Below, one piece after another: positions 1 to 64,000 of a stretch of DNA of 64,000 nt (within the stretch, counting starts at the first letter, position 1; each line of letters starts with the position of its first letter). A program made the position numbers and the translations under genes. The DNA is from Thauera sedimentorum (GTDB lineage Bacteria > Pseudomonadota > Gammaproteobacteria > Burkholderiales > Rhodocyclaceae), in the NCBI RefSeq assembly GCF_014489115.1, contig NZ_JACTAH010000001.1, forward strand, positions 620,001 to 684,000. Direction: 5' to 3'. The notes under the pieces are model-generated. The model saw only the letters and a program-made list of their open reading frames with translations. It was not told the DNA's origin and ran no database searches.

Positions 1-778
1 GTCGCCCAGGCGCACCACGCTGTCGCCGTCGCGGCGCAGGACGAGGTCGGCCAGGTCGGCCGGGTTCTGGAAGCGCCCCACGGTGCGCAGCAGATAGCGG
101 CGCTTGCCGGCGCTGACCTCGCCGCCGGAGACGTCCTGGTTGCGCGCGCGGATGGCGTCGCGCACGTCGGTCAGGCCCAGGCCGCGCTGGGCCAGCGCCT
201 CGGCGTCGACCAGCACCTGCAGCTGGCGCTCCAGGCCGCCGTTGACGCGTACCTCGGATACCCCGGCGATGCTCTCCATGCGCGGCCGCACGCGGTCCTC
301 GACGAAGTCCCGCATCAGCAGCACGTTGACCCGGCGCGGGTCGCCCTCCAGCGGGGCAAGGCTGAAGTGCATGAAGGCGTTGGCCGAGAACGAACTGGCG
401 ACGATGCGCGGCTGGTCGACATTGCGTGGGTAGCCGCTCACCCGGCTGAGCGCGTTGTTCACCTCGATCAGCGCCTGGGTGACATCCACGCCGAAGGGAA
501 ACTCCAGCTCGATCTCGGCGAAGCCGTTGCCGGCGGTGGCGGTCATGCGCTGGAGGTTGGGCAGGTTGCGCAGGTAGCGCTCCTGCTCGATCACGATGTC
601 CTTCTCCACGTCCTGCGGCGTGGCGCCCGGCCAGCGCGTCTCCACGCTGACCGTGCGCACTTCCAGGTCGGGGATCATCTGCACCGGGATGCGCGAGGCG
701 GCGACGATGCCGAGCACCAGCACGATGAGCGAGACCACGGCCACCAGGGTGCCATGGCGGATGATGTGGGCGAACATG
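1..778 (-). CDS. RND efflux permease, N-terminal part (runs off the window)
   Basis: The frame is open from an ATG at 778 down to base 1, giving the first 259 residues of an AcrB/MexB-type permease. Residues about 9-29 form the first membrane helix (TLVAVVSLIVLVLGIVAA). It is followed by the RND porter-domain pattern: PGATPQDVE near 50, then NNALSRVSGYP and an RVNGG stretch. These pumps export drugs, solvents or metals by proton antiport with a periplasmic adaptor and an outer-membrane channel. The adaptor gene lies 3 nt upstream, so the two are co-transcribed. The substrate cannot be told from this part. The gene is incomplete only because the window begins here. Confidence 0.9.
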
Positions 779-781
779 GCT

Positions 782-1870
782 TCAGCCGCCGGGCGTGCTG
801 ACTTCGAGGCCGTCGCGCAGGGCCTCGTTGCCGCGGGTCACGATGCGCTCGCCGCCGTCGAGTCCTTCGGTGACGAAGACCCTGTCGCCGGCCGATCCGC
901 CGACCCGCACGAGCTGCTCGCGCACCCGGTGGCGCCCGTCGTCACCGAGCGCCTCGGCCACCCACACGGTGACGCGGCCGTCGGGGTAGCGGTTGATCGC
1001 GTCGCGCACCACCGACAGCGCCTGTCCTTCGCGGATCAGGCGAAGGCTGGCCGACACCGCCATGCCGGGCACGAGCGGCGCGCCTTCCGGCGGCAGGGCG
1101 CGCAGCAGGAAGGTGCGCGCCTGTGCGTCGGTGACCGGCAGCCAGGTTTCGATGGCGGCGGACTGCCGCCCGGCGCCCGGCACCTCGATGGCCAGGGTCG
1201 TGTCCGCGCCGAGCAGGGCGAAGGCCTGCTGCGGCACCTGGAAGTCCACCAGCAGATCGGCAGTATCCACCAGGGTAAAGACTGCGTCGCCCGGCTCGAC
1301 CCACTGCCCGGCATCCGCGGCACGTGCGCTGACGACGGCGTCGAAGGGCGCGTGCAGGGCATGGCGGCGCAGGCGGGCGGCCTGCAGGCGCTCGGCCGCG
1401 CGGGCGCGCACCAGGGCGGCCTCGGCAATGCCCACCTCGCTGGCCCGGCGCGCCTGCTCGGTGGCCGGGATCACCCGTCCGCCGCCCACGCTGTGGGCCT
1501 GCGCCAGCAGGCGCTGGGCCTCGGCCAGGCGCTTCTCCGCTTCACGCACTTCCGCGCTGGTACGGTCGTGCTCCAGGCGCGCAAGCTCGTCATCCAGCCG
1601 CAACAGCAGATCGCCGCGCGCCACCCGGCTGCCGACGTCCACCGCGCGCTCGCGCACCAGCCCGCCTATCGACACCGATACGTCGACATTGCGCCGGGCG
1701 GTCACCGTGCCGTTCAGGGCGATCTCCTCGACCAGCGGGCCGCGTTCCACTTCTCCCAAGACCACGTGCGGCGACTGCGCGCTGGCGGTTGCGGCGATCA
1801 GGGCGAAGGCCCACAAGCTGATGTGCCGGCCGATGGCCAGCGGCCATCGCGCATCCGGTCGCACGGTCAT
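782..1870 (-). CDS. RND efflux periplasmic adaptor (membrane fusion protein)
   Basis: A 362-residue HlyD/AcrA-family adaptor linking an inner-membrane RND pump to an outer-membrane channel. I chose the ATG at 1870 because GGGAGAG lies just upstream and the product then begins with a hydrophobic signal-like segment (LWAFALIAATASAQS). A barrel-sandwich (lipoyl-like) half follows (TVTARRNVDVSVSIGGLV, then GSRVARGDLLLRLDDE). Next come an alpha-hairpin rich in Ala, Glu and Arg near residues 100-160, and the returning lipoyl half (ALHAPFDAVVSAR). The stop is 3 nt before the permease start, so the pair forms an operon. An earlier in-frame start at 1921 lacks a ribosome site. Confidence 0.87.
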   Translation of the reverse strand: MTVRPDARWPLAIGRHISLWAFALIAATASAQSPHVVLGEVERGPLVEEIALNGTVTARRNVDVSVSIGGLVRERAVDVGSRVARGDLLLRLDDELARLEHDRTSAEVREAEKRLAEAQRLLAQAHSVGGGRVIPATEQARRASEVGIAEAALVRARAAERLQAARLRRHALHAPFDAVVSARAADAGQWVEPGDAVFTLVDTADLLVDFQVPQQAFALLGADTTLAIEVPGAGRQSAAIETWLPVTDAQARTFLLRALPPEGAPLVPGMAVSASLRLIREGQALSVVRDAINRYPDGRVTVWVAEALGDDGRHRVREQLVRVGGSAGDRVFVTEGLDGGERIVTRGNEALRDGLEVSTPGG

Positions 1871-2264
1871 GCATCTCTCCCAGTCTGCCCTGCGGGTGTT
1901 ATCGAGAATCGTTATTAACATCCGCAGTGAGTACCGGTCAAACGCGGTGGCGCTTTTGCCGGCGGTCTGCGCCTCGAAGACCTGCGGATGTGCTCAGGGT
2001 CGGACGGGCACGGCGGTGCCGAGTTCCTGGGCGGTGCCGGCTGCCTGCCGAGGACGAACTGCGTGGGGGAGTGCTGCGGGTGGGCGTTTCGCTGAACAGC
2101 CTGCGGTGAGGCCGCCAGCAGAGTTTATTGATTAGTTTGCGCGAACAGTGTGGTTCCCATATCCAAGATTATCTATTTAGTGGTGTTCTATAAGCTGACC
2201 TCACTGCCTGATTCGACCCCTGCGGTCGTACCGGGTCCGCCGAATCACGCTTGGAGGACAGCTC
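1871..2264. other. Intergenic region between divergent efflux and nitroreductase operons
   Basis: About 390 bases without a convincing gene. Small frames around 1930-2109 match nothing I recognise. The stretch 2125-2215 is markedly AT-rich for this genome and probably holds the rightward promoter, but I cannot fix its -35 and -10 boxes. A strong ribosome site (GGAGGA) precedes the nitroreductase ATG. On the minus strand near 1897-1915 there is a weak Fur-box resemblance (about 12 of 19 positions), too poor to call. Confidence 0.5.
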
Positions 2265-2900
2265 ATGAACGCACCCGACAGAATCCAGATGCCGATGCCC
2301 GAGGCGGCGCAAGTGCGCCAGCCGGGCTACCCGATCGAGCCCTTGTTCGTGAAGCGCTGGTCGCCGCGCGCTTTCGATGCCTCGAGCATGGCGCGGGACG
2401 ACCTGATGCGCATGCTGGAGGCTGCGCGCTGGGCGGCTTCGGCCTATAACCTTCAGCCCTGGCGATTCGTCTATGCGCTGAGGAGCGATCCGGTTTGGCC
2501 GCAGTGGCTGGATCTGCTCGACCCCTTCAATGCCGCCTGGGCCAAGGACGCATCGGCGCTCGTGTTCCTGTTCTCCGACCGCCTCATGCCGGCGCGCGAA
2601 GGTAGCGCGCGTCAGCGGTCGAGAAGCCATAGTTTCGATGCCGGGGCGGCGTGGGCGCAGTTGTCGTTGCAGGCGACCGCCATGGGCTATCAGGCGCACG
2701 CGATGGGCGGGATCGACGTCGAAGCGGTCCGCCAGGCGCTGGCCGCGCCCGAGCACTTTCATGTCGAGATCGGCATTGCGATCGGCCGCCAGGCGCTGCC
2801 GGTGCGCCTGCCCCCGGCGCTGCGCGAGCGCGAGCTGCCCAGTGATCGACTGCCGCTGCCGCAGCTGGCATTCGACACGTCATTTCCGCGCGGCGCTTGA
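2265..2900 (+). CDS. Nitroreductase family protein
   Basis: A 211-residue FMN-dependent nitroreductase-like oxidoreductase. The family signature lies near the N terminus: KRWSPRAFD at about residues 29-37 (phosphate/FMN-binding Arg-Ser pair), then ARWAASAYNLQPWRFV at about 56-71. Such enzymes reduce nitroaromatics, quinones or enones with NAD(P)H, usually as dimers. The start is supported by GGAGGA upstream. A DMT-type transporter follows 12 nt later, and a LysR gene faces the pair, so the three may form a small stress or detoxification unit. The substrate is unknown. Confidence 0.85.
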   Translation: MNAPDRIQMPMPEAAQVRQPGYPIEPLFVKRWSPRAFDASSMARDDLMRMLEAARWAASAYNLQPWRFVYALRSDPVWPQWLDLLDPFNAAWAKDASALVFLFSDRLMPAREGSARQRSRSHSFDAGAAWAQLSLQATAMGYQAHAMGGIDVEAVRQALAAPEHFHVEIGIAIGRQALPVRLPPALRERELPSDRLPLPQLAFDTSFPRGA

Positions 2901-2912
2901 GGGAGGCCGGTC

Positions 2913-3887
2913 ATGCATACGATGTCGGACATCCCGGCCACGGGGCGGTGGACCGCCGTGGCGCAGTCGCCTTCGGCGCTCCTGATCGTCACCGGAACCC
3001 TGATCGGCCTGAACTTTCCGCTCGGCAAACTGGGCGGCGAGGCCGGTGTCTCGCCGGCCATGTGGGCCTTGCTGATTTCCTTTGGGGCGGCGGCGGCCCT
3101 GCTGCCCGTCATGTGGCTGCGGGGTCACCTGCGCTGGCCATCGCCGCGAATCCTCCGGTACTCGGTGATCTCGTCGCTGGTGTCCTTCGTCGGCCCCAAC
3201 CTGCTGCTCTTCACCGTGATACCGCACGCAGGTGCCGGCTACACCGGGCTGATGTTTGCGCTCTCACCGGTTGTTACCGTACTGCTCGCCGGCCTGTGCC
3301 GCCTGCGCACGCCGGGCGTGCTGGGCTTGCTCGGCATTGCGGTGGGCCTGATTGGCGCGGTGCTGGTCAGTGTCAGCCGGGGTGTCGATCCGGCCGGCCC
3401 CCCGGTGCAATGGTTGCTGCTTGCGCTGTTGATCCCGCTCAGCCTGGCCTCCGGGAACGTGTATCGCACGCTGGACTGGCCGCCGGATGCGGCACCGAAC
3501 GTATTGGCCTTCTGGGGACAGGTTTGCTCAAGCGTGGTGTTCGTGTCTGTACTGATGGCGACCGAAGGACGTATCCCGGTCGCCGACGTGGTGCCGGCCG
3601 GGTCTGCCGCCGTTGTTCAGATGGTCGTGGCGGCCATGACTTTTCCGGTGGTCTTTCGTCTCCAGCGGCGCGGCGGGCCGGTGTTGTTCAGCCAGGTCGG
3701 GTATGTTGCGGCTGCGGTCGGGCTGATCGTGGCCACGCTCGCGCTTGGCGAGCGCTATGCGCCGCTGACCTGGGTGGGCGCCGGGGTTATCGGTGCGGGC
3801 ATCGGCATTACGGTGCTGGCGCAATGGAAGGAAGGACGCGTACTCAGGGCTCCCAATACGGTGGGTCCTGGATCTGTTCGGTCATGA
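2913..3887 (+). CDS. DMT-superfamily (EamA) transporter
   Basis: A 324-residue integral membrane protein with about ten hydrophobic segments in two EamA repeats. The first repeat starts at SALLIVTGTLIGLNFPLGKL. The second includes FPVVFRLQRRGGPVLFSQVGYVAAAVGLIVATLALGE, where the usual closing motif of the repeat is visible. Relatives export amino acids, nucleosides or small drugs. GGGAGG six bases before the ATG supports the start. The gene is 12 nt after the nitroreductase and probably co-transcribed. Its last 44 bases overlap the end of the convergent LysR gene. The substrate is not predictable. Confidence 0.83.
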   Translation: MHTMSDIPATGRWTAVAQSPSALLIVTGTLIGLNFPLGKLGGEAGVSPAMWALLISFGAAAALLPVMWLRGHLRWPSPRILRYSVISSLVSFVGPNLLLFTVIPHAGAGYTGLMFALSPVVTVLLAGLCRLRTPGVLGLLGIAVGLIGAVLVSVSRGVDPAGPPVQWLLLALLIPLSLASGNVYRTLDWPPDAAPNVLAFWGQVCSSVVFVSVLMATEGRIPVADVVPAGSAAVVQMVVAAMTFPVVFRLQRRGGPVLFSQVGYVAAAVGLIVATLALGERYAPLTWVGAGVIGAGIGITVLAQWKEGRVLRAPNTVGPGSVRS

Positions 3888-4725
3888 ATTCGACGAAGGC
3901 GCGAATCTTCGGTGACAGGTGCTTGCGTTGCGGGTAGACCGCATATATGGATATCTCCATTGCCGCGTAGTCGGTCAGCACCGCCTTGAGCCGGCCCGCG
4001 CGGATGTCGGCGCCAACCACGAAGGTGGGGGTGAGCATGACGCCCGCCCCCTGAAGCACGGCCTCGCGCAAGGCGAGGCTGTTGTTCATGCGCAGCCGGT
4101 GGGCGAGGCTCACACGGACTAAACCGCCGTCGGGGGCGGTAAAGCGCCATTCGTCCGGTGAATCGTGGTAGCGGAACACAAGGGCGGCATGGCGGGCCAG
4201 GTCCTCCGGGGTCTGCGGAACGCCACGGCGCGCAAAGTAGTCGGGCGTGCCACAGACCACATGCCGGCAGGGGCCAAGGCGACGCGCCACCAGCGACGAA
4301 TCGGGCAAGTCGCCGATGCGGATGGCCAGGTCGAAGCCTTCTTCCACCAGGTCCACCTTGCGGTCATCGAGCACCATGTCGACCGTCAGTTCCGGATAGC
4401 GCAACTGGAAAGCCGACAGTTTCGGCGCGATGTGAAGGATGCCGAACGACATCGGGCTGCTGATGCGCAGTTCGCCCCGCGGCGTGCCCTGCAGACGCGA
4501 GACCTCGGCCTCTGCCTCTTCGATCTCCAGCAAGCCACGCTGACTGCGCTCGAAGAATGCGCGCCCGACCTCCGTGAGACTCAGGCGGCGCGTGGTGCGA
4601 TTGAGCAGGCGCGCGCCGAGACGATCCTCCAAACGGGTGACGTACTTGCTCACCACGGATTTGGACAGGTCGAGCTTGTCGGCGGCGGCGGTAAAACTGC
4701 CGCTGTTGACCACCTGAACGAACAC
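3844..4725 (-). CDS. LysR-family regulator with a lost or displaced start codon
   Basis: A LysR-type regulator of the common form: an N-terminal winged helix-turn-helix (SFTAAADKLDLSKSVVSKYVTRLEDRLGARLLNRTTR) and a C-terminal effector-binding domain (from about residue 85). Homologues normally begin M-D-A-L-N-D-V-A-V-F-V-Q-V. Here the same reading is present upstream, but the expected ATG is ATC (4749-4747), and an in-frame TAA lies 21 bases before it. Translation could therefore start only at the GTG at 4725, removing about eight residues of helix 1. The gene may be functional from GTG or may be decaying; a transposase remnant lies just upstream. It is convergent with the DMT gene. Confidence 0.78.
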   Translation of the reverse strand: MFVQVVNSGSFTAAADKLDLSKSVVSKYVTRLEDRLGARLLNRTTRRLSLTEVGRAFFERSQRGLLEIEEAEAEVSRLQGTPRGELRISSPMSFGILHIAPKLSAFQLRYPELTVDMVLDDRKVDLVEEGFDLAIRIGDLPDSSLVARRLGPCRHVVCGTPDYFARRGVPQTPEDLARHAALVFRYHDSPDEWRFTAPDGGLVRVSLAHRLRMNNSLALREAVLQGAGVMLTPTFVVGADIRAGRLKAVLTDYAAMEISIYAVYPQRKHLSPKIRAFVEFMTEQIQDPPYWEP

Positions 4726-4881
4726 GGCGACATCGTTGAGGGCGTCGATGGTGCTCCAGATTGGTGTTTATATGCGAACAATAGTAGTGCTTTTTCTGGA
4801 ATTGTGACTTCGTGTGAGGGTGACGTGCTCCGGACTTCATAGGTACCTTCTCCCTCACAACGAGTCTTCATGGAGGTCGTG

Positions 4882-5115
4882 ATGGAAACGAAGAAGGCGC
4901 AGCCGCGCTTTACCGAAGAGTTCAAGTTCAAAGCGGTCAAGCAGGTGACCGAACGGGGGCATGCGGTCGCTGAAGTGGTGTGTGCCTCGGTGTAAGCGCC
5001 CATAGCCTTTACACCGGGATCAAGCGCTATCCTGTTCCTGCACAGCTGCGCGCTCAGTACGACAGCAGGCTGAAAAGATCTGGCGCCTGACAGCCGAACT
5101 GCGGCGCGCGGCCTC
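4882..5115 (+). pseudogene. Remnant of an IS3-family orfA transposase
   Basis: From the ATG at 4882, 37 codons read METKKAQPRFTEEFKFK then AVKQVTERGHAVAEV, the typical start of IS3-family OrfA (helix-turn-helix subunit). The frame stops at 4993. The expected continuation resumes in another frame as LGVSAHSLYTGIKRY and PAQLRAQY, and in a third as QQAEKIWRLTAELRRA up to about 5115. Two frameshifts thus break it, and neither orfB nor clear terminal inverted repeats are visible. It is a decayed insertion scar between two LysR genes and can make no transposase. Confidence 0.75.
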
Positions 5116-5129
5116 CGCCCCGCAAGTCG

Positions 5130-6032
5130 TCAGCTTCCTGGAAACAACGCCCTGTTCGCCTCGACCGTCTGCCGAAACGCGGCAACGATAGGTGAGGTGT
5201 CGTCGCGGCGGTAGATGCAGCACAGGTCGACGGAACTGCCCGCGGGGGTGTCGGTGAGCGGTCGGTACACCACGCCGGGCAGTTGCAGGGTGGTCGCCGA
5301 TTCCGGTACCAGGCAGACACCGAATCCCGCTGCCACCAGCGCGACGCCGGTGACGGCATCGCCGACTTCCTGGGAGATGTGCGGTTCGAAGCCGCTGTCC
5401 GTGCACAGCCCGATCACCTTGTCCATGAAGTTGGGCCGTGCGCCGGTGGGGAAGAGCACCATCGGCTGCCCCTCCAGTTCGCGGAAGGGGATGGATTCGC
5501 GCTGTGCCAGGGGGTTGCTGGTGGGGACGGCCAGCAGCAGGCGCTCGACCATGACCGGCTGGACGTCGATGTCGTCCTGCGGCGCCAGCATGCGGTTGAA
5601 GCCGACCGAGATGCGGCGCTGGCGCAGCGCTTCGATCTGCTCGGCCTTGGTCATCGTGTGCAGCACCACCTTGACCTCCGGGTAGTTGCTGCGGAAGGCG
5701 AGCAGCACCTTGGGGATGGCATCGAGGATGGCCGAGCCGAAGATCGCCACATCGAGCCGCCCGAGCTTGCCCTGGCCGGCACGCTGGGTGCGCTCGGTGG
5801 CCTGTTCCACCACCGAACGGATATTGCGCGCTTCTTCCAGAAACAGCTGGCCCGCTTCGGTGAGTTCCACGCCGCGCGGCGTGCGGTTGAACAGACGTGC
5901 GCCGAGTTCTTCTTCCAGTTGCTGGATCTGGCGGGTGAGCGGGGGTTGCGAGATGTGCAGCCGGGCCGCCGCACGGCCGATGTTCAGCTCCTCGGCGACG
6001 GCGATGAAATAGCGCAGATGGCGGAGATCCAT
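5130..6032 (-). CDS. LysR-type regulator of the BenM/CatM kind
   Basis: A 300-residue LysR regulator. The ATG at 6032 is chosen because AGGAG precedes it and the product begins MDLRHLRYFIAVAEELNIG, the classic start of the BenM/CatM/CatR group. The helix-turn-helix covers about residues 17-37 (RAAARLHISQPPLTRQIQQL) and the effector domain about 90-295. BenM and CatM recognise ATAC-N7-GTAT. Exactly such a site lies 34 bases upstream in the divergent promoter region, and another stands before the lower meta-pathway operon at 23294. I infer that it activates both, sensing a ring-degradation intermediate. The effector is unknown; muconate would be the precedent but fits a meta pathway poorly. Confidence 0.88.
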   Translation of the reverse strand: MDLRHLRYFIAVAEELNIGRAAARLHISQPPLTRQIQQLEEELGARLFNRTPRGVELTEAGQLFLEEARNIRSVVEQATERTQRAGQGKLGRLDVAIFGSAILDAIPKVLLAFRSNYPEVKVVLHTMTKAEQIEALRQRRISVGFNRMLAPQDDIDVQPVMVERLLLAVPTSNPLAQRESIPFRELEGQPMVLFPTGARPNFMDKVIGLCTDSGFEPHISQEVGDAVTGVALVAAGFGVCLVPESATTLQLPGVVYRPLTDTPAGSSVDLCCIYRRDDTSPIVAAFRQTVEANRALFPGS

Positions 6033-6066
6033 GGCGTACTCCTGTGGCGGTGGTTTGCGGTGAAGC

Positions 6067-6081
6067 ATACCTCAAAGGTAT
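6067..6081. promoter_or_regulatory. LysR (BenM/CatM-type) operator ATAC-N7-GTAT, copy 1
   Basis: ATACCTCAAAGGTAT fits the ATAC-N7-GTAT recognition site known for BenM/CatM. It lies between the divergent LysR gene and the DUF1302 gene, and its right half-site ends 21 bases before a -35-like TTGGAC. The same arrangement, base for base in spacing, occurs at 23294. Binding is inferred from the motif and the adjacent regulator. Confidence 0.7.
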
Positions 6082-6102
6082 CGAGTGGCGTCTTCAATGG
6101 TA

Positions 6103-6132
6103 TTGGACGGTAAGGATGCGGCTGGATAAGGT
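6103..6132 (+). promoter_or_regulatory. Probable sigma-70 promoter of the DUF1302 operon
   Basis: TTGGAC (6103-6108), an 18-base spacer and TAAGGT (6127-6132) form a weak activator-dependent promoter. The weak -10 box fits a LysR-activated promoter. The layout matches the promoter at 23330-23359, which supports a shared design. The start of transcription would be near 6139. Confidence 0.5.
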
Positions 6133-6211
6133 TCGCCCACGCCCCCCGGTCAGTGCGTTGTGCAGGGGGAGACAACAAAACGAAACCGCATCCAGGAATG
6201 AGGAGGAAGAC

Positions 6212-7897
6212 ATGGATCAAGGATCCCTTTGCCGCGTGGGAGCAGAGGTGCCGAAGCGTTGGCGGCTTGCCGGCGTGCTCGCACTGTCCTGCGTCGGGCT
6301 GTCGGCGCCGGGTGTCGCGAGCGCGTTCCAGATCGACACGGACAACCCGGACCTGCGCATCACCTGGGACAACACCTTCAAGTACAGCGCCGCCTGGCGC
6401 GTGCGCAAGGTCGACAGCGCCGTGGCCGACAACTCGATCGGTCCGCAGGCGAACACCAACGACGGCGACCTCAACTTTGGCCGCGGGCTGATCTCGAACC
6501 GGCTCGACCTGCTGTCCGAACTCGATGTCCGCTACAAGCGTGACTACGGCTTCCGTATCAGCGGGGCGGCGTGGTACGACGACGTCTACAACCGCTCGAA
6601 CGACAACCCGGGTGCGCTTGGCGGCGCGTTGCTGAACCACCGTTCCACCGACTACGACGAATTCACCCGCGACACCGAGAAGCTGCACGGCCGCAAGGCG
6701 GAGTTTCTCGATGCCTTTGTTTACGGCAACTTCGCCCCGGGCGGCAAACGCCTGAACGTGAAGGCAGGCCGCTTCACCCAGCTCTATGGCGAGAGCCTGT
6801 TCTTCGGCAGCAACGGTATTGCCGGTGCGCAGACGCCCCTGGACCTTGCGCGCGCACTGTCGGTGCCGAACTCGCAGTTCAAGGAAGTTGCGCGCCCGGT
6901 CGGTCAGGTGTCGGCGCAGTTGCAACTCAGCCCGGACGTGACGATCGGCGCGTACTACCAGGTTGAATGGCGCAAGTCCCGTCTGCCGGCAGCCGGCAGC
7001 TACTTCAGCTTTGCGGACTTCGTCGATGATGGCGGCGAGACGCTGATTCTCGGACCCGGGGCGGTCGCGTTCCGTGGCAAGGACCTGGAGGCCAAGAACT
7101 CCGGTCAGGGTGGTGTTCAGGTTCGCTTCAAGAGCGAGGATGCCGAGTTTGGCCTCTACGCCGCGCAGTACCACGACAAGATGCCGCAGTTCTACGCGCG
7201 TCCCGGTGTCAATGTGCGCCCGGGCAGCGTCGGCGACTACGTACAGGTGTTTGCCGAGAACATCCGCACGGTCGGCGCCAGCGTGAGCACGCTGATAGGC
7301 GAGACCAACGTGGCGGCCGAACTTTCCTTCCGCGACAACATGCCTTTGGTGGCCAGCGGTAATGCCGTGATCACCGGCGCCTCGTCCGATGGCGACGACA
7401 ACGCGGCGTTTCCCAAGGGGCGCACGCTGCACCTGAACCTGTCGGCGATCAGTGTGCTTGGTGCCAGTCCGCTGTGGGACGGTGCCTCGTTCATCGGCGA
7501 GTTCGCCTACAACCGCCGCCTCAAGGTTACCGACAACCGCGACCAGCTCGACCCGCTGGCGACGCGCGACGCCGGGGCCATCCAGTTTGTGTTCACGCCG
7601 GAGTACTTCCAGGTCATGCCGGGTGTCGACCTGCAGGTGCCGATTGGCCTGTCCTACGGCCTGTTCGGGCGCTCTTCGGTCAATGGCGCGCTGTTTCCGG
7701 CGCACCACGGCGGCAACTTCAGCATTGGCGTGAAAGCGGACTACCAGAAGACCTGGCAGGCCAGTCTGAACTTCACCCACTACTTTGGCTCGGCCGGGGC
7801 GGTGGTCAAGTACGGCACCGCGGTGCCCGAGCTGTCCTACGACAACTTCCACCGCGATCGCGACTTCGTCTCGCTGTCCATCCAGCGCACCTTCTGA
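6212..7897 (+). CDS. DUF1302 family outer-membrane protein
   Basis: A 561-residue DUF1302 protein. AGGAGGA lies upstream of the ATG at 6212, and a signal peptide ends near ASA-FQ at about residue 36. The rest is rich in alternating aromatic and polar strands (RLDLLSELDVRYKRDYGF, for example) and ends in SLSIQRTF. A C-terminal Phe is typical of outer-membrane beta-barrels. The family is not characterised in detail, and I infer a porin-like barrel. It opens a four-gene run with DUF1329, a YCF48-like propeller and an MMPL permease, behind a LysR-type promoter. In this context it may pass hydrophobic aromatic compounds or lipids across the outer membrane. Confidence 0.85.
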   Translation: MDQGSLCRVGAEVPKRWRLAGVLALSCVGLSAPGVASAFQIDTDNPDLRITWDNTFKYSAAWRVRKVDSAVADNSIGPQANTNDGDLNFGRGLISNRLDLLSELDVRYKRDYGFRISGAAWYDDVYNRSNDNPGALGGALLNHRSTDYDEFTRDTEKLHGRKAEFLDAFVYGNFAPGGKRLNVKAGRFTQLYGESLFFGSNGIAGAQTPLDLARALSVPNSQFKEVARPVGQVSAQLQLSPDVTIGAYYQVEWRKSRLPAAGSYFSFADFVDDGGETLILGPGAVAFRGKDLEAKNSGQGGVQVRFKSEDAEFGLYAAQYHDKMPQFYARPGVNVRPGSVGDYVQVFAENIRTVGASVSTLIGETNVAAELSFRDNMPLVASGNAVITGASSDGDDNAAFPKGRTLHLNLSAISVLGASPLWDGASFIGEFAYNRRLKVTDNRDQLDPLATRDAGAIQFVFTPEYFQVMPGVDLQVPIGLSYGLFGRSSVNGALFPAHHGGNFSIGVKADYQKTWQASLNFTHYFGSAGAVVKYGTAVPELSYDNFHRDRDFVSLSIQRTF

Positions 7898-7936
7898 CGC
7901 AGCCGACCGTTCGCGAAAAAGAAAGAGGAGACACCC

Positions 7937-9289
7937 ATGTACAAGCAATCGATTCTGCTGACGGCAATGCTCACCGCGCTTGCCGGCAGTGCCAGTGTTT
8001 TCGCCGCCGTGACCGCCGAAGAGGCGGCCGCGCTCAAGACCACGCTCACCCCGCTGGGTGGGGAGCGCGCCGGGAACAAGGACGGCAGCATTCCGGCCTG
8101 GGATGGCGGTCTGGTGAAGCCGGTGCAGGGCAAGAAGATGGGCGACATCCCGCTCGAAGTCTTCGCCGGCGACAAAGTGAGCTACCAGGTCACCGCCAAG
8201 AACATGGGCGAACATGCCGCCCTGCTGTCCGATGGCACCAAGGCGCTGCTGCAGAAGTACCCGGACAGCTTCCGCCTCGACGTCTATCCGACCCGGCGCA
8301 CCGGTGCCGCACCGCAGAAGGTTTACGACAACGTGGCGAAGAACGCCACGCGCTGCAAGACGACCGACAACGGCTACTCGCTGGAAGGCTGCATCGGCGG
8401 CACGCCTTTCCCGATTCCGAAGAGCGGTGTCGAGGTGATGTGGAACTACCTGCTGCGTACCGAGGCGCCGTCCATCGAGTACCGCTTCAAGAACATCGTG
8501 GGCAATGCAGACGGCTCGCACACGCTGGCCACCCGCAACGAAATCGCCTTCCAGTATCCGCCGTACTACGCGGACGCCACCCCTGAGAGCTGGTCCGGCG
8601 AGTACGCGATCCTGCGTTTCAACACGCTTGAGCCGCCTTTCAAGGCTGGTGAGTCACTGGTGATCCGCGACAGCATCGACCAGAAGAACGCCCGTCAGGC
8701 CTGGCAGTACCTGGTCGGCCAGCGCCGTGTGCGCCGCGCGCCGACGGTGGCCTACGACACGCCGGATTTCGTTGCGTCGGGCGCCAACTACTTTGACGAG
8801 GTGCAAGGCCTGTTCGGCTCGCTCGACCGTTACGAGTGGAAGCTGGTCGGCAAGCAGGAAATGCTGGTGCCCTACAACACCAACGGCTTCATTGCTGCCC
8901 CGGTCAAGGAGGCGCTTGCTGAGCACCACCTCAACCCGGATCACCTGCGCTGGGAGCGTCACCGCGTGTGGGTCGTCGAGGCCACGGTCGCGTCGGGCAA
9001 GCGTCACGCCGTGCCCAAGCGCCGCTATTACGTCGATGAGGACACCTGGCTGGTGGTCCTGATGGACGGCTACGATGCCGAAGGCAAACTGTGGCGCACC
9101 ACCCAGGTCACGCCCTTTGTCGTGCCCTCGATCCCGGCCACGCTGATCAAGACCGCCACCGTGTTCAACCTGCAGGCGAACACAATGAGTGTGATCCAGG
9201 CGCTCAATGAGGAGGACTTCCGCGTCGTGGAGCCCAAGCCGGAGACCTACTTCACCGGCGACGCGGTCGCCGCCGAAGCCTCCCGTTAA
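7937..9289 (+). CDS. DUF1329 family periplasmic protein
   Basis: A 450-residue protein with a signal peptide (cleavage near VFA-AV, residue 23) and the family's early signature LTPLGGERAGNKDGSIPAW. DUF1329 proteins are related in fold to the LolA/LolB lipoprotein carriers, with a half-barrel that holds acyl chains. A role as a periplasmic shuttle for a hydrophobic ligand is therefore plausible but unproven. AGAGGAG precedes the ATG, and the gene is 39 bases after DUF1302. Its steady pairing with DUF1302 and an RND/MMPL permease argues for one envelope transport complex. Confidence 0.85.
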   Translation: MYKQSILLTAMLTALAGSASVFAAVTAEEAAALKTTLTPLGGERAGNKDGSIPAWDGGLVKPVQGKKMGDIPLEVFAGDKVSYQVTAKNMGEHAALLSDGTKALLQKYPDSFRLDVYPTRRTGAAPQKVYDNVAKNATRCKTTDNGYSLEGCIGGTPFPIPKSGVEVMWNYLLRTEAPSIEYRFKNIVGNADGSHTLATRNEIAFQYPPYYADATPESWSGEYAILRFNTLEPPFKAGESLVIRDSIDQKNARQAWQYLVGQRRVRRAPTVAYDTPDFVASGANYFDEVQGLFGSLDRYEWKLVGKQEMLVPYNTNGFIAAPVKEALAEHHLNPDHLRWERHRVWVVEATVASGKRHAVPKRRYYVDEDTWLVVLMDGYDAEGKLWRTTQVTPFVVPSIPATLIKTATVFNLQANTMSVIQALNEEDFRVVEPKPETYFTGDAVAAEASR

Positions 9290-9372
9290 GCCGCCACCGG
9301 CATCCTCTGTTCCCGCTACCGCGCCGGCTTGCAGTACAGCCGGTGCGGCGGGTGGATTCGCGAGTCAAGACG

Positions 9373-10494
9373 ATGGTCATTACAGTTTCCGGCGCGCGGC
9401 GGCTCTTCCGGCTCTCCGCGGTTGCTCTCCTCTCCTGCTGTCTCGGCAGCGCCGTCGCGCAGGCCGGAACCCGTCAGGTACCTGATCTTCTCGATTTGCC
9501 CGCACGTGTCGATGCGCGGGCGCAGCATGGACTGCAGCTTGCCGTGGCACGGGCCGGCGACCGCCTGGTCGCGGTCGGTGTGCGAGGCAATGTCGTGCTT
9601 TCCGACGATGCCGGGCGCAGCTGGCGTCAGGCGCGTTCGGTGCCGGTCAGCGTCGCGCTGACCAGCGTGCACTTCGTATCGGCCAGCGAAGGCTGGGCGG
9701 CCGGACACGGGGGCATCGTGCTGCACAGCGCCGATGGCGGCGAAACCTGGAGCCGCCAGCTCGACGGCCGCCAGGCCGCCGCCCTGGTGCTGGACGAAGC
9801 GCGTGCCCGGCTCGCTGCCGGTGAAGAGCGTGCGGCGCGGGCGGTGCGCGACGCCGAGCGCATGGTGGAGGAGGGGCCGGACAAGCCGCTGCTCGGCGTG
9901 TATTTCGTCGATACGCAACGCGGCTACGTGGTTGGCGCCTACGGTCTGGCCTTTACCACTGCAGACGGCGGCAAGAGCTGGCAGTCGATTACCGGCCTCA
10001 TCCCGAACCCGCGTGGCAAGCATCTTTACCAAGTGCAGGTCGAGGGCGACGATGTGCTGATCGCCGGCGAGCAGGGCGCGCTGTTCCGCTCCACCGACGG
10101 CGGGACACAGTTCGCCGCACTGCAGACGCCGTATGCCGGCACCTTCTTCGGCGCGGTGATGGTCGATCACGAGCGTTTGCTGGCCTTCGGCTTGCGCGGC
10201 AACGCCTGGCTGAGCGAGGACGCCGGCCTGAGCTGGAACCAGGTGCCGATTGACCAGGACATCACCCTGACCACCGGCGCCCGCCTGCCCGACGGCAGCG
10301 TGGTTCTCGCCGACGAGAGCGGCCGTCTGCTGCGCAGCACCGACGGTGCGCGCAGCTTCCGCGCCCTGCCGCTGCCTGCGGCCACCGGCCTGACCGGCTT
10401 TGTGCCGGCCGCCGACGGCGCGCTGGTGGTGGCCGGGGCGCGCGGTCTGGCGCGCGTCGAGCAAAACCGGATTCTTGCGGAAGCCAAGCAATGA
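9373..10494 (+). CDS. YCF48/HCF136-like beta-propeller protein, exported
   Basis: A 373-residue secreted protein. After a signal segment (LFRLSAVALLSCCLGSAVAQAG) it carries six or seven Asp-box repeats of the S-x-D-x-G-x-[ST]-W type, such as LSDDAGRSW, HSADGGETW, TTADGGKSW, RSTDGGTQF and LSEDAGLSW. They predict a seven-bladed propeller like the photosystem II assembly factor YCF48. In non-phototrophs such proteins sit beside RND/MMPL permeases, where a periplasmic scaffold or adaptor role is likely. The start is uncertain: a GTG at 9343 adds ten residues, and neither has a strong ribosome site. The stop overlaps the next start (ATGA). Confidence 0.8.
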   Translation: MVITVSGARRLFRLSAVALLSCCLGSAVAQAGTRQVPDLLDLPARVDARAQHGLQLAVARAGDRLVAVGVRGNVVLSDDAGRSWRQARSVPVSVALTSVHFVSASEGWAAGHGGIVLHSADGGETWSRQLDGRQAAALVLDEARARLAAGEERAARAVRDAERMVEEGPDKPLLGVYFVDTQRGYVVGAYGLAFTTADGGKSWQSITGLIPNPRGKHLYQVQVEGDDVLIAGEQGALFRSTDGGTQFAALQTPYAGTFFGAVMVDHERLLAFGLRGNAWLSEDAGLSWNQVPIDQDITLTTGARLPDGSVVLADESGRLLRSTDGARSFRALPLPAATGLTGFVPAADGALVVAGARGLARVEQNRILAEAKQ

Positions 10495-12893
10495 GCCTAG
10501 CCCATACCCTTCCCGCCGCGCCGGTCTTCGTGCGCGAGTTGCAGGACTTCGACCCCCGATCGGGATCGCTGCTCGAGCGCCTGCTGTTCAACAACCGCGC
10601 CGTGGTGCTCATCTTCTGCGTGCTGGCCACCGTGCTGCTGGGCTACCAGGCGCTCGGACTGCGGCTGAATGCCGCGTTCGAGAAGATGATCCCGACCGGG
10701 CATCCCTACATCGTCAACTTCCTTGAGCATCGCAGCCAGCTTGCCGGCATGGGCAACAGTTTGCGCATTGCGGTCGAGGCGACCGATGGCGACATCTTCG
10801 ATGCGGACTACCTCGACACGGTGCGCAAGCTCAGTGACGAGCTCTTCCTGATGCCCGGCGTCGACCGCCCCTACATGAAGTCGCTGTGGGCGCCCGCGGT
10901 GCGCTGGACCGGCGTCACCGAAGAAGGCCTCGACGGTGGGCCGGTGATCCCCGACGACTATGACGGCTCGCCGGAAAGCCTAGAGCAGGTGCGCCTGAAC
11001 GTGGAGCGTTCCGGTGAAATCGGCCAACTGGTCGCTGCCAACTTCAAGTCCAGCATCGTGCTGGTGCCGCTGCAGGACCGCATCGCCGACACCGGCGAGC
11101 GCATTGACTACCACGCGCTGTCCATGCGCCTGGAAGAGCTGCGCGCCAGGTACGAGTCCGAAGGTATCCGCATTCACATCACCGGCTTTGCCAAAGTGGT
11201 CGGCGACCTGATCGACGGCCTGCAGCAGGTGATGGTGTTCTTCGCCGCCGCGATCGCCATCTGCACCGGCGTGCTGTTCTGGTACACCCGCTGCCTGCGC
11301 AGCACGCTGCTGGTGATGCTGTGTTCGCTGACTGCGGTGGTGTGGCTGTTCGGGCTGTTGCCCACGCTCGGCTACGAGCTTGATCCCTATTCGATCCTGG
11401 TGCCCTTCGTGGTGTTCGCCATCGGCATGAGCCACGGTGCGCAGAAGATGAACGGCATCATGCAGGACATCGGCCGCGGCACCCACCGGCTGGTGGCGGC
11501 GCGCTATACCTTCCGCCGTCTGTTCCTCACCGGCATGATTGCGCTGATCACCGATGCGGTCGGCTTCGCGGTGCTGATGGTGATCGACATTCCGGTCATC
11601 CAGGATCTCGCCGTCACCGCCAGCATTGGCGTCGCGGTGCTGATCTTCACCAACCTGATCGTGCTGCCGGTGCTGCTCTCCTACACCGGGGTGAGCGAGG
11701 CCGCCGCGCGCCGCAGCCATGAAGCGGAGCGACTGGAGCGGGGCGACACCGAGCACCGGCGCCACCCCTTCTGGGCCTTCCTCGATCTCTTCACCCAGCG
11801 CAAATGGGCCACCATCGGCGTTGCCGTGGGTGTGGCGCTCGGCGCGCTGGGCGTGGTCGGAGGCGCACAACTGCGCATCGGCGACACCGACCCCGGTGCG
11901 CCCGAGCTGCGTCCGGACTCGCGCTACAACCGCGACAACGCCTTCATCGGCGCCAACTACGCGGCCAGCAGCGATGTGTTCATCGTCATGGTGAAGACGC
12001 CGCAGTACGCCTGCGGGCAGTACGACACGCTGATGGCGGTCGATGCGCTCGAACGCGAATTGCAGCAACTGCCGGGCGTGGAAGGCACGAGCTCGCTGGC
12101 AGGGCTGGCCAAGGTCGCCAACGCGGGCATGAACGAAGGTAGCCTGAAGTGGTTCGAGATTCCGCGCTCGCAGGACATGCTGAACGCGATCATCACCCGC
12201 GCCCCGCGCGAGATGTTCAACCAGGACTGCAACCTGCTGACGGTGTACGCCTACCTGAAGGACCACAAGGCCGACACCCTGGCCAGCGTGGTTGCCACGG
12301 TCGAGGCGTTTGCGGCGCAGTACGGTACGGATGACGTGCGCTTCCTCAACGCGGCGGGCAATGCCGGCATCGAGGCGGCGACCAACATCGTCGTCGAGCG
12401 CGCCAACACGCAGATGCTTATCTTCGTGTATGCCGCGGTGATCATCCTGGCCTTCGTCAGTTTCCGCTCCTGGCGTGCGGTGGTGTGCGCGGTGGTGCCG
12501 CTGATGATCACCTCGGTGCTGTGCCAGGCGCTGATGGTGTGGCTCAACATCGGCGTCAAGGTGGCGACGCTGCCGGTGATCGCGCTCGGCGTGGGCATCG
12601 GCGTCGATTACGCGCTGTACGTGATGACCGTGGTGCTCGCACGCATGAAGGACGGCATGAGCCTGTCCGAGGCCTACTACAAGGCGCTGATCTTCACCGG
12701 CAAGGTCGTCGTGCTAACCGGCATCACGCTGGGCATCGCGGTGTCCACCTGGGCGTGGTCGCCGATCAAGTTCCAGGCCGACATGGGCATCCTGCTCGCG
12801 TTCATGTTCGTCTGGAACATGCTGGGTGCGCTCATCCTGCTGCCGGCCCTCAGCCACTTCCTGCTGCGGCCCACACGTGCCGCCGCGCTCTGA
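10491..12893 (+). CDS. MMPL/RND-family transporter
   Basis: An 800-residue RND-superfamily permease of the MMPL/HpnN kind. There are two equal halves, each with one helix (VVLIFCVLATVLLGYQALGL at about 36; WATIGVAVGVALGALGVVGG at about 440), a large periplasmic loop and then five helices. The second helix block includes GVGIGVDYALYVMTVVLARM, with the acidic residue expected for proton coupling. It overlaps the propeller gene by 4 nt and is the last member of the DUF1302-DUF1329-YCF48 group, for which it is the probable motor. Export of a lipid or hydrophobic aromatic is the most likely job; uptake cannot be excluded. Confidence 0.87.
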   Translation: MSLAHTLPAAPVFVRELQDFDPRSGSLLERLLFNNRAVVLIFCVLATVLLGYQALGLRLNAAFEKMIPTGHPYIVNFLEHRSQLAGMGNSLRIAVEATDGDIFDADYLDTVRKLSDELFLMPGVDRPYMKSLWAPAVRWTGVTEEGLDGGPVIPDDYDGSPESLEQVRLNVERSGEIGQLVAANFKSSIVLVPLQDRIADTGERIDYHALSMRLEELRARYESEGIRIHITGFAKVVGDLIDGLQQVMVFFAAAIAICTGVLFWYTRCLRSTLLVMLCSLTAVVWLFGLLPTLGYELDPYSILVPFVVFAIGMSHGAQKMNGIMQDIGRGTHRLVAARYTFRRLFLTGMIALITDAVGFAVLMVIDIPVIQDLAVTASIGVAVLIFTNLIVLPVLLSYTGVSEAAARRSHEAERLERGDTEHRRHPFWAFLDLFTQRKWATIGVAVGVALGALGVVGGAQLRIGDTDPGAPELRPDSRYNRDNAFIGANYAASSDVFIVMVKTPQYACGQYDTLMAVDALERELQQLPGVEGTSSLAGLAKVANAGMNEGSLKWFEIPRSQDMLNAIITRAPREMFNQDCNLLTVYAYLKDHKADTLASVVATVEAFAAQYGTDDVRFLNAAGNAGIEAATNIVVERANTQMLIFVYAAVIILAFVSFRSWRAVVCAVVPLMITSVLCQALMVWLNIGVKVATLPVIALGVGIGVDYALYVMTVVLARMKDGMSLSEAYYKALIFTGKVVVLTGITLGIAVSTWAWSPIKFQADMGILLAFMFVWNMLGALILLPALSHFLLRPTRAAAL

Positions 12894-12908
12894 ATCGGGG
12901 AACAGGAC

Positions 12909-13940
12909 ATGTACCGACATTTGCTGGTGCCGCTGGACGGCTCGGAGCTTGCCACGACCCTGGTGAGCGGCGCGCTGGAACTGGCCTGCGTGTGCGGGGC
13001 GCGCATCACCTTCTTCACCATGCGCGACGACTACGGTGCGAGCGACGAGGGCGCGCTGGTTCGCGCCATGGCGCCCGACACATTCAACGAGGTGGCCGCT
13101 GGACACGCCAACGCGATCATCGCCAAGGCGATCGCGGCGGCTGAGTCTTACGGCGTGCAGTGCGACGGGCTGGTGCGCACCGGCAGTCGCCCGTATGAGC
13201 TGATCGTCCAGGTGGCGCGCGAGCGAAGCTGCGACCTGATCTACATGGGGTCGCACGGTCGCCGCGGGCTGCGTGCCCTCCTGCCCGGCTCGCAGACGCA
13301 AAAGGTGATCGCGCATGCGAGTGTTCCGGTACTGGTGGCGACCGTCGAGACCAACAGCGTGGGCAATGCCTGCGATGCAGCGATCGCGATCATTCTTGAC
13401 GAGCACCGTGCGATCGCAGCCGTTTGCAACGGGCTGCGCGGCATGGCCACGCAACTGCGCACCGGTGCTGCGGTTGATCTCGCCTTCCTCGATGCGATGC
13501 TGCACTACCTGCGGAACTTTTCGGACGAACTGCATCATCCGAAGGAGGAGCAGTACCTGTTCGCCCGTCTCGCAGGGCGGAGCGTGGAGCTAGACGACGT
13601 GCTGGCCGTACTGGCACGCGAACACAGTGACGGCGCGGCTCAGCTCGCGCAGTTGGAGGAGCGCGTCGGACAGTGCCGCGGCGATGCTACCCGCAGGGCT
13701 GCGCAGGCACTCGCAGCGGACCTCGATGACTTCGTCGACGCACAATGGCGCCACCTCAGCGCCGAGGAAAAGATCGTGCTACCTGCCGCGCGGCGTCAGC
13801 TCAACGAAGTGGATTGGCAGCAGATCGGCGACGCATTCCGTCTCAATGGAGAGCTCTCGCTCGGCGGCGAGCGAGGTGTCGCCTTCGAGCGCCTGTTTGC
13901 CCGGTTGATGAACCAGGCGGCCGACGCGGCTTCCTGCTGA
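12909..13940 (+). CDS. UspA-hemerythrin fusion protein
   Basis: 343 residues in two domains. Residues 1 to about 145 are a universal stress protein (MYRHLLVPLDGSELA) with the ATP-binding G-x2-G-x9-GS pattern seen in GSHGRRGLRALLPGS. Residues about 158-300 look like a hemerythrin HHE domain: DEHRAI, DELHHPKEEQYLF, REHSDGA and WRHLSAEEKIVLP supply the His and Glu ligands for a di-iron site that could bind oxygen or NO. The fusion suggests a cytoplasmic protein joining nucleotide binding to oxygen or redox sensing. It follows the MMPL gene by 15 nt and precedes a chemoreceptor by 3 nt, so it may belong to the same transcript. Confidence 0.85.
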   Translation: MYRHLLVPLDGSELATTLVSGALELACVCGARITFFTMRDDYGASDEGALVRAMAPDTFNEVAAGHANAIIAKAIAAAESYGVQCDGLVRTGSRPYELIVQVARERSCDLIYMGSHGRRGLRALLPGSQTQKVIAHASVPVLVATVETNSVGNACDAAIAIILDEHRAIAAVCNGLRGMATQLRTGAAVDLAFLDAMLHYLRNFSDELHHPKEEQYLFARLAGRSVELDDVLAVLAREHSDGAAQLAQLEERVGQCRGDATRRAAQALAADLDDFVDAQWRHLSAEEKIVLPAARRQLNEVDWQQIGDAFRLNGELSLGGERGVAFERLFARLMNQAADAASC

Positions 13941-13943
13941 CTG

Positions 13944-15533
13944 ATGCGTCGGAGCATGGCGATGCGCCGGTGGACGAGTGGCAGGCTTGCTGTGCCGCTG
14001 GCCGTGGCGACGACTTCCGTGGCTGCCGCGCAGGCAGGTGCCGCAAGCGGGCCCGAGCGATGGGTGTGGGGGACGCTCGCTGTGCTGGTAGCGATACTTG
14101 CACTATGGCGGGCCTCCTGCGAGGAGCGGGCGGTCGCCGTCGCCATCGAGCGCATTCGAGCACAACTCGACGACCATGTGCAGGTTGGAGGTGGCGTAAC
14201 AGCGTCAATTGCGCGGCTCGAAACCGTGCTGGCGGAGAAGGTCGCATGCGCCGAACGGATGAGCATATTGGCACGCGAGCTGACCGTTGCCACCGGCAGC
14301 CTCGTGTCGAGTTTTACCGACATCGTCGCCGCGGCTGATCGTCAGTCGCTCCTCGTCGGGCAGGCGACGGACGAGGTAAAGGCGATGGCCGTGCGCGCCC
14401 AGGGGACGTCGGCGCAGGCACAGGGCCTCGCCGCGTCATCCGCTGCGGCAAGCGAGCGCGCCGCTGACGGCGGCACGCAAGTGCATTTCATATCGGGAGT
14501 GATGCACGAACTCGCGAGCGCGGTAGCGGCGGCGGGCACGGAGTTCGACCACGTGAGGGCGCAGGTGTCGCGCATAGGCGAAATCGTGGCGATCATCCGC
14601 GAAATCGCCGGACAGACCAATCTGCTGGCCCTCAACGCCGCGATCGAGGCTGCCCGAGCCGGTGAGCAGGGGCGCGGGTTTGCCGTGGTGGCCGACGAGG
14701 TGCGCAAGCTCGCCGAGCGCACCGGCGCGGCTACCTTGAGCGTGGGTGAGATCATCGGCGCGATCGGTGAAGGCATTGATCGGCTGCATCACGGGATTGC
14801 GGCAGCCGGTGCGGGCACTCAGGACGGTGTCGCCCGAGCGACCGATGCGACGCGTGTGCTCGACGATGTTGCAGATGCCGCGAAAGAGACGGCAGTGGCG
14901 GTGCGGCGGATCGCCGAGACCGCGAGTACCGAGGCGCAAAGCGCGGGACGATTCGTCGAGGACACCGGCGGTATCGCGCAACTTGCCGGCGAACTCGACG
15001 AGCGAGTGAACCTTTGCAACGGCGGGCTGCGTGAGCTGATGATGGGCTTGGTAGACCTGAAGTGCCTTGCGAGCACGCTCGACGTGGGACGCGACGCCAT
15101 GGCCGCGATGCTCGACGCCATCGAGGAGACTCGCGCGCACAACATCCTTGTGCTCAACGCACGCGAGTCGGCGCAGGCGATCCCGCACATGGAGCGCATC
15201 GCGGCTCTCGACCTGGAGGTCGATGGGCATCTCGACTGTGTACAGGCCTCCGCGGAAGTCGCGCAAGAGCTTCGGGAGCTAAGGCGTGCGCTTGCGGAAT
15301 ACCGTCGAGCGCGCGACGAACTGCTTGGCGCTGTGCGTGGCGGTACGCTGGAGTCGGTGCGCGAAAGCGGCTCGGCTCGCGTTAGACTGGCTTACCGCGC
15401 GCTGAAGGAGGCCTATGCGGCGCTCGCTTCGCGAGCCGCGGCTGCGGCAGCGCAGAAAGGCGCGCGGTCGCCGATCGACAAAGACAAGCAGAACCGGACG
15501 CGAGTTGCGGCATTGAACATGCCTCGCCAGTGA
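13944..15533 (+). CDS. Methyl-accepting chemotaxis protein with an extra C-terminal helical domain
   Basis: A 529-residue chemoreceptor. Two N-terminal hydrophobic segments (about 13-33 and 38-54) have almost no loop between them, so there is no periplasmic sensor. The conserved signalling hairpin reads [42 protein letters not shown] at about 215-255, so it should couple to CheA/CheW. Behind the signalling part lies an Ala/Glu/Arg-rich helical region (about 385-505), with [14 protein letters not shown] and [13 protein letters not shown], that resembles a four-helix bundle. Sensing is therefore probably cytoplasmic or at the membrane. Lying beside the phenol activator, it is a candidate for taxis toward aromatic compounds. 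Confidence 0.85.
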
Positions 15534-15553
15534 TCCGGGCGGGAGCGAGACGG

Positions 15554-17236
<1,683 letters not shown>

Positions 17237-17255
17237 GGCGTACAGGGCGCGCGCA

Positions 17256-17275
17256 CGGTATCCGCTCGGATACCG
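17256..17275. other. Hairpin after the activator gene
   Basis: CGGTATCC-GCTC-GGATACCG is a perfect 8-bp stem with a 4-base loop, 20 bases after the activator stop, and flanking CG-rich bases could extend it. No T-run follows, so it is not a standard rho-independent terminator, though it may slow transcription or protect the 3' end. Confidence 0.4.
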
Positions 17276-17413
17276 CGCGAACGATTGTCCAGTATCGCTT
17301 TTCCCGTTCCACATCCACCGTTGCGAGGACGCCCCTGCGCTTGACCCGTAGGGCGATCCGCGAAGGGCTGCCTGCGCTCGTTGTTCAGTTGCCCCGGATT
17401 GCTGCATTGCAGC

Positions 17414-17449
17414 TTGACCAATTTGTAAGCCAGACAGGGTCGATGGACC
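17414..17449. promoter_or_regulatory. Candidate upstream activating sequences for the sigma-54 activator
   Basis: TTGACCAATTTGTAAG (17414-17429) resembles the TTGATCAATTGATCAA-like enhancer sites of XylR/DmpR/TbuT proteins. A second element, GGTC-GATG-GACC (17438-17449), is an interrupted palindrome. They lie about 80-115 bases before the -24 box, a normal enhancer distance. Assignment is by resemblance and position only. Confidence 0.35.
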
Positions 17450-17495
17450 AAAACGTCATCCAGGGGCGTAGTACAAGATGGTGGGGGAAATCATT

Positions 17496-17508
17496 CAAGT
17501 AATTGAAA
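17496..17508. promoter_or_regulatory. Candidate IHF site
   Basis: Read on the minus strand, TTTCAATTACTTG differs from the IHF core WATCAANNNNTTR at one position. It lies in an AT-rich tract between the candidate enhancers and the -24 box, where DNA bending by IHF assists DmpR/XylR-type promoters. This is a prediction from sequence and position. Confidence 0.35.
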
Positions 17509-17526
17509 GTTAAAGAATGTTATGAA

Positions 17527-17544
17527 CTGGCACGGTCTCTGCAA
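17527..17544 (+). promoter_or_regulatory. Sigma-54 (-24/-12) promoter
   Basis: CTGGCACGGTCTCTGCAA has the invariant GG (17529-17530) and GC (17541-17542) exactly ten bases apart and matches the TGGCAC-N5-TTGC consensus with one change (C for the first T of the -12 box). Transcription should start near 17554, about 84 bases before the dioxygenase ATG. With a DmpR-type activator encoded directly upstream, this is the inducible promoter of the phenol hydroxylase operon. Confidence 0.85.
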
Positions 17545-17637
17545 TAAGTAAAATTGAATCGAGAAGAAAAAATGTTGATGCGCAGGCTGGACGAGCATCG
17601 ACGGCGATTCATCCACGAACGTGAGGAGACCAAGACA

Positions 17638-18567
17638 ATGGCCATGACAGGTGTGCTTCGACCGGGTCACGCGCAAGTGCGTGTGCTCAATCTTGAAGAG
17701 AGCGTGCGTTTCTATCGCGACGTGCTCGGGCTGGTGGAGACAGGGCGCGATGCGCAGGGGCGTGTGTACTTCAAGTGCTGGGACGAGCGCGATCACAACA
17801 GTTACATCATTCGCGAAGCGGATAGCGCCGGGCTCGACTTCTTCGGCTTCAAGGTGCTCGATACCGCAACCCTTGATCGTCTGGAGGCCGACCTTCGCGC
17901 CTACGGGCTTGCCACGACCCGCATTCCGGCCGGCGACCTGCTGGAGACGGGCGAGCGTGTGCGCTTCGAGCTGCCCTCCGGTCACCTGATCGAGCTGTAC
18001 GCCGAGAAGACCGCAGTCGGCAACGGGATTGACGAGGTCAATCCGGCGCCGTGGTCGCAACAGCGCGAGCATGGCATCGCTCCGGTGCGTCTGGACCATG
18101 CGCTGCTCTACGGCCCGAACGTGGCGGAAGTGCAGAAGATCTTCGTCGATGTGCTGGGCTTCTACCTCGTCGAGCGCGTGCTGACGCCGGACGGGGAGGG
18201 CAACGCGGCGATCTGGTTGTCGTGTTCGCACAAGGTGCACGACATCGCCTTCGCCGAGTATCCCGAGAAGGGCAAGCTGCACCACTGCTCCTTCATGATG
18301 GAAACCTGGGAGCAGGTGCTGCGCGCCGGCGACATCATGTCGATGAACAAAGTCGCGGTCGACATCGGCCCCACCCGTCATGGCGTGACCCGCGGCTGCA
18401 CGATCTACGCCTGGGACCCTTCCGGCAACCGCTTCGAGACCTTCATGGGCGGCTATCAACCCTACCCCGACTACAAGCCGCTGACCTGGACCTTCGACAA
18501 CTTCGGCCAGGGGCTCGACTACCCGCAGCGCAAGCTGCACGAGACCTTCCTCACGGTTGTGACCTGA
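17638..18567 (+). CDS. dmpB: Catechol 2,3-dioxygenase
   Basis: A 309-residue extradiol dioxygenase that opens catechol between C2 and C3 to give 2-hydroxymuconic semialdehyde. The match to XylE/DmpB runs end to end: GVLRPGHAQVRVL at the start, RLDHALLYG, LHHCSFMMETWE and DPSGNRFETFMGG. Fe(II) ligands are His154, His216 and Glu267 by alignment to the known His153/His214/Glu265. I prefer the ATG at 17638, preceded by GAGGAG; a frame open from 17554 would add a 28-residue tail without family support. It leads the sigma-54 operon, ahead of phenol hydroxylase. In Pseudomonas dmp the dioxygenase comes after the hydroxylase. Confidence 0.95.
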   Translation: MAMTGVLRPGHAQVRVLNLEESVRFYRDVLGLVETGRDAQGRVYFKCWDERDHNSYIIREADSAGLDFFGFKVLDTATLDRLEADLRAYGLATTRIPAGDLLETGERVRFELPSGHLIELYAEKTAVGNGIDEVNPAPWSQQREHGIAPVRLDHALLYGPNVAEVQKIFVDVLGFYLVERVLTPDGEGNAAIWLSCSHKVHDIAFAEYPEKGKLHHCSFMMETWEQVLRAGDIMSMNKVAVDIGPTRHGVTRGCTIYAWDPSGNRFETFMGGYQPYPDYKPLTWTFDNFGQGLDYPQRKLHETFLTVVT

Positions 18568-18577
18568 GGGTCTCGCC

Positions 18578-18853
18578 ATGGAACTGAGTCCCGCGGCTCC
18601 CGCCGGCTTCGATCTTAGCCGCCGCTTTGTCCGCGTCACCGGCACACGTCCGAACGGCTTCGTCGAATTCGAGTTTGCGATCGGCGAGCCCGAGCTCTTC
18701 GTCGAGATGATCCTCGGCAAGGAAGCTTTCGAGGAGTTCTGCACGGCGAACGCCGTGACGATGCTGGACCCCGACGGGAGCACGGTCGTGGGTGGTGCCG
18801 ACGAGGACTGGAACTGGCGTCTCGCCGACGCCACCCGCACCCGTTTCCGCTGA
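18578..18853 (+). CDS. dmpK: Phenol hydroxylase assembly subunit P0
   Basis: A 91-residue DmpK/PhhK-type protein. It has the family's FVRVTGTRPNGFVEFEFAIG and the ending DWNWRLAD. P0 is not part of the active enzyme but helps assemble the di-iron hydroxylase, probably by aiding iron loading. The gene starts 10 bases after the dioxygenase stop and precedes the five enzyme subunits in the usual order. Length and position fit the family well. Confidence 0.9.
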   Translation: MELSPAAPAGFDLSRRFVRVTGTRPNGFVEFEFAIGEPELFVEMILGKEAFEEFCTANAVTMLDPDGSTVVGGADEDWNWRLADATRTRFR

Positions 18854-18890
18854 TACCCAAGCCGGCCTTGTCGCCGGTTCCCCCGAATCC

Positions 18891-18912
18891 GCGTGCCGCA
18901 ATAGCGGCACGC
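18891..18912. other. Intercistronic hairpin before the P1 gene
   Basis: GCGTGCCGC-aata-GCGGCACGC is a perfect 9-bp stem with a tetraloop in the 72-base gap between P0 and P1. It ends one base before the AGGAGA ribosome site of P1. It could act as an mRNA processing or stability element, or modulate P1 translation. There is no T-run, so termination is unlikely. Confidence 0.55.
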
Positions 18913-18925
18913 CAGGAGAACTGCC

Positions 18926-19918
18926 ATGCAGATCGACTTACGCACGGTCACCATCGACCCGCAGCGCAACACTTTCGACCACCTTGCCCGGCGCTTCGGC
19001 GACAAGCCCGCCTCGCGCTACCAGGAGGGTAGCTACGACATCCAGGCTGCTGAAAACCTGCATTACCGCCCCACCTGGGATCCGGAGCAGGCGCTCTACG
19101 ACACCTCAATCACCCGCATCGTGCTGCAGGACTGGTACGTCCTCAAGGATCCGCGCCAGTACTACTACAGCACCTACACCCTGGCCCGCGCCCGCCAGCA
19201 GGAAACCGCGGAGGCGAACTTCGGCTTCGTCGAATCGCGCGGCCTGGGCGACGCGATGGCGGAAGAGCTGCGCGACGCTGCCCTGCGCGTGTTGGTGCCG
19301 CTGCGCCACGCCGCCTGGGGGGCGAACCAGAACAACGCCTTCATCTGCGGCTACGGCTACGGCACCGCCTTCACCCAGCCGTGCATGTACCACGCCATGG
19401 ACAACCTGGGCATCGCCCAGTACCTCTCGCGCCTCGGCCTGCTGCTGGGTGACACGGAAGCGCTGGATGCGGCGAAGCAGGCATGGACCGAGGACCGCTC
19501 CTGGCAACCGCTGCGCCGCTACGTCGAGGACAGCATGGCGCTGCGCGATCCCTTCGAGCTCTTCGTTGCGCAGAACCTCGTGCTTGACGGCCTGCTGTAC
19601 CCGCTGGTCTATGGCCGCATCGTAGATGACGAGTTGTCGCCGCGTGGCGCCAGTGCGGTGGCGATGCTGACCCAGTTCATGAGCGACTGGTTCGACGAGA
19701 CGCGCAAGTGGGTCGATTCGGTCGTCAAGACTGCCGCCGCCGAGTCGGACGGCAACCGTGCGGTGCTCGCCGAGTGGATTCACGACTGGCGCGAGCGTGC
19801 CGCCGCCGCCCTGCTGCCGATCGTCGAGCTCGCCCTCGGTGCACGGGCGGACGAAGCCGTTGCCGAACAACTCACCGCCTTCGACGCCCGGGTCGCCAAG
19901 ACCGGCGTCACCCTCTGA
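18926..19918 (+). CDS. dmpL: Phenol hydroxylase P1, beta subunit
   Basis: A 330-residue beta subunit of the multicomponent phenol hydroxylase (bacterial di-iron monooxygenase, MmoC/TmoE-like fold without metal ligands). It begins MQIDLRTVTIDPQRNTFDHLARRFGDK and contains RPTWDPEQALYD and QDWYVLKDPRQYYYSTYTLARA, typical of DmpL/TomA1/PoxB. With the alpha (P3) and gamma (P4) chains it forms the hydroxylase dimer. AGGAGAA supports the start, and the P2 gene follows after 10 bases. Confidence 0.94.
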   Translation: MQIDLRTVTIDPQRNTFDHLARRFGDKPASRYQEGSYDIQAAENLHYRPTWDPEQALYDTSITRIVLQDWYVLKDPRQYYYSTYTLARARQQETAEANFGFVESRGLGDAMAEELRDAALRVLVPLRHAAWGANQNNAFICGYGYGTAFTQPCMYHAMDNLGIAQYLSRLGLLLGDTEALDAAKQAWTEDRSWQPLRRYVEDSMALRDPFELFVAQNLVLDGLLYPLVYGRIVDDELSPRGASAVAMLTQFMSDWFDETRKWVDSVVKTAAAESDGNRAVLAEWIHDWRERAAAALLPIVELALGARADEAVAEQLTAFDARVAKTGVTL

Positions 19919-19928
19919 GGAGCCCTCG

Positions 19929-20198
19929 ATGTCCACCGTATTCATTGCGCTGCAGGCCAACGAAGACACACGCCCGATCATCGATGCGATCGCGCTCGAC
20001 AACCCGGGCGCGGTGGTGAACCGCCAGCCGGCGATGGTCAAGATCGACGCGCCCAACCGTCTGGTGATCCGCCGCGAGACGATAGAGGAGCAGGTCGGCC
20101 GCGCCTTCGATCTGCAGGAACTGCAGGTCAACCTGATCACGCTGTCGGGCAACGTCGACGAGGACGAAGACGAACTGACCCTGACCTGGCACAGCTAA
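19929..20198 (+). CDS. dmpM: Phenol hydroxylase P2, coupling (effector) protein
   Basis: An 89-residue MmoB/DmpM-type effector protein without cofactor. The family pattern is clear: STVFIALQANEDTRPIIDAI, PAMVKIDAPNRLVIRRET and the acidic tail NVDEDEDELTLTWHS. It binds the hydroxylase and couples NADH use to oxygen activation. The ATG at 19929 lies next to GAGGAG. Position between P1 and P3 is standard for dmp/phh/tom operons. Confidence 0.94.
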   Translation: MSTVFIALQANEDTRPIIDAIALDNPGAVVNRQPAMVKIDAPNRLVIRRETIEEQVGRAFDLQELQVNLITLSGNVDEDEDELTLTWHS

Positions 20199-20222
20199 AA
20201 GACAGAACGAGGAGACCGCATC

Positions 20223-21740
20223 ATGGACATGAAGGTGCAGAAGAAGAAGCTTGGCATGAAGGAGCGCTACCGCGCGCTGACCCGCGACCTGGGCTGGGAG
20301 CCGAGCTATCGCACGAAGGATGAGCTCTACCCCTACGTGAAGTACGAGGGCATCCGCATCCACGACTGGGAGAAGTGGGAAGACCCCTTCCGCCTGACGA
20401 TGGACGCGTACTGGAAGTACCAGGCGGAGAAGGAGCGCAAGTTCTACGCGATCATCGACGCACACGCGCAGAACAACGGACATCTCCACATCACCGACGC
20501 CCGTTACCTCTCCGCGCTGAAGATCTTCCTGCAGGCGATCAGCCCGGGCGAGTACTGCGCGCACAAGGGTTTTGCCCGCGTGGGCCGCGAGTTTGCCGGG
20601 GTCGGCACCCAGGTGGCGTGCCAGATGCAGGCCATCGACGAGATCCGCCACGCGCAGACGCAGATCCACGCGATGTCGAACTACAACCGTTACTACGACG
20701 GTTTCCACGCCTTTGCCGATGCGCGTGACCGCATCTGGTACACCTCGGTGGCGCGTTCCTTCTTTGACGATGCGATGTCGGCCGGGCCGTTCGAGTTCAT
20801 GATCGCCATCGGCTTCAGCTTCGAGTACGTGCTGACCAACCTGCTCTTCGTGCCCTTCATGTCGGGCGCCGCCTACAACGGCGACATGGCCACCGTGACC
20901 TTCGGCTTCTCGGCGCAGTCCGACGAGGCCCGCCACATGACCCTGGGTCTGGAGTGCATCAAGTTCATGCTGGAGCAGGACCCGGAAAACCTGCCCATCG
21001 TGCAGGCCTGGATCGACAAGTGGTTCTGGCGCGGCTTCCGCGTGCTCGGCCTGGTCAGCACGATGATGGACTACATGCTGCCCAAGCGCGTGATGTCCTG
21101 GCGCGAGGCTTTCGAGATCTACGGCATCGAGAACGGCGGCGCGCTGTTCCGCGATCTGGCGCGCTACGGCATCCGCCCGCCAAAGGGCTGGGAAGACGCC
21201 GGCAAGGCCATCGACCACATGTCGCACCAGCTCATGCTGGGCCTCTACCAGTGGAGCTTCGGCACCGCCTTCCACAGCTGGATTCCGTCCGACGAGGACA
21301 TGGACTGGTTGTCGGCGAAGTATCCGACCACCTTCGACAAGTACTACCGCCCGCGCTGGAACCACATCAAGAAGCTCGCGGCCGAGGGCAAGCAGTACAA
21401 GAACTTCGGCCTCGCCAAGCTGTGCCAGTGCTGCCAGCTGCCGACCGTGTTCACGGAGCCGGACGACCCCACGCTGATCTGCCACCGCGAGACGGTCTAC
21501 AAGGGCGAGACCTACCACTTCTGTTCTGATGGCTGCCAAAGCGTGTTCGAGGACGAACCGGAGAAGTACATCCAGGCCTGGCTGCCGATGCCGGCGCTGT
21601 TCCGCGAGCAGCAGGGCGACATTGCCGCGTGGATGGACTGGGTCAGCCTGCGCGACGGCTTCGACAACGGCGACTACGACGGCTCGCGCGACCAGAAGCA
21701 CTTCAAAGAGTGGCGCGAGATCGCTACCTCCAACCGCTAA
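20223..21740 (+). CDS. dmpN: Phenol hydroxylase P3, catalytic alpha subunit
   Basis: The 505-residue di-iron subunit that hydroxylates phenol (and often cresols or toluene) to catechol with O2. The carboxylate-bridged centre is complete: Glu110, Glu140 with His143 (DEIRHAQ), Glu201 (FEYVLTN), Glu235 with His238 (DEARHM). A C-terminal YHS-like Cys pair region (CQCCQLPTVF, then HFCSDGCQSVFEDEPEKY) is also present, as in DmpN. ACGAGGAG precedes the ATG. All ligands are intact, so activity is expected. Confidence 0.96.
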   Translation: MDMKVQKKKLGMKERYRALTRDLGWEPSYRTKDELYPYVKYEGIRIHDWEKWEDPFRLTMDAYWKYQAEKERKFYAIIDAHAQNNGHLHITDARYLSALKIFLQAISPGEYCAHKGFARVGREFAGVGTQVACQMQAIDEIRHAQTQIHAMSNYNRYYDGFHAFADARDRIWYTSVARSFFDDAMSAGPFEFMIAIGFSFEYVLTNLLFVPFMSGAAYNGDMATVTFGFSAQSDEARHMTLGLECIKFMLEQDPENLPIVQAWIDKWFWRGFRVLGLVSTMMDYMLPKRVMSWREAFEIYGIENGGALFRDLARYGIRPPKGWEDAGKAIDHMSHQLMLGLYQWSFGTAFHSWIPSDEDMDWLSAKYPTTFDKYYRPRWNHIKKLAAEGKQYKNFGLAKLCQCCQLPTVFTEPDDPTLICHRETVYKGETYHFCSDGCQSVFEDEPEKYIQAWLPMPALFREQQGDIAAWMDWVSLRDGFDNGDYDGSRDQKHFKEWREIATSNR

Positions 21741-21802
21741 GTACCAGGCGGGCACGCCGCGCGGGAGCGGCGGCCCGACCTCTTCAATGAGGAGACATGA
21801 AC

Positions 21803-22159
21803 ATGGCAGTCAAGTCCATCAAGGAATACATTGGCGAGCCGCGCGACAGCGTTGGTCATTTTCACGGCAACCAACTGCTCTTCGTCAGCTGGGACCGTCA
21901 CCTGCTGTTCGCCGCGCCCTTCCTGCTTTATGTGAATCCTGAAACGCGCTTCGGCGACGTGGTGTCCGGCCCGCTGACCGCGCTGCTGCAGCCCGACCCC
22001 GATGCCGCCGCCATCGACTGGAACCGCGTCGAGTGGCTGAAGGCCAACCAACCGTGGACGCCGGATTTCGAGCGCACGCTGGCCGAGAACGGCATCAGCC
22101 ACAAGGACCAGCTGCGCTTCCGCACCCCCGGCCCCAATAGCCTGCTCAACCCGGCCTGA
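21803..22159 (+). CDS. dmpO: Phenol hydroxylase P4, gamma subunit
   Basis: A 118-residue gamma subunit (DmpO/TomA4). It has the family's MAVKSIKEYIGEPRDSVGHFHGNQLLFVSWDRHLLFAAPF and ends with TPGPNSLLNPA. It packs on the alpha chain in the hydroxylase dimer. Of two in-frame ATGs (21797, 21803) the second is better spaced from AGGAG. The reductase gene follows 11 bases after the stop. Confidence 0.92.
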   Translation: MAVKSIKEYIGEPRDSVGHFHGNQLLFVSWDRHLLFAAPFLLYVNPETRFGDVVSGPLTALLQPDPDAAAIDWNRVEWLKANQPWTPDFERTLAENGISHKDQLRFRTPGPNSLLNPA

Positions 22160-22170
22160 CGGAGGCGGCG

Positions 22171-23232
22171 ATGAGCTACGAGCTGACGATCGAGCCGCTG
22201 GGACACACGATCCCCATCGAAGACGGCCAGACCATCCTCGACGCTGCACTGCGTGCCGGCGTCTACCTGCCGCATGCCTGCTGTCACGGTCTGTGCGCGA
22301 CCTGTAAGATCCAGGTCACCGACGGCGAGATCGAGCATGGCGAGGCATCGAGCTTCGCGCTGATGGATTTCGAGCGTGAGGAAGGCAAGTGCCTGGCGTG
22401 CTGCGCCACCGCGCAGGGCGACATCACCATCGAAGCCGACATCGAGGAAGACCCGGACGCCGAAAACCTGCCGGTGCGCGACTTTGACGTCACGGTGAGC
22501 CGCATCGAAAACCTGACGCCGACCATCAAGGGCGTGTGGCTGAAGCTGGATGCGGCCGAGGGCATGCGCTTTCAGGCCGGGCAGTATGTGAACCTGGCCT
22601 TCCCGGGCGGGATCGGCAGCCGGGCGTTTTCGATTGCCGGCCCGCCGTCGGTCGCCGGCGAGGTGGAGCTCAACATCCGCCTGGTGCCTGGCGGAGAAGC
22701 TACCGGCTACGTTCACAACACGCTCAAGGTCGGTGAGCGTCTGCGCCTGAGCGGTCCCTACGGACGCTTCTTCGTGAAGAAATCGGCCAAGGTGCCGGTG
22801 ATTTTCGTGGGCGGCGGCTCGGGGCTGTCCAGCCCGCGTTCGATGATCCTCGACCTGCTGGAAGAGGGCTTCACACTGCCGATCACGCTGGTTTACGGTC
22901 AGCGCACGCGCGAGGAGCTTTACTACCACGACGAGTTTCTCGCGCTCGCCGAGAAGCACTCGAACTTCCGTTATGTGCCGGCGCTCTCGCACGAACCCGC
23001 CGAGTCGGACTGGCAGGGCTTCCGTGGCTTTGTGCACGATGCCGCCAAGGCCGCCTTCGACAACGACTTCCGCGGTCACAAGGCTTATTTGTGCGGCCCG
23101 CCGCTGATGATCGAGGCCTGCATCACCACCCTGATGCAGGGGCGGCTGTTCGAGCGCGACATCTACACCGAGAAGTTCATCTCCGCGGCCGACGCCCAGC
23201 AGGTGCGTAGCCCGCTGTTCAAGGCTATTTGA
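22171..23232 (+). CDS. dmpP: Phenol hydroxylase P5, NADH:ferredoxin-type reductase
   Basis: A 353-residue electron-transfer component. The N terminus is a plant-type [2Fe-2S] domain with Cys37, Cys42, Cys45 and Cys77 (C-x4-C-x2-C-x31-C). The FAD domain follows with RAFSIAGPPS, then the NAD domain with FVGGGSGLSSPRSMI and the late CGPPLMIEAC. It passes electrons from NADH through FAD and the cluster to the di-iron subunit. It closes the upper operon; the 227 bases after it hold a second LysR-type promoter. Confidence 0.95.
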   Translation: MSYELTIEPLGHTIPIEDGQTILDAALRAGVYLPHACCHGLCATCKIQVTDGEIEHGEASSFALMDFEREEGKCLACCATAQGDITIEADIEEDPDAENLPVRDFDVTVSRIENLTPTIKGVWLKLDAAEGMRFQAGQYVNLAFPGGIGSRAFSIAGPPSVAGEVELNIRLVPGGEATGYVHNTLKVGERLRLSGPYGRFFVKKSAKVPVIFVGGGSGLSSPRSMILDLLEEGFTLPITLVYGQRTREELYYHDEFLALAEKHSNFRYVPALSHEPAESDWQGFRGFVHDAAKAAFDNDFRGHKAYLCGPPLMIEACITTLMQGRLFERDIYTEKFISAADAQQVRSPLFKAI

Positions 23233-23293
23233 AGTACCACGGCAGCGTTCGGGCCCGGTGGCCCGGCGCCGCCCTTCGGCTATGTCTATGTCG

Positions 23294-23308
23294 ATACTGA
23301 AAAGGTAT
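23294..23308. promoter_or_regulatory. LysR (BenM/CatM-type) operator ATAC-N7-GTAT, copy 2
   Basis: ATACTGAAAAGGTAT fits ATAC-N7-GTAT. It shares AAAGGTATCGA with the copy at 6067, and both are followed by 15 unrelated bases, a GTATT and then GACGGTA. The half-site ends 21 bases before a -35-like TTAGAC, as in copy 1. This points to one LysR protein acting at both promoters. Confidence 0.7.
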
Positions 23309-23329
23309 CGAATCCGCGATAACAAAGTA

Positions 23330-23359
23330 TTAGACGGTATTCCGGTGCTTTCCTAGACT
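23330..23359 (+). promoter_or_regulatory. Probable sigma-70 promoter of the lower meta-pathway operon
   Basis: TTAGAC (23330-23335), an 18-base spacer and TAGACT (23354-23359) give a start near 23366, about 94 bases before the dehydrogenase ATG. The box spacing equals that of the promoter at 6103-6132. It implies that the lower pathway can be expressed apart from the sigma-54 operon. Confidence 0.5.
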
Positions 23360-23459
23360 CGTCTTCACCAGCATTGGCGCCGGTCCGCCGGCGTGATCGA
23401 AGGAAAGCCCATCGGCGTGGCTCCCAAGCCCGACCGATACAACAACAGGCGAGGAGACC

Positions 23460-24920
23460 ATGCGTCTTATTGAGAATTTCATCGGCGGCGAATACGTCGC
23501 CGCGGCCAGCGGGCGGCGCTTCGACAAGCGTTCGCCGCTGGATAACCGGATCATTGCCTCGATCAGCGAGGCGGGCCGGCCGGAAGTGGATGCTGCGGTG
23601 CAGGCGGCGCGTGCCGCCTTGCGTGGCGAGTGGGGCGGGCTGACCACCGACCAGCGCGTGGAGCTGCTCTACGGCGTCGCCAACGAGATCACCCGCCGCT
23701 TCGAGGACTTCGTCGAAGCGGAGATGGCCGACACCGGCCAGCCCTCGCACGTGATGCGGCATGTGTTCATCCCGCGCGGCGCGGCCAACTTCAAGGTCTT
23801 CGCAGACGTGGTCAAGAACGTGCCCACCGAGGCCTTCCAGATGGCCACGCCGGACGGCGCCGGGGCGCTGAACTACGGCATCCGCGTGCCCAAGGGGGTG
23901 ATCGGCGTGATCTGCCCGTGGAACGCGCCTTTCCTGCTGATGACCTGGAAGCTTGGCCCCGCCCTGGCCTGTGGCAACACCGTGGTGGTGAAGCCTTCCG
24001 AAGAAACCCCCAACACCGCCGCGCTGCTGGGCGAGGTGATGAACGCGGTGGGCGTGCCCAAGGGCGTGTACAACGTGGTCAACGGCTTCGGGCCGGACTC
24101 CGCGGGCGCCTACCTGACCGAGCATCCGGGTGTGGATGCGATCACCTTCACCGGCGAGACGCGCACCGGCGCGGCGATCATGAAGGCGGCCTCCGACGGC
24201 ATGCGCGACGTGTCCTTCGAACTCGGCGGCAAGAACGCGGGCATCGTGTTTGCCGATGCCGACTTCGACAAGGCGGTCGACGGCATCTTCCGCTCCGCCT
24301 TCCTCAACACCGGGCAGGTCTGCCTGGGCACCGAGCGGGTGTATGTGGAACGGCCGATCTTCGAGCGCTTCGTCGCTGCGCTGAAGGCCAAGGCCGAGGC
24401 GGTGAAGTACGGCCGTCCGGAAGATCACGACAGCAACTACGGCCCGCTGATCAGCCAGGAACACAAGCAGAAGGTGCTCTCCTACTACGCCAAGGCGGTG
24501 GAAGAGGGCGCCACGCTGGTGACCGGGGGCGGCGTGCCCGACATGCCGGGCGAGCTGGCCGAGGGCGCCTGGGTGCAGCCCACCATCTGGACCGGCCTGC
24601 CGGAAACCGCCGCCGTGGTGCGCGAGGAAATTTTCGGCCCGTGCTGCCACATCCGGCCCTTCGATAGCGAGGACGAAGTGGCGAATCTCGCCAACGACAC
24701 CGACTACGGCCTTTCCACCACGATCTGGACCACCAACCTGGCCCGCGCCCACCGCATGGCGGCGCGCATCGAGGTCGGCATCACCTGGATCAACAGCTGG
24801 TTCCTGCGCGACCTGCGCACGGCTTTCGGCGGTTCCAAGCAGTCGGGCATCGGGCGCGAGGGCGGCGTGCATTCGCTCGAGTTCTACACCGAAACCCGCA
24901 ACATCTGCGTGAAGCTGTGA
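23460..24920 (+). CDS. dmpC: 2-hydroxymuconic semialdehyde dehydrogenase
   Basis: A 486-residue NAD-dependent aldehyde dehydrogenase of the DmpC/XylG type, turning 2-hydroxymuconic semialdehyde into 4-oxalocrotonate. Catalytic Cys288 lies in GQVCLGTE and the general base Glu254 in FELGGKN; the NAD-site Asn lies in CPWNAPF. The start MRLIENFIGGEY is typical, and GAGGAG precedes the ATG. It heads the lower-pathway operon behind the LysR-type promoter. The hydrolytic-branch enzyme (DmpD) is absent, so all flux here runs through the oxalocrotonate branch. Confidence 0.93.
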   Translation: MRLIENFIGGEYVAAASGRRFDKRSPLDNRIIASISEAGRPEVDAAVQAARAALRGEWGGLTTDQRVELLYGVANEITRRFEDFVEAEMADTGQPSHVMRHVFIPRGAANFKVFADVVKNVPTEAFQMATPDGAGALNYGIRVPKGVIGVICPWNAPFLLMTWKLGPALACGNTVVVKPSEETPNTAALLGEVMNAVGVPKGVYNVVNGFGPDSAGAYLTEHPGVDAITFTGETRTGAAIMKAASDGMRDVSFELGGKNAGIVFADADFDKAVDGIFRSAFLNTGQVCLGTERVYVERPIFERFVAALKAKAEAVKYGRPEDHDSNYGPLISQEHKQKVLSYYAKAVEEGATLVTGGGVPDMPGELAEGAWVQPTIWTGLPETAAVVREEIFGPCCHIRPFDSEDEVANLANDTDYGLSTTIWTTNLARAHRMAARIEVGITWINSWFLRDLRTAFGGSKQSGIGREGGVHSLEFYTETRNICVKL

Positions 24921-24928
24921 GGGCGGCC

Positions 24929-25726
24929 ATGGACGACAACAAGATCCGTCAGTACGGCGACGAGCTCTACGACGCCTGGCGCGAGCGCCGCATGCTTGCC
25001 CCCCTGCGCGAGCGCGAACCCGAGATCACCATCGAAGACGCCTACCGCATCCAGCAGCGCTTCGTCGCGCGCCGGGTGGAGGCGGGCGAGCGCATCGTCG
25101 GCAAGAAGATCGGCGCCACCAGCAAGCCGGTGCAGGACTTCCTCGGTGTGTATCAGCCCGACTTCGGCATGCTCACCTCCGGCATGGTGTACCAGGAAGG
25201 CGACACCATCGACCTGGGCACGCTGATCCAGCCCAAGGCCGAGGCGGAACTCGCCTTCGTGCTCAAGGAAGACCTCAAGGGGCCGGGCGTGACCGCGATG
25301 GACGTGATCCGCGCCACCGACTACGTGCTGCCCTGCTTCGAGATCGTCGATTCGCGCATCCGCGACTGGCAGATCAAGATCCAGGACACCGTCGCCGACA
25401 ACGCCTCCTGCGGCGTGTATGTGCTCGGCAAGACCAAGGGCGACCCGCGCGCGCTGGATATCACCCTGGCCGGCATGGTGCTGGAAAAGAACGGCGAGCT
25501 GTTCTCCACCGGCGTCGGCGCCGCGGTGCAGGGTTCGCCCGCCAACGCGGTGGCCTGGCTGGCCAATACGCTGGGCGAACTGGGCATTCCGTTCCGCGCC
25601 GGCGAGGTGATTCTGTCCGGTTCGCAATCGGCCCTGGTGCCGGTGACGGACGGCGACGAACTGGTGTGCACCGTGGGCGGGCTGGGCAGCTGCCGGGTGA
25701 AATTCAGCGGAAGGAGCGCGGCATGA
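24929..25726 (+). CDS. dmpE: 2-oxopent-4-enoate hydratase
   Basis: A 265-residue hydratase of the DmpE/MhpD/XylJ family, adding water to 2-hydroxypenta-2,4-dienoate to give 4-hydroxy-2-oxovalerate. Family landmarks include GKKIGATSKPVQDFLGVYQPDFG, PKAEAELAFVL (metal-binding Glu pair) and EIVDSRIRDWQIKIQDTVADNAS. The ATG at 24929 is favoured over the ATG at 24917, which would overlap the previous gene. It overlaps the decarboxylase gene by 4 nt; the two enzymes form a complex in related pathways, so coupled translation makes sense. Confidence 0.92.
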   Translation: MDDNKIRQYGDELYDAWRERRMLAPLREREPEITIEDAYRIQQRFVARRVEAGERIVGKKIGATSKPVQDFLGVYQPDFGMLTSGMVYQEGDTIDLGTLIQPKAEAELAFVLKEDLKGPGVTAMDVIRATDYVLPCFEIVDSRIRDWQIKIQDTVADNASCGVYVLGKTKGDPRALDITLAGMVLEKNGELFSTGVGAAVQGSPANAVAWLANTLGELGIPFRAGEVILSGSQSALVPVTDGDELVCTVGGLGSCRVKFSGRSAA

Positions 25727-26526
25727 GCATGAACATCACCCTGGGCCGCGAAGACATCGTGCGCCTGGCCGAACGCGTGGAGGGCGCACAGACCCGCGCC
25801 TACGCCATCCCCAAGCTCACTGACGAATACCCGGCGATGACCATCGGCGACGGCTACGCGGTGCAAAGCGAACTGCGCCGCCGCTTCATCGCCAGCGGCC
25901 ACCGCCTGGTGGGCTGGAAGGCCGGTCTGACCTCGAAGGCGAAGATGCAGCAGATGGGGGTGAACGTGCCCTCGATCGGCTTCCTCACCGACCGCATGGC
26001 GCGCCCGGAAAACGGTGCGATCTCGACCGGTGATCTGGTGCACCCGCGCGTGGAGTGTGAGGTGGCCTTCGTCACCAAGTTAGCTCTTTCCGGGCCGGGC
26101 TGCACCTGCGAGGCCGTGCTCGCCGCCACCGACTATGTGCTGCCGGCGGTGGAGATCATTGATTCGCGCTTTGCCGGCTTCAAGTTCGACCTCGCCAGCG
26201 TGATCGCGGACAACGGCTCGTCGGCGCGCTTCGTCGGCGGCGGCCGCGCGCGCCGGCCGGAAGAGCTGGACCTGCGCACCCTGGGCGTGGTCATGGAGAG
26301 GAACGGCGAGATCGTTGGCACCGGAGCCTCTGCCGCGGTGCTCGGGCACCCGGCCGATGCGGTGGCGATGCTGGTCAACATCCTCGCCGAGATTGGCGAG
26401 ACCCTGCCGGCGGGCAGCTTCGTCATGAGCGGCGGCATCACCGAAGCGGTTGCCGTGAAGCCGGGAGACAGCGTCGTCGCGCGCTTCCAGGAACTCGGCA
26501 GCGTTTCGATGCGCTTCGTCGAATGA
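25723..26526 (+). CDS. dmpH: 2-oxo-3-hexenedioate (4-oxalocrotonate) decarboxylase
   Basis: A 267-residue paralogue of the hydratase, of the DmpH/XylI type. It decarboxylates the 3-ene tautomer of oxalocrotonate to 2-hydroxypentadienoate with Mg2+. Landmarks are GWKAGLTSKAKMQQMGVNVPSIGFL, HPRVECEVAFV and EIIDSRFAGFKFDLASVIADN. GGAG precedes the ATG, which overlaps the stop of dmpE as ATGA. Its partner hydratase is encoded just before it, as in other meta-cleavage operons. Confidence 0.92.
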   Translation: MSMNITLGREDIVRLAERVEGAQTRAYAIPKLTDEYPAMTIGDGYAVQSELRRRFIASGHRLVGWKAGLTSKAKMQQMGVNVPSIGFLTDRMARPENGAISTGDLVHPRVECEVAFVTKLALSGPGCTCEAVLAATDYVLPAVEIIDSRFAGFKFDLASVIADNGSSARFVGGGRARRPEELDLRTLGVVMERNGEIVGTGASAAVLGHPADAVAMLVNILAEIGETLPAGSFVMSGGITEAVAVKPGDSVVARFQELGSVSMRFVE

Positions 26527-26551
26527 CCCTCGGCCCCCACGGAGAGACTAC

Positions 26552-26779
26552 ATGCCAATCATCGAAATGCATCTGATGAAGGGGCGCAGCGACGAGCTCA
26601 AACGCAACGTCGCCGTCGCGGTTACCGAGGCGGTGACGCGTACGCTCGCGTGCAGCCCTGACACCGTGCGCATCCTCATCACCGAACACGGCGCCGACGA
26701 GTTCTTCGTCGCCGGACAGACCATGGCCCAACGCGCCGAGCGCTTGCGTGCGGCCACGCTGCAGGAGCAGGGACAATGA
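26552..26779 (+). CDS. dmpI: 4-oxalocrotonate tautomerase
   Basis: A 75-residue tautomerase. After removal of Met the catalytic Pro1 is exposed ([28 protein letters not shown]), and Arg11 and Arg39-type positions are present. It interconverts the enol and keto forms of oxalocrotonate in the decarboxylative branch. The usual length is about 62 residues; this one carries some 13 extra C-terminal residues ([12 protein letters not shown]). The stop overlaps the next start by 4 nt (ATGA). Confidence 0.92.
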
Positions 26780-27702
26780 AGAAAATCCGTTGTGCATTGA
26801 TCGGTTCGGGCAACATCGGCACCGACCTGATTTACAAGATCCAGCGCAGCCCGGTGCTGGAGCCCGTGTGGATGGTGGGGATCGACCCGGAATCCGACGG
26901 CCTCAAGCGTGCCCGCGACATGGGCCTGAAGACCACCGCCGAAGGCGTGGATGGACTGCTGCCCCACGTGCTGGACGACAACATCCAGATCGCCTTCGAC
27001 GCCACCTCGGCCTACGTGCATGCGGAGAACAGCCGCAAGCTCAACGAGCTGGGCGTGATGATGATCGACCTGACGCCGGCGGCCATCGGCCCCCTGTGCG
27101 TGCCGCCGGTGAATCTGCGCCAGCACGCCGACCGCGTCGAGATGAACGTCAACATGATCTCCTGTGCCGGCCAGGCGACGATTCCGGTCGTGAATGCGGT
27201 GGCCCAGGTGCAGGACGTGGCTTACGCCGAGATCATCGCCTCGCTGTCGTCCAAATCCGTCGGCCCGGGCACCCGCGCCAACCTGGACGAATTCACCTAC
27301 ACCACCTCCAACGCCATCGTGAAGGTGGGCGGGGCGAAGAAGGGCAAGGCGCTGTGCATCATCAACCCGGCCGAGCCGCCGATGATCATGCGCAACACCA
27401 TCTACTGCCTCACCGAGGAAGCGCCGCACCAGGCAAGGATCATCGAGTCCGTGCTGGCCATGATCAAGGAAGTGCAGAAATACGTGCCCGGCTACAAGCT
27501 GGTGAACGGCCCGGTGTTCGACGAAGTGCCGCAGGGCCATCGCGTGGCGGTGTTCATGGAAGTGGCAGGCCTGGGCGACTACCTGCCCACCTACGCCGGC
27601 AACCTGGACATCATGACCGCGGCCGCCTGCCGTACCGCCGAGATGTTCGCCGAGGAAATCCTTGCTGGAAAGATCCAGTTGAAAGCCGTGGAGACCGCGT
27701 GA
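26776..27702 (+). CDS. dmpF: Acetaldehyde dehydrogenase (acylating)
   Basis: A 308-residue CoA- and NAD-dependent enzyme that turns acetaldehyde into acetyl-CoA. The N terminus has the Rossmann motif [16 protein letters not shown], the catalytic Cys130 lies in [11 protein letters not shown], and the dimer/channel region includes [14 protein letters not shown]. It forms a channelling complex with the aldolase encoded next. The stop of dmpF and the start of dmpG share one base, and the two frames are tightly coupled. Confidence 0.95.
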
Positions 27703-28751
27703 TGAGTGAGATCGATCTGAAGGGCCGCAAGGTCATCCTGCACGACATGTGCCTGCGCGACGGCATGCACGCCAAGCGCGAGCAGATCAGCGTCGAGCAG
27801 ATGGTGAAGGTCGCCCGCGGACTGGACGAGGCCGGCGTGCCCTACATGCAGGTGACTCACGGTGCCGGCATGGGCGGCAACTCCCTGCAACACGGCTTTG
27901 CGCTGGCGAGCAACGAGGAATACATCTCTGCGGTGGCGGCGGTGATCAAGCGGGCGAAGATCTCGGTGCTGCTGATCCCGGGCCTGGGCACCATGAAGGA
28001 ACTGCAGTCCGCCTATGAGGCGGGTGCGCGCAGCGTGCATGTGGCCACCCATTGCACCGAGGCCGATACCTCGCCCCAGCACATTGCCTTTGCCCGCAAG
28101 CTGGGCATGGATACCACCGGCTTCCTGATGATGGCCCACCTCAACGACCCCGCCGGCATTGCCCAGCAGGGCAAGCTGATGGAGTCCTACGGTGCCCACA
28201 CCGTGTATGTCACCGACTCCGCGGGCTACATGCTGCCCGCGGACGTCAAGGCGCGCATCGGCGCGCTGCGCGAGGTGCTGAAGCCGGAAACCGAGATCGG
28301 CTTCCACGGCCACCACAACATGGGCATGGGCATCGCCAACTCCATCGCCGCCATCGAAGCCGGTGCCAGCCGCATCGACGGTTCCGTGGCCGGCCTGGGG
28401 GCCGGTGCCGGCAACACGCCGCTGGAAGTCTTCCTGGCCGTGTGCGACCGCATGGGCATCGAGACCGGGGTGGATCTGTTCAAGCTCATGGATCTGGCCG
28501 AAGACGTCATCGTGCCGATGATGGACCACATGGTGCGCGTGGATCGGGATTCCCTGACCCTGGGCTTTGCCGGCGTCTATTCCACCTTCCTGCTGCACGC
28601 CAAGCGCGCCGCCGAACGCTTTGGCGTGCCTGCTCGTGACGTGCTGGTGGAACTGGGCCGCAAGAAGATGATTGGCGGTCAGGAAGACATGATCATCGAC
28701 ACCGCCATGACCATGGCCAAGGAGCGCGGTCTGCTCAAGAACGTGGCCTGA
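27702..28751 (+). CDS. dmpG: 4-hydroxy-2-oxovalerate aldolase
   Basis: A 349-residue Mn2+-dependent class II aldolase of the DmpG type, splitting 4-hydroxy-2-oxovalerate into pyruvate and acetaldehyde. The TIM-barrel start [16 protein letters not shown] has the Arg-Asp pair, [14 protein letters not shown] has the metal-binding His residues, and the C-terminal communication domain ends [10 protein letters not shown]. It partners the acylating dehydrogenase encoded just before. It ends the core lower pathway; a hairpin with a short T-run follows. Confidence 0.95.
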
Positions 28752-28772
28752 GCAGGCTGCTGGCGGTACCCC

Positions 28773-28800
28773 GGGGCGGCCCTCGATGGCCGGCCCGTTT
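28773..28800 (+). terminator. Weak terminator or attenuator after dmpG
   Basis: GGGGCGGCC-ctcgat-GGCCGGCCC forms a 9-bp stem with one mismatch, followed by GTTT. The T-run is short, so termination is probably partial, lowering expression of the accessory genes downstream relative to dmpG. A ribosome-site-like GGAGA follows at about 28812. Confidence 0.4.
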
Positions 28801-28824
28801 AGAAAAACGCTGGAGACAAAGACA

Positions 28825-28923
28825 ATGGCACAGAGTGGCGAAAGGCGGCTCGACGACTGCTGCGCGTGGCCCTGCGAGGCAGGCGCGTTCTCCCGATCCA
28901 CGCTGCCGGGCCGGCGGTCATGA
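28825..28923 (+). CDS. Possible 32-residue leader ORF coupled to the SDR gene
   Basis: An ATG at 28825 has a good ribosome site (GGAGA, about 8 bases before) and reads 32 codons, Arg- and Cys-rich (RRLDDCCAWPCEAG), to a TGA that overlaps the SDR start as ATGA. I recognise no family. The downstream SDR start has no clear ribosome site of its own, so this frame may serve to load ribosomes by coupling. It may equally be the worn-down start of a lost gene. Its product may have no function. Confidence 0.35.
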   Translation: MAQSGERRLDDCCAWPCEAGAFSRSTLPGRRS

Positions 28924-29675
28924 GCGCGGGCGGCGAACTGGCCGTGGTCGTCGGCGCAACCGGTGCCTTCGGCGGTGTCATCGTCGAACGCCTGCGCGCC
29001 CGCGGGCTCACTGTGCTGGCAGTGGCGCGCAATGCGGCCTCGCTCGATGCGCTGGCGTCTCGTGACCCCGGCGTGCGCGTCTGCGCCGCGGACATCGCCT
29101 CCGACGCTGCGATTGCCCACATTGCGGACGCACTCGACCGGCCGGTGCGCATGGTCGTGCATGGCCCGGGCGTTGCGGTCGTGGGAGGCATCACCCGGGC
29201 GCCGACCGCGGACGTGGTCGATGCGGTCAACATCAAGGTCGGTGGTCTGCTGCGGCTGGTGCGAGCGGTAGATGAACGGCTGGTCAGCGGTGCGCGTCTG
29301 GTGGCGATTGGCGGTCACTACGGCCTGGAGCCCAGCGCCTACGCCGCCGGCCCCGGCATCGCCAATGCGGCGCTGGTGAATGCGGTGCGTCAGCTCAGCC
29401 TGGCGTATGGCGCGCGTGGAATCACCGCACACCTGATCGCCCCCGGTCCCGCCGATACCGAACGGCTCCGCAAGGTAGCCGCAGATCGCGCGGCCTTGCG
29501 CGGCATCACCGTGGAGGCCGTGCTCGACGAGATGCGTGCCGAATCGTCCATTGGCGCCTTCACCACGCCGCAGCAGGTGGCCTGGGCGGTTGCGCTGTTG
29601 CTCGATGCCGAGGCCGACGCGCTCACCGGCAACACCCTGATGCTCGACGCCGGCCGCCGTCGCGGTCTGCCCTGA
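28920..29675 (+). CDS. Atypical SDR-family protein lacking the usual catalytic Lys
   Basis: A 251-residue Rossmann protein of the short-chain dehydrogenase superfamily. The cofactor loop reads VVGATGAFGG and the C terminus DALTGNTLMLDAGRR is standard. The usual Ser and the Y-x3-K motif are altered: the region reads VAIGGHYG, then SAYAAGPGIANAAL, with no Lys four residues after Tyr. It may be a non-redox member or a regulatory subunit, or use another mechanism. The start at 28920 fits the family N terminus; an earlier ATG at 28866 is less likely. It opens an accessory block with a tautomerase, a GlcG-like protein and a ferredoxin. Confidence 0.78.
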   Translation: MSAGGELAVVVGATGAFGGVIVERLRARGLTVLAVARNAASLDALASRDPGVRVCAADIASDAAIAHIADALDRPVRMVVHGPGVAVVGGITRAPTADVVDAVNIKVGGLLRLVRAVDERLVSGARLVAIGGHYGLEPSAYAAGPGIANAALVNAVRQLSLAYGARGITAHLIAPGPADTERLRKVAADRAALRGITVEAVLDEMRAESSIGAFTTPQQVAWAVALLLDAEADALTGNTLMLDAGRRRGLP

Positions 29676-29685
29676 GGAGGGGGCT

Positions 29686-30120
29686 ATGCCGGTCGTCCAT
29701 TTCCATCTTGTCGAAGGGCGCACGAGCGCGGCGCAGGATGCCGAGCTGCTGCGCGCGGCCTCGCAGTTCTATGCCGAGGTGCTGGAGGCGCCGCCCGAGC
29801 GCATCCGCGCCTTCATCACCACCTACCCGCCGGGTCGTTGCGCGGTGGGCGGGGAAATTGTTGGCGAGTACGGCGCGCATGCGCCGCTGTTCGAGTGCAT
29901 CGTGCTGGCAGGCAGGCCGGCGGAACTGCGCCAGCGCCTGCTCACCGGTTTTACCGACTTGCTCGAACGCATCTTGGGCGTGCCGCGTGGGCTGATCCGC
30001 GGCTGTTGCCACCAGATAGCCCCGGAAGACTGGGCAATCGGCGGTGTGCAGGCCAGCGTGCTGCGTGCGGCGGAGATCGACGCACGCGCCCAAGTGGCGC
30101 GCGTCGGGGGCGGACGGTGA
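29686..30120 (+). CDS. Tautomerase-family protein, double length
   Basis: A 144-residue protein whose mature N terminus would be Pro-Val-Val-His-Phe-His, as in Pro1-dependent tautomerases. It is about twice the size of the 4-oxalocrotonate enzyme encoded at 26552, as in MIF-, CHMI- or MSAD-like members with two beta-alpha-beta units per chain. The first unit has TTYPPGRCAVGGE; the second has LLERILGVPRGLIRGCCHQIAPEDWAIGG. The substrate may be a methylated or otherwise modified ring-fission product. GAGGAG precedes the ATG, and the stop overlaps the next gene by 4 nt. Confidence 0.75.
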   Translation: MPVVHFHLVEGRTSAAQDAELLRAASQFYAEVLEAPPERIRAFITTYPPGRCAVGGEIVGEYGAHAPLFECIVLAGRPAELRQRLLTGFTDLLERILGVPRGLIRGCCHQIAPEDWAIGGVQASVLRAAEIDARAQVARVGGGR

Positions 30121-30575
30121 GCGCGGCATTGTCGAAGTCGTCCTTCCGCACCGCGGTGCCCAGCCTCACCTGGCAGGGCGCGAGCTTGGCAGTAGAGGCA
30201 GCCCTGCGGCGGGCGGAAGAACTGGGTATCCGCGTCAATGCGGCGGTGGTCGATTGCGGCGGCACCACACTGTCTTTTCTGCGCATGACCGGCGCCTTTG
30301 CGGCTTCGGCCGACATTGCCGTCGACAAGGCCTGGAATGCCGCGACCTTCGGTTTTGCCACAGACCAATGGATGCAGCTGATCGGCGACAGCGAGCGCCT
30401 ACGCCTTGGTTTGGCGATGCGTCCGCGCGTCTCGGTGATCGGCGGGGGGCTGCCGATTGTGCTCGATGGCGAGCGTGTCGGCGGCATCGGTGTCTCCGGC
30501 GGCACGGAGGCGGAAGACATCGACTGCGCACGTGCGGCGCTCGCCGCGCTGGGCGCTGCGGAGGTCACGGTATGA
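30117..30575 (+). CDS. GlcG/HbpS-family protein
   Basis: A 152-residue GlcG/HbpS (DUF336) protein starting at a GTG that overlaps the preceding stop. The family signature includes SLAVEAALRRAEELGIRVNAAVVDCGG, then SADIAVDKAWNAATFG and GGLPIVLDGERVGGIGVSGGTEAEDIDCA. HbpS binds haem in Streptomyces, and other members sit in catabolic operons with unknown roles (cofactor or flavin handling, or a stress-related accessory). There is no signal peptide, so it is cytoplasmic. It lies between a tautomerase and a ferredoxin with overlaps on both sides. Confidence 0.82.
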   Translation: MSAALSKSSFRTAVPSLTWQGASLAVEAALRRAEELGIRVNAAVVDCGGTTLSFLRMTGAFAASADIAVDKAWNAATFGFATDQWMQLIGDSERLRLGLAMRPRVSVIGGGLPIVLDGERVGGIGVSGGTEAEDIDCARAALAALGAAEVTV

Positions 30576-30907
30576 AGCACTACGTCCTGATTGAAGACAC
30601 CGGTGAGCGGTACCCCTGTGCGGATTCGGAGTCCGTGCTCGAAGGCATGGCACGTCTCGGCCGCCACGGCATCCCGCTCGGCTGCCGTGGTGGCGGCTGC
30701 GGGGTATGCAAGGTGCGCGTGCTGAGCGGCGACTATGAAAGCCGCGTCATGAGCCGCCAGCACGTGTCGGCCGAAGAGGCCGCTTCCGGCTGCGTGCTGG
30801 CCTGCCGCATCCTGCCGCAGAGCGATTTGCATCTTCAGGTGATAGGCAAACTGCGCAAAGCGGTGTGCCGCGAGATTGGCGCCGCGGCGCCCGTGAACCA
30901 GCCCTAA
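30572..30907 (+). CDS. dmpQ: XylT/DmpQ-type [2Fe-2S] ferredoxin
   Basis: A 111-residue plant-type ferredoxin with ligands Cys38, Cys43, Cys46 and Cys78 (C-x4-C-x2-C-x31-C) and the expected RGGGCGVCKVRVLSG context. XylT and DmpQ re-reduce the Fe of catechol 2,3-dioxygenase after it is oxidised by substituted catechols. In the Pseudomonas dmp operon the gene adjoins the dioxygenase; here it is about 12 kb away at the end of the lower operon. It overlaps the GlcG-like gene by 4 nt. The symbol rests on sequence type and pathway context. Confidence 0.82.
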   Translation: MKHYVLIEDTGERYPCADSESVLEGMARLGRHGIPLGCRGGGCGVCKVRVLSGDYESRVMSRQHVSAEEAASGCVLACRILPQSDLHLQVIGKLRKAVCREIGAAAPVNQP

Positions 30908-31162
30908 GCATTGTCGATGCGCCCCGCTGCCAGAGCGGGCAGCGATCCGAGATCACCTCCAGATGAAGCTGCTCGTGCCTTCACCGGCGTGGTCGCGCGG
31001 TACGGCGCGCGTGGGCGAGATTGCGCGCGTCGCAGGAGAACGCCGTGCGCCGTGCTATGTTCTTCGCGGCGGTCATGCCGGCTTCCCCGGGACACGAAAG
31101 GGAGGCGGGTGACACTTTCGGCGCAGACCGTGACATCCATGACCTTGAGATCGGAGGACGAT

Positions 31163-31927
31163 GTGAGCAAACAGAAAGTGCTGGTGACCGCCGGTGCTGC
31201 AGGTATCGGCCGGGCGATAGCGCGTGAGTTCTTCGAGCACGGCGCCCAGGTCGGGGTGATCGATGTCGACGAAGTCGCGCTGCGGGCGCTGGCTGCCGAG
31301 CTCCCGGGCGTCGAGACTTTTGGGTGCGACCTGTCGAACCGCCACGACATCGAGCGGATCGTGCCCGCGGCCATCGCCGCGCTGGGCGGGCTCGACGTGC
31401 TCGTGAACAATGCCGGCATCGCCGGGCCGACCGCCCCGGTGGAGGCGTTCGATCCCGACGAATGGGATCGGGTCATGCAGATCAATCTGGGCGGCACCTT
31501 CAACGTGACCCGGCTCGCCATCCCCCATCTCAAGCGTTCGGCGGCCGGCTCGATCATCGTCATGTCGTCGGTGGCTGGCCGTTACGGCTACCCGAACCGG
31601 AGCGCGTACTCGGCAAGCAAGTGGGGGCTCATCGGGTTGACCAAGACCTTGTCGCGCGAACTGGGGGAATACGGCATCCGCGTCAACGCCATCCTGCCCG
31701 GCGCGGTTGCCGGCGAGCGGATCGAGAACGTTCTTGCCGGACGTGCCGAGGTGAGCGGGCGCACGGTGGAGGAGGAGCGCCGGCGTGCGATGTCGCTGCA
31801 GTCGCTGCAGCGATTCGTCGATCCGCGCGACATCGCCGCACTGGCGCTGTTCATCGCTTCGGATGCGGGCAAGTCGATCTCCGGACAATTGCTTCCGATC
31901 GACAACGACATGCAGCAGGCGTCTTGA
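31163..31927 (+). CDS. SDR-family oxidoreductase
   Basis: A 254-residue classical short-chain dehydrogenase. The GTG at 31163 is preceded by GGAGGA; an in-frame ATG at 31139 is the alternative. The cofactor motif is TAGAAGIG (Ala replaces the first Gly), followed by NNAGIAG. The catalytic set is intact: Ser in VMSSVAGRYG, then YSASK. The C terminus has DAGKSISGQLLPIDND. It stands 255 bases after the ferredoxin and may have its own promoter. Its substrate (a dihydrodiol, alcohol or 3-hydroxyacid) is unknown. It is the last gene before the tRNA scar. Confidence 0.87.
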   Translation: MSKQKVLVTAGAAGIGRAIAREFFEHGAQVGVIDVDEVALRALAAELPGVETFGCDLSNRHDIERIVPAAIAALGGLDVLVNNAGIAGPTAPVEAFDPDEWDRVMQINLGGTFNVTRLAIPHLKRSAAGSIIVMSSVAGRYGYPNRSAYSASKWGLIGLTKTLSRELGEYGIRVNAILPGAVAGERIENVLAGRAEVSGRTVEEERRRAMSLQSLQRFVDPRDIAALALFIASDAGKSISGQLLPIDNDMQQAS

Positions 31928-32105
31928 TGAGACGCCCGGAGACCGCTTTGGCGCATCGAGTACCTGGCCGAGCGCTTTTTCACCATGGTTCATCCGGCGA
32001 AACGGCCCGAAGGCCGTTGTAAGAGCAGCCGGCGTGAGGAAGGCAGCTTGCTGTGCGCCACGGATGGGCCGGGATCGGGCCAATGGCGCACACCGTCTGG
32101 AAAGC

Positions 32106-32139
32106 AAAAAAGCCAACCACTGGTGAAGTGATTGGCTTT
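32106..32139 (-). terminator. Rho-independent terminator of the tRNA-fMet locus
   Basis: Read on the minus strand, AAGCCAATCACT-tcacc-AGTGGTTGGCTT pairs over 12 positions with one mismatch and runs into TTTT. It starts 14 bases beyond the CCA end of the tRNA fragment, exactly where a tRNA terminator belongs. This shows that the tRNA 3' flank here is the original chromosomal one. Confidence 0.8.
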
Positions 32140-32150
32140 AGAGATGAAAC

Positions 32151-32189
<39 letters not shown>

Positions 32190-32414
32190 CTGCGAGTGCT
32201 CATTTAGCATATTCATAACCCGTTGAGTTGATGAACAACTCGCAACGAATCAAAAACTTACGCGCGGACACCAGAGGACATCAAGCGACTCGAAAACCCT
32301 CTGCACCCACCAGCGTTACGCCATTTTAAGCCAGTCCAGAAGAATATCCAGTCCCTGTTGTGGCAGATTTTGTGCCTACTGAGAAATGCTCATGTACCCC
32401 TTCCGCTCGCCGAC
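32190..32414. other. Non-coding junction between tRNA scar and toxin gene
   Basis: 225 bases with lower GC than the surroundings and no recognisable gene. It contains a TCATAACCCG stretch at 32212-32221, identical to part of the fMet anticodon region but in the opposite orientation to the scar, perhaps by chance. It is probably the end of the inserted element. Confidence 0.45.
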
Positions 32415-32804
32415 TCAGGCCGCCGGATCCATTCTCCCGAGGTCGAAGGCAAGCTGACGCTGATGGCGGATTGCGAGCAGGTGGATGCTCTCGGGCAGCC
32501 GCGCGTACAGGATCAGATAGTGCTTCAGTACGTACTCGCGGATGCAGCCCGAGTCGTCCTGAGCCTTCAGGAGTTCGATTACCGTTTCGCGCTTCAACTG
32601 CGCTTCTACCGAGTCCGCGGAACAAGCGAGGTAGTCCCGGCCGATGTCAGGATGGCGCTCCAGCGTCGTGATGACTTGTTCCGACAGCTCGTCCAGCAGC
32701 TGATCGAACGCGTCAGGCATCTCTACTTCGGTCAGGAAGGCTTCGATCTCATCCAGATTGCGCTCGAAGTTACGGGTAATCCGCACTGCGATCCGTACAC
32801 TCAT
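32415..32804 (-). CDS. RelE/ParE-family toxin
   Basis: A 129-residue protein of the RelE/ParE toxin superfamily. The core includes VRITRNFERNLDEIEAFL, the helical DELSEQVITTLERHPDIGRDY, and the late strand YVLKHYLILYARLPESIHLLAIRHQRQLAFDL. ParE members poison gyrase and RelE members cut mRNA on the ribosome; the sequence does not decide between them. It is longer than the usual 90-100 residues. The start overlaps the antitoxin stop by 4 nt, the standard antitoxin-first order. Confidence 0.8.
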   Translation of the reverse strand: MSVRIAVRITRNFERNLDEIEAFLTEVEMPDAFDQLLDELSEQVITTLERHPDIGRDYLACSADSVEAQLKRETVIELLKAQDDSGCIREYVLKHYLILYARLPESIHLLAIRHQRQLAFDLGRMDPAA

Positions 32805-33094
32805 GCCCGTTTGCGCGCCTGCCTGCGCTCCATCAGCGCTTCGCGCGCGTCACGCGTGCGGCCGGCGGCAACATCCTCCAGCCCCTGCCGCACTTCGTCG
32901 AGGATCACGAGGTGAAGATGGGCTTGTTCCAGTCGGTGGTAGTAGTCCAGCCGGTGTGCGTCGACCAGGGCCACATAGCCCTCACCGTTCTTGGTGATGA
33001 TCTTCTCGGCGCCGGCCTTCACCTGCTCGGCCAGCTCGGACAGCTGCGCCCTGGCCGTGGTCAGCGAGACGATATCTTGTGCCGTGATCGGCAT
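32801..33094 (-). CDS. Phd/YefM-family antitoxin
   Basis: A 97-residue protein with the Phd/YefM N-terminal DNA-binding fold (IVSLTTARAQLSELAEQVKAGAEKIITKNGEGYVALVDAHRLD) and a charged C-terminal tail (RDAREALMERRQARKRA) that would wrap the toxin. It precedes and overlaps the toxin gene. A palindrome 20 bases upstream is the probable autoregulatory operator. Such pairs are frequent at the edges of genomic islands, in keeping with the nearby tRNA scar. Confidence 0.82.
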   Translation of the reverse strand: MPITAQDIVSLTTARAQLSELAEQVKAGAEKIITKNGEGYVALVDAHRLDYYHRLEQAHLHLVILDEVRQGLEDVAAGRTRDAREALMERRQARKRA

Positions 33095-33113
33095 GGCAGC
33101 ACCTTAATGTACG

Positions 33114-33131
33114 GAATTCAGTCCTGAATTC
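33114..33131. promoter_or_regulatory. Operator palindrome of the toxin-antitoxin pair
   Basis: GAATTCAG-tc-CTGAATTC is a perfect 8-bp inverted repeat with a 2-base centre, 20 bases before the antitoxin ATG (minus strand), next to a TACATT -10-like box. Phd/YefM antitoxins repress their own operon through such sites. The assignment is by symmetry and position. Confidence 0.6.
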
Positions 33132-33251
33132 TAGATCATTCGGATCCCAGCCGCCTGCTGCTGTTGCGTCTGGTTGGCGTACGGGGCGGAGCTCTTGAAG
33201 TGAGCAACCAAACAGCGCGTGCTCGCGCGCAGCTATACCTGTGCGCGGCCC

Positions 33252-34043
33252 TCACGCGGCCCCGCGCAGCACTTCCATACACACTGGATGAAGCGCGGGG
33301 TCGCCGCAGGCGAGGATCGCGCCGCCGTGCTGTGCGTCCCCGCCTTCCCAAGTGGTGATGATGCCCCCGGCGCCTTCGATGATCGGGATCAGTGCCTGGA
33401 CGTCGTAGGGCTGTAGCGCAGCCTCGACGACGATATCCACGTGCCCGGCGGCGAGCATGCAGTAGGCGTAGCAGTCGCCACCGAAGCGCCGCAGGCGGAC
33501 TCTGGCGGCGAGGTCGTCGAAGGCGGAACGTTGCGCGGGGGTCTGGAACATCTCCGGTGTGGTGCACATCAGGCGGGCCTCATCCAGGCGCTCGCAGGGA
33601 CGTGTGCGCAACGGGCGGGTGCCGAGGCGGGCACTGGTCGGCGTACCGATGAAGCGCTCGCCGGTGAAGGGTTGGTTCATGACCCCGAGCACCGGACGGC
33701 TGCCATCGTTCAGGGCGATGAGGGTTCCCCACAGCGGCATGCCGGTGATGAAGGCGCGCGTGCCGTCGATAGGGTCCAGCACCCAGGTAAGCGGGCTGCG
33801 TCCGCCGGACCGGCCTTCTTCTTCGCCGAAGACGCCGTGATCCGGATAGCGCTTCTGGATCATCGTGCGCATGATCCGCTCTGCGTCCCGGTCCGCGACG
33901 GTGACCGGATCGAACAGGTTCCCGCCTTTGTCCTCCACCGCAAGCGGGGCGCGGAAGTGCGGGCGGATGACGGCCGCCGCGGCCTCGGCGAGTTCCTCCG
34001 CGAAGGAAAGGTATTCGGCTATCAGCGTCTCGTCGATCGACAT
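33252..34043 (-). CDS. Inositol monophosphatase-family phosphatase (HisN-like)
   Basis: A 263-residue member of the Mg2+/Li+-sensitive monophosphatase family. It contains the metal-site motifs GEEEG (about residue 74) and WVLDPIDGTRAFITGMPLWGTLIAL, and the C-terminal GGDCYAYCMLAAGHVDIVVEAALQPYDVQALIPIIEGAGG. The GTRAFITG form is typical of histidinol-phosphate phosphatases (HisN). Here it is the last gene of a leftward operon with a DMT protein, a PbfA-like lyase and a GntR regulator, so a role linked to phosphonate use is also possible. It starts 45 bases after the DMT gene. Confidence 0.85.
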   Translation of the reverse strand: MSIDETLIAEYLSFAEELAEAAAAVIRPHFRAPLAVEDKGGNLFDPVTVADRDAERIMRTMIQKRYPDHGVFGEEEGRSGGRSPLTWVLDPIDGTRAFITGMPLWGTLIALNDGSRPVLGVMNQPFTGERFIGTPTSARLGTRPLRTRPCERLDEARLMCTTPEMFQTPAQRSAFDDLAARVRLRRFGGDCYAYCMLAAGHVDIVVEAALQPYDVQALIPIIEGAGGIITTWEGGDAQHGGAILACGDPALHPVCMEVLRGAA

Positions 34044-34088
34044 CAGGTACTCCGGTTCTTTGCAGGGGTTGTCAGGATGAACGGGCCG

Positions 34089-34949
34089 TCAACTGCGCAG
34101 CAAGGCCAGTCCGGCCAGCAGGGCGCAACTGGCCGCCAGTCCTATCGCCAGGCGGCCTTCGCGGAACCACAGGCTGCTGATCAGGACCGCGAAGATCACA
34201 GAGCTTTCGCGCAAGGCCGCGACGACGGCGATGGGGGCGCGGGTCATGGCCCAGAGGACGGTGGCGTAGGCGGTGATCGAGCACAGACCGCCAAGCAGTC
34301 CGAGCGGCCAATGGTTGCGGAAATACGCGAGCACCGGCGCCGGATGGCGGCGCAATCTCAGGGCAAGGACGATCACGGGCTCCAGCGCGCAGAGCAACAA
34401 CGCGTAGGCCACCGGGTTGCCTGAAAGCCGCGCGCCTTGACCGTCGATGACCGTGTAGGCGGCGATGGCCAGGGCGTTCATCAGTGCGGCCTGGGTGGCC
34501 GGGCTGGCCGTGACGCGCACCAGCGCGCCGCCGCTGGCGAAGCCGATCGCCAGGATGCCGAGGCAGATGCAGGCGATGCCCACGGCGGCGGAGGCGCCGA
34601 GTACCTCACCGAGCAGGGGTGCCGAGACCAAGGCGATGAGCAGCGGCGGCAGGCCACGCATCAGGGCGTAGCTGAAGGCGAGGTTCCCGCCTTCATACGC
34701 GCGCATCAGCCACAGGATGTAGAAGGTGTGCACCAGTACCGAGGCGAAGAGGTAGGGCAGGCTCGCCGGGGCCGGCAAACCGGTCAGCGTCAGGCCCAGC
34801 AGTCCGAGCAAGCCGGTGCACAGGTGCAGCAAGAGGGTGTACAGCGCCTTGTCGCCGGCGCCGCGGATCAGCGCGTTCCAGGAGGCGTGCAACAGTGCCG
34901 CGGCGAGGACGGCGAGGGTGACGCCGGTCGACAGGCCGCCTTCAGGCAC
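34089..34949 (-). CDS. DMT-type membrane protein of the phosphonate cluster
   Basis: A 286-residue EamA-like protein with ten hydrophobic helices (LAVLAAALLHASWNALIRGAGDKALYTLLLH at the start, then AMTRAPIAVVAALRESSVIFAVLISSLWFREG near the end). This type recurs beside phosphonate genes and is annotated as a phosphonate-utilisation-associated membrane protein. It may export a by-product or import a phosphonate. Its first 8 bases overlap the end of the PbfA-like gene, so the two are translationally coupled. Confidence 0.82.
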   Translation of the reverse strand: MPEGGLSTGVTLAVLAAALLHASWNALIRGAGDKALYTLLLHLCTGLLGLLGLTLTGLPAPASLPYLFASVLVHTFYILWLMRAYEGGNLAFSYALMRGLPPLLIALVSAPLLGEVLGASAAVGIACICLGILAIGFASGGALVRVTASPATQAALMNALAIAAYTVIDGQGARLSGNPVAYALLLCALEPVIVLALRLRRHPAPVLAYFRNHWPLGLLGGLCSITAYATVLWAMTRAPIAVVAALRESSVIFAVLISSLWFREGRLAIGLAASCALLAGLALLRS

Positions 34950-36291
34950 GGCATTCCACCTGCAGCGCCGCCTCGATGCGGTCGAGTGCCCACCACAGAT
35001 CGCTTTCAGCGATGTTCAGCGGCGGCGCCAGTACGAGGACGTTGCCCTGGCCGATCTTGAAGGACACCCCGTCGCCCAGGCAGCGGTAAAGCACGGCCTC
35101 GGCCAGGTCGGCCGCTGTGCGATCACCGGCGTCGCACAGTTCGACGCCGATCAGCAGTCCGGCACCGCGCACCTCGGCGATGGCGGGGAGGTCCCGCGCG
35201 CTTTGCGTCAGGCGCTCGACGGCCTGCTGCCCCAGGAGACGGCTGCGTTCGAGCAGGTTTTCCTGCTCGATGACGTCCAGCACGGCCAGGCCGGCTGCGC
35301 AGGCAAGCGGACTTTTCTCGTGGGTGTAGTGGCCGAGCGAGATGTGCTGTCCGACGTCCAGACGGGCGTGGGCGATGAGGGCGGCGAGCGGCATGCTGCC
35401 CCCGCCCAGCCCCTTGCCGAGCACGATCATGTCCGGTTCGATGCCGTAGCGTTCGACCGCGAAGAGGTGGCCGGTGCGGCCCAGCGCAACCGGAATCTCA
35501 TCGAGAATGAGCAATGCCCCGTGGCGGTCGCAGGCTGCTCTCAGGCGCTGGTAGTACTCCGGTGGCGGGACCTGGACGTCGGTGCTGCGGATGGTTTCGA
35601 CGACGACTGCGGCGACGTCGCCTTCCTTGCGCAACATGTAGTCGATGTAATCGACGCAACGCAGCGCACACTGCCCGCCGCAACCGAATACACATTGGCG
35701 CGGATCGCAGGGCGGTGCGTGTTCCGCACCCGCCAGCAGGGGGCCGATGCCGCGGCGGAACACCGCTTCACCGCCCAGAGAGATCGCGTCCAGCGATGCA
35801 CCGTGGAAGGCGTCCCACAGAGAAATGGTCTTGAAGCGGCCGGTAGCAAGGCGTGCGAGCTTGAGTGCCATGCCGATGGCGGCCGTGCCACCGGGTGCGA
35901 ACAGCAGCTTGGCCTGTTCGATCGGCGCAGCGGTGCACAGGCGGCGTGCCAGTTCGATCGCCGGACCGTTGGTGTAGCGGCGGGGACTGAAGGGCAGCGT
36001 ATCGAGTGTGGCGCGCATCGCCGCCATGACCTTGGGGTGACCGTAGCCGGTCTGGTGCAGGCTGTTGCCATGCAGGTCGAGAATGCGCCGGCCGGCGGTG
36101 TCGGTGAGCCATGCCCCTTGGGCAGCGGACAGTGCGTTGAGGCACGGGGTGGACATGGACTGGTGCAGGAACCAGCGGGCGTCCTCGTTCAGCATCCGGC
36201 GGGTTTCGTCGTCGATATGCGCCGCCTGCCAGGCCGTGCGGCGATCGCCCAGGTTGACGTCGCCTTCGCTGCGATCTGCCTGGATCCTCAT
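34942..36291 (-). CDS. pbfA: PbfA-like PLP-dependent ammonia-lyase (class III aminotransferase fold)
   Basis: A 449-residue class III aminotransferase-fold protein. The PLP Lys is Lys293 (VLGKGLGGGSMP), with the cofactor Asp in LILDEIPVALGRTG. In phosphonate clusters this subgroup is (R)-1-hydroxy-2-aminoethylphosphonate ammonia-lyase, releasing phosphonoacetaldehyde that PhnX then cleaves. Context supports this: phnW and phnX lie in the divergent arm. Residues 195-212 hold five Cys spaced C-x4-C-x3-C-x3-C-x3-C, suggesting a metal-binding insertion. It overlaps the GntR gene by 4 nt. Assignment is by family and neighbours, so another 4-aminobutyrate-like activity is not excluded. Confidence 0.78.
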   Translation of the reverse strand: MRIQADRSEGDVNLGDRRTAWQAAHIDDETRRMLNEDARWFLHQSMSTPCLNALSAAQGAWLTDTAGRRILDLHGNSLHQTGYGHPKVMAAMRATLDTLPFSPRRYTNGPAIELARRLCTAAPIEQAKLLFAPGGTAAIGMALKLARLATGRFKTISLWDAFHGASLDAISLGGEAVFRRGIGPLLAGAEHAPPCDPRQCVFGCGGQCALRCVDYIDYMLRKEGDVAAVVVETIRSTDVQVPPPEYYQRLRAACDRHGALLILDEIPVALGRTGHLFAVERYGIEPDMIVLGKGLGGGSMPLAALIAHARLDVGQHISLGHYTHEKSPLACAAGLAVLDVIEQENLLERSRLLGQQAVERLTQSARDLPAIAEVRGAGLLIGVELCDAGDRTAADLAEAVLYRCLGDGVSFKIGQGNVLVLAPPLNIAESDLWWALDRIEAALQVECRA

Positions 36292-36989
36292 TGCCCGGTG
36301 TCCGCGAGTTCGCCGTCCATCAGCATGCGCTGGCGACCGCCCTGGGCGTGCTCGAATAATGCCTTTGCACAGCCCTCTGCATCCCTGCGGGCGAGCAGGT
36401 CGACGATGGCGCCATGTTCTTCGGCGAAATGCGGGATCGCCCGCGGGGCGAGCAGGTTGCGCCGACGGAAGAGGGTGAGCTGTTTCACCAGCCGGCGGTA
36501 GGTTTCCCTGAGGGTGCGATTGCCGGTCATCTCGATGATCCGGTCGTGAAAACCGAGGTTCAGCGCATGAAAGCGCTGGATGTCGTCGGTGCCCGCTGCG
36601 TCCCGCATGGCAGCGACGAGCGCGCGCAGGATCGCCAACTGTGCGGGGGTGATGCGCTGTGCGAGCAGGCGTCCGGCCGTCGCATCGAGTCCGGCGCGCA
36701 CGTCGTAGATGTCGGCCGCCTCGGCCAGGGCGATCTCGCGGACGAAGGCGCCCCGGTTCTTCTCCTGGCGGATCAGCCCGTACTCCTCCAGCGTGCGGAA
36801 GGCTTCGCGCAATGGGCCGCGTGAGACACCAAGCCGGTCGGCGAGCGCAACCTCGTTGAGCTTGGCGCCGGGCGAGAGTTCGCCGGAGAGGATGAGGCGT
36901 TCCAGTGAGTCGGCGACAAGGCGGGTGAGCGAGGTGCGCTGAACCAGCGCAAGAGCGGTGTCCGCAGGGTCGTCAAGCAGGGCTGCCAT
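36288..36989 (-). CDS. GntR-family regulator of the phosphonate cluster
   Basis: A 233-residue FadR/FCD-type GntR regulator. The winged helix lies at about residues 20-75 (LSPGAKLNEVALADRLGVSRGPLREAFRTLEEYGLI). The FCD effector domain (about 90-215) carries the usual Asp/His metal ligands (HALNLGFHDRIIEMTGN, FAEEHGAIVDLL). The start at 36989 matches the family; a frame open to 37055 is less likely. It heads the leftward operon and faces the AEP importer genes. The inverted repeats between the two arms are its likely operators. The effector could be AEP or phosphonoacetaldehyde. Confidence 0.85.
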   Translation of the reverse strand: MAALLDDPADTALALVQRTSLTRLVADSLERLILSGELSPGAKLNEVALADRLGVSRGPLREAFRTLEEYGLIRQEKNRGAFVREIALAEAADIYDVRAGLDATAGRLLAQRITPAQLAILRALVAAMRDAAGTDDIQRFHALNLGFHDRIIEMTGNRTLRETYRRLVKQLTLFRRRNLLAPRAIPHFAEEHGAIVDLLARRDAEGCAKALFEHAQGGRQRMLMDGELADTGQ

Positions 36990-37038
36990 GGGTGGGTGCT
37001 CGTGATGAGGTGTGGTGAGTATAACGCGGCAAGCTGAA

Positions 37039-37069
37039 TTGTATATTGTCAACAATCTGCAATATGCAA
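37039..37069. promoter_or_regulatory. Inverted repeat, candidate GntR operator
   Basis: TTGTATATTG, an 11-base centre and CAATATGCAA form a repeat matching at nine of ten positions. The centre itself includes ATTGT-CA-ACAAT symmetry. It lies 50 bases upstream of the GntR ATG and about 100 bases before the importer gene, in an AT-rich tract. This fits an operator controlling both divergent arms. Confidence 0.55.
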
Positions 37070-37072
37070 AAA

Positions 37073-37092
37073 CTAGACTGGCGCCAGTCTAG
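37073..37092. promoter_or_regulatory. Perfect 20-bp palindrome in the phn intergenic region
   Basis: CTAGACTGGC-GCCAGTCTAG is perfectly self-complementary with no spacer. It lies four bases after the AT-rich repeat and 76 bases before the substrate-binding protein ATG. It could be a second operator for the GntR regulator or for another dimeric protein. Its function is not established. Confidence 0.55.
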
Positions 37093-37167
37093 AGCGAGCC
37101 GATGACCGTTCGATGAAATCGTCGGTGTCGTCCGGACGAAGTCTCCTCACCTCAAATGGAGTTCGAC

Positions 37168-38199
37168 ATGCACCTGAAACGCCTTGCGAAACTCATCGTC
37201 GCTGGCAGCGTCGCCCTGGTGGCAGCGCTTCCGGCCCATGCGGAAAAGACGGTCCTCAATGTCTATACAGCGCTCGAGACCGACCAGCTGAAGGCTTACC
37301 AGGAGTCCTTCAACAAGTCGCATCCGGACATCGAGATCAAATGGACGCGTGACTCCACCGGCATCATCACCGCCAAGCTGCTCGCCGAGAAGGGCAAACC
37401 GGTGGCCGACGTGATCATGGGTGTGGCCGCTTCGAGCATGGTGGTGTTCGACCGCGAAGGCATGCTCCAGCCCTATGCCCCGGCCAACCTCGATGCGATC
37501 GAGTCGCGCTTCCGCTCCGCCGCCAATCCGCCGAGCTGGGTCGGCATGGACGTCTGGGGGGCGGCGATCTGCTACAACGTGCCGGAGATGCAGAAGCAGA
37601 ATCTGCCGCCCATCGAGAGCTGGAAGGACCTTCTCAAGCCCGAGTTCAAGGGCAAGGTGGTGATGCCCAATCCGAACTCGTCCGGGACGGGCTTTCTGGA
37701 TGTGACCGCCTGGCTGCAGATCTTCGGCGAGCAGGAGGGCTGGGCGTTCATGGACAAGCTGCATGAGAACGTCGCGGTCTACACCCACTCCGGTTCCAAG
37801 CCCTGCGTCATGGCAGGCGCTGGGGAGTTCCCGGTGGGCATTTCCTTCGAGTACCGCGCCAACACCGTCCGCGAGAAGGGCGCCCCGGTCGACATCATCT
37901 TCCCGAAGGAAGGTCTTGGCTGGGATGTCGAGGCAATCGGCATCGTCAAGGGAACGCCGCGTTTCGAGGCGGCGAAGAAGCTTGCCGACTGGGCGTCGTC
38001 GCGTGAAGCGAACGAGCTGTACGCGAAGAACTTCGCGGTGGTGGCCATTCCCGGTATCGCCAGCCGGCTGAAGCACATTCCGGAAGACTACGAGCAGCGT
38101 CTGGTCAAGAACGACTTCGAGTGGATGGGCAAGAACCGCGAGGCGATCCTGGCCGAGTGGCAGAAGCGCTACGCGAACAAGTCCGAGCCCAAGAAGTAA
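37168..38199 (+). CDS. phnS: 2-aminoethylphosphonate ABC transporter, substrate-binding protein
   Basis: A 343-residue periplasmic binding protein of the iron/phosphonate-type family. A signal peptide (KLIVAGSVALVAALPAHA) is cleaved near residue 28. The body starts EKTVLNVYTALETDQLKAYQESFNKSHPDI and contains WTRDSTGIITAKLLAEKGKPVADV and MPNPNSSGTGFLDVTAWLQ, typical of the AEP-binding subgroup beside PhnW/PhnX. The ATG at 37168 has GGAG six bases before; an ATG at 37156 does not. A strong hairpin follows the stop. The AEP assignment comes from type and neighbours. Confidence 0.87.
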   Translation: MHLKRLAKLIVAGSVALVAALPAHAEKTVLNVYTALETDQLKAYQESFNKSHPDIEIKWTRDSTGIITAKLLAEKGKPVADVIMGVAASSMVVFDREGMLQPYAPANLDAIESRFRSAANPPSWVGMDVWGAAICYNVPEMQKQNLPPIESWKDLLKPEFKGKVVMPNPNSSGTGFLDVTAWLQIFGEQEGWAFMDKLHENVAVYTHSGSKPCVMAGAGEFPVGISFEYRANTVREKGAPVDIIFPKEGLGWDVEAIGIVKGTPRFEAAKKLADWASSREANELYAKNFAVVAIPGIASRLKHIPEDYEQRLVKNDFEWMGKNREAILAEWQKRYANKSEPKK

Positions 38200-38214
38200 G
38201 GCGGGACATTGCTT

Positions 38215-38241
38215 GCCGGGCGCCGCTTCCGCGCGCCCGGC
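38215..38241 (+). other. Hairpin between binding-protein and ATPase genes
   Basis: GCCGGGCGC, a 9-base loop and GCGCCCGGC form a perfect 9-bp stem 16 bases after the binding-protein stop. No T-run follows. In ABC operons such hairpins protect the 3' end of the binding-protein message and favour its higher expression over the membrane parts. Confidence 0.55.
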
Positions 38242-38266
38242 GATTCAACTCATTGCGGGACGCATC

Positions 38267-39409
38267 ATGGCCCACCTCGACATCGCCCGGTTAACGAAAC
38301 GCTACGGCCACTTCCTCGCCCTGGACGGCATAGACCTGTCCGTGGAACGCGGGGAATTCCTGGTTCTGCTCGGCCCCTCGGGTTGCGGCAAGACGACGCT
38401 GCTGCGCGCCATCGCTGGCCTCGATCGCCAGGACAGCGGGCGAATCGTGCATGGCGGACGCGATATCTCCATGCTGTCGCCGGCGCTGCGCGACTACGGC
38501 ATCGTGTTTCAGTCCTACGCACTGTTTCCCAACCTGACGGTTGCACAGAACATCTCCTACGGGCTCAAGAGCCGGAAGGCGGAGCGCGGCTGGATGCGCC
38601 GACGGGTCACGGAAATGCTCGAACTTGTCGGTCTGCCGGGCATCGAGCAGAAGTATCCCGCGCAGCTCTCCGGCGGGCAGCAGCAGCGTGTGGCGCTTGC
38701 CCGTGCGCTGGCCACTTCGCCCGATCTGCTGCTGCTCGACGAGCCGCTGTCTGCGCTGGACGCCATCGAGCGTGTCCGCCTGCGTGCCGAGATCCGCCAA
38801 CTGCAGAAGCGCCTTGGCGTGACCACGATCATGGTCACCCACGATCAGGAGGAAGCCCTTGCGATGGCCGACCGGGTTGTGGTCATGAAGGCCGGTTGCA
38901 TCCAGCAGGTCGGTGATCCGCAGAGCATCTACCGTGCACCGGGCAACGATTTCGTCGCGGATTTCATCGGGCGGGGAAATCTGCTGGAGGCCGAGGCGAT
39001 CGGCAGCAGGCATATCCAGCTCGGCGACCATCTGATGCGATGCGCCGAACCGCTGATGGAGGGCATGCGCTACCGCTTTTATGTGCGCCCCGAGGACATC
39101 TGCCTGCTGGACGTGCTCGATCAGCGCGAAAACAGTTTCTATGCGCATGTGCTCAAGCAGGAGTTCCTGGGGCCGTACTCGCTGGTGAGCCTGCGCGCGA
39201 ATACCGGGCAGACCACGCCGCTGGTTGCCCAGTTTTCGAGCAACTATCTGGCCGGGAGACCGCTCAAGTCCGGCGCCACCCTGCGTATCGCGATTCCGCC
39301 CGAGCATCTATACCGCATGCCCGAAGCCCCGGCCGGATGCTCGCCGGGGGCTGTCGCTTGTCCCGCCGCGTGGCAGGGGTTGGCCGTAGACGCGAGGGCG
39401 GCGCGGTGA
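38267..39409 (+). CDS. phnT: 2-aminoethylphosphonate ABC transporter, ATP-binding protein
   Basis: A 380-residue ABC ATPase of the MalK/PotA type. It has Walker A GPSGCGKTT (residues 36-44), signature LSGGQQQRVALARAL, Walker B LLLLDEPLSALD and the switch His in MVTHDQEEALAMAD. A C-terminal TOBE-like region (about 245-355) follows. I take the ATG at 38267, since MAHLDIARLTKRYG is the family start; the open frame extends to 38213. The stop overlaps the permease GTG by 3 bases. It energises AEP import with the neighbours on both sides. Confidence 0.9.
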   Translation: MAHLDIARLTKRYGHFLALDGIDLSVERGEFLVLLGPSGCGKTTLLRAIAGLDRQDSGRIVHGGRDISMLSPALRDYGIVFQSYALFPNLTVAQNISYGLKSRKAERGWMRRRVTEMLELVGLPGIEQKYPAQLSGGQQQRVALARALATSPDLLLLDEPLSALDAIERVRLRAEIRQLQKRLGVTTIMVTHDQEEALAMADRVVVMKAGCIQQVGDPQSIYRAPGNDFVADFIGRGNLLEAEAIGSRHIQLGDHLMRCAEPLMEGMRYRFYVRPEDICLLDVLDQRENSFYAHVLKQEFLGPYSLVSLRANTGQTTPLVAQFSSNYLAGRPLKSGATLRIAIPPEHLYRMPEAPAGCSPGAVACPAAWQGLAVDARAAR

Positions 39410-41109
39410 GTGCGACTGCCGGCATGTTCGCGGCACGCTGGACCGGTGCGACGGCGGGTGAGCGTGTCTCCGGCGCGCTGCTCGTCCTTGGGGCGCTTGC
39501 CTTGTGCGTCTTCCTGCTGCTGCCGCTCGGTACCCTGCTGGCCAACAGCGTGCGGGACGACGAGGGGGCACTGAGCCTGACACGCTTCATCGAGTTTGCC
39601 GCCACGCCGGGGATGGGAACGGCGATCTGGAACACGGTCTGGATCGCTGCCGTGGTCACGGCCATCACTGTTCCGCTCGCCTTCCTATATGCCTACGCGA
39701 TCCAGCGCGCCTGCATTCCCTTGCGGGGGGTGTGGCGGGTGCTGGGGCTCTCTGCTCTGCTGGGGCCGTCCCTGGTGGGAGCTATCTCCTTCATACAGTG
39801 GTTCGGCACCCAGGGCGTGCTCAAGTCCTGGTTGGGCGACACCTCGGTCTATGGGCCGGTGGGCATCGTCATGGCCTCCGTCTACGCGAGCTTTCCGCAC
39901 GCACTGATGATCCTGGTCGTGGCACTGGCGACCGCCGATGCGCGCTTGTTCGAGGCCGCAGACGCGCTATCGGCCTCGCGCTGGCGCAAGTTCCTGACGG
40001 TGACCTTGCCGGGGGCGAAGTACGGGTTAATCAGCGCGGCGATGGTGGTGTTCGCCTATTCGGTCAGCGAGTTCGGCATTCCCAAAGTGATCGGCGGAAA
40101 CTACCCGGTGCTGGCCGTGGAGGTTTACGTCCAGGTGGTCGGCATGCACAACTTTGGCCGTGGCGCCGTGGTGGCGCTGCTGCTGCTCGCACCGGCGCTG
40201 GTCGCCTTCTTCGTCGACTGGCATGTCCAGCGTCGCCAGCAGGCAAGCCTGACCGCGCGCGCCGTGCCCTATGTTCCGCGTCCGGACTGGCGGCGCGATC
40301 TGCCGCTGTTGATCTACGTGGCCTTGATTGCGCTGGCGATGCTCGGCGTCCTGGGGATGGCGGTATATACCTCGTTGGTCAAGTTCTGGCCTTACAACCT
40401 GGAACTCGGCTTCGGGCATTACACCTACGGTCTGGCCGAGGCGGGCGTGCTCGACGCCTATCTGAACAGCCTGCGGATCTCGGTGCTGACCGCGCTGTTC
40501 GGCACACCCTTCATCTTCATTACCGCCTACCTGCTGGAGAAGACGCAGGGCGGTCCTGCCGGCCTGCGGCCGGCGGTGCAGGCCCTGGCCGCGCTACCGA
40601 TGGGCGTGCCCGGACTGGTGCTGGGCATTGGCTACATCCTGTTCTTCAACCACCCGGACAACCCGCTTGGCGGTCTGTATCACACCCTGGCCATCATGGT
40701 GATCGCCAACGTCGTGCACTACTACACCGCCTGCCATCTGACGGCGCTGACCGCGCTCAAGAGCATCGACCGGGAGTTCGAGGCCGTGTCCGCCTCGCTG
40801 AAGGTTTCGCAGTTCGTCACCTTCTGGCGGGTCACCCTGCCGGTGTGTCTGCCCGCCGTGCTGGAGATCGCCCGCTATCTCTTCGTCAATGCAATGACCA
40901 CGGTCTCGGCGCTGGTCTTCCTCTATGCCCCGCACACGCTGCCTGCCTCGGTGTCCATCCTCAACCTCGACGAGGCGGGTGAGATCGGTCCGGCGGCCGC
41001 CATGGCCACGCTGATCGTGCTGACCACCGCGCTGGCCAGCCTGCTGCATTCGCTTGCCACCCATTTCCTGCTTCGCCGGCATCAAGCCTGGCGTAACCCC
41101 AAACGCTGA
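39406..41109 (+). CDS. 2-aminoethylphosphonate ABC transporter, fused permease
   Basis: A 567-residue permease with two binding-protein-dependent transport domains in one chain, as in the iron(III) FbpB type. Each half has its EAA loop: ADARLFEAADALSASRWRKFLTVTLPGAKYG near residue 180, and KSIDREFEAVSASLKVSQFVTFWRVTLPVCLP near 455. About twelve helices are visible. The GTG at 39406 overlaps the ATPase stop. The fusion explains why only one permease gene is present. With the binding protein and ATPase it completes the importer. Confidence 0.88.
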   Translation: MSATAGMFAARWTGATAGERVSGALLVLGALALCVFLLLPLGTLLANSVRDDEGALSLTRFIEFAATPGMGTAIWNTVWIAAVVTAITVPLAFLYAYAIQRACIPLRGVWRVLGLSALLGPSLVGAISFIQWFGTQGVLKSWLGDTSVYGPVGIVMASVYASFPHALMILVVALATADARLFEAADALSASRWRKFLTVTLPGAKYGLISAAMVVFAYSVSEFGIPKVIGGNYPVLAVEVYVQVVGMHNFGRGAVVALLLLAPALVAFFVDWHVQRRQQASLTARAVPYVPRPDWRRDLPLLIYVALIALAMLGVLGMAVYTSLVKFWPYNLELGFGHYTYGLAEAGVLDAYLNSLRISVLTALFGTPFIFITAYLLEKTQGGPAGLRPAVQALAALPMGVPGLVLGIGYILFFNHPDNPLGGLYHTLAIMVIANVVHYYTACHLTALTALKSIDREFEAVSASLKVSQFVTFWRVTLPVCLPAVLEIARYLFVNAMTTVSALVFLYAPHTLPASVSILNLDEAGEIGPAAAMATLIVLTTALASLLHSLATHFLLRRHQAWRNPKR

Positions 41110-41124
41110 ATCCCGCGAGAAAAC

Positions 41125-42246
41125 ATGTATCCGCTCGACCGCGACCCGCTGCTGCTGACGCCGGGGCCGCTCACCACTTCGCTACGTACCAAGCAGGCCA
41201 TGCTGCACGACTGGGGCTCCTGGGATGCTGCGTTCAACCGCATCACCGGTGAGCTTTGCGAGCAGATCGTCGGCATCGTCAACGCTGCGCAGACCCATGT
41301 CTGCGTGCCCTTGCAGGGCTCGGGCACGTTTTCGGTGGAAGCGGCTCTGGGCACTCTGGTTCCGCGCCAGGGCAAGGTACTGGTGCCCAACAATGGCGCA
41401 TATTGCGCTCGTATCCTGAAGATACTCTCCTATCTCGGGCGCGAGGCGGTCGAGCTCGCGATTCCAGAAGACCGCCCTGCCGACCCGGCGGCGATCGAGG
41501 CCGCACTGACGGCCGATCCGTCCATCACCCACGTGGCCCAGGTCCATTGTGAGACCGGAACCGGCATCCTCAACCCCCTGCCGGAAATCGCCGCCGCGGT
41601 GGCCCGGCAGGGGCGCGGACTGATCGTGGATGCGATGAGCTCGTTCGGCGCCATCGACATCGATGCGCAACGCATGCCCTTCGATGCCCTGATCGCAGCA
41701 TCGGGCAAGTGCCTGGAGGGCGTGCCCGGCATGGGGTTCGTCATCGCGCGCCGCGAAGCCCTCGAGGCGTCTGCCGGCAACGCCCACTCGCTCGCCATGG
41801 ATCTCCACGACCAGTGGGCCTACATGCAGAAGACCACCCAGTGGCGATTCACGCCGCCGACCCATGTGGTGGTGGCACTTTACGAGGCGCTTGCCCAGCA
41901 CCGTGAGGAAGGTGGCGTTGCCGTGCGCCATGCGCGCTACGCGGCCAATTGCGCCGCTTTGGTGTCCGGCATGCAGGCGCTTGGCCTGCGCCCGTTTCTG
42001 GATGCGGGCGTGCAGGCACCGGTGATCGTGACCTTCCATGCCCCCGCGCATCCGGCATATGACTTCAGAACGTTCTACGACGGTGTTCGGGCGCGCGGCT
42101 TCATCCTTTATCCCGGCAAGCTGACCCAGGTCGAAACCTTCCGCATCGGCTGCATCGGGGCGCTGACTCCAGCCGATATCGAGAAGGTTGTCGACGCAGC
42201 GGGCGCGACGCTGCGGGACATGGGCATTCCGGCAGGGATGCGATGA
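41125..42246 (+). CDS. phnW: 2-aminoethylphosphonate-pyruvate transaminase
   Basis: A 373-residue PLP enzyme of class V fold that moves the amino group of AEP to pyruvate, giving phosphonoacetaldehyde and alanine. The start [25 protein letters not shown] is diagnostic. The PLP Lys is Lys195 in [12 protein letters not shown] and the cofactor Asp is Asp169 in [10 protein letters not shown]. The C-terminal substrate Arg region FRIGCIGAL is intact. It follows the permease by 15 bases and overlaps the FAD gene by 4 nt, between uptake and the PhnX hydrolase. Confidence 0.95.
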
Positions 42247-43481
42247 GCGGCAGGGATGCGGGTGTGCGTGACATCGTCGTCATTGGGGGCGGCGTGCTGG
42301 GTGCCGCCGTGGCCTGGGCCTTGAGCCGCCGGGGGCTGGGCGAAAGGGTGCTGGTCCTAGAGCGTTCGCAGCCAGCCAGCGGCGCCACCAGCCGTGCTGC
42401 GGCGCTGGTCACGCTGCTGCGCGATGACCCGGCAATGGTCGAACTGGCGCGGGAAACCCTGCGCGCAATCGCCGTGCTCGAGGACGAGGCCGAGGAGGTG
42501 GGGCGTCGCCAGGTCGGCTCCCTGCATGTGGGCGCGGCCGGGCAGGGCGAGGCACTCGATGCACTGGCCGCACGCTGTTCGTCGCTGGGAATCGAGGTAT
42601 GCCGGATCGGGCGCGATCAGGTACTGGCGCGCGCCGGCTGGCTCGAACCCGACGCCATCGAGGGTGGGGTCTTTGTTCCGGACGACTGCTACGTCGAGCC
42701 CTATCTGCTGTGCACCGCCTACCTGCGTGCGGCCTCTCGTCGCGGCGTGAGGCTGATGACAGGCGTCGAGGCGCGTGCCATTCATCATGCGGACGGCAAG
42801 GTGGAGGGTGTGGAGCTGACCGACGGTAGCCGGATCGCCGCGCGCGTGGTGGTGAACGCGGCCGGCCCCTGGGCCAACCTGTTGAGTGCGGACGCGGGAT
42901 TGCCGCTACCGATGGCGCCGGTGCGCAGCCATTACTGGATCACCGAGCCCACGTCCGCCGTGGAGCGGGGCGGGCCGATCGTGTTCTTGTCCGAGATCCG
43001 TGCCTATGCGCGCCCGGAAGTCGGCGCACTGCTGTTCGGCATCCGTGAGCAACGGCCAGTCGCCGCCGATCCCCGCGGTCTGCCGGCTGATCTTGGTGGT
43101 TTCGTCTTCGACGCCCGGGACCCGGAAGGCTGGGAATCCCTGGCCGAAGGGGCTGCGGACCTGGCGCGCTACTTCCCCGGCGTGGAAACCCTGGGCATGG
43201 CGCATTACATCAGCGGTCCGAGCAACTACACGCCAGACGGCAAGCTCATTGTCGGGGCCGATCCGGCGCTTGATGGGCTCTACGTGGCCTCCGGCTGCAA
43301 TGGTTCGGGCATCACTTTTTCCGGCGGCATCGGCCGATTGATCGCCGAGATGGTCTGCCAGGAGCCGACCTTCGTGCCCGCCACCGCATTCGCGCCTGCC
43401 CGCCTCGGGATGTTCGACCCATTCTCGCCGCAGTTCCTTGCCGCCTGTGCGGCTGCGCGAGCACGAAAGAGCGCCGGCTAA
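42243..43481 (+). CDS. FAD-dependent (DAO-family) oxidoreductase of the AEP cluster
   Basis: A 412-residue DAO-type flavoprotein. The dinucleotide motif [21 protein letters not shown] begins at residue 11, [12 protein letters not shown] and [12 protein letters not shown] are typical of glycine/sarcosine oxidase relatives, and the C terminus has [26 protein letters not shown]. Similar flavoenzymes recur in AEP clusters, and some are reported to act on N-alkylated aminoethylphosphonates. A role in demethylating or oxidising an AEP derivative is therefore my favoured guess. It overlaps phnW and lies 27 bases before phnX. The substrate is not proven. Confidence 0.82.
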
Positions 43482-43508
43482 GTCGGCGGATCACTGGAGA
43501 AAAGCTAA

Positions 43509-44321
43509 ATGCAAGCAAAACTTGAGGCAGTCATCTTCGACTGGGCAGGCACTATCGTGGATTTCGGGTCCTTTGCCCCCACACAAATCTTCGTCGACGC
43601 CTTTCGGCAAGCCTTCCGTTTCGACCTGAGCCTGGCCGAAGCGCGCGGTCCGATGGGACTGGGCAAGTGGCAGCACATCGAAGCCCTGGGGCGCGACGCA
43701 CAGATCGATGCACGCTGGCGTGCGCAGTTCGGCCGCGCGATGAGCAACGAGGACATCGATCACATCTATCGAACCTTTCTGCCGCTTCAGGCCGAGCGTG
43801 TTGCCGCACATGCGGATCTCATCCCCGGCGCGCTGGAAGCGGTCGACGCCTTGCGCAGGCGAGGGCTCAAGATCGGGTCCACCACCGGCTATCCGCGGCA
43901 AGTGATGGAAAAACTGCTCGATGTTGCCGCCCGCAACGGCTACGCGCCCGACTGCGTGGTCTGCGCCGATGACCTGGCCGCCGGTTCGCGCCCTGGGCCG
44001 TGGATGGCCCTGCAATGTGTACAGGACCTCGCGATCGGTGCCGTTTCACATTGCGTCAAGGTGGATGACACCGTGCCGGGAATCGCCGAAGGTCTGAACG
44101 CCGGCATGTGGACGGTCGGCGTTGCGCTGTCCGGCAGTCCGGCGGGTATGACGCTCGACGAGTACCGCGCGGCATCACCGGAGAAGCTCAACGGCGTGCG
44201 CGAACGTGTCGGCACGGAGCTGCGTGCGGCTGGCGCGCATCATGTGGTCGATTCGGTTGCGGACCTGGCACATGTGCTCGACCGGATCGAGCAGCAACTG
44301 GCCGCCGGAGTTCGGCCCTGA
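43509..44321 (+). CDS. phnX: Phosphonoacetaldehyde hydrolase (phosphonatase)
   Basis: A 270-residue HAD-superfamily phosphonatase that splits phosphonoacetaldehyde into acetaldehyde and phosphate. The nucleophile is Asp11 in [17 protein letters not shown]; the Schiff-base Lys is Lys53 in [10 protein letters not shown], which distinguishes PhnX from other HAD enzymes. The later HAD motifs ([11 protein letters not shown] and [18 protein letters not shown]) are present. GGAGAA precedes the ATG. It is the last step shared by the PhnW route and the PbfA route encoded leftward. Confidence 0.95.
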
Positions 44322-44418
44322 GGCATGCCCCGGGGCGGGCATCGTGGGAGTGGTGCAGGGCAACATGCGGGGAGTCGTTGCGGCTACAATCCGTTTTCAC
44401 CAAATAGATCTCGAGATC

Positions 44419-44958
44419 ATGGCGCGAGAAATCGAACGCAGGTTTCTGGTGCGCGATGCCCGGATTCTGGACGGCCGCAAGGGCGAACGGATCGTGCAGG
44501 GCTACATCGCCAAGGAGTCGGGGGCGATGTCGACGCGGGTGCGTATCCGCGGAGAGCGGGCGTATCTCACGCTGAAGTCGCCAAAGGAAGGCTTCAGCCG
44601 TGACGAGTTCGAGTATCCGATTCCGGTGGCTGATGCCCGCGCGATGCTCGCTCATCACTGCGCCGGCCGCATCGTGCGCAAGACGCGCTACCTGGTCGAT
44701 CATGCCCATCATCTGTTCGAGGTCGATGTCTTCGAAGGGAGGCATGCGGGCTTGGTCGTTGCCGAAGTCGAGCTGCCCCACGAAGGGACCCCGCTGTGCC
44801 TTCCCGAATGGGTCGGTGATGAGATCACCAGCGACTCCCGCTACAGCAACTTCACGCTGGCTCTGGCCGAGAGCGTCGTCACAGGTAGCGCGGTAGCCGA
44901 CGTACCCATGGTTTCCGAAGTGCCCTTGGGCGATGCTCACGGGCAGTCACCCCACTAA
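44419..44958 (+). CDS. CYTH-domain protein (triphosphatase-like)
   Basis: A 179-residue CYTH protein of the small bacterial type. It starts MAREIERRFLV, where the usual E-x-E-x-K is E-x-E-x-R. Then come YIAKESGAMSTRVRIRGERAYLTLKSP, RDEFEYPIP and a late VAEVELPHEG. Family members hydrolyse inorganic triphosphate or thiamine triphosphate within an eight-strand tunnel. A TACAAT -10-like box at about 44384 may give it its own promoter. The link to the AEP genes may be only positional. An upstream frame to 44206 overlaps phnX and is rejected. Confidence 0.85.
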   Translation: MAREIERRFLVRDARILDGRKGERIVQGYIAKESGAMSTRVRIRGERAYLTLKSPKEGFSRDEFEYPIPVADARAMLAHHCAGRIVRKTRYLVDHAHHLFEVDVFEGRHAGLVVAEVELPHEGTPLCLPEWVGDEITSDSRYSNFTLALAESVVTGSAVADVPMVSEVPLGDAHGQSPH

Positions 44959-45454
44959 GTTCGGCTACGGTTTCGCCATGCTGCCGGCGGCCTGAACAGC
45001 GACCGGCTTGATGCGCTCGATCAGGCGGAAATGCGTCGCTTTGCCGTCGTTTGGCGTTGGAGCGGATCGAGCGGCGGTTTCCTTGCCATCGAGTGCAGGC
45101 GATAGCCCCGCTCAGTCATTGCCGCATTGGGAGCCAGACTGATGGTTTCGAGCGCCTTGGAGATCGTCGATGGCTTTGCGCCCCCCATGTGCTGCATGCG
45201 GTGATCCGCGAGTCCGCTGGGCACGCCGCAAGGTTCAACTCGGCCGGGGTGTAGTCAATGTCGCCGAGGCAGGAGTTGGAGGAGCGCACTCATGACGAGG
45301 GCCGTTTTCAGCTCGTCTCAGGGGTTCTGGGCCACGCTGTTCGGAACAGGTTCTCGATGGATCCGAACGCGCTGCGAGCCGGAGCGCATGGGCTGTATGA
45401 TTCGCGGTCGGATCAAGGGAGGATCCGTTTCAATCACAAGACCCCAGCGGGGGC
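44959..45454. other. 496-base stretch without a recognised gene
   Basis: Several short frames exist (a 67-codon minus-strand frame at 45021-45224, for example), but none resembles a family I know and none has a good ribosome site. It may contain the decayed remains of a gene. The promoter of the downstream sensor kinase must lie at its right end. Confidence 0.4.
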
Positions 45455-48010
45455 ATGGAACACAGCATGCGCATCAATCTTGACGGGCTGGGCATCCGGG
45501 CGAAGCTCCTCCTGCTTTTCGTCGTTATCAAAGTTGTGCCGCTCGTTCTCCTTGCCGTTCTGGCCTGGGAGGGGGTCACCCATCTCGGCGGGGGGCTGGC
45601 CGAGCGCATCTCGACGCTTGCCGAGGAAGTCCGTAGGACGGTGACGGATATGGGGGACACCTTCACCGAGGAGTCGGTGAAGGCTCTCGATGACCGGGCG
45701 CGTGAGGAGATCGAGCGCCTGACGACCGACACTGCGCGCGCGATCGCCGATTTCCTTCATGACCGTGACCGTGATGTCCTGCTGGCCGCCCAACTGGAGC
45801 CGACGGAGGCGCAGTACCGAGCCTTCGTGGAGAACCGTTCGCGCAGGCTCGTGGCGCGCGGGGAATGGGAATTGTCGGCCGATGGTGCGGGTTGGGTACA
45901 GAAGCAGTCTGCGCGGCCTCCTCCCGCCGAGGTGTCGCCGGGCAACGCCGAGAATCAGCAGGATTTTCATTACCGTCCGCCGGAGGAGGTCCTGCGTGCG
46001 GTGGAAACCCCTCTTTATCATGAGATCACCTTTGTTGGCCTGGACGGGCGCGAGCGCCTGAAGGTATCGCGTACCGGCATGTTGCCGTCCGATCTGCGCG
46101 ATGTGTCGGACCCGGCCAATACCTGGAGCAAGGCCGAGACGTATTTCGAAGCGTTACGCGAACTGAAGCCAGGCGAAATATATGTCTCCGAGGTGATCGG
46201 TCCCTATGTCTCCTCGCGCATGATCGGCACGGTCACGCCAGACAAGGCCCGCCGCCAGGGCGTGCCCTTCGAGCCCGAAAACGAGGCGTACGCAGGAAGA
46301 GAAAACCCGCTAGGAAAACGTTTCCAGGGCATTGTGCGCTGGGCCACGCCCGTGACCCGGAACGGCATCATCATCGGCTATGTGACGCTCGCGCTCGACC
46401 ATACGCACGTGATGAGCTTTACCGACAACCTGCTGCCGACCGCCGAGCGCTACGCAGCAATCGCCGATGCCGCAGACGGAAACTATGCGTTCATCTGGGA
46501 CTATCTGGACCGCAACATTGCGCACCCCCGGCACCACTCCATCGCAGGTTTCGACCCGGAGACGGGCGAACGCGCCGTTCCCTGGCTGGAGCAGGGGCTG
46601 TATTCGGACTGGCAGCGCAGCGGACTGCCGCTGCGCGCCTTTCTGGACACGGTCAAGCCGTTCGATGCGCAGACGCGCGACAAGAAGCCTGCAGCGGAAC
46701 TGACACGGGCCGGGATGCTTGGGCTCGAATGCCGTTACCTGAACTTCGCACCTCAGTGTCAGGGCTGGCACGATCTGACCGAACAAGGAGGCTCAGGTTC
46801 GTTCCTGATCCTCTGGTCGGGTGTCTGGAAGCTCACCACTGCGGCGGCCATTCCATATCACACCGGGCAATATGCCCGCACGCCCCGCGGCTTCGGTTAC
46901 GTGACGATCGGCGCTAACGTCGATGATTTCCACGAACCCGCGAGAGCGACGGCGCGGCTCATGGAAGGCAAGGTGGCCGAGTTCGGCGAGCGGATGAAGC
47001 AGGCGCAGGCCGGCCTGAAGGCGCTCATCGATGACTCGATGGCGAGGACCGCCTTCAGCCTGAGCGCGTCGACGCTTGTGATGATCGCGTTCGTCGTTGT
47101 CGTGGCGATATGGCTGGCGTCGATGCTGACGCGGCGCATCACCGACGTGACGGCCGGCCTGACCCGCATCGAGGCGGGTGATTTCGATTACCGATTCCGG
47201 CGTGACGCCAAGGATGAACTGGGCCGCTTGAACGAAGCGCTGAACAAGATGGCTGACAGCGTCAGTGAGTCTTTCCAGCGGCTTGAAGAGGCCCGCCGCC
47301 AAGCCGAAGACAACAGCCGCATGAAGAGCGACTTCGTGGCGAGCATGTCGCATGAACTGCGCACGCCGCTCAATGGCATCCTGGGCTTTGCCGAGCTGAT
47401 CCGCTCGGACGCGCCCAACGACGAGATCCGTGAGCAGGCCGACATCATCTACCAGAGTGGCCAGCATCTGCTGTCGCTGGTGAATGACATTCTCGATATC
47501 GCCAAGATCGAGTCCGGGCACATGAGTCTGGAGTCGACCGAGTTTGCCCTGAGGCCGCTGCTGCAACAACTGACCGATCTTCACGGGGAGTCGGCGCGAC
47601 AGAAAGGACTGACGCTGACGACCGATTTTTCACCGGCCCTTCCGGAGACATTCGTTGGCGACCCGACGCGCCTGCGCCAGGTAATGAACAACCTGCTCGG
47701 CAATGCAGTGAAGTTCACTCGCGAGGGTGGTGTCGTCTTTTCGGCCCGGCAGGAGGATGGGCGGCTTGTTGTCGGGGTGCGCGACAGCGGGCCGGGGATC
47801 GAACAGGATCTTCAGCCAGTCATCTTCGAACGCTTCCGCCAGGCTTCCTCGTTCATCACCCGCGAACACGGCGGTACTGGCCTGGGGCTGGCACTGGTGC
47901 GGGAGGTCGTCGCGCTGATGGGCGGCGAAGTGCGTCTGGAGTCCGCGCCAGGCAAGGGCGCTTACTTCGAGTTCCGGGTGCCGCTCGTCAGTCGGAAAAA
48001 ACGGCCGTAA
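45455..48010 (+). CDS. Membrane sensor histidine kinase with a large extracytoplasmic domain
   Basis: An 851-residue kinase. One helix (LLLLFVVIKVVPLVLLAVLAW) lies at about residues 18-38. A periplasmic region of about 490 residues follows, and includes a Cache-like stretch (RFQGIVRWATPVTRNGIIIGYVTLALDHTHV). The second helix (LSASTLVMIAFVVVVAIWLAS) lies near 530-550 and leads into HAMP. The HisKA box is [22 protein letters not shown], and the ATPase has NNLLGNAVKFT, DSGPGI and [10 protein letters not shown]. No receiver domain is attached. The convergent receiver gene at 47988-48341 overlaps its 3' end and is a likely partner. The signal is unknown. Confidence 0.87.
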   Translation: MEHSMRINLDGLGIRAKLLLLFVVIKVVPLVLLAVLAWEGVTHLGGGLAERISTLAEEVRRTVTDMGDTFTEESVKALDDRAREEIERLTTDTARAIADFLHDRDRDVLLAAQLEPTEAQYRAFVENRSRRLVARGEWELSADGAGWVQKQSARPPPAEVSPGNAENQQDFHYRPPEEVLRAVETPLYHEITFVGLDGRERLKVSRTGMLPSDLRDVSDPANTWSKAETYFEALRELKPGEIYVSEVIGPYVSSRMIGTVTPDKARRQGVPFEPENEAYAGRENPLGKRFQGIVRWATPVTRNGIIIGYVTLALDHTHVMSFTDNLLPTAERYAAIADAADGNYAFIWDYLDRNIAHPRHHSIAGFDPETGERAVPWLEQGLYSDWQRSGLPLRAFLDTVKPFDAQTRDKKPAAELTRAGMLGLECRYLNFAPQCQGWHDLTEQGGSGSFLILWSGVWKLTTAAAIPYHTGQYARTPRGFGYVTIGANVDDFHEPARATARLMEGKVAEFGERMKQAQAGLKALIDDSMARTAFSLSASTLVMIAFVVVVAIWLASMLTRRITDVTAGLTRIEAGDFDYRFRRDAKDELGRLNEALNKMADSVSESFQRLEEARRQAEDNSRMKSDFVASMSHELRTPLNGILGFAELIRSDAPNDEIREQADIIYQSGQHLLSLVNDILDIAKIESGHMSLESTEFALRPLLQQLTDLHGESARQKGLTLTTDFSPALPETFVGDPTRLRQVMNNLLGNAVKFTREGGVVFSARQEDGRLVVGVRDSGPGIEQDLQPVIFERFRQASSFITREHGGTGLGLALVREVVALMGGEVRLESAPGKGAYFEFRVPLVSRKKRP

Positions 48011-48341
48011 GAGCGTTTATCGTGACGGGTTTGACGAGGATGTCGTCGAATCCGGCCTGCATGATGCGCGCTTTCTCGAATTCCATGGCATGTGCGGTGT
48101 AGGCGATCACCCGCAGGTTTGCGAGTGCTTCGTCCGCACGGATCCGGCGGCAGACCTCTTCTCCGTCCATTCCCGGCATGCTGATGTCCAGCAGCACACA
48201 GTCGAATCTCGCTTCGGTCAGGCGCTCGAAGGCTGCCATGCCACTGTCGGCTTCCTCGGTATGCCAGCCACACTTCTTCAGCAGTGCTGCCGCGAGCCTA
48301 CGGTTGATCTGATTGTCATCGACGATCAGGACGCGTTTCAT
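47988..48341 (-). CDS. Stand-alone receiver (CheY-like) response regulator
   Basis: A 117-residue single receiver domain. It has the acidic pair in VLIVDDNQINRR, the phosphorylated Asp in CVLLDISMPGMDG, the Thr in VIAYTAHAMEFE and the Lys in ILVKPV. I take the ATG at 48341 (MKRVLIVDD); an earlier start at 48365 has no ribosome site. There is no output domain, so it must act by protein contact or within a phosphorelay. Its last 23 bases overlap the 3' end of the convergent kinase gene. Confidence 0.85.
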   Translation of the reverse strand: MKRVLIVDDNQINRRLAAALLKKCGWHTEEADSGMAAFERLTEARFDCVLLDISMPGMDGEEVCRRIRADEALANLRVIAYTAHAMEFEKARIMQAGFDDILVKPVTINALTAVFSD

Positions 48342-48432
48342 GGGTGAGCTGAACGAGGGCTGCAAGGAAGGGTGAGCGGTCCTTATACACCAGAAGCCGG
48401 CGTCCGTCGTCCAGCGTCCGCTCGCAGGCAGT

Positions 48433-49776
48433 TCAGCCGTCTACCAGGCGCAGGAGGTCGGCCACCTGAAAGGGTTTGCTGATGAAAGCGTCCATCCCCG
48501 CCTCAAGGCAACGCTGACGATCGGACTCGAAGGCATTGGCGGTCATGGCGACGATCCGGGGCTGCCGATGCAGATTCAGAGCACGAATCCTCCGCGTCGC
48601 CTCTACGCCGTCCATCTCCGGCATGAGCATGTCCATCAGGACGACGTCGAACGCATGCTCCGTAACCGTCGCCAGGGCTTCGAGCCCGTTGCGGGCGGTA
48701 TGCACGACATGGCCGGCACGGGTGAGAATCCGCACTGCCAGCAGTTCGTTGATCGCGTTGTCCTCGACTAGCAGTATGGTGCGAGGGCGTCCAGGGGACG
48801 TGAGCGGATCGGCCTTCGCTTGGGGTGCGACGCTTTGCGAAGCTCCGATCGCGTCCTCGAGCGGAACGGAGAAACGGAAGACGCTGCCGCGACCCTCCGA
48901 CGACTCCACTTCGATCGTGCCCCTCATCGCCTCGACGAGTCGCGCGCAGATGGCCAGGCCCAAACCCGTACCGCCGAAGCGGCGCGTCGTGGAACTGTCG
49001 ACCTGCGAGAACGCCCGGAACAGCCGGTCCCGGCGTTCGGCCGGAATGCCGATTCCGGTATCCCGTACCTCGACCGTCAACCGCCATTGCCCGTCGTCTC
49101 CCCGTCTTGCGGCGGCGGAAACAGTGACCGAACCCGCGTCGGTGAACTTGATTGCGTTGGAAACGAGGTTGGAAAGCACCTGGCGGAACCGGGCGCTGTC
49201 ACCCATCACAAGTTCAGGGAGCGAAGCGTCCAGATGCAAGTCGAGGCGGATGCCGCGCTCTGCCGCAAGAGGATTGAACAGCGCGGCAATGTCGCGAAAC
49301 TGTCGGGCCGGATCAAAGGCGCAAGTTTCAAGCTCCAGCTTGCCCGCATCGATCTTGGCGAAGTCGAGGATATCGTTGATCAGCGTAAGAAGATTGTTGC
49401 CGCTCTCGCGCAGCAGGCGAACGTACTCGCGCTGCTCGTCCGTCGTGGTCGTCACTGCGAGCAACTGGGCCATACCCAGAATGCCGTTGAGCGGGGTGCG
49501 GATCTCGTGACTCATGACCGCGAGAAACTCGCTCTTGGCCCGGTCTGCCGCTTCGGCGCGCTCCACTGCCGCGCTCAAAGCCTGAGTGCGTTCGGCTACC
49601 TGTGATTCAAGGCTTTCGGCAAACTCCCGAAGCGCCTCGTTGGACTGGTAAAGCGCGAGACTCTTTTCTTCCAGCAACTGCTCTGCCGCCTTGCGAGCCG
49701 CACGCTCGCGTTCGGCCCGGCGGTTGAGGCGGGCGATCTCCTCCCACGGATCGGGCGGGACAGCGGCGTTGCTCAT
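48433..49776 (-). CDS. H-NOX-associated hybrid histidine kinase
   Basis: A 447-residue cytoplasmic hybrid kinase without membrane helices. A coiled coil at about 15-85 ([25 protein letters not shown]) is followed by HisKA ([23 protein letters not shown]), the ATPase domain ([27 protein letters not shown]) and a C-terminal receiver ([36 protein letters not shown]). Its ATG overlaps the stop of the H-NOX gene (ATGA). In Shewanella and Vibrio, NO-bound H-NOX inhibits such a partner kinase, so this is probably the NO-responsive kinase. The attached receiver suggests a relay to a separate HPt. Confidence 0.88.
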
Positions 49777-50324
49777 GCCTGACGGGTGAGGATGAAGCGC
49801 TCGCGCGATGTCTGTGCAGTGCCGGGCATCGGCTCGCGCGCGATGCGGAGTGGCTCGCGGTAGTGGGCCACGCATCCGCGCATCAGACCTTCTGCGAGGT
49901 CCGCGAAGTGGCGGCTGGAGGTATAGATCATGCGCAGTTCCGCGTCGTTGCGGGACTCGACCTCGAAGCGCGGCAACTCCGCGTCGGGGTACAGCTTGTG
50001 GACCTCGGCGTGGATCACCTCCTCGATGCTGACGAGGAAGTCGAACGCCCCACCGATGTCGGCAGTGAAGAAACGAGGGTAGAGCACGCTGAATCGGCCG
50101 AACAGGTATTCGCCGAAGGCTGTGACCAGTGCGTTGGCAGGCATCTGGACAAGGTTTGAAAGCGTCCCGACCAGTGCCACCATTTCGGCATGGTCGTATG
50201 TTCCGACCGACGTATACGCGCCACCGGAGGGGAGGTCGGTGGTGTCGAGCATGCGATCGGCGATCTCGGCCGAGAAACGCTGTTCGACCATCTCGATGAA
50301 TTCCGTGAATACGATGCCTTTCAT
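49773..50324 (-). CDS. H-NOX haem nitric-oxide/oxygen sensor
   Basis: A 183-residue stand-alone H-NOX domain. It begins [17 protein letters not shown]. The proximal haem ligand is His105 in [20 protein letters not shown], and the propionate-binding Y-x-S-x-R motif is YTSSR at 134-138. The distal pocket lacks an obvious Tyr for O2 stabilisation, so NO binding is the likelier function. It is co-translated with the hybrid kinase downstream and divergent from the haem-domain kinase at 50440. NO would signal denitrification or anoxic conditions. Confidence 0.9.
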
Positions 50325-50439
50325 GATTTGCTTCCAGAGTGCGTGACGGCTCGCAGCGTCGGTGGGCGCGACAGCAATTCTAGTACGGGCGCGGTGTGCT
50401 GATGGCAGAATCCACGTCTCCTTGAGACTGCATGGTTAC

Positions 50440-52836
50440 ATGAGCGATACGCGTCCCCCCATGAGTGAATCGTCGCCGGACGAACCGCAGTCGGTCGGAG
50501 TGCGTTCGTTCGGACTTGCACTCCCGGCCATTGCCTTGGCACTGCTGGTCGGGGCAACCGGAGTGCTGCTGTACCTCCAGGCCGAGATGCGTGAGCACGA
50601 GCGAGTGGTAGCCATCGACGACGCCCGCAGCTTTGCGTCCTCAGTCCTTCGCTTCAGGGATTTCTACAGCCGCGAGATCGTCCCCCGGGCTGAGCAGGCC
50701 GGCATGTTCGTGTCCCACAACTATCGGCACATTCCCAATTCACTACCACTGCCGGCAACCTTTACCCTGGAGTTCGGCGATTACCTGTCCGGGCAGTCGG
50801 ATGGTTTTGCGGTGAATCTATACAGCGACCATCCCTTTCCGTGGCGCGCCGATGATCGCCGGCTGGACGAGTTCCAGCGTGCGGCGCTTGATCATCTTCG
50901 CAAGGCACCTGATCAGCCTTACAGCCGCGTCGAAGTTCGCGGGGAGGGGGCCGTGCTGCGGCTGGCGGTGGCTGACAGGATGAAGCCCGACTGCGTTGCA
51001 TGTCATAACACCTATCGTGGATCGCCCAAATCGGACTGGAAGGTCGGCGACATCCGCGGGGTGATGGAGGTCGTGAGGCCGCTGTCGCGTGCGGACGCAG
51101 CGCTGGATTCGGGAGTGCGCAACGCCATCCTGATGACGTTCATGCTGATTGGTGCCGCCGTGGTCGTGCTGTGGCTGGTAATGCGCAGGTTGCACCTGAG
51201 TGTTGGGGACAGCCAGCGACACGCCGCGCTTGTGTGGCGAGTGAACGAGCACCTTCGCGAGGAAATCGGGCACAGGCGGAGCGTCGAGTCGGCACTGCGT
51301 TTCAACGAAGCGAAACTGCGCGCCATTTTCGATGGCGTGCTCGAAGCGGTAGTGGTCATCGATGAGCATGGCTGCGTGGTCGAAGCCAACCAGGTGGCCG
51401 CGCAGATGTTCGGCTATCCGATGGAGGAACTCATCGGCTGCAATGTGGGCGCATTGCTGCCGACAAAGGATGCGGCCGAAATGGATGATGGCGAGGCAAA
51501 GCTCTTCTCCGACGGTCCCGGACATCAGGTGGTCGGGCGCCGCCGCAACGGGCAGATCTTCCCGGTTAGCCTTGCAGTCAACGATGTTGCGCTTGGCCAG
51601 CAAGGTTTCTTCGTCGGCATCATTTCCGATGTTACCGAGCGCTTGCGTCATGAGTCCGAGATGCAGGCCGCACGGGATGCTGCGCTGGCGTCGGCACGGC
51701 TGAAGTCGGAGTTCCTCGCAAACATGAGCCACGAGATCCGAACGCCGATGAACGGCGTCATTGGCATGACCGGTCTGCTGCGTGAGACGCAACTCGATGC
51801 GCATCAGCGCGACCTGCTGGAAACAGTGGAGCGCAGTTCCTCGGCCTTGCTCGATATCATCAATGACATTCTCGATCTGTCGAAGATCGAAGCGGGCAAG
51901 CTGGAGCTGAAGCGCGCGGAGTTCGACCCGGTTGTAACCGTCAATGATGTCGTGAAACTCTTCGCAGGCAAGGCGCGCGAGAAAGGGATTGAATTGACCT
52001 GCAGCTGCGAACCCGGTCTGTCGCGGTGGGTGTCAGGCGACGAAGGGCGTTTCCGGCAGGTTTTGAGTAATCTGGTGGGCAATGCCGTAAAGTTCACCGA
52101 TGCGGGGAAAGTACACGTCCGAATGACGGCCCTGCCTGGGGATGGTGAATGCGCGATCCATGTCGAAGACACCGGTATCGGCATCCCCGAGGAGCATCGC
52201 GATCAGTTGTTCGAGCCCTTCATGCAGGTCGATGGGTCGACCACCCGGCAGTACGGTGGTACCGGCCTGGGCTTGGCGATCAGTCGCGAACTGGTGCACA
52301 AGATGGGAGGACGTATCGACTTGGAGAGCCGTGAAGGAGAGGGATCGGTGTTCAGCTTCACAGTGCGCTTCGAAGCGCCTCTCGCGCCGCAGCCTGCCGC
52401 GTCGTGCGACGACTTGCCACCGATGCTGCAGGCGCGTCCTGCGCGCATCCTCGTTGCGGAGGATAATGCGGTGAATCAACGGCTGATCCGGATACTGCTC
52501 GAAAAGGACGGTCACCAGGTTGATGTTGTCGATAACGGGGTCAAGGCGATCGAGCATCTGGCCGAAGGGCGCTGCGATATGGTGCTGATGGATTGCCAGA
52601 TGCCCGAAATGGACGGTTTTCAGGCAACCGAAGCCTGGCGCAGTCAGGAAGGGGTGCGCGGAAAGGGGCGGGTGCCCATCGTCGCGCTGACGGCGAATGC
52701 CATGGAGGGCGATCGCGAACGCTGCCTGGCCGCGGGTATGGATGACTATCTCACCAAACCGGTCGACCGGCGTCGCCTGGCTGAAGTGATCAGCCGGTTG
52801 TTGCGCCGGGACGCGGCGAACGGTCAGGATACTTAA
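50440..52836 (+). CDS. Hybrid kinase with periplasmic CxxCH (Tll0287/DUF3365-like) domain
   Basis: A 798-residue hybrid kinase. Helices at about 24-46 and 233-248 flank a periplasmic domain with a c-type haem motif CVACH (185-189) followed by DWKVGDIRGVMEV, as in Tll0287/DUF3365 sensors. A PAS domain (about 290-400), HisKA with His431 ([18 protein letters not shown]), the ATPase ([22 protein letters not shown]) and a receiver (VLMDCQMPEMDG) follow. The haem suggests redox or gas sensing. The start is chosen at the ATG at 50440, but the ATG at 50461 is possible. It leads a rightward set with two receiver proteins. Confidence 0.86.
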   Translation: MSDTRPPMSESSPDEPQSVGVRSFGLALPAIALALLVGATGVLLYLQAEMREHERVVAIDDARSFASSVLRFRDFYSREIVPRAEQAGMFVSHNYRHIPNSLPLPATFTLEFGDYLSGQSDGFAVNLYSDHPFPWRADDRRLDEFQRAALDHLRKAPDQPYSRVEVRGEGAVLRLAVADRMKPDCVACHNTYRGSPKSDWKVGDIRGVMEVVRPLSRADAALDSGVRNAILMTFMLIGAAVVVLWLVMRRLHLSVGDSQRHAALVWRVNEHLREEIGHRRSVESALRFNEAKLRAIFDGVLEAVVVIDEHGCVVEANQVAAQMFGYPMEELIGCNVGALLPTKDAAEMDDGEAKLFSDGPGHQVVGRRRNGQIFPVSLAVNDVALGQQGFFVGIISDVTERLRHESEMQAARDAALASARLKSEFLANMSHEIRTPMNGVIGMTGLLRETQLDAHQRDLLETVERSSSALLDIINDILDLSKIEAGKLELKRAEFDPVVTVNDVVKLFAGKAREKGIELTCSCEPGLSRWVSGDEGRFRQVLSNLVGNAVKFTDAGKVHVRMTALPGDGECAIHVEDTGIGIPEEHRDQLFEPFMQVDGSTTRQYGGTGLGLAISRELVHKMGGRIDLESREGEGSVFSFTVRFEAPLAPQPAASCDDLPPMLQARPARILVAEDNAVNQRLIRILLEKDGHQVDVVDNGVKAIEHLAEGRCDMVLMDCQMPEMDGFQATEAWRSQEGVRGKGRVPIVALTANAMEGDRERCLAAGMDDYLTKPVDRRRLAEVISRLLRRDAANGQDT

Positions 52837-52858
52837 GCATCTGGAGGTGGAGGCGGCC

Positions 52859-53263
52859 ATGACCAGCGTCGTCATCATTGAAGACAACGAAGTGATGCGA
52901 ATGACCATCCGGTCCTTGCTGCGTCACGCCGGCTACCAGGTGTTGGCCGAAGGTAGGGACGGCCGCGCGGGGATGGAATTGGTCCGGCAATGGACGCCCG
53001 ATGTGGTCTGCCTCGACATCATGCTGCCGGATATCAGCGGCGTGGAGGTGCTCTGTGAGCTACGCAAGGAGTTCCGTGAGCTACCGGTGGTGATCGTATC
53101 CGCTTACGCGGACCGTGCCACCCTGGAAAGGCTGATGAACTGTGCGGCCGATGCAGTGGTGGTCAAACCGTTCACCGAGGGGCGCCTGGTAGATGCCATC
53201 GAGAGCGCCCTGCGTACCCGCGGATCCTGCAGTCAATGCCAGCCTTCAGGTGCACCGGAATGA
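52859..53263 (+). CDS. Receiver-domain response regulator
   Basis: A 134-residue protein made of one receiver domain: acidic pocket in VVIIEDNEVMRM, phospho-Asp in VVCLDIMLPDISG, Ser/Ala at the switch (VIVSAYAD), Lys in VVVKPFTEG. A short Cys-containing tail (GSCSQCQPSG) follows. GGAGG precedes the ATG. It stands 22 bases after the haem-domain kinase, and its stop overlaps the next gene (ATGATGA). It has no output domain, so it is a relay or protein-contact regulator. Confidence 0.86.
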   Translation: MTSVVIIEDNEVMRMTIRSLLRHAGYQVLAEGRDGRAGMELVRQWTPDVVCLDIMLPDISGVEVLCELRKEFRELPVVIVSAYADRATLERLMNCAADAVVVKPFTEGRLVDAIESALRTRGSCSQCQPSGAPE

Positions 53264-54459
53264 TGAATCTCAGTGCCGACAGGCTGCTCGACGTATTGCC
53301 GGTTGGGGTGCTGTTGCTGGCCCAGTCCGGCAATAGGTCGTTCGGCGTCGTGCGCTGCAATCCGGTTGCGGCGGCCATGCTGGGCAGGCCGGGCGAGGAA
53401 CTCTCTGGGGTAGATCTTGCGGCGTTGTGGCCTGCTGCCCAGGCTCATCTGGCTGGCGGAGCCGTGCCAAATGCCTCCGTCGAACTTCTCGCGCCGCATG
53501 GCACACAGATGCTGCGGCTTCAGCGCTTCGAGCTATCCGATGGGCTGTCCGGCCTTCTCGTGCAGGCATCGGCGCAGGGTGGTGAAGGAGATTCGAGTCC
53601 GGGCATGCACCGGGTTCCGGATACCTCAATGCGGGAGGAAGAGGGCAAGGGTCGGGCCGCTCGGGCGACTCGGACGCAGCGTGTATTGGTGGTGGAGGAT
53701 CACCCGGTCAACAGGATGCTCGCCATCCGGATTCTGGAAGATGCCGGTTTCGACGTCGTCACGGCGGACGATGGTGTGCAGGCGCTCGAATACCTTGACG
53801 GGCACACTGTCGATCTAGTGCTGATGGATTGCCACATGCCTCGTATGGACGGACTGGAGGCGACTCGCCAACTGCGGGAGCGGGAGCGCAAGTCTGGTGC
53901 GCGGACGGTGCCGGTTCTTGCGCTGACCGCTCACGGCAGCCATAGCGAACGTGCGGCCTGCCTTGCCGCGGGCATGAACGATTTCATGAGCAAGCCTTAT
54001 GTCGCGGCGGAGTTGGTTGCGATGGTAGAGCGTCATCTGCTTGCCGGGCCGGCTGAGATGGAATCACCGCTGCCCGACGAGGGTCGTGCGGAGCAGGTGT
54101 CTGACGCGCTGCTCGACATGGGAGTGCTGGCTGAGTTGCGGGAGGCTCTGGGTGACGACCTCAAGGAAATCGTCGATCACTTCCTCTTTCAGCTGGACGA
54201 CCAGCTTCGGGATATCCACGGTGCGCTCGCAAGGGGCGATGCGCAGGCCGTTACCATGCACGCACACACACTGAAGGGCAGTGCGTCAAACCTTGGCGTG
54301 ACCCGGCTCGCTGCCCTGGCCGCCGAGATCGAACAGGATGGGCGGCGCGGCGACCTCGAGGCGGCAAGGGAGCGATGTGAGGCTTTGCAGGGGTGCGCCG
54401 CGGCTACCTGCGAGCAGCTTGGGGTGCTGGGCTACGCAGCCAGGCAAGGGCGCATCTAG
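53260..54459 (+). CDS. PAS-receiver-HPt phosphorelay protein
   Basis: A 399-residue relay protein. A PAS-like N terminus (about 5-110, ADRLLDVLPVGVLLLAQ) is followed by a receiver at about 142-270 (VLVVEDHPVNRMLAIRIL, LVLMDCHMPRMDG, MSKPYVA). A C-terminal HPt domain (about 290-395) has its His in MHAHTLKGSASNLG. There is no kinase core, so it takes phosphate from another kinase and passes it on. The hybrid kinases encoded at 48433 and 50440 both end in receivers and need such an HPt. It is translationally coupled to the preceding receiver. Confidence 0.85.
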   Translation: MMNLSADRLLDVLPVGVLLLAQSGNRSFGVVRCNPVAAAMLGRPGEELSGVDLAALWPAAQAHLAGGAVPNASVELLAPHGTQMLRLQRFELSDGLSGLLVQASAQGGEGDSSPGMHRVPDTSMREEEGKGRAARATRTQRVLVVEDHPVNRMLAIRILEDAGFDVVTADDGVQALEYLDGHTVDLVLMDCHMPRMDGLEATRQLRERERKSGARTVPVLALTAHGSHSERAACLAAGMNDFMSKPYVAAELVAMVERHLLAGPAEMESPLPDEGRAEQVSDALLDMGVLAELREALGDDLKEIVDHFLFQLDDQLRDIHGALARGDAQAVTMHAHTLKGSASNLGVTRLAALAAEIEQDGRRGDLEAARERCEALQGCAAATCEQLGVLGYAARQGRI

Positions 54460-54480
54460 GCGCTCTTCCATTGCCCGGCT

Positions 54481-56562
54481 CTATTGCTCAGGCTCCCTGC
54501 CGGGGCGGCGGAAACTGACGATCAGGTGCTCGATCTCGCGTGGCGACATGGGTTTGCCGATCAGATAACCCTGGATCTCACCGATACCCAAGGCTTCGAC
54601 GAAATCACACTGACGCATCGTTTCGATGCCCTCCGCGATGGTGTTGATGCCCAGGGTACGGGCAATCACCGTGATCGCGCCGACGATGGCCCGGTCGGCT
54701 TGCGAATTGGTGATGTTGCGCACGAACGCGCGGTCGACCTTGATGGTGTCGATCGGAAAGCGCAACAGATACTCCAGCGACGAGTAACCGATGCCGAAGT
54801 CGTCGATGGCGATCTTGTAACCCAGTCCGCGAAGCCTGGTGAGCAGCTCGATTGCCCGCGTGGGGTCCTGCATCGCAAGGCTCTCGGTGATCTCCAGTTC
54901 GACACGTTTCGGGGATACGCCCCTCCGTTCGGCCGTGCCTACGATGGTGTCGAACAGACGCGGATCAAGGAACTGCTGCGGCGACAGATTGATACCGACC
55001 CGTAGCGGGGTGCCAGCCAGTTCCCAATGGCGAGCCTGACTGCACGCTTCGTCGATCACCCAGGCGCCAACCGCGTCGATCATGCCGGATTCTTCGAGCA
55101 CCGGAATGAACTCGACCGGGGAAACGAGACCACGTTCAGGGTGCTTCCAGCGGAGCAGCGCCTCGACCCCGACGATACGGCCGAAGCGAAGATCCATCTG
55201 GGGCTGATACACAAGATGGAACTCCTGGTTCTCCAGGGCGCGCCGCAACGCGTGCTCCACGTCGAGTGTGGGACTGCGCTTCTGCGTGGTGAGCTCATCG
55301 TACTGGACGACGCGTCGCCCTTGGCCGCGGCCAACGCGTTGCGCCTCCTGTGCCAGCGTCAGCAACTGTTCGGCGTCGGCACTGTGCTCGGGATACTGCG
55401 CTACGCCTGCCGAAACGCCCAGGAAGGCTTCCTTTTCGCCGACCCTGAACGGTTGCGTCAGTGCGTCCATCAGGTGGTCGAAGCGCTCCCGCAGATCGGA
55501 TGTGCCTGCATCCTGCAGCAGCACGGCGAATTCGTCGCCCCCCACGCGCGCCACGGCGCCGTCGATGGCGAGCAACCGCAGGCGCTGCGCCACCTGGCTC
55601 AACAGGATGTCGCCGTTCTGCTCGCCCATGGCGTCGTTGTGCCGATGGAAACGAGTCAGATCAATCCAGCCAACCAGTACGCCCCCGTGCCCTTCGCTGC
55701 GTCGTTGCTCGAGGGCCTGGCGCAGTGATTGGCTGAACAGGCGGCGGTTGCCGAGGCCGGTGAGGTCATCGTGCAACGCGAGGTAATCGACCAGGGCTTC
55801 AGCCTTGCGGCTGTCCGTGATGTTCTGCGCTGCGCCGTAGAGCCTGTCGAGATCCCGCCCTTCCACGCCGCGTTCGCCCGTCATGCGCAGGATTCGTTCG
55901 CCGCTGTTGCCGACCAGCCGCATTTCCAGGTCGATGCGCAGATCGGACGCTGCCGCGCCGCGAAAGGCTCTGCGGACTCGTTCGCGATCATCCGTTTGCA
56001 CGTGATCGACAAGATCATTCAGCGTGGTGATCTCGTCCATCGGATAATTCAGCAACTCCGCGAGCTCGGTCGACCACTCGAAGTGGTCGGTAGCGGGGTG
56101 CCAACTCCAGAATCCGATCTGCGCGATGCGCTGCGCAGAGGCTTCGTGCAATCGATTTTGCCGTACTTGTCGCACAAGCTGACCGCCCCGTATCGCGTAA
56201 CGGATGCGCTGCGAGAGCAAGGGCCAACTGATCGGCTTCGTAATAAAGTCGGTCGCGCCGACCTCGAAGGCCCGCGAGATGGCGTCGATGTCTTCGGCAC
56301 CGGTCAGCATGATGATGGGTGTGCCCTCGTCGCGGTCGAGGGCACGGATCCGTTGGCAGGCTTCGAAACCGTCCATGACCGGCATCATCACGTCCATGAG
56401 GACGGCGTCCGGGTGCTCACGTTCGAAAATCTCCACCGCCTCGGCGCCATTTTCTGCGAGCAGGATGTTGTAGCCTTCCTTGCCCAGTACGCCCTTGATG
56501 AGCATCCGTGTCGACGGGACGTCTTCAACGATCAGCAGTTTGCGGGAAGATTTCTCATTCAA
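54481..56562 (-). CDS. Receiver-PAS-GGDEF-EAL protein, c-di-GMP enzyme
   Basis: A 693-residue response regulator with both c-di-GMP domains. The receiver (LLIVEDVPSTRMLI, VLMDVMMPVMDG, TKPISW) covers about 1-125 and a PAS of the PAS_3 type (GFWSWHPATDHFEWSTELAELL) about 145-260. The GGDEF domain has an intact RVGGDEFAVLL, and the EAL domain an intact GVEALLRWKHPERG with DDFGIGYSSLEYL. Both synthesis and breakdown of c-di-GMP are therefore possible, and the receiver probably decides the net effect. No membrane helices. It is convergent with the relay gene and the last of a leftward signalling series. Confidence 0.9.
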   Translation of the reverse strand: MNEKSSRKLLIVEDVPSTRMLIKGVLGKEGYNILLAENGAEAVEIFEREHPDAVLMDVMMPVMDGFEACQRIRALDRDEGTPIIMLTGAEDIDAISRAFEVGATDFITKPISWPLLSQRIRYAIRGGQLVRQVRQNRLHEASAQRIAQIGFWSWHPATDHFEWSTELAELLNYPMDEITTLNDLVDHVQTDDRERVRRAFRGAAASDLRIDLEMRLVGNSGERILRMTGERGVEGRDLDRLYGAAQNITDSRKAEALVDYLALHDDLTGLGNRRLFSQSLRQALEQRRSEGHGGVLVGWIDLTRFHRHNDAMGEQNGDILLSQVAQRLRLLAIDGAVARVGGDEFAVLLQDAGTSDLRERFDHLMDALTQPFRVGEKEAFLGVSAGVAQYPEHSADAEQLLTLAQEAQRVGRGQGRRVVQYDELTTQKRSPTLDVEHALRRALENQEFHLVYQPQMDLRFGRIVGVEALLRWKHPERGLVSPVEFIPVLEESGMIDAVGAWVIDEACSQARHWELAGTPLRVGINLSPQQFLDPRLFDTIVGTAERRGVSPKRVELEITESLAMQDPTRAIELLTRLRGLGYKIAIDDFGIGYSSLEYLLRFPIDTIKVDRAFVRNITNSQADRAIVGAITVIARTLGINTIAEGIETMRQCDFVEALGIGEIQGYLIGKPMSPREIEHLIVSFRRPGREPEQ

Positions 56563-56631
56563 AGGGCGTATTCGCTATGAGCTTAGTAATAGGTGTGGCG
56601 GGACGAATTATGCACCCGTTTGGAGTATCGG

Positions 56632-58284
56632 TCAGCAATCGAATGCGCCACTTTCGTCACGACTTCCAGGCAATAGGAAGCTGAAGCAGCATCCACGCCC
56701 CGCGCCTTCCGACCGGACCCCGATCCGTCCGCCATGGCGTTCGACGATGCGTCGGCAAAGCGCCAATCCTATGCCGTCTCCGTCGTAGCGCGAGCGGCCG
56801 TGCAGACGCTGGAAGACCTTGAACAAGCGCTCTGCCTGCTCGGTCGACTCGATGCCGATACCGTTGTCGCGAATGGAGAAACGCCAGCCGCCCGCGACCG
56901 CCTCTGCGGTGACCGAGATGTGCGGAGTTACTTGAGGCTGGCGGTACTTGAGCGCGTTGTCGAGAAGGTTCTGGAAGAGTCGGACCAGCTCGTTCTCGCT
57001 CGCGGTGAGCGTAGGCCACGACCCGCTGATGTCGATCAGCGCACGGGTGTGCTCGATCTGCGGCACCAGGAAGAGCAGGGCTTCATCAAGTGCGGCACGC
57101 ACGCTGACCGGCTTCAGCGGTTCGCCGCCTCGTCCGACACGCGAGTACTCGAGCAGGCCGATCAGCATCTTGTCCATGCGCAAGGTGCCCTCGCGGATGA
57201 AGCGCATGATCTCCCGTTGTTCATCGCCAAGCATGCCATGCAGATCGTCCTCGAGTATCTGCACGTAGCTGTGAATCATGCGCAGCGGTTGGCGAAGGTC
57301 GTGTGAGGCGACGTAGGCGAACTGCTCGAGATCGGCGTTGGAGCGAGCCAGTGCGTCGCTTTTCTCGCGCAGATCGTCTTGCAGCCCGGACTCGGCGCGT
57401 CTTGCACGATTTGCGGCGATCACATTGCCGGCGGCGCCAAGCAATGGCTGGAGCAAGTCAGCGATACGGTGATCGTAGCCGCCCGGGCGGTTCGCCAGAC
57501 CGATCAGGGCGACCGTACTGCCCGCGTATCTGAGCGGCAACGTAATCAGGTTGTGCAGTGAAGGATGTCCGTGAGGCAGAAAAGCGGCAAGCTCGGCCGG
57601 AACACCGTCGTTGAGGACAAGCGTGCGACTGCCGGCGAGCGTAGCGGCAAGCAGGGGGCCGGCCTCCTCGCAGTCCGGTGCAGATCCGGGGGCCACCTGA
57701 TGCGCCATTCCGGTAAGCGCAAATGTCTTCAAGCAGTGGCGACCATCCGGGTGGTGTAGTACTTCGCCAATGAAGCCGAAGCTCGATCCAGTGAGCTCGG
57801 CGCACTGTTCAAGTACCTGGGCAAAGCGCGCCTGCATGTTGTGCGAAGCGATGAAATCCGACTGCAGGTCTGCGATCATGCGCAGCGTGGCTTCAGCCTC
57901 CTTGCGGGCAGTGATGTCGGCGTGGGTGCCCAGCATGCGCGTCGGACTGCCGTTCGCATCGCAGGCCATCGTGCGTCCGCGACCTTCCACCCATAGCCAA
58001 CTGCCGTCAGCCTTGCGCATGCGGAACTCGATCACGAAGGCATCGCCGCGCTCAAGCTGACGCTGGACCTCTGTCTGAGTGCGCTCGACGTCTTCCACAT
58101 GCAGAAGCTCGCTCCAGCGTTGGTAGCTGACCGCAAAAGCGCCGACTGGATAGCCAAGCATCTCAAAGCAGCGCGCATCCCATTCAACCCGATCGGTGAT
58201 GAGGTCCCAGTCCCAATAGCCGATTCCGGCTGCCTCGAGCGCCAGTTGATGGCGCAGATGTTCGGCACGAGCTCTATCGATCAT
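56632..58284 (-). CDS. PAS-GAF sensor histidine kinase, cytoplasmic
   Basis: A 550-residue soluble kinase. Its PAS domain with PAC (about 10-130: GIGYWDWDLITDRVEWDARCFEMLG, then MLGTHADITARKEAE) is followed by a GAF domain (about 140-300, FGFIGEVLHHPDG, LPLRYAGSTVALIGLANRPGGY). The H box YVASHDLRQPLRMIHSYV is of the phytochrome-like type. The ATPase has QNLLDNALKYR, DNGIGIE and GDGIGLALCRRIVERHGG. It resembles phytochrome kinases, but no bilin Cys is evident in the GAF domain. The ATG overlaps the stop of the receiver-GGDEF gene (4 nt), so the two are translated together and probably form a pair. Confidence 0.87.
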   Translation of the reverse strand: MIDRARAEHLRHQLALEAAGIGYWDWDLITDRVEWDARCFEMLGYPVGAFAVSYQRWSELLHVEDVERTQTEVQRQLERGDAFVIEFRMRKADGSWLWVEGRGRTMACDANGSPTRMLGTHADITARKEAEATLRMIADLQSDFIASHNMQARFAQVLEQCAELTGSSFGFIGEVLHHPDGRHCLKTFALTGMAHQVAPGSAPDCEEAGPLLAATLAGSRTLVLNDGVPAELAAFLPHGHPSLHNLITLPLRYAGSTVALIGLANRPGGYDHRIADLLQPLLGAAGNVIAANRARRAESGLQDDLREKSDALARSNADLEQFAYVASHDLRQPLRMIHSYVQILEDDLHGMLGDEQREIMRFIREGTLRMDKMLIGLLEYSRVGRGGEPLKPVSVRAALDEALLFLVPQIEHTRALIDISGSWPTLTASENELVRLFQNLLDNALKYRQPQVTPHISVTAEAVAGGWRFSIRDNGIGIESTEQAERLFKVFQRLHGRSRYDGDGIGLALCRRIVERHGGRIGVRSEGAGRGCCFSFLLPGSRDESGAFDC

Positions 58285-60029
58285 CGGCGGTGTTGGTCCT
58301 CGTAACACACCTCCCGGTCACGCCCCTGGCGTTTGGCGTGGTACAGCGCTTCATCCGCACGCGAAATGCAGGACTCGGTAGTGTCGTCGGCTGCTCGAAG
58401 CTCGGTAATGCCGACGCTGATGCGTATCGGCAGGCTGCGTCCAGTCGGACTAAGCGGACTGCGTGCCAGGCGATCGCGCAGGCGACGGGCGAATTGCAGT
58501 GCTGCATGTGCGCCGGTATCCGGCAGCATCACCGCGAACTCCTCCCCTCCAAGGCGCCCACAAACATCCGATTCTCGCTGCGTGTTGCGCAGGGTGTCGG
58601 CGAAGTGCCGCAGGGCCTCATCTCCGACCTGATGCCCCCATGCATCGTTGATCGCCTTGAAGTGGTCGAGGTCGATCATCAGCAACGCTGACGTAGTGTC
58701 GGGCCGGCGGCGCAGGCGAGCGAGTTCGTGCTCGAGCTTCTGCAGAAACACCCGTCTGTTGTCGAGCCCTGTGAGCGAATCCGTGGTCGCCAGGCGAAGC
58801 AGATCGGCCTCCAGCCGCTTGGTGTCACCGACATCTTGCATCGTTCCCACCGCACGCAGCGGGGTGCCGTCGGGCTGACGCTGCAGTACCTTGCCGGCGG
58901 CCTGCGTCCACACCCAGTGGCCGTCGCGGTGGCGGAGCCTATGTGCGAAGCGGAATCCGGGGGTATTGCCCCGGAAATGGTCGTGCAGGGACGAAAGGGC
59001 TGCGCCCAGGTCCTCTGGATGGACGCGGGCAAGCCAGCCGTCCCCCCCGACTTCCCGTACGCCTTCGTCCTCGCCGACCATGCCGGCCCAACGACGGTCA
59101 ATAGTGAGCAGACCGTCCGGTATGTTCCAGTCCCACAAGCCCAGTTCTGCGCCGGCGAGCGCGAGTGACATGCGCTCTTCGGATTCGGCAACCCGTTCTT
59201 CAAGGCGTGCGCGGGCGAGTGCGTGTCGCATTGCGCGAACCAACTCACGCGGGCTGGCCGGCATCTTGACGAGGTAATCCTGCGCGCCAGCCTCAAGCGC
59301 ACGGACCGCCGTCTCGTCGTCGTCGTCCCCTGTAAGCACAACAATCGGGGTGCGTCCGGCCAGTGTCCGCAGGCGTTCGACCGTATCCGGTCCGGTTGAG
59401 TCGGGCAGCTTGAAATCCAGCAGTATTATTCCCGGCTGCCAGTGACACAGCTGGTTTGCCACCTCGCTGATCGAGCCGGCTTGGCGCAGGTCGAAGCTGC
59501 CCGGCCAGTGCGCATCCAGTATCTGCCGGACTTGTCGAGCGTCCGAGGGCGCTCCATCAACGAGCAGGATGCGCAGTTGCTGATTCTGTTGTTCCGTGCC
59601 GTCTTCGCCGGTGAGGCTGCGACCACCGTGGCGGCGCAGCGCCCCGAGCAAGCCGGCACCGAAGGCGGCCAGGTCTGCCTGCTTGGTAACGTAGGCATCG
59701 GCTCCGAGTTCCATGGCGCGCGACATGTCGTGCTCGCTGGACGACGTACTGAGCATGATTACCGGAATATTTCCGCCCTGCGGGTGGCTGCGCAGGCGGG
59801 CAAGGAATTCGTGCCCGTTCATGCGCGGCATGTTGATGTCGAGCAGGATGAGCTGGGGCTGCGGTCGGGCAGTTGCGTCTTCGAGCAACTCAAGCGCAGC
59901 GATACCGTCAATGCAGTGACGAAGCTCGGTTCGCATCCCGGCTTTGCGCAGGATCCTGCGTACCAGGAACACGTCGGACGGTTCGTCCTCGACAATCAGG
60001 ATGTCGAGCGGGGGCGCAGAGGCGTTCAT
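58281..60029 (-). CDS. Double-receiver PAS-GGDEF diguanylate cyclase
   Basis: A 582-residue regulator with two receivers. The first is complete (ILIVEDEPSDVFLVRRIL, LILLDINMPRMNG). The second keeps the phospho-Asp (IILLDFKLPDSTG) but its acidic pocket reads LLVDGAPSDA, with a Gly in place of the second acid, so it may not be phosphorylated. A PAS domain (GLWDWNIPDGLL) and a GGDEF domain with an active GGEEF (RLGGEEFAVML) follow. The ATG at 60029 shares a base with the upstream ANTAR stop. It probably makes c-di-GMP when the partner PAS-GAF kinase is active. Confidence 0.88.
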   Translation of the reverse strand: MNASAPPLDILIVEDEPSDVFLVRRILRKAGMRTELRHCIDGIAALELLEDATARPQPQLILLDINMPRMNGHEFLARLRSHPQGGNIPVIMLSTSSSEHDMSRAMELGADAYVTKQADLAAFGAGLLGALRRHGGRSLTGEDGTEQQNQQLRILLVDGAPSDARQVRQILDAHWPGSFDLRQAGSISEVANQLCHWQPGIILLDFKLPDSTGPDTVERLRTLAGRTPIVVLTGDDDDETAVRALEAGAQDYLVKMPASPRELVRAMRHALARARLEERVAESEERMSLALAGAELGLWDWNIPDGLLTIDRRWAGMVGEDEGVREVGGDGWLARVHPEDLGAALSSLHDHFRGNTPGFRFAHRLRHRDGHWVWTQAAGKVLQRQPDGTPLRAVGTMQDVGDTKRLEADLLRLATTDSLTGLDNRRVFLQKLEHELARLRRRPDTTSALLMIDLDHFKAINDAWGHQVGDEALRHFADTLRNTQRESDVCGRLGGEEFAVMLPDTGAHAALQFARRLRDRLARSPLSPTGRSLPIRISVGITELRAADDTTESCISRADEALYHAKRQGRDREVCYEDQHRR

Positions 60030-60646
60030 CAAGCCCTCTTGCCGTCATTGGGCGCCATCACGCCATTGATGATGTCACGGGCCTGATCGCCGAGCGGAAC
60101 GCGCCGGCTGCGGGCCAACCGTCGCAGCTGCTCGAACGCTGCTTCCTCGGACAGCCCATCACGGTACATGAGGATGCCGACTGCCACGCTGACACTGCGG
60201 TCGGCGTTGAGGGCGTTCTCAATCTGGCGGCGGTCTTCACGAAGCTGGCGAATGTCCTCGCCGCGTGCCAGTGCGCCCTGTATTACGGGCACCACTTGGC
60301 CGATGTCCACTGGCTTGAGCAGATAGCACAGCGCGCCACATGCGATTGCCGCGCGCACGACGGTATCGTCAGCATTGCCCGAGAGGATGATGAAGGGCGT
60401 CGGGGCGTTGTGGCGCAGCCATTCCGCCAGCTTGATGCCGCTCTGGTCCGGCAGCGTGATATCGAGCACCGCAAGATCGAAGGCAGGGGACGTCTGTACG
60501 AATTGGCGGGCGGTTTCTGCGTCCGGGGCTTCCGAGACCTCAAATCCGGCGCGCGTCATGCCGTGCTTGAGCGTTCGGCGTACAAGTTCATCATCCTCCA
60601 CCAGAAGGATGCGCGCCGTGGTACCGGTCTGTGCCGTCTGGTTCAT
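60029..60646 (-). CDS. Receiver-ANTAR RNA-binding response regulator
   Basis: A 205-residue NasT/AmiR-like regulator. The receiver (ILLVEDDELVRRTLKHGM, LAVLDITLPDQSG, YLLKPVDIG) covers about 10-125 and an ANTAR domain about 140-200 (IENALNADRSVSVAVGILMYRDGLSEEAAFEQLRRLARSRR). ANTAR domains bind paired hairpins in leader RNAs and prevent termination. I prefer the ATG at 60646 to a GTG at 60718 that lacks a ribosome site. It is the first gene of a coupled set with the diguanylate cyclase and PAS-GAF kinase. Its RNA target is not evident. Confidence 0.86.
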   Translation of the reverse strand: MNQTAQTGTTARILLVEDDELVRRTLKHGMTRAGFEVSEAPDAETARQFVQTSPAFDLAVLDITLPDQSGIKLAEWLRHNAPTPFIILSGNADDTVVRAAIACGALCYLLKPVDIGQVVPVIQGALARGEDIRQLREDRRQIENALNADRSVSVAVGILMYRDGLSEEAAFEQLRRLARSRRVPLGDQARDIINGVMAPNDGKRA

Positions 60647-60860
60647 GCCAGCTCTGGGCCTGGTGTCGGCGCTTCGTTTGATCGAGTCGAGATTCTTGTT
60701 ATCGGATGGTGTGAACACAAGCTGTCACCATTTTATTGGGGCACTCGCAGGCTCCTGTCCGGGAATTCTAGTTCCGTGGGATGGGGTAAGCCATTGAGGC
60801 TGATCAACGAGTTTCCTGCGGTGTGGAACACAAACGGATCGCAGCGGTGGGCGATAGGCG

Positions 60861-63020
60861 CTAGACCTTGAACTGGCCGGCCAGGCGTTCGACCGTGCGG
60901 GCGATCTCGTCTACCTGAAGGCTGACGCTATGGGTCTGCTCAGCCGTCGCGGCGTTCTGCTCCGCCATCTGTGCAATGGTTTCGACACCTCTTGCGACCT
61001 CCCGTGCGGCGACCGACTGCTCCCGCAGGGTGGTGCGAATCTCATCAACCGCACCAATGGCAGTGTTGGCCTTGTCCTGGATGACTTGTACCGAGTCGCC
61101 TGCACCAGTAGCCGCGCTCACCCCTTGTCCAACGCGCTCGACACCGGTTTCCATCTCCGCGACAGCCGCTCCCGTCCGGTGCTGAATCTGTTCGACCATG
61201 CGTGAGATCTCTACCGTTGCCCCGGCAGTGCGTTCGGCAAGCTTGCGCACCTCGTCCGCCACGACGGCAAAGCCACGGCCGGTTTCGCCTGCACGGGCCG
61301 CCTCGATGGCGGCGTTCAGCGCGAGGAGATTGGTCTGCTCGGCAATCTCCTTGATCGTGGCGACGATCTGTCCGATCTCCGCAGAGATGCCTTTAAGCTC
61401 GCCGAGGCTCTCCGCCGCATGGGTGACCGCTTCGGCGATGCGCGAGATCTGAGTGGCCGCCTGACGCACCACTTCCGCCCCATGACGGGCAGCCTCCCCG
61501 GATTCGGCCGTGGTCCCGTGTGCAGTGACCGCGTTGTCCTCGAGGTGATCGATGGAAACCGACAACTGCTCGATCGTTGCGGCCATGCTGGACGCTGAAG
61601 ACGACTGGCGCATCGCGCTATCCGCGGTTGTCTTGCTCGCCCCGGTCAGTTCGCCAGACGCCGCCGCCAGATGATGAGCACCATGCGAAAGTTCAAAGGC
61701 AATCTCGAACAGACGATTGCGCATGATCTGCAGGCGATTGAAGATGCTGCCAATTTCGTCTCCCTTGCCCGCCGGAACCGCAACACGCAGGTTGCCGAGC
61801 GCGATCTGGTGAGCGATCTCGCCAACCCGGTCCAGGCGCTTGTTCTGCACGCCGATCAGCCACCAGATCAGTGCGATCAGGGCCGTGCCCAGGGCAAACG
61901 AAACTGCGAGCGTGGTCAACGCAGGACGGTGAATGGCGGCCGCGAGCGCATCGAGCGGCACGCTTGCCTCAATGACGCCGCGCACGTCACCCATGCGCCA
62001 GTCGCGCTTCGGGGAGTCAGGATGGGCGTTGTGGCATGTTATGCAAGTCTGACTGTCCATCACATCTGCGCGAGCCAGTCGCATCACCATCCGCCCGTCC
62101 TTCTCGTCGATGCGGGAGAACGATGCGCCTGGATTGGCCCGCAGGTAAGCAAGGGCTTCGGTAGCGAATGCGTCCAGACGAGTATCCGCAGCGCGGCGGA
62201 AGCGGAATGGCTGGTCGCTGTAGAGCTGCAGCTGATTGCCGGTGGCCCCGTTGGACATCTCACCAAGCGCGCGCATCACGCTGGCGGGCAGGGGAATGCC
62301 ATTGGGGTCCGAGGCGAATTCGTGGGTGGGCTGCAGCCCGTTGGCCGACGCCTTGGGAATGACGTGGCGCGCATAGAAGCTGCGCGCGTTGCGTGCAGTA
62401 TCGATCAGGCTGGACGCATTGGCACGGCCAGCTTCCGCCAGCACGGCATGCTCCAGGTCCTCCATCTTGACTGCGCCGACGCCGCCAATTAACAAACCGC
62501 CCAGGAGGATGGGAAGAAGAACCTTCGAGCGCAGCGAAAGGTCTTCGAAGCGGCGGACAATACGATCCGAGAGCCCCCGCAGGCCAGGTTTCAGGACGTA
62601 GCCACGGTGCAGTCGGTGGCCGCTCCCGTTCCTCATGCTTGCATAGAGCGCCTCGGCGGCCTGCACTTCGCCCCGGGTCGGCTTCATCCGGACGCTCATG
62701 TAGCCACCTTCGGCAAGCGGCGTGGCGGTGGCCTTCACCCAATAGTGATCGCCATTCTTGCGTCGGTTCTTGACGATACCTTGCCAGGCACGCCCTTCCT
62801 TGAGCGTCGCCCACATGTCGCGAAACGCTTCTTGCGGCATGTCCGGGTGGCGGATGATGTTGTGAGCCTGGCCGATGAGTTCTTCACGACTGAAGCCGGC
62901 GTATTCGACGAAGTCGTCGTTGACGTAGGTGATGCGGCCCTTCTCGTCGGTGTGCGAGATGATTGCGCAGTCGTCGCGAACGACGTACTCGCGTTGGGTC
63001 ACCGGGAGGTTCTGCTTCAT
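60861..63020 (-). CDS. Chemoreceptor with PAS and CxxCH (Tll0287/DUF3365-like) sensor domains
   Basis: A 719-residue chemoreceptor. A cytoplasmic Aer-like PAS domain (residues about 10-115: [43 protein letters not shown]) comes first. A helix at about 167-184 leads to a periplasmic domain with CITCH (326-330) and [18 protein letters not shown]. The second helix (about 369-390) and HAMP precede the signalling hairpin ([41 protein letters not shown]). AGGTG supports the ATG at 63020. The pairing suggests energy or redox taxis. Its periplasmic domain closely resembles that of the kinase at 50440. Confidence 0.9.
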
Positions 63021-63315
63021 GCTGCACCTGTGCGCGTTGTTCGGCGAACAGGTATGCAGAGTACGGCCGGAGCAGAGAGGGCGAAGACGTGCGAAACCCC
63101 GCTGACCGGCTCGACGGAGAGTGTTCACTGTCGCCGGGTCTAGATTGATTCCGCGGGGTTTGGGCGGTTGGTGCCTTGATGACTGCGTGAGCAGGTCATG
63201 CATGGGCGTACGCAAATGGTACTACAGCTTTCGTCGGGTATACGGGATTTGTGAAGTAGCCGACGGGGCGCGGGTAGATGTCCCACTGAGAGGTTCTATT
63301 GGGCCGGGTTACTGT
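63021..63315. other. Region between chemoreceptor and broken integrase
   Basis: About 295 bases without a gene. The right end (about 63300-63350), read on the minus strand in another frame, resembles the continuation of an integrase linker (NLPDSPPARDAKRLRE). The recombinase remnant may therefore extend into it. The leftward chemoreceptor promoter probably lies here but is not recognisable by eye. Confidence 0.4.
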
Positions 63316-63798
63316 TCACGGAGGCGCTTGGCATCGCGCGCCGGTGGGCTGTCCGGAAGGTTCGGGAGGAATCATCTTGAGCGCCACGCGAAGTTGTTGA
63401 AGTCCTCGCAGATCGTCTGTACAGATCGTCGACGTCCTAGCGACCCGCCTACGTCCCGTACCGTGATCGGCGAAGTCCTCGGGGCACAGCCGCGAGATCA
63501 TCTTCTGCGCGACGTCGGTCCGGGCCAGGCCGCGAAGGCGGGCGATCTCGCGGTGTTCGGCCGTGGGCGTGCGGCGCCAGCCGATCACGCGCTCCTCGAT
63601 GAAGCGCTCGATCAGCTCGGCCAGGGTGCAGTCATTGTCGCCGGGGCGGGCGATCAGCAGCCCGTCGTCGGCGGCCGCCTCGAGCCGCCGCGCCCAGCGC
63701 TTTGCTTCTTCTTTGCTCTCGAAGGTCTTCGAACGACGAACTCCACCGACACACACTTCGGCTCGCCAGCTCTTGCCACGTGGTTTGATGCTTGCCAT
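63316..63798 (-). pseudogene. Truncated tyrosine recombinase (phage/island integrase)
   Basis: From the ATG at 63798 (GGAGA upstream) the product begins MASIKPRGKSWRAEVCVGG, then SKTFESKEEAKRWARRLEAAA: the arm-binding domain of phage-type integrases. A core-binding part follows (TLAELIERFIEERVIGWRRTPTAEHREIARLRGL). After about residue 115 the reading no longer fits the family, integrase-like residues continue in another frame, and the frame stops at 160 residues. The catalytic half with the Arg-His-Arg-Tyr set is missing, whereas whole enzymes have about 330-400 residues. It is thus a frameshifted, internally deleted remnant. It fits the far-end tRNA scar at 32152. Confidence 0.78.
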
Positions 63799-63868
63799 GA
63801 CGCTTGTCTCCGGAAAGTGGAAAAAGCGCTGACGAGCGTCAGAGGGTCGGCATGGCGCCTTCCCGGTG

Positions 63869-64000
63869 TGCGTAAGCCTGGGTTCTGGGTGGGTTCTGGC
63901 CGACGTCTCCGGGTTTCCGGAAACCGCTTCGGTTGGCACGATTGGTGGGGTGCCCCCAAATCGATTTACGCCAGACCCACAAAGCACAAAGGCTTACGCA
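63869..64000. repeat. 11-bp inverted repeat upstream of the broken integrase
   Basis: TGCGTAAGCCT (63869-63879) and AGGCTTACGCA (63990-64000) are exact inverted copies 110 bases apart, the second ending at the window edge. They may be arm-type integrase sites or parts of the attachment region. The stretch holds no gene. Confidence 0.45.

Follow-up and report, generated by a model that had tools for sequence, protein, structure and literature searches.

The window, the whole 64,000-nucleotide stretch of Thauera sedimentorum DNA analysed here, carries a further copy of the AmeABCD-type four-protein system described in Castellaniella defragrans 65Phen (PMC6394551). Its most probable function, leaving direction aside, is that of a trans-envelope transporter for hydrophobic compounds residing in a phenol/meta-cleavage island (probability about 0.72). 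The four genes follow one another in the order DUF1302-DUF1329-YCF48-RND that characterizes AmeABCD-type cassettes, and the propeller and pump genes share a 4 nt overlap. The original prediction of a four-part envelope module, consisting of a barrel, a LolB-like protein, a propeller and an RND motor, is confirmed by the protein families; its boundaries (6212-12893) enclose these four genes but are too short, as the gene run reaches to about 17236.

Table 1 Features of the cassette, its regulator and the associated gene run.
Feature	Coordinates	Strand	Remarks
LysR-type regulator, CatM/BenM/CbnR-like	5130..6032	-	PF03466/PF00126; divergent
Composite LysR operator	6067..6112	+	ATAC-N7-GTAT plus downstream GTATTGGACGGTA; between regulator and cassette; kept in relatives
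DUF1302 outer-membrane barrel, AmeA-type	6212..7897	+	Signal peptide by eye; Phe at C-terminus
DUF1329 periplasmic carrier, AmeB-type	7937..9289	+	
YCF48/BNR propeller, AmeC-type	9373..10494	+	PF14870; ATG start read from sequence
MMPL/RND pump, HAE3 kind, AmeD-type	10491..12893	+	PF03176; TIGR00921 below cut-off
Universal stress protein with hemerythrin domain	12909..13940	+	PF00582, PF01814; 15 nt gap; same gene run
Methyl-accepting chemotaxis protein	13944..15533	+	PF00015; same gene run
XylR/DmpR-type sigma-54 activator, AphR/LapR-like	15554..17236	+	PF06505, PF00158; final gene of run
Sigma-54 -24/-12-like site	17528..17543	+	11/12 consensus letters; before catechol 2,3-dioxygenase/phenol hydroxylase
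Second LysR operator, same form	23294..23339	+	Before lower meta operon (23460 on)

Structure modeling suggests a porin-fold for the DUF1302 protein and a LolA-like fold for the DUF1329 protein, the latter yielding no match to PDB sequences at E up to 1. Family searches found no HlyD/MFP adaptor or TolC-like outer-membrane factor among the four cassette genes, which together with the models agrees with the proposed absence of a classical adaptor/TolC set. A search of the window for RNAs yielded neither a tRNA nor an Rfam match that reached the gathering score. Based on hydropathy, the pump is predicted to cross the membrane 12 times and to expose two large loops, 191 and 180 residues long, to the periplasm, as expected for the HAE3 component of such a cassette. 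Its best NCBIfam match is TIGR00921 (HAE3) at a score below the cut-off, which counts against the transporter assignment, as does the fact that the likeness to AmeA-D is one of families and gene order. Phenol crosses membranes unaided, a further point against a transporter. Two residue pairs, S314-H315 in span 4 and D706-Y707 in span 10, are conserved in 99/99 aligned pumps. The sole solved chain matching the pump at E up to 0.001 is the hopanoid RND transporter HpnN (6wu0, 7.9e-7), which has an Asp in a helix of its N-terminal half (GVDF) but lacks one at the equivalent position of the C-terminal half, whereas the window pump shows the reverse arrangement.

The divergently encoded LysR-type regulator has CbnR (1ixc, 3.6e-61), BenM and CatM as its nearest solved chains, while its best NCBIfam match, AlsR, falls below the respective cut-off. 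By analogy with the gene arrangement reported for the AphT regulon (PMC6449761), from which the name is taken, it is probably AphT. As in that regulon, a CatR/ClcR-type LysR regulator is found near the cassette and a T-N11-A operator, common to the lower-pathway genes, precedes the operons it would control. Across the 3.96-Mb genome, the composite operator occurs at two sites only, one before the cassette and one before the lower meta operon, a genome-wide result that goes beyond PMC6449761. The operator is also conserved: within the best 80 of at least 584 relatives, it is found upstream of DUF1302 in 23/26 loci with a LysR gene vs 2/49 without one (L010, L025, L044, L051 and L060 had no usable DUF1302 match and were dropped). 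The anticipated promoter design shared with the lower meta pathway is thus confirmed, and the kinship to CbnR, BenM and CatM together with the common operator argues for the ring-cleavage-type LysR control that had been suggested.

Wide co-occurrence of the four genes, in support of the original prediction, is apparent from the same collection scan, where 75 of the best 80 of at least 584 relatives encode all four, 74 of them in the same order. In a set of 299 genomes, DUF1302 is present in 36 and the pump in 34, with 33 encoding both. Cassettes occur both in several catabolic islands and on plasmids, and the catabolic clusters that surround them serve the degradation of various aromatics. In some further relatives, the genes are rearranged or dispersed, or were not detected in the vicinity (L087, L089, L090, L091, L095, L097, L102), which counts against the transporter assignment.

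We propose that the proton gradient would power the pump (D), which would exchange its cargo, a hydrophobic aromatic, with the LolA-fold carrier (B) in the periplasm, with the propeller (C) docking on the pump and the porin-like barrel (A) acting as the outer-membrane door of the resulting complex. The CatM/AphT-like activator would sense a ring-cleavage product as its inducer and, bound at the paired operators, jointly activate the presumably co-transcribed cassette operon and the lower meta pathway. Since a stress protein, a chemoreceptor and a DmpR-type activator are further products of the gene run, it may feed forward onto phenol hydroxylase. Sigma-54-like sites with at least 10/12 consensus letters are found in 10/18 regions upstream of catechol 2,3-dioxygenase (window included), 3 of these 10 standing 375-425 nt before the gene, and DmpR-type upstream boxes with at least 11/16 letters in 4/18 such regions. 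A looser sigma-54 pattern occurs 8 times in the window compared with a chance mean of 6.7. This count is not above chance; taken together, an AphT-to-DmpR cascade is only weakly supported.

The module had been considered the strongest candidate for an undescribed system, a view not tenable in light of the literature (PMC6394551, PMC6449761, PMC10866462, PMC7012976, PMC13101534, PMC3110197, PMC6304351). AmeABCD matches the window cassette in its four families and their order (DUF1302, DUF1329/LolA superfamily, COG4447 and HAE3 RND) and likewise adjoins a hydrocarbon catabolic island; the island concerns monoterpenes in C. defragrans (PMC6394551), whereas in the window it is a phenol/meta island with a LysR operator. 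A 2019 study had predicted that AphT controls these four families in the aromatic clusters of Dechloromonas aromatica RCB, Methylibium petroleiphilum PM1 and Azoarcus sp. BH72, in D. aromatica jointly with a lower-pathway operon holding aphC (PMC6449761). The BH72 run continues, as in the window, with USP, MCP and LapR genes; that study found no LapR-type sites upstream of its lap genes, whereas the window has a sigma-54-like site before its phenol genes (PMC6449761). In Pseudomonas putida, PP_0765, PP_0766, PP_2018 and PP_2019, encoding DUF1302, DUF1329, a periplasmic protein and an efflux-type transporter, have a Tween 20 phenotype in common, and co-folding suggested a transport system; these genes lie at two loci and their substrate is a fatty-acid ester detergent, in contrast to the single run of the window (PMC10866462). 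The 'Nanopod' cluster of ORM2a, an anaerobic member of the Desulfobacterota, includes proteins of the DUF1329, universal stress, YCF48 and MMPL families that are expressed while benzene is being degraded, with the porin-like partner listed as hypothetical and direction left open by the authors (PMC13101534). Further, a protein that combines MMPL and LolA-like domains was raised on the n-C28 alkane, as was a predicted porin that neighbours it (PMC6304351). To these reports, the present analysis adds the genome-wide exclusivity of the operator pair, the Ser-His/Asp-Tyr pair, the LolA-fold model of DUF1329 and pump-carboxylesterase fusions.

How oily pollutants pass through, or are excluded by, the two membranes of Gram-negative degraders is an unsettled question, and one study in the literature surveyed tested the direction of such cassettes, by deletion (PMC6394551). 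In that study, the mutant grew more poorly on apolar monoterpenes, showed lowered growth with acetate once limonene exceeded 5 mM and accumulated slightly more Nile Red after CCCP, data read by the authors as export. Efflux, in which toxic hydrophobic aromatics would be picked up by the pump at the inner membrane or in the periplasm and passed outward, conferring solvent tolerance, is a serious contender at a little under even odds; it is also in line with the stress protein gene within the same run and the toxicity or solvent-stress role put forward in PMC6449761. However, mutant and wild type hardly differed in the kinetics of Nile Red efflux (PMC6394551), and published mutants grow poorly on the hydrophobic substrate itself (PMC6394551, PMC10866462). 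A further point against export are fusions of the pump to a carboxylesterase, of which 14 were found among 120 clusters listed of 407 matches. As hydropathy predicts no membrane span at the junction, the esterase should reside in the cytoplasm, a location that speaks for import rather than for the export proposed in print.

We therefore prefer inward delivery of a growth substrate, at roughly even odds, a reading also consistent with the requirement of the P. putida proteins for Tween 20 metabolism (PMC10866462). More tentatively, Ame-type cassettes may be proton-driven importers of hydrophobic growth substrates across both membranes, with a porin door, a LolA-fold carrier running inward and a pump that would use an unusual Ser-His/Asp-Tyr pair as its relay and hand its cargo to cytoplasmic enzymes; in some Oxalobacteraceae, the receiving enzyme would be the esterase fused to the C-terminus of the pump itself. 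Against import stand, besides the C. defragrans data, the outward transport of hopanoids by HpnN relatives and the fact that the fused pumps belong to another clade with 65-66% identity to the window pump. If import is correct, the RND system would operate inward, with small hydrophobic nutrients as its cargo, contrary to its printed exporter label.

Roles other than inward delivery or efflux are improbable. This includes envelope remodelling, whereby a membrane lipid or lipidated product, and not the aromatic, would be carried to the outer membrane and alter surface hydrophobicity. The modeled LolA fold of DUF1329, the hopanoid cargo of HpnN and the reported presence of one DUF1302 and one DUF1329 protein in vesicle-bearing nanopods of phenanthrene-grown Delftia would fit such a role, but location in catabolic clusters for different aromatics would be odd for a general lipid carrier. 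That the four genes are adjacent yet functionally separate is very improbable: rearranged relatives and the two-locus P. putida gene tags would allow it, but order is kept in 74 of the 75 complete loci among the best 80 of at least 584 relatives, and the P. putida genes, though apart, have a common phenotype (PMC10866462).

The esterase fusion offers a directly testable handle on direction and is the most useful lead; the conserved operator provides an inducible test locus. The pump tree, built by a quick method, has 18 open forks and was used solely for clade membership and the phenol label; its three overlong rows are fusions. For cluster P0004, one of the 14 fusion clusters, the source's own name already joins both domains.

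The four-gene cassette, encoding a DUF1302 barrel, a DUF1329 carrier, a YCF48-like propeller and an MMPL/RND pump (A, B, C and D in cassette order), lies where the original prediction had placed it, with a Pfam match above the cut-off for each gene. The gene run extends past the pump on the same strand and includes USP-hemerythrin, chemoreceptor and XylR/DmpR-type activator genes (preceded by gaps of 15, 3 and 20 nt, respectively), followed downstream by catechol 2,3-dioxygenase, a multicomponent phenol hydroxylase and then the lower meta pathway. The closest solved relatives of the LysR protein, probably AphT, are CbnR, BenM and CatM, while its top NCBIfam match, AlsR, falls under the cut-off of that model. 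Near the LysR gene, a short open frame at ~4880-4996, read by eye, resembles the start of an IS3-type transposase and hints at a past insertion. An HlyD-type adaptor at 782-1870 (-) lies near a 1066-residue frame whose MMPL/RND match (C1:619302-619784, -; C1, own-genome contig) falls just beyond the window edge, together probably representing a conventional efflux pump separate from the four-gene module. The DUF1329 gene is the only DUF1329 match in the genome. A second, weak DUF1302 match (38.9 bits) is located in a 440-residue frame at C2:1472213-1472851 on another contig.

Coordinates of the regulator, cassette genes and operator copies in the window
Feature	Position	Remark
LysR gene	5130-6032	divergent from cassette
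ATAC-N7-GTAT copy 1	6067	between LysR and DUF1302 genes
DUF1302 gene	6212-7897	Pfam match above cut-off
DUF1329 gene	7937-9289	Pfam match above cut-off
YCF48-like gene	9373-10494	Pfam match above cut-off
MMPL gene	10491-12893	Pfam match above cut-off
ATAC-N7-GTAT copy 2	23294	before aldehyde dehydrogenase gene of lower meta pathway

Exactly two ATAC-N7-GTAT palindromes are found in the window (0.06 expected), each followed by the identical second half GTATTRGACGGTA. Across the whole 3.96-Mb genome, this composite operator is confined to these two sites, confirming a promoter design common to the cassette and the lower meta pathway. Pump loci were fetched for the best 80 of at least 584 relatives, 75 of them with a usable DUF1302 match. 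The composite lies within 500 nt upstream of DUF1302 in 23 of 26 loci with a LysR gene (≥58% identity; exceptions L029, L038 and L042) and in 2 of 49 without one at that identity (L024 and L041). A simpler palindrome is present in 25 of 27 regions, window included, vs 0.095 expected from mononucleotide shuffles. On the lower-pathway side, nine loci encode a full-length aldehyde dehydrogenase at >75% identity (two truncated genes left out), and in six of them the site precedes the match start by 134-139 nt; it is missing in L013, L038 and L042. Because the loci are related, none of these operator counts reflects independent events. The operator pair and its conservation support and sharpen the proposal that the cassette may be under aromatic-pathway-type control. 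In a 150-genome sample of the family, a slightly looser composite occurs in 17 genomes and the reversed control pattern in none. The module looks accessory, as the looser composite is absent from the three other same-genus genomes sampled.

The cassette had been proposed as an undescribed system, which does not hold: AmeABCD of Castellaniella defragrans is a cassette of the same kind (PMC6394551), and AphT control was already predicted by Suvorova and Gelfand (PMC6449761). The latter describes two predicted AphT operons in D. aromatica, one comprising aphC and lower-pathway homologues and the other these four families. The same control is predicted there for the M. petroleiphilum four-gene set and for an Azoarcus BH72 operon that includes USP, chemoreceptor and LapR genes. 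Its authors proposed roles in sensing, toxicity and solvent stress, as well as an AphT-LapR cascade (PMC6449761). The window locus is one further case of such predicted cassettes. A sigma-54-like site at 17528 before the phenol genes (11/12 letters) fits the cascade; upstream activator boxes there are weakly matched.

All four genes were matched in 75 of the 80 loci, with order A-B-C-D on one strand in 74. Among incomplete cassettes, L010, L025 and L044 have their starts no more than 180 nt from the edge of a contig, the contig of L051 measures 3.7 kb and L060 has C and D only. L015 carries an extra DUF1329 gene (4056-5405) between LysR and DUF1302, besides the usual copy (7351-8703). Of 299 phylum genomes in the co-occurrence survey suggested with the original prediction, 36 encode DUF1302 (E to 1e-30), 34 the pump (E to 1e-60) and 33 both, the lists being matched by eye and the Fisher test ignoring kinship; all 33 have a DUF1329 match (E <1e-50). 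G069, G153 and G185 have DUF1302 without the pump, and G193 the reverse. Gene order is looser in 18 further loci hand-picked from the 49 pump matches in this sample: L089, L090, L097 and L102 have no nearby match at 1e-5 for one to three cassette genes, L091 and L095 carry cassette genes on opposite strands and L087 has a gap between them. Ser-His (314-315, span 4) and Asp-Tyr (706-707, span 10; window pump numbering) are conserved in 99/99 aligned pumps, whereas the hopanoid transporter HpnN shows the opposite asymmetry.

The phenol-hydroxylase label, found on 18 of 81 pump rows, is clustered on the tree (9 changes vs 16.5 in shuffles, 0/500 as low). An XylR-type gene (≥58%) lies within 6 kb downstream in 21/80 loci and a USP-like gene immediately after the pump in 11/75. 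In other clades, 30 neighbours were scanned (10 of L056, 7 of L069, 5 each of L035 and L053, 3 of L045), yielding FAD hydroxylases, glyoxalase/dioxygenase-superfamily proteins, vanillate-demethylase-type Rieske oxygenases and FAA hydrolase, an XylR-type activator, and also an ABC transporter set, gamma-glutamyltranspeptidase and sulfatase. Eight plasmid records, from 40 listed of 51 pump-bearing ones, were opened. Their gene tables are incomplete; seven annotate all four genes (six in order, one as C-D, insertion sequence, A-B) and one the pump alone. Some of these cassettes adjoin hydroxybenzoate, hydroxyquinol or other ring-cleavage genes and others do not.

The published reading of AmeABCD is export (PMC6394551). 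As described there, ameABCD deletion lowered growth on apolar monoterpenes and, with acetate, above 5 mM limonene; Nile Red was slightly higher after CCCP, with almost identical efflux kinetics. A defect in uptake would equally be expected to impair growth on the oily substrate itself. Tween 20 use by P. putida requires one DUF1302 and one DUF1329 protein together with a periplasmic protein and a transporter of efflux type (PMC10866462), and loss of a Delftia DUF1329 gene impaired growth on phenanthrene (earlier work cited in PMC13101534).

New in this analysis is an in-frame fusion of pump and carboxylesterase in three loci (L077:10001-14188, L080:10001-14206 and L081:9983-14110). The esterase parts all contain GESAGG, and in L077 the PF00135 match begins at residue 810. 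A crude hydropathy scan found no membrane span at the three junctions; it did pick up weak segments within the L077 and L081 esterases and, in each of the three fusions, one additional segment in the first periplasmic loop. With 12 spans, the pump C-terminus is predicted to be cytoplasmic, so the fused esterase would sit where an importer would deliver, which is suggestive of import; an esterase feeding an exporter is a conceivable alternative. The fused loci form one clade on the pump tree, outside that of the window. PF00135 and PF03176 occur together in at least 14 protein clusters (P0001-P0014; 120 listed of 407), including the fragment-length P0003 (849 residues), and the three fusion clusters bearing an organism name are all Duganella or Oxalobacteraceae.
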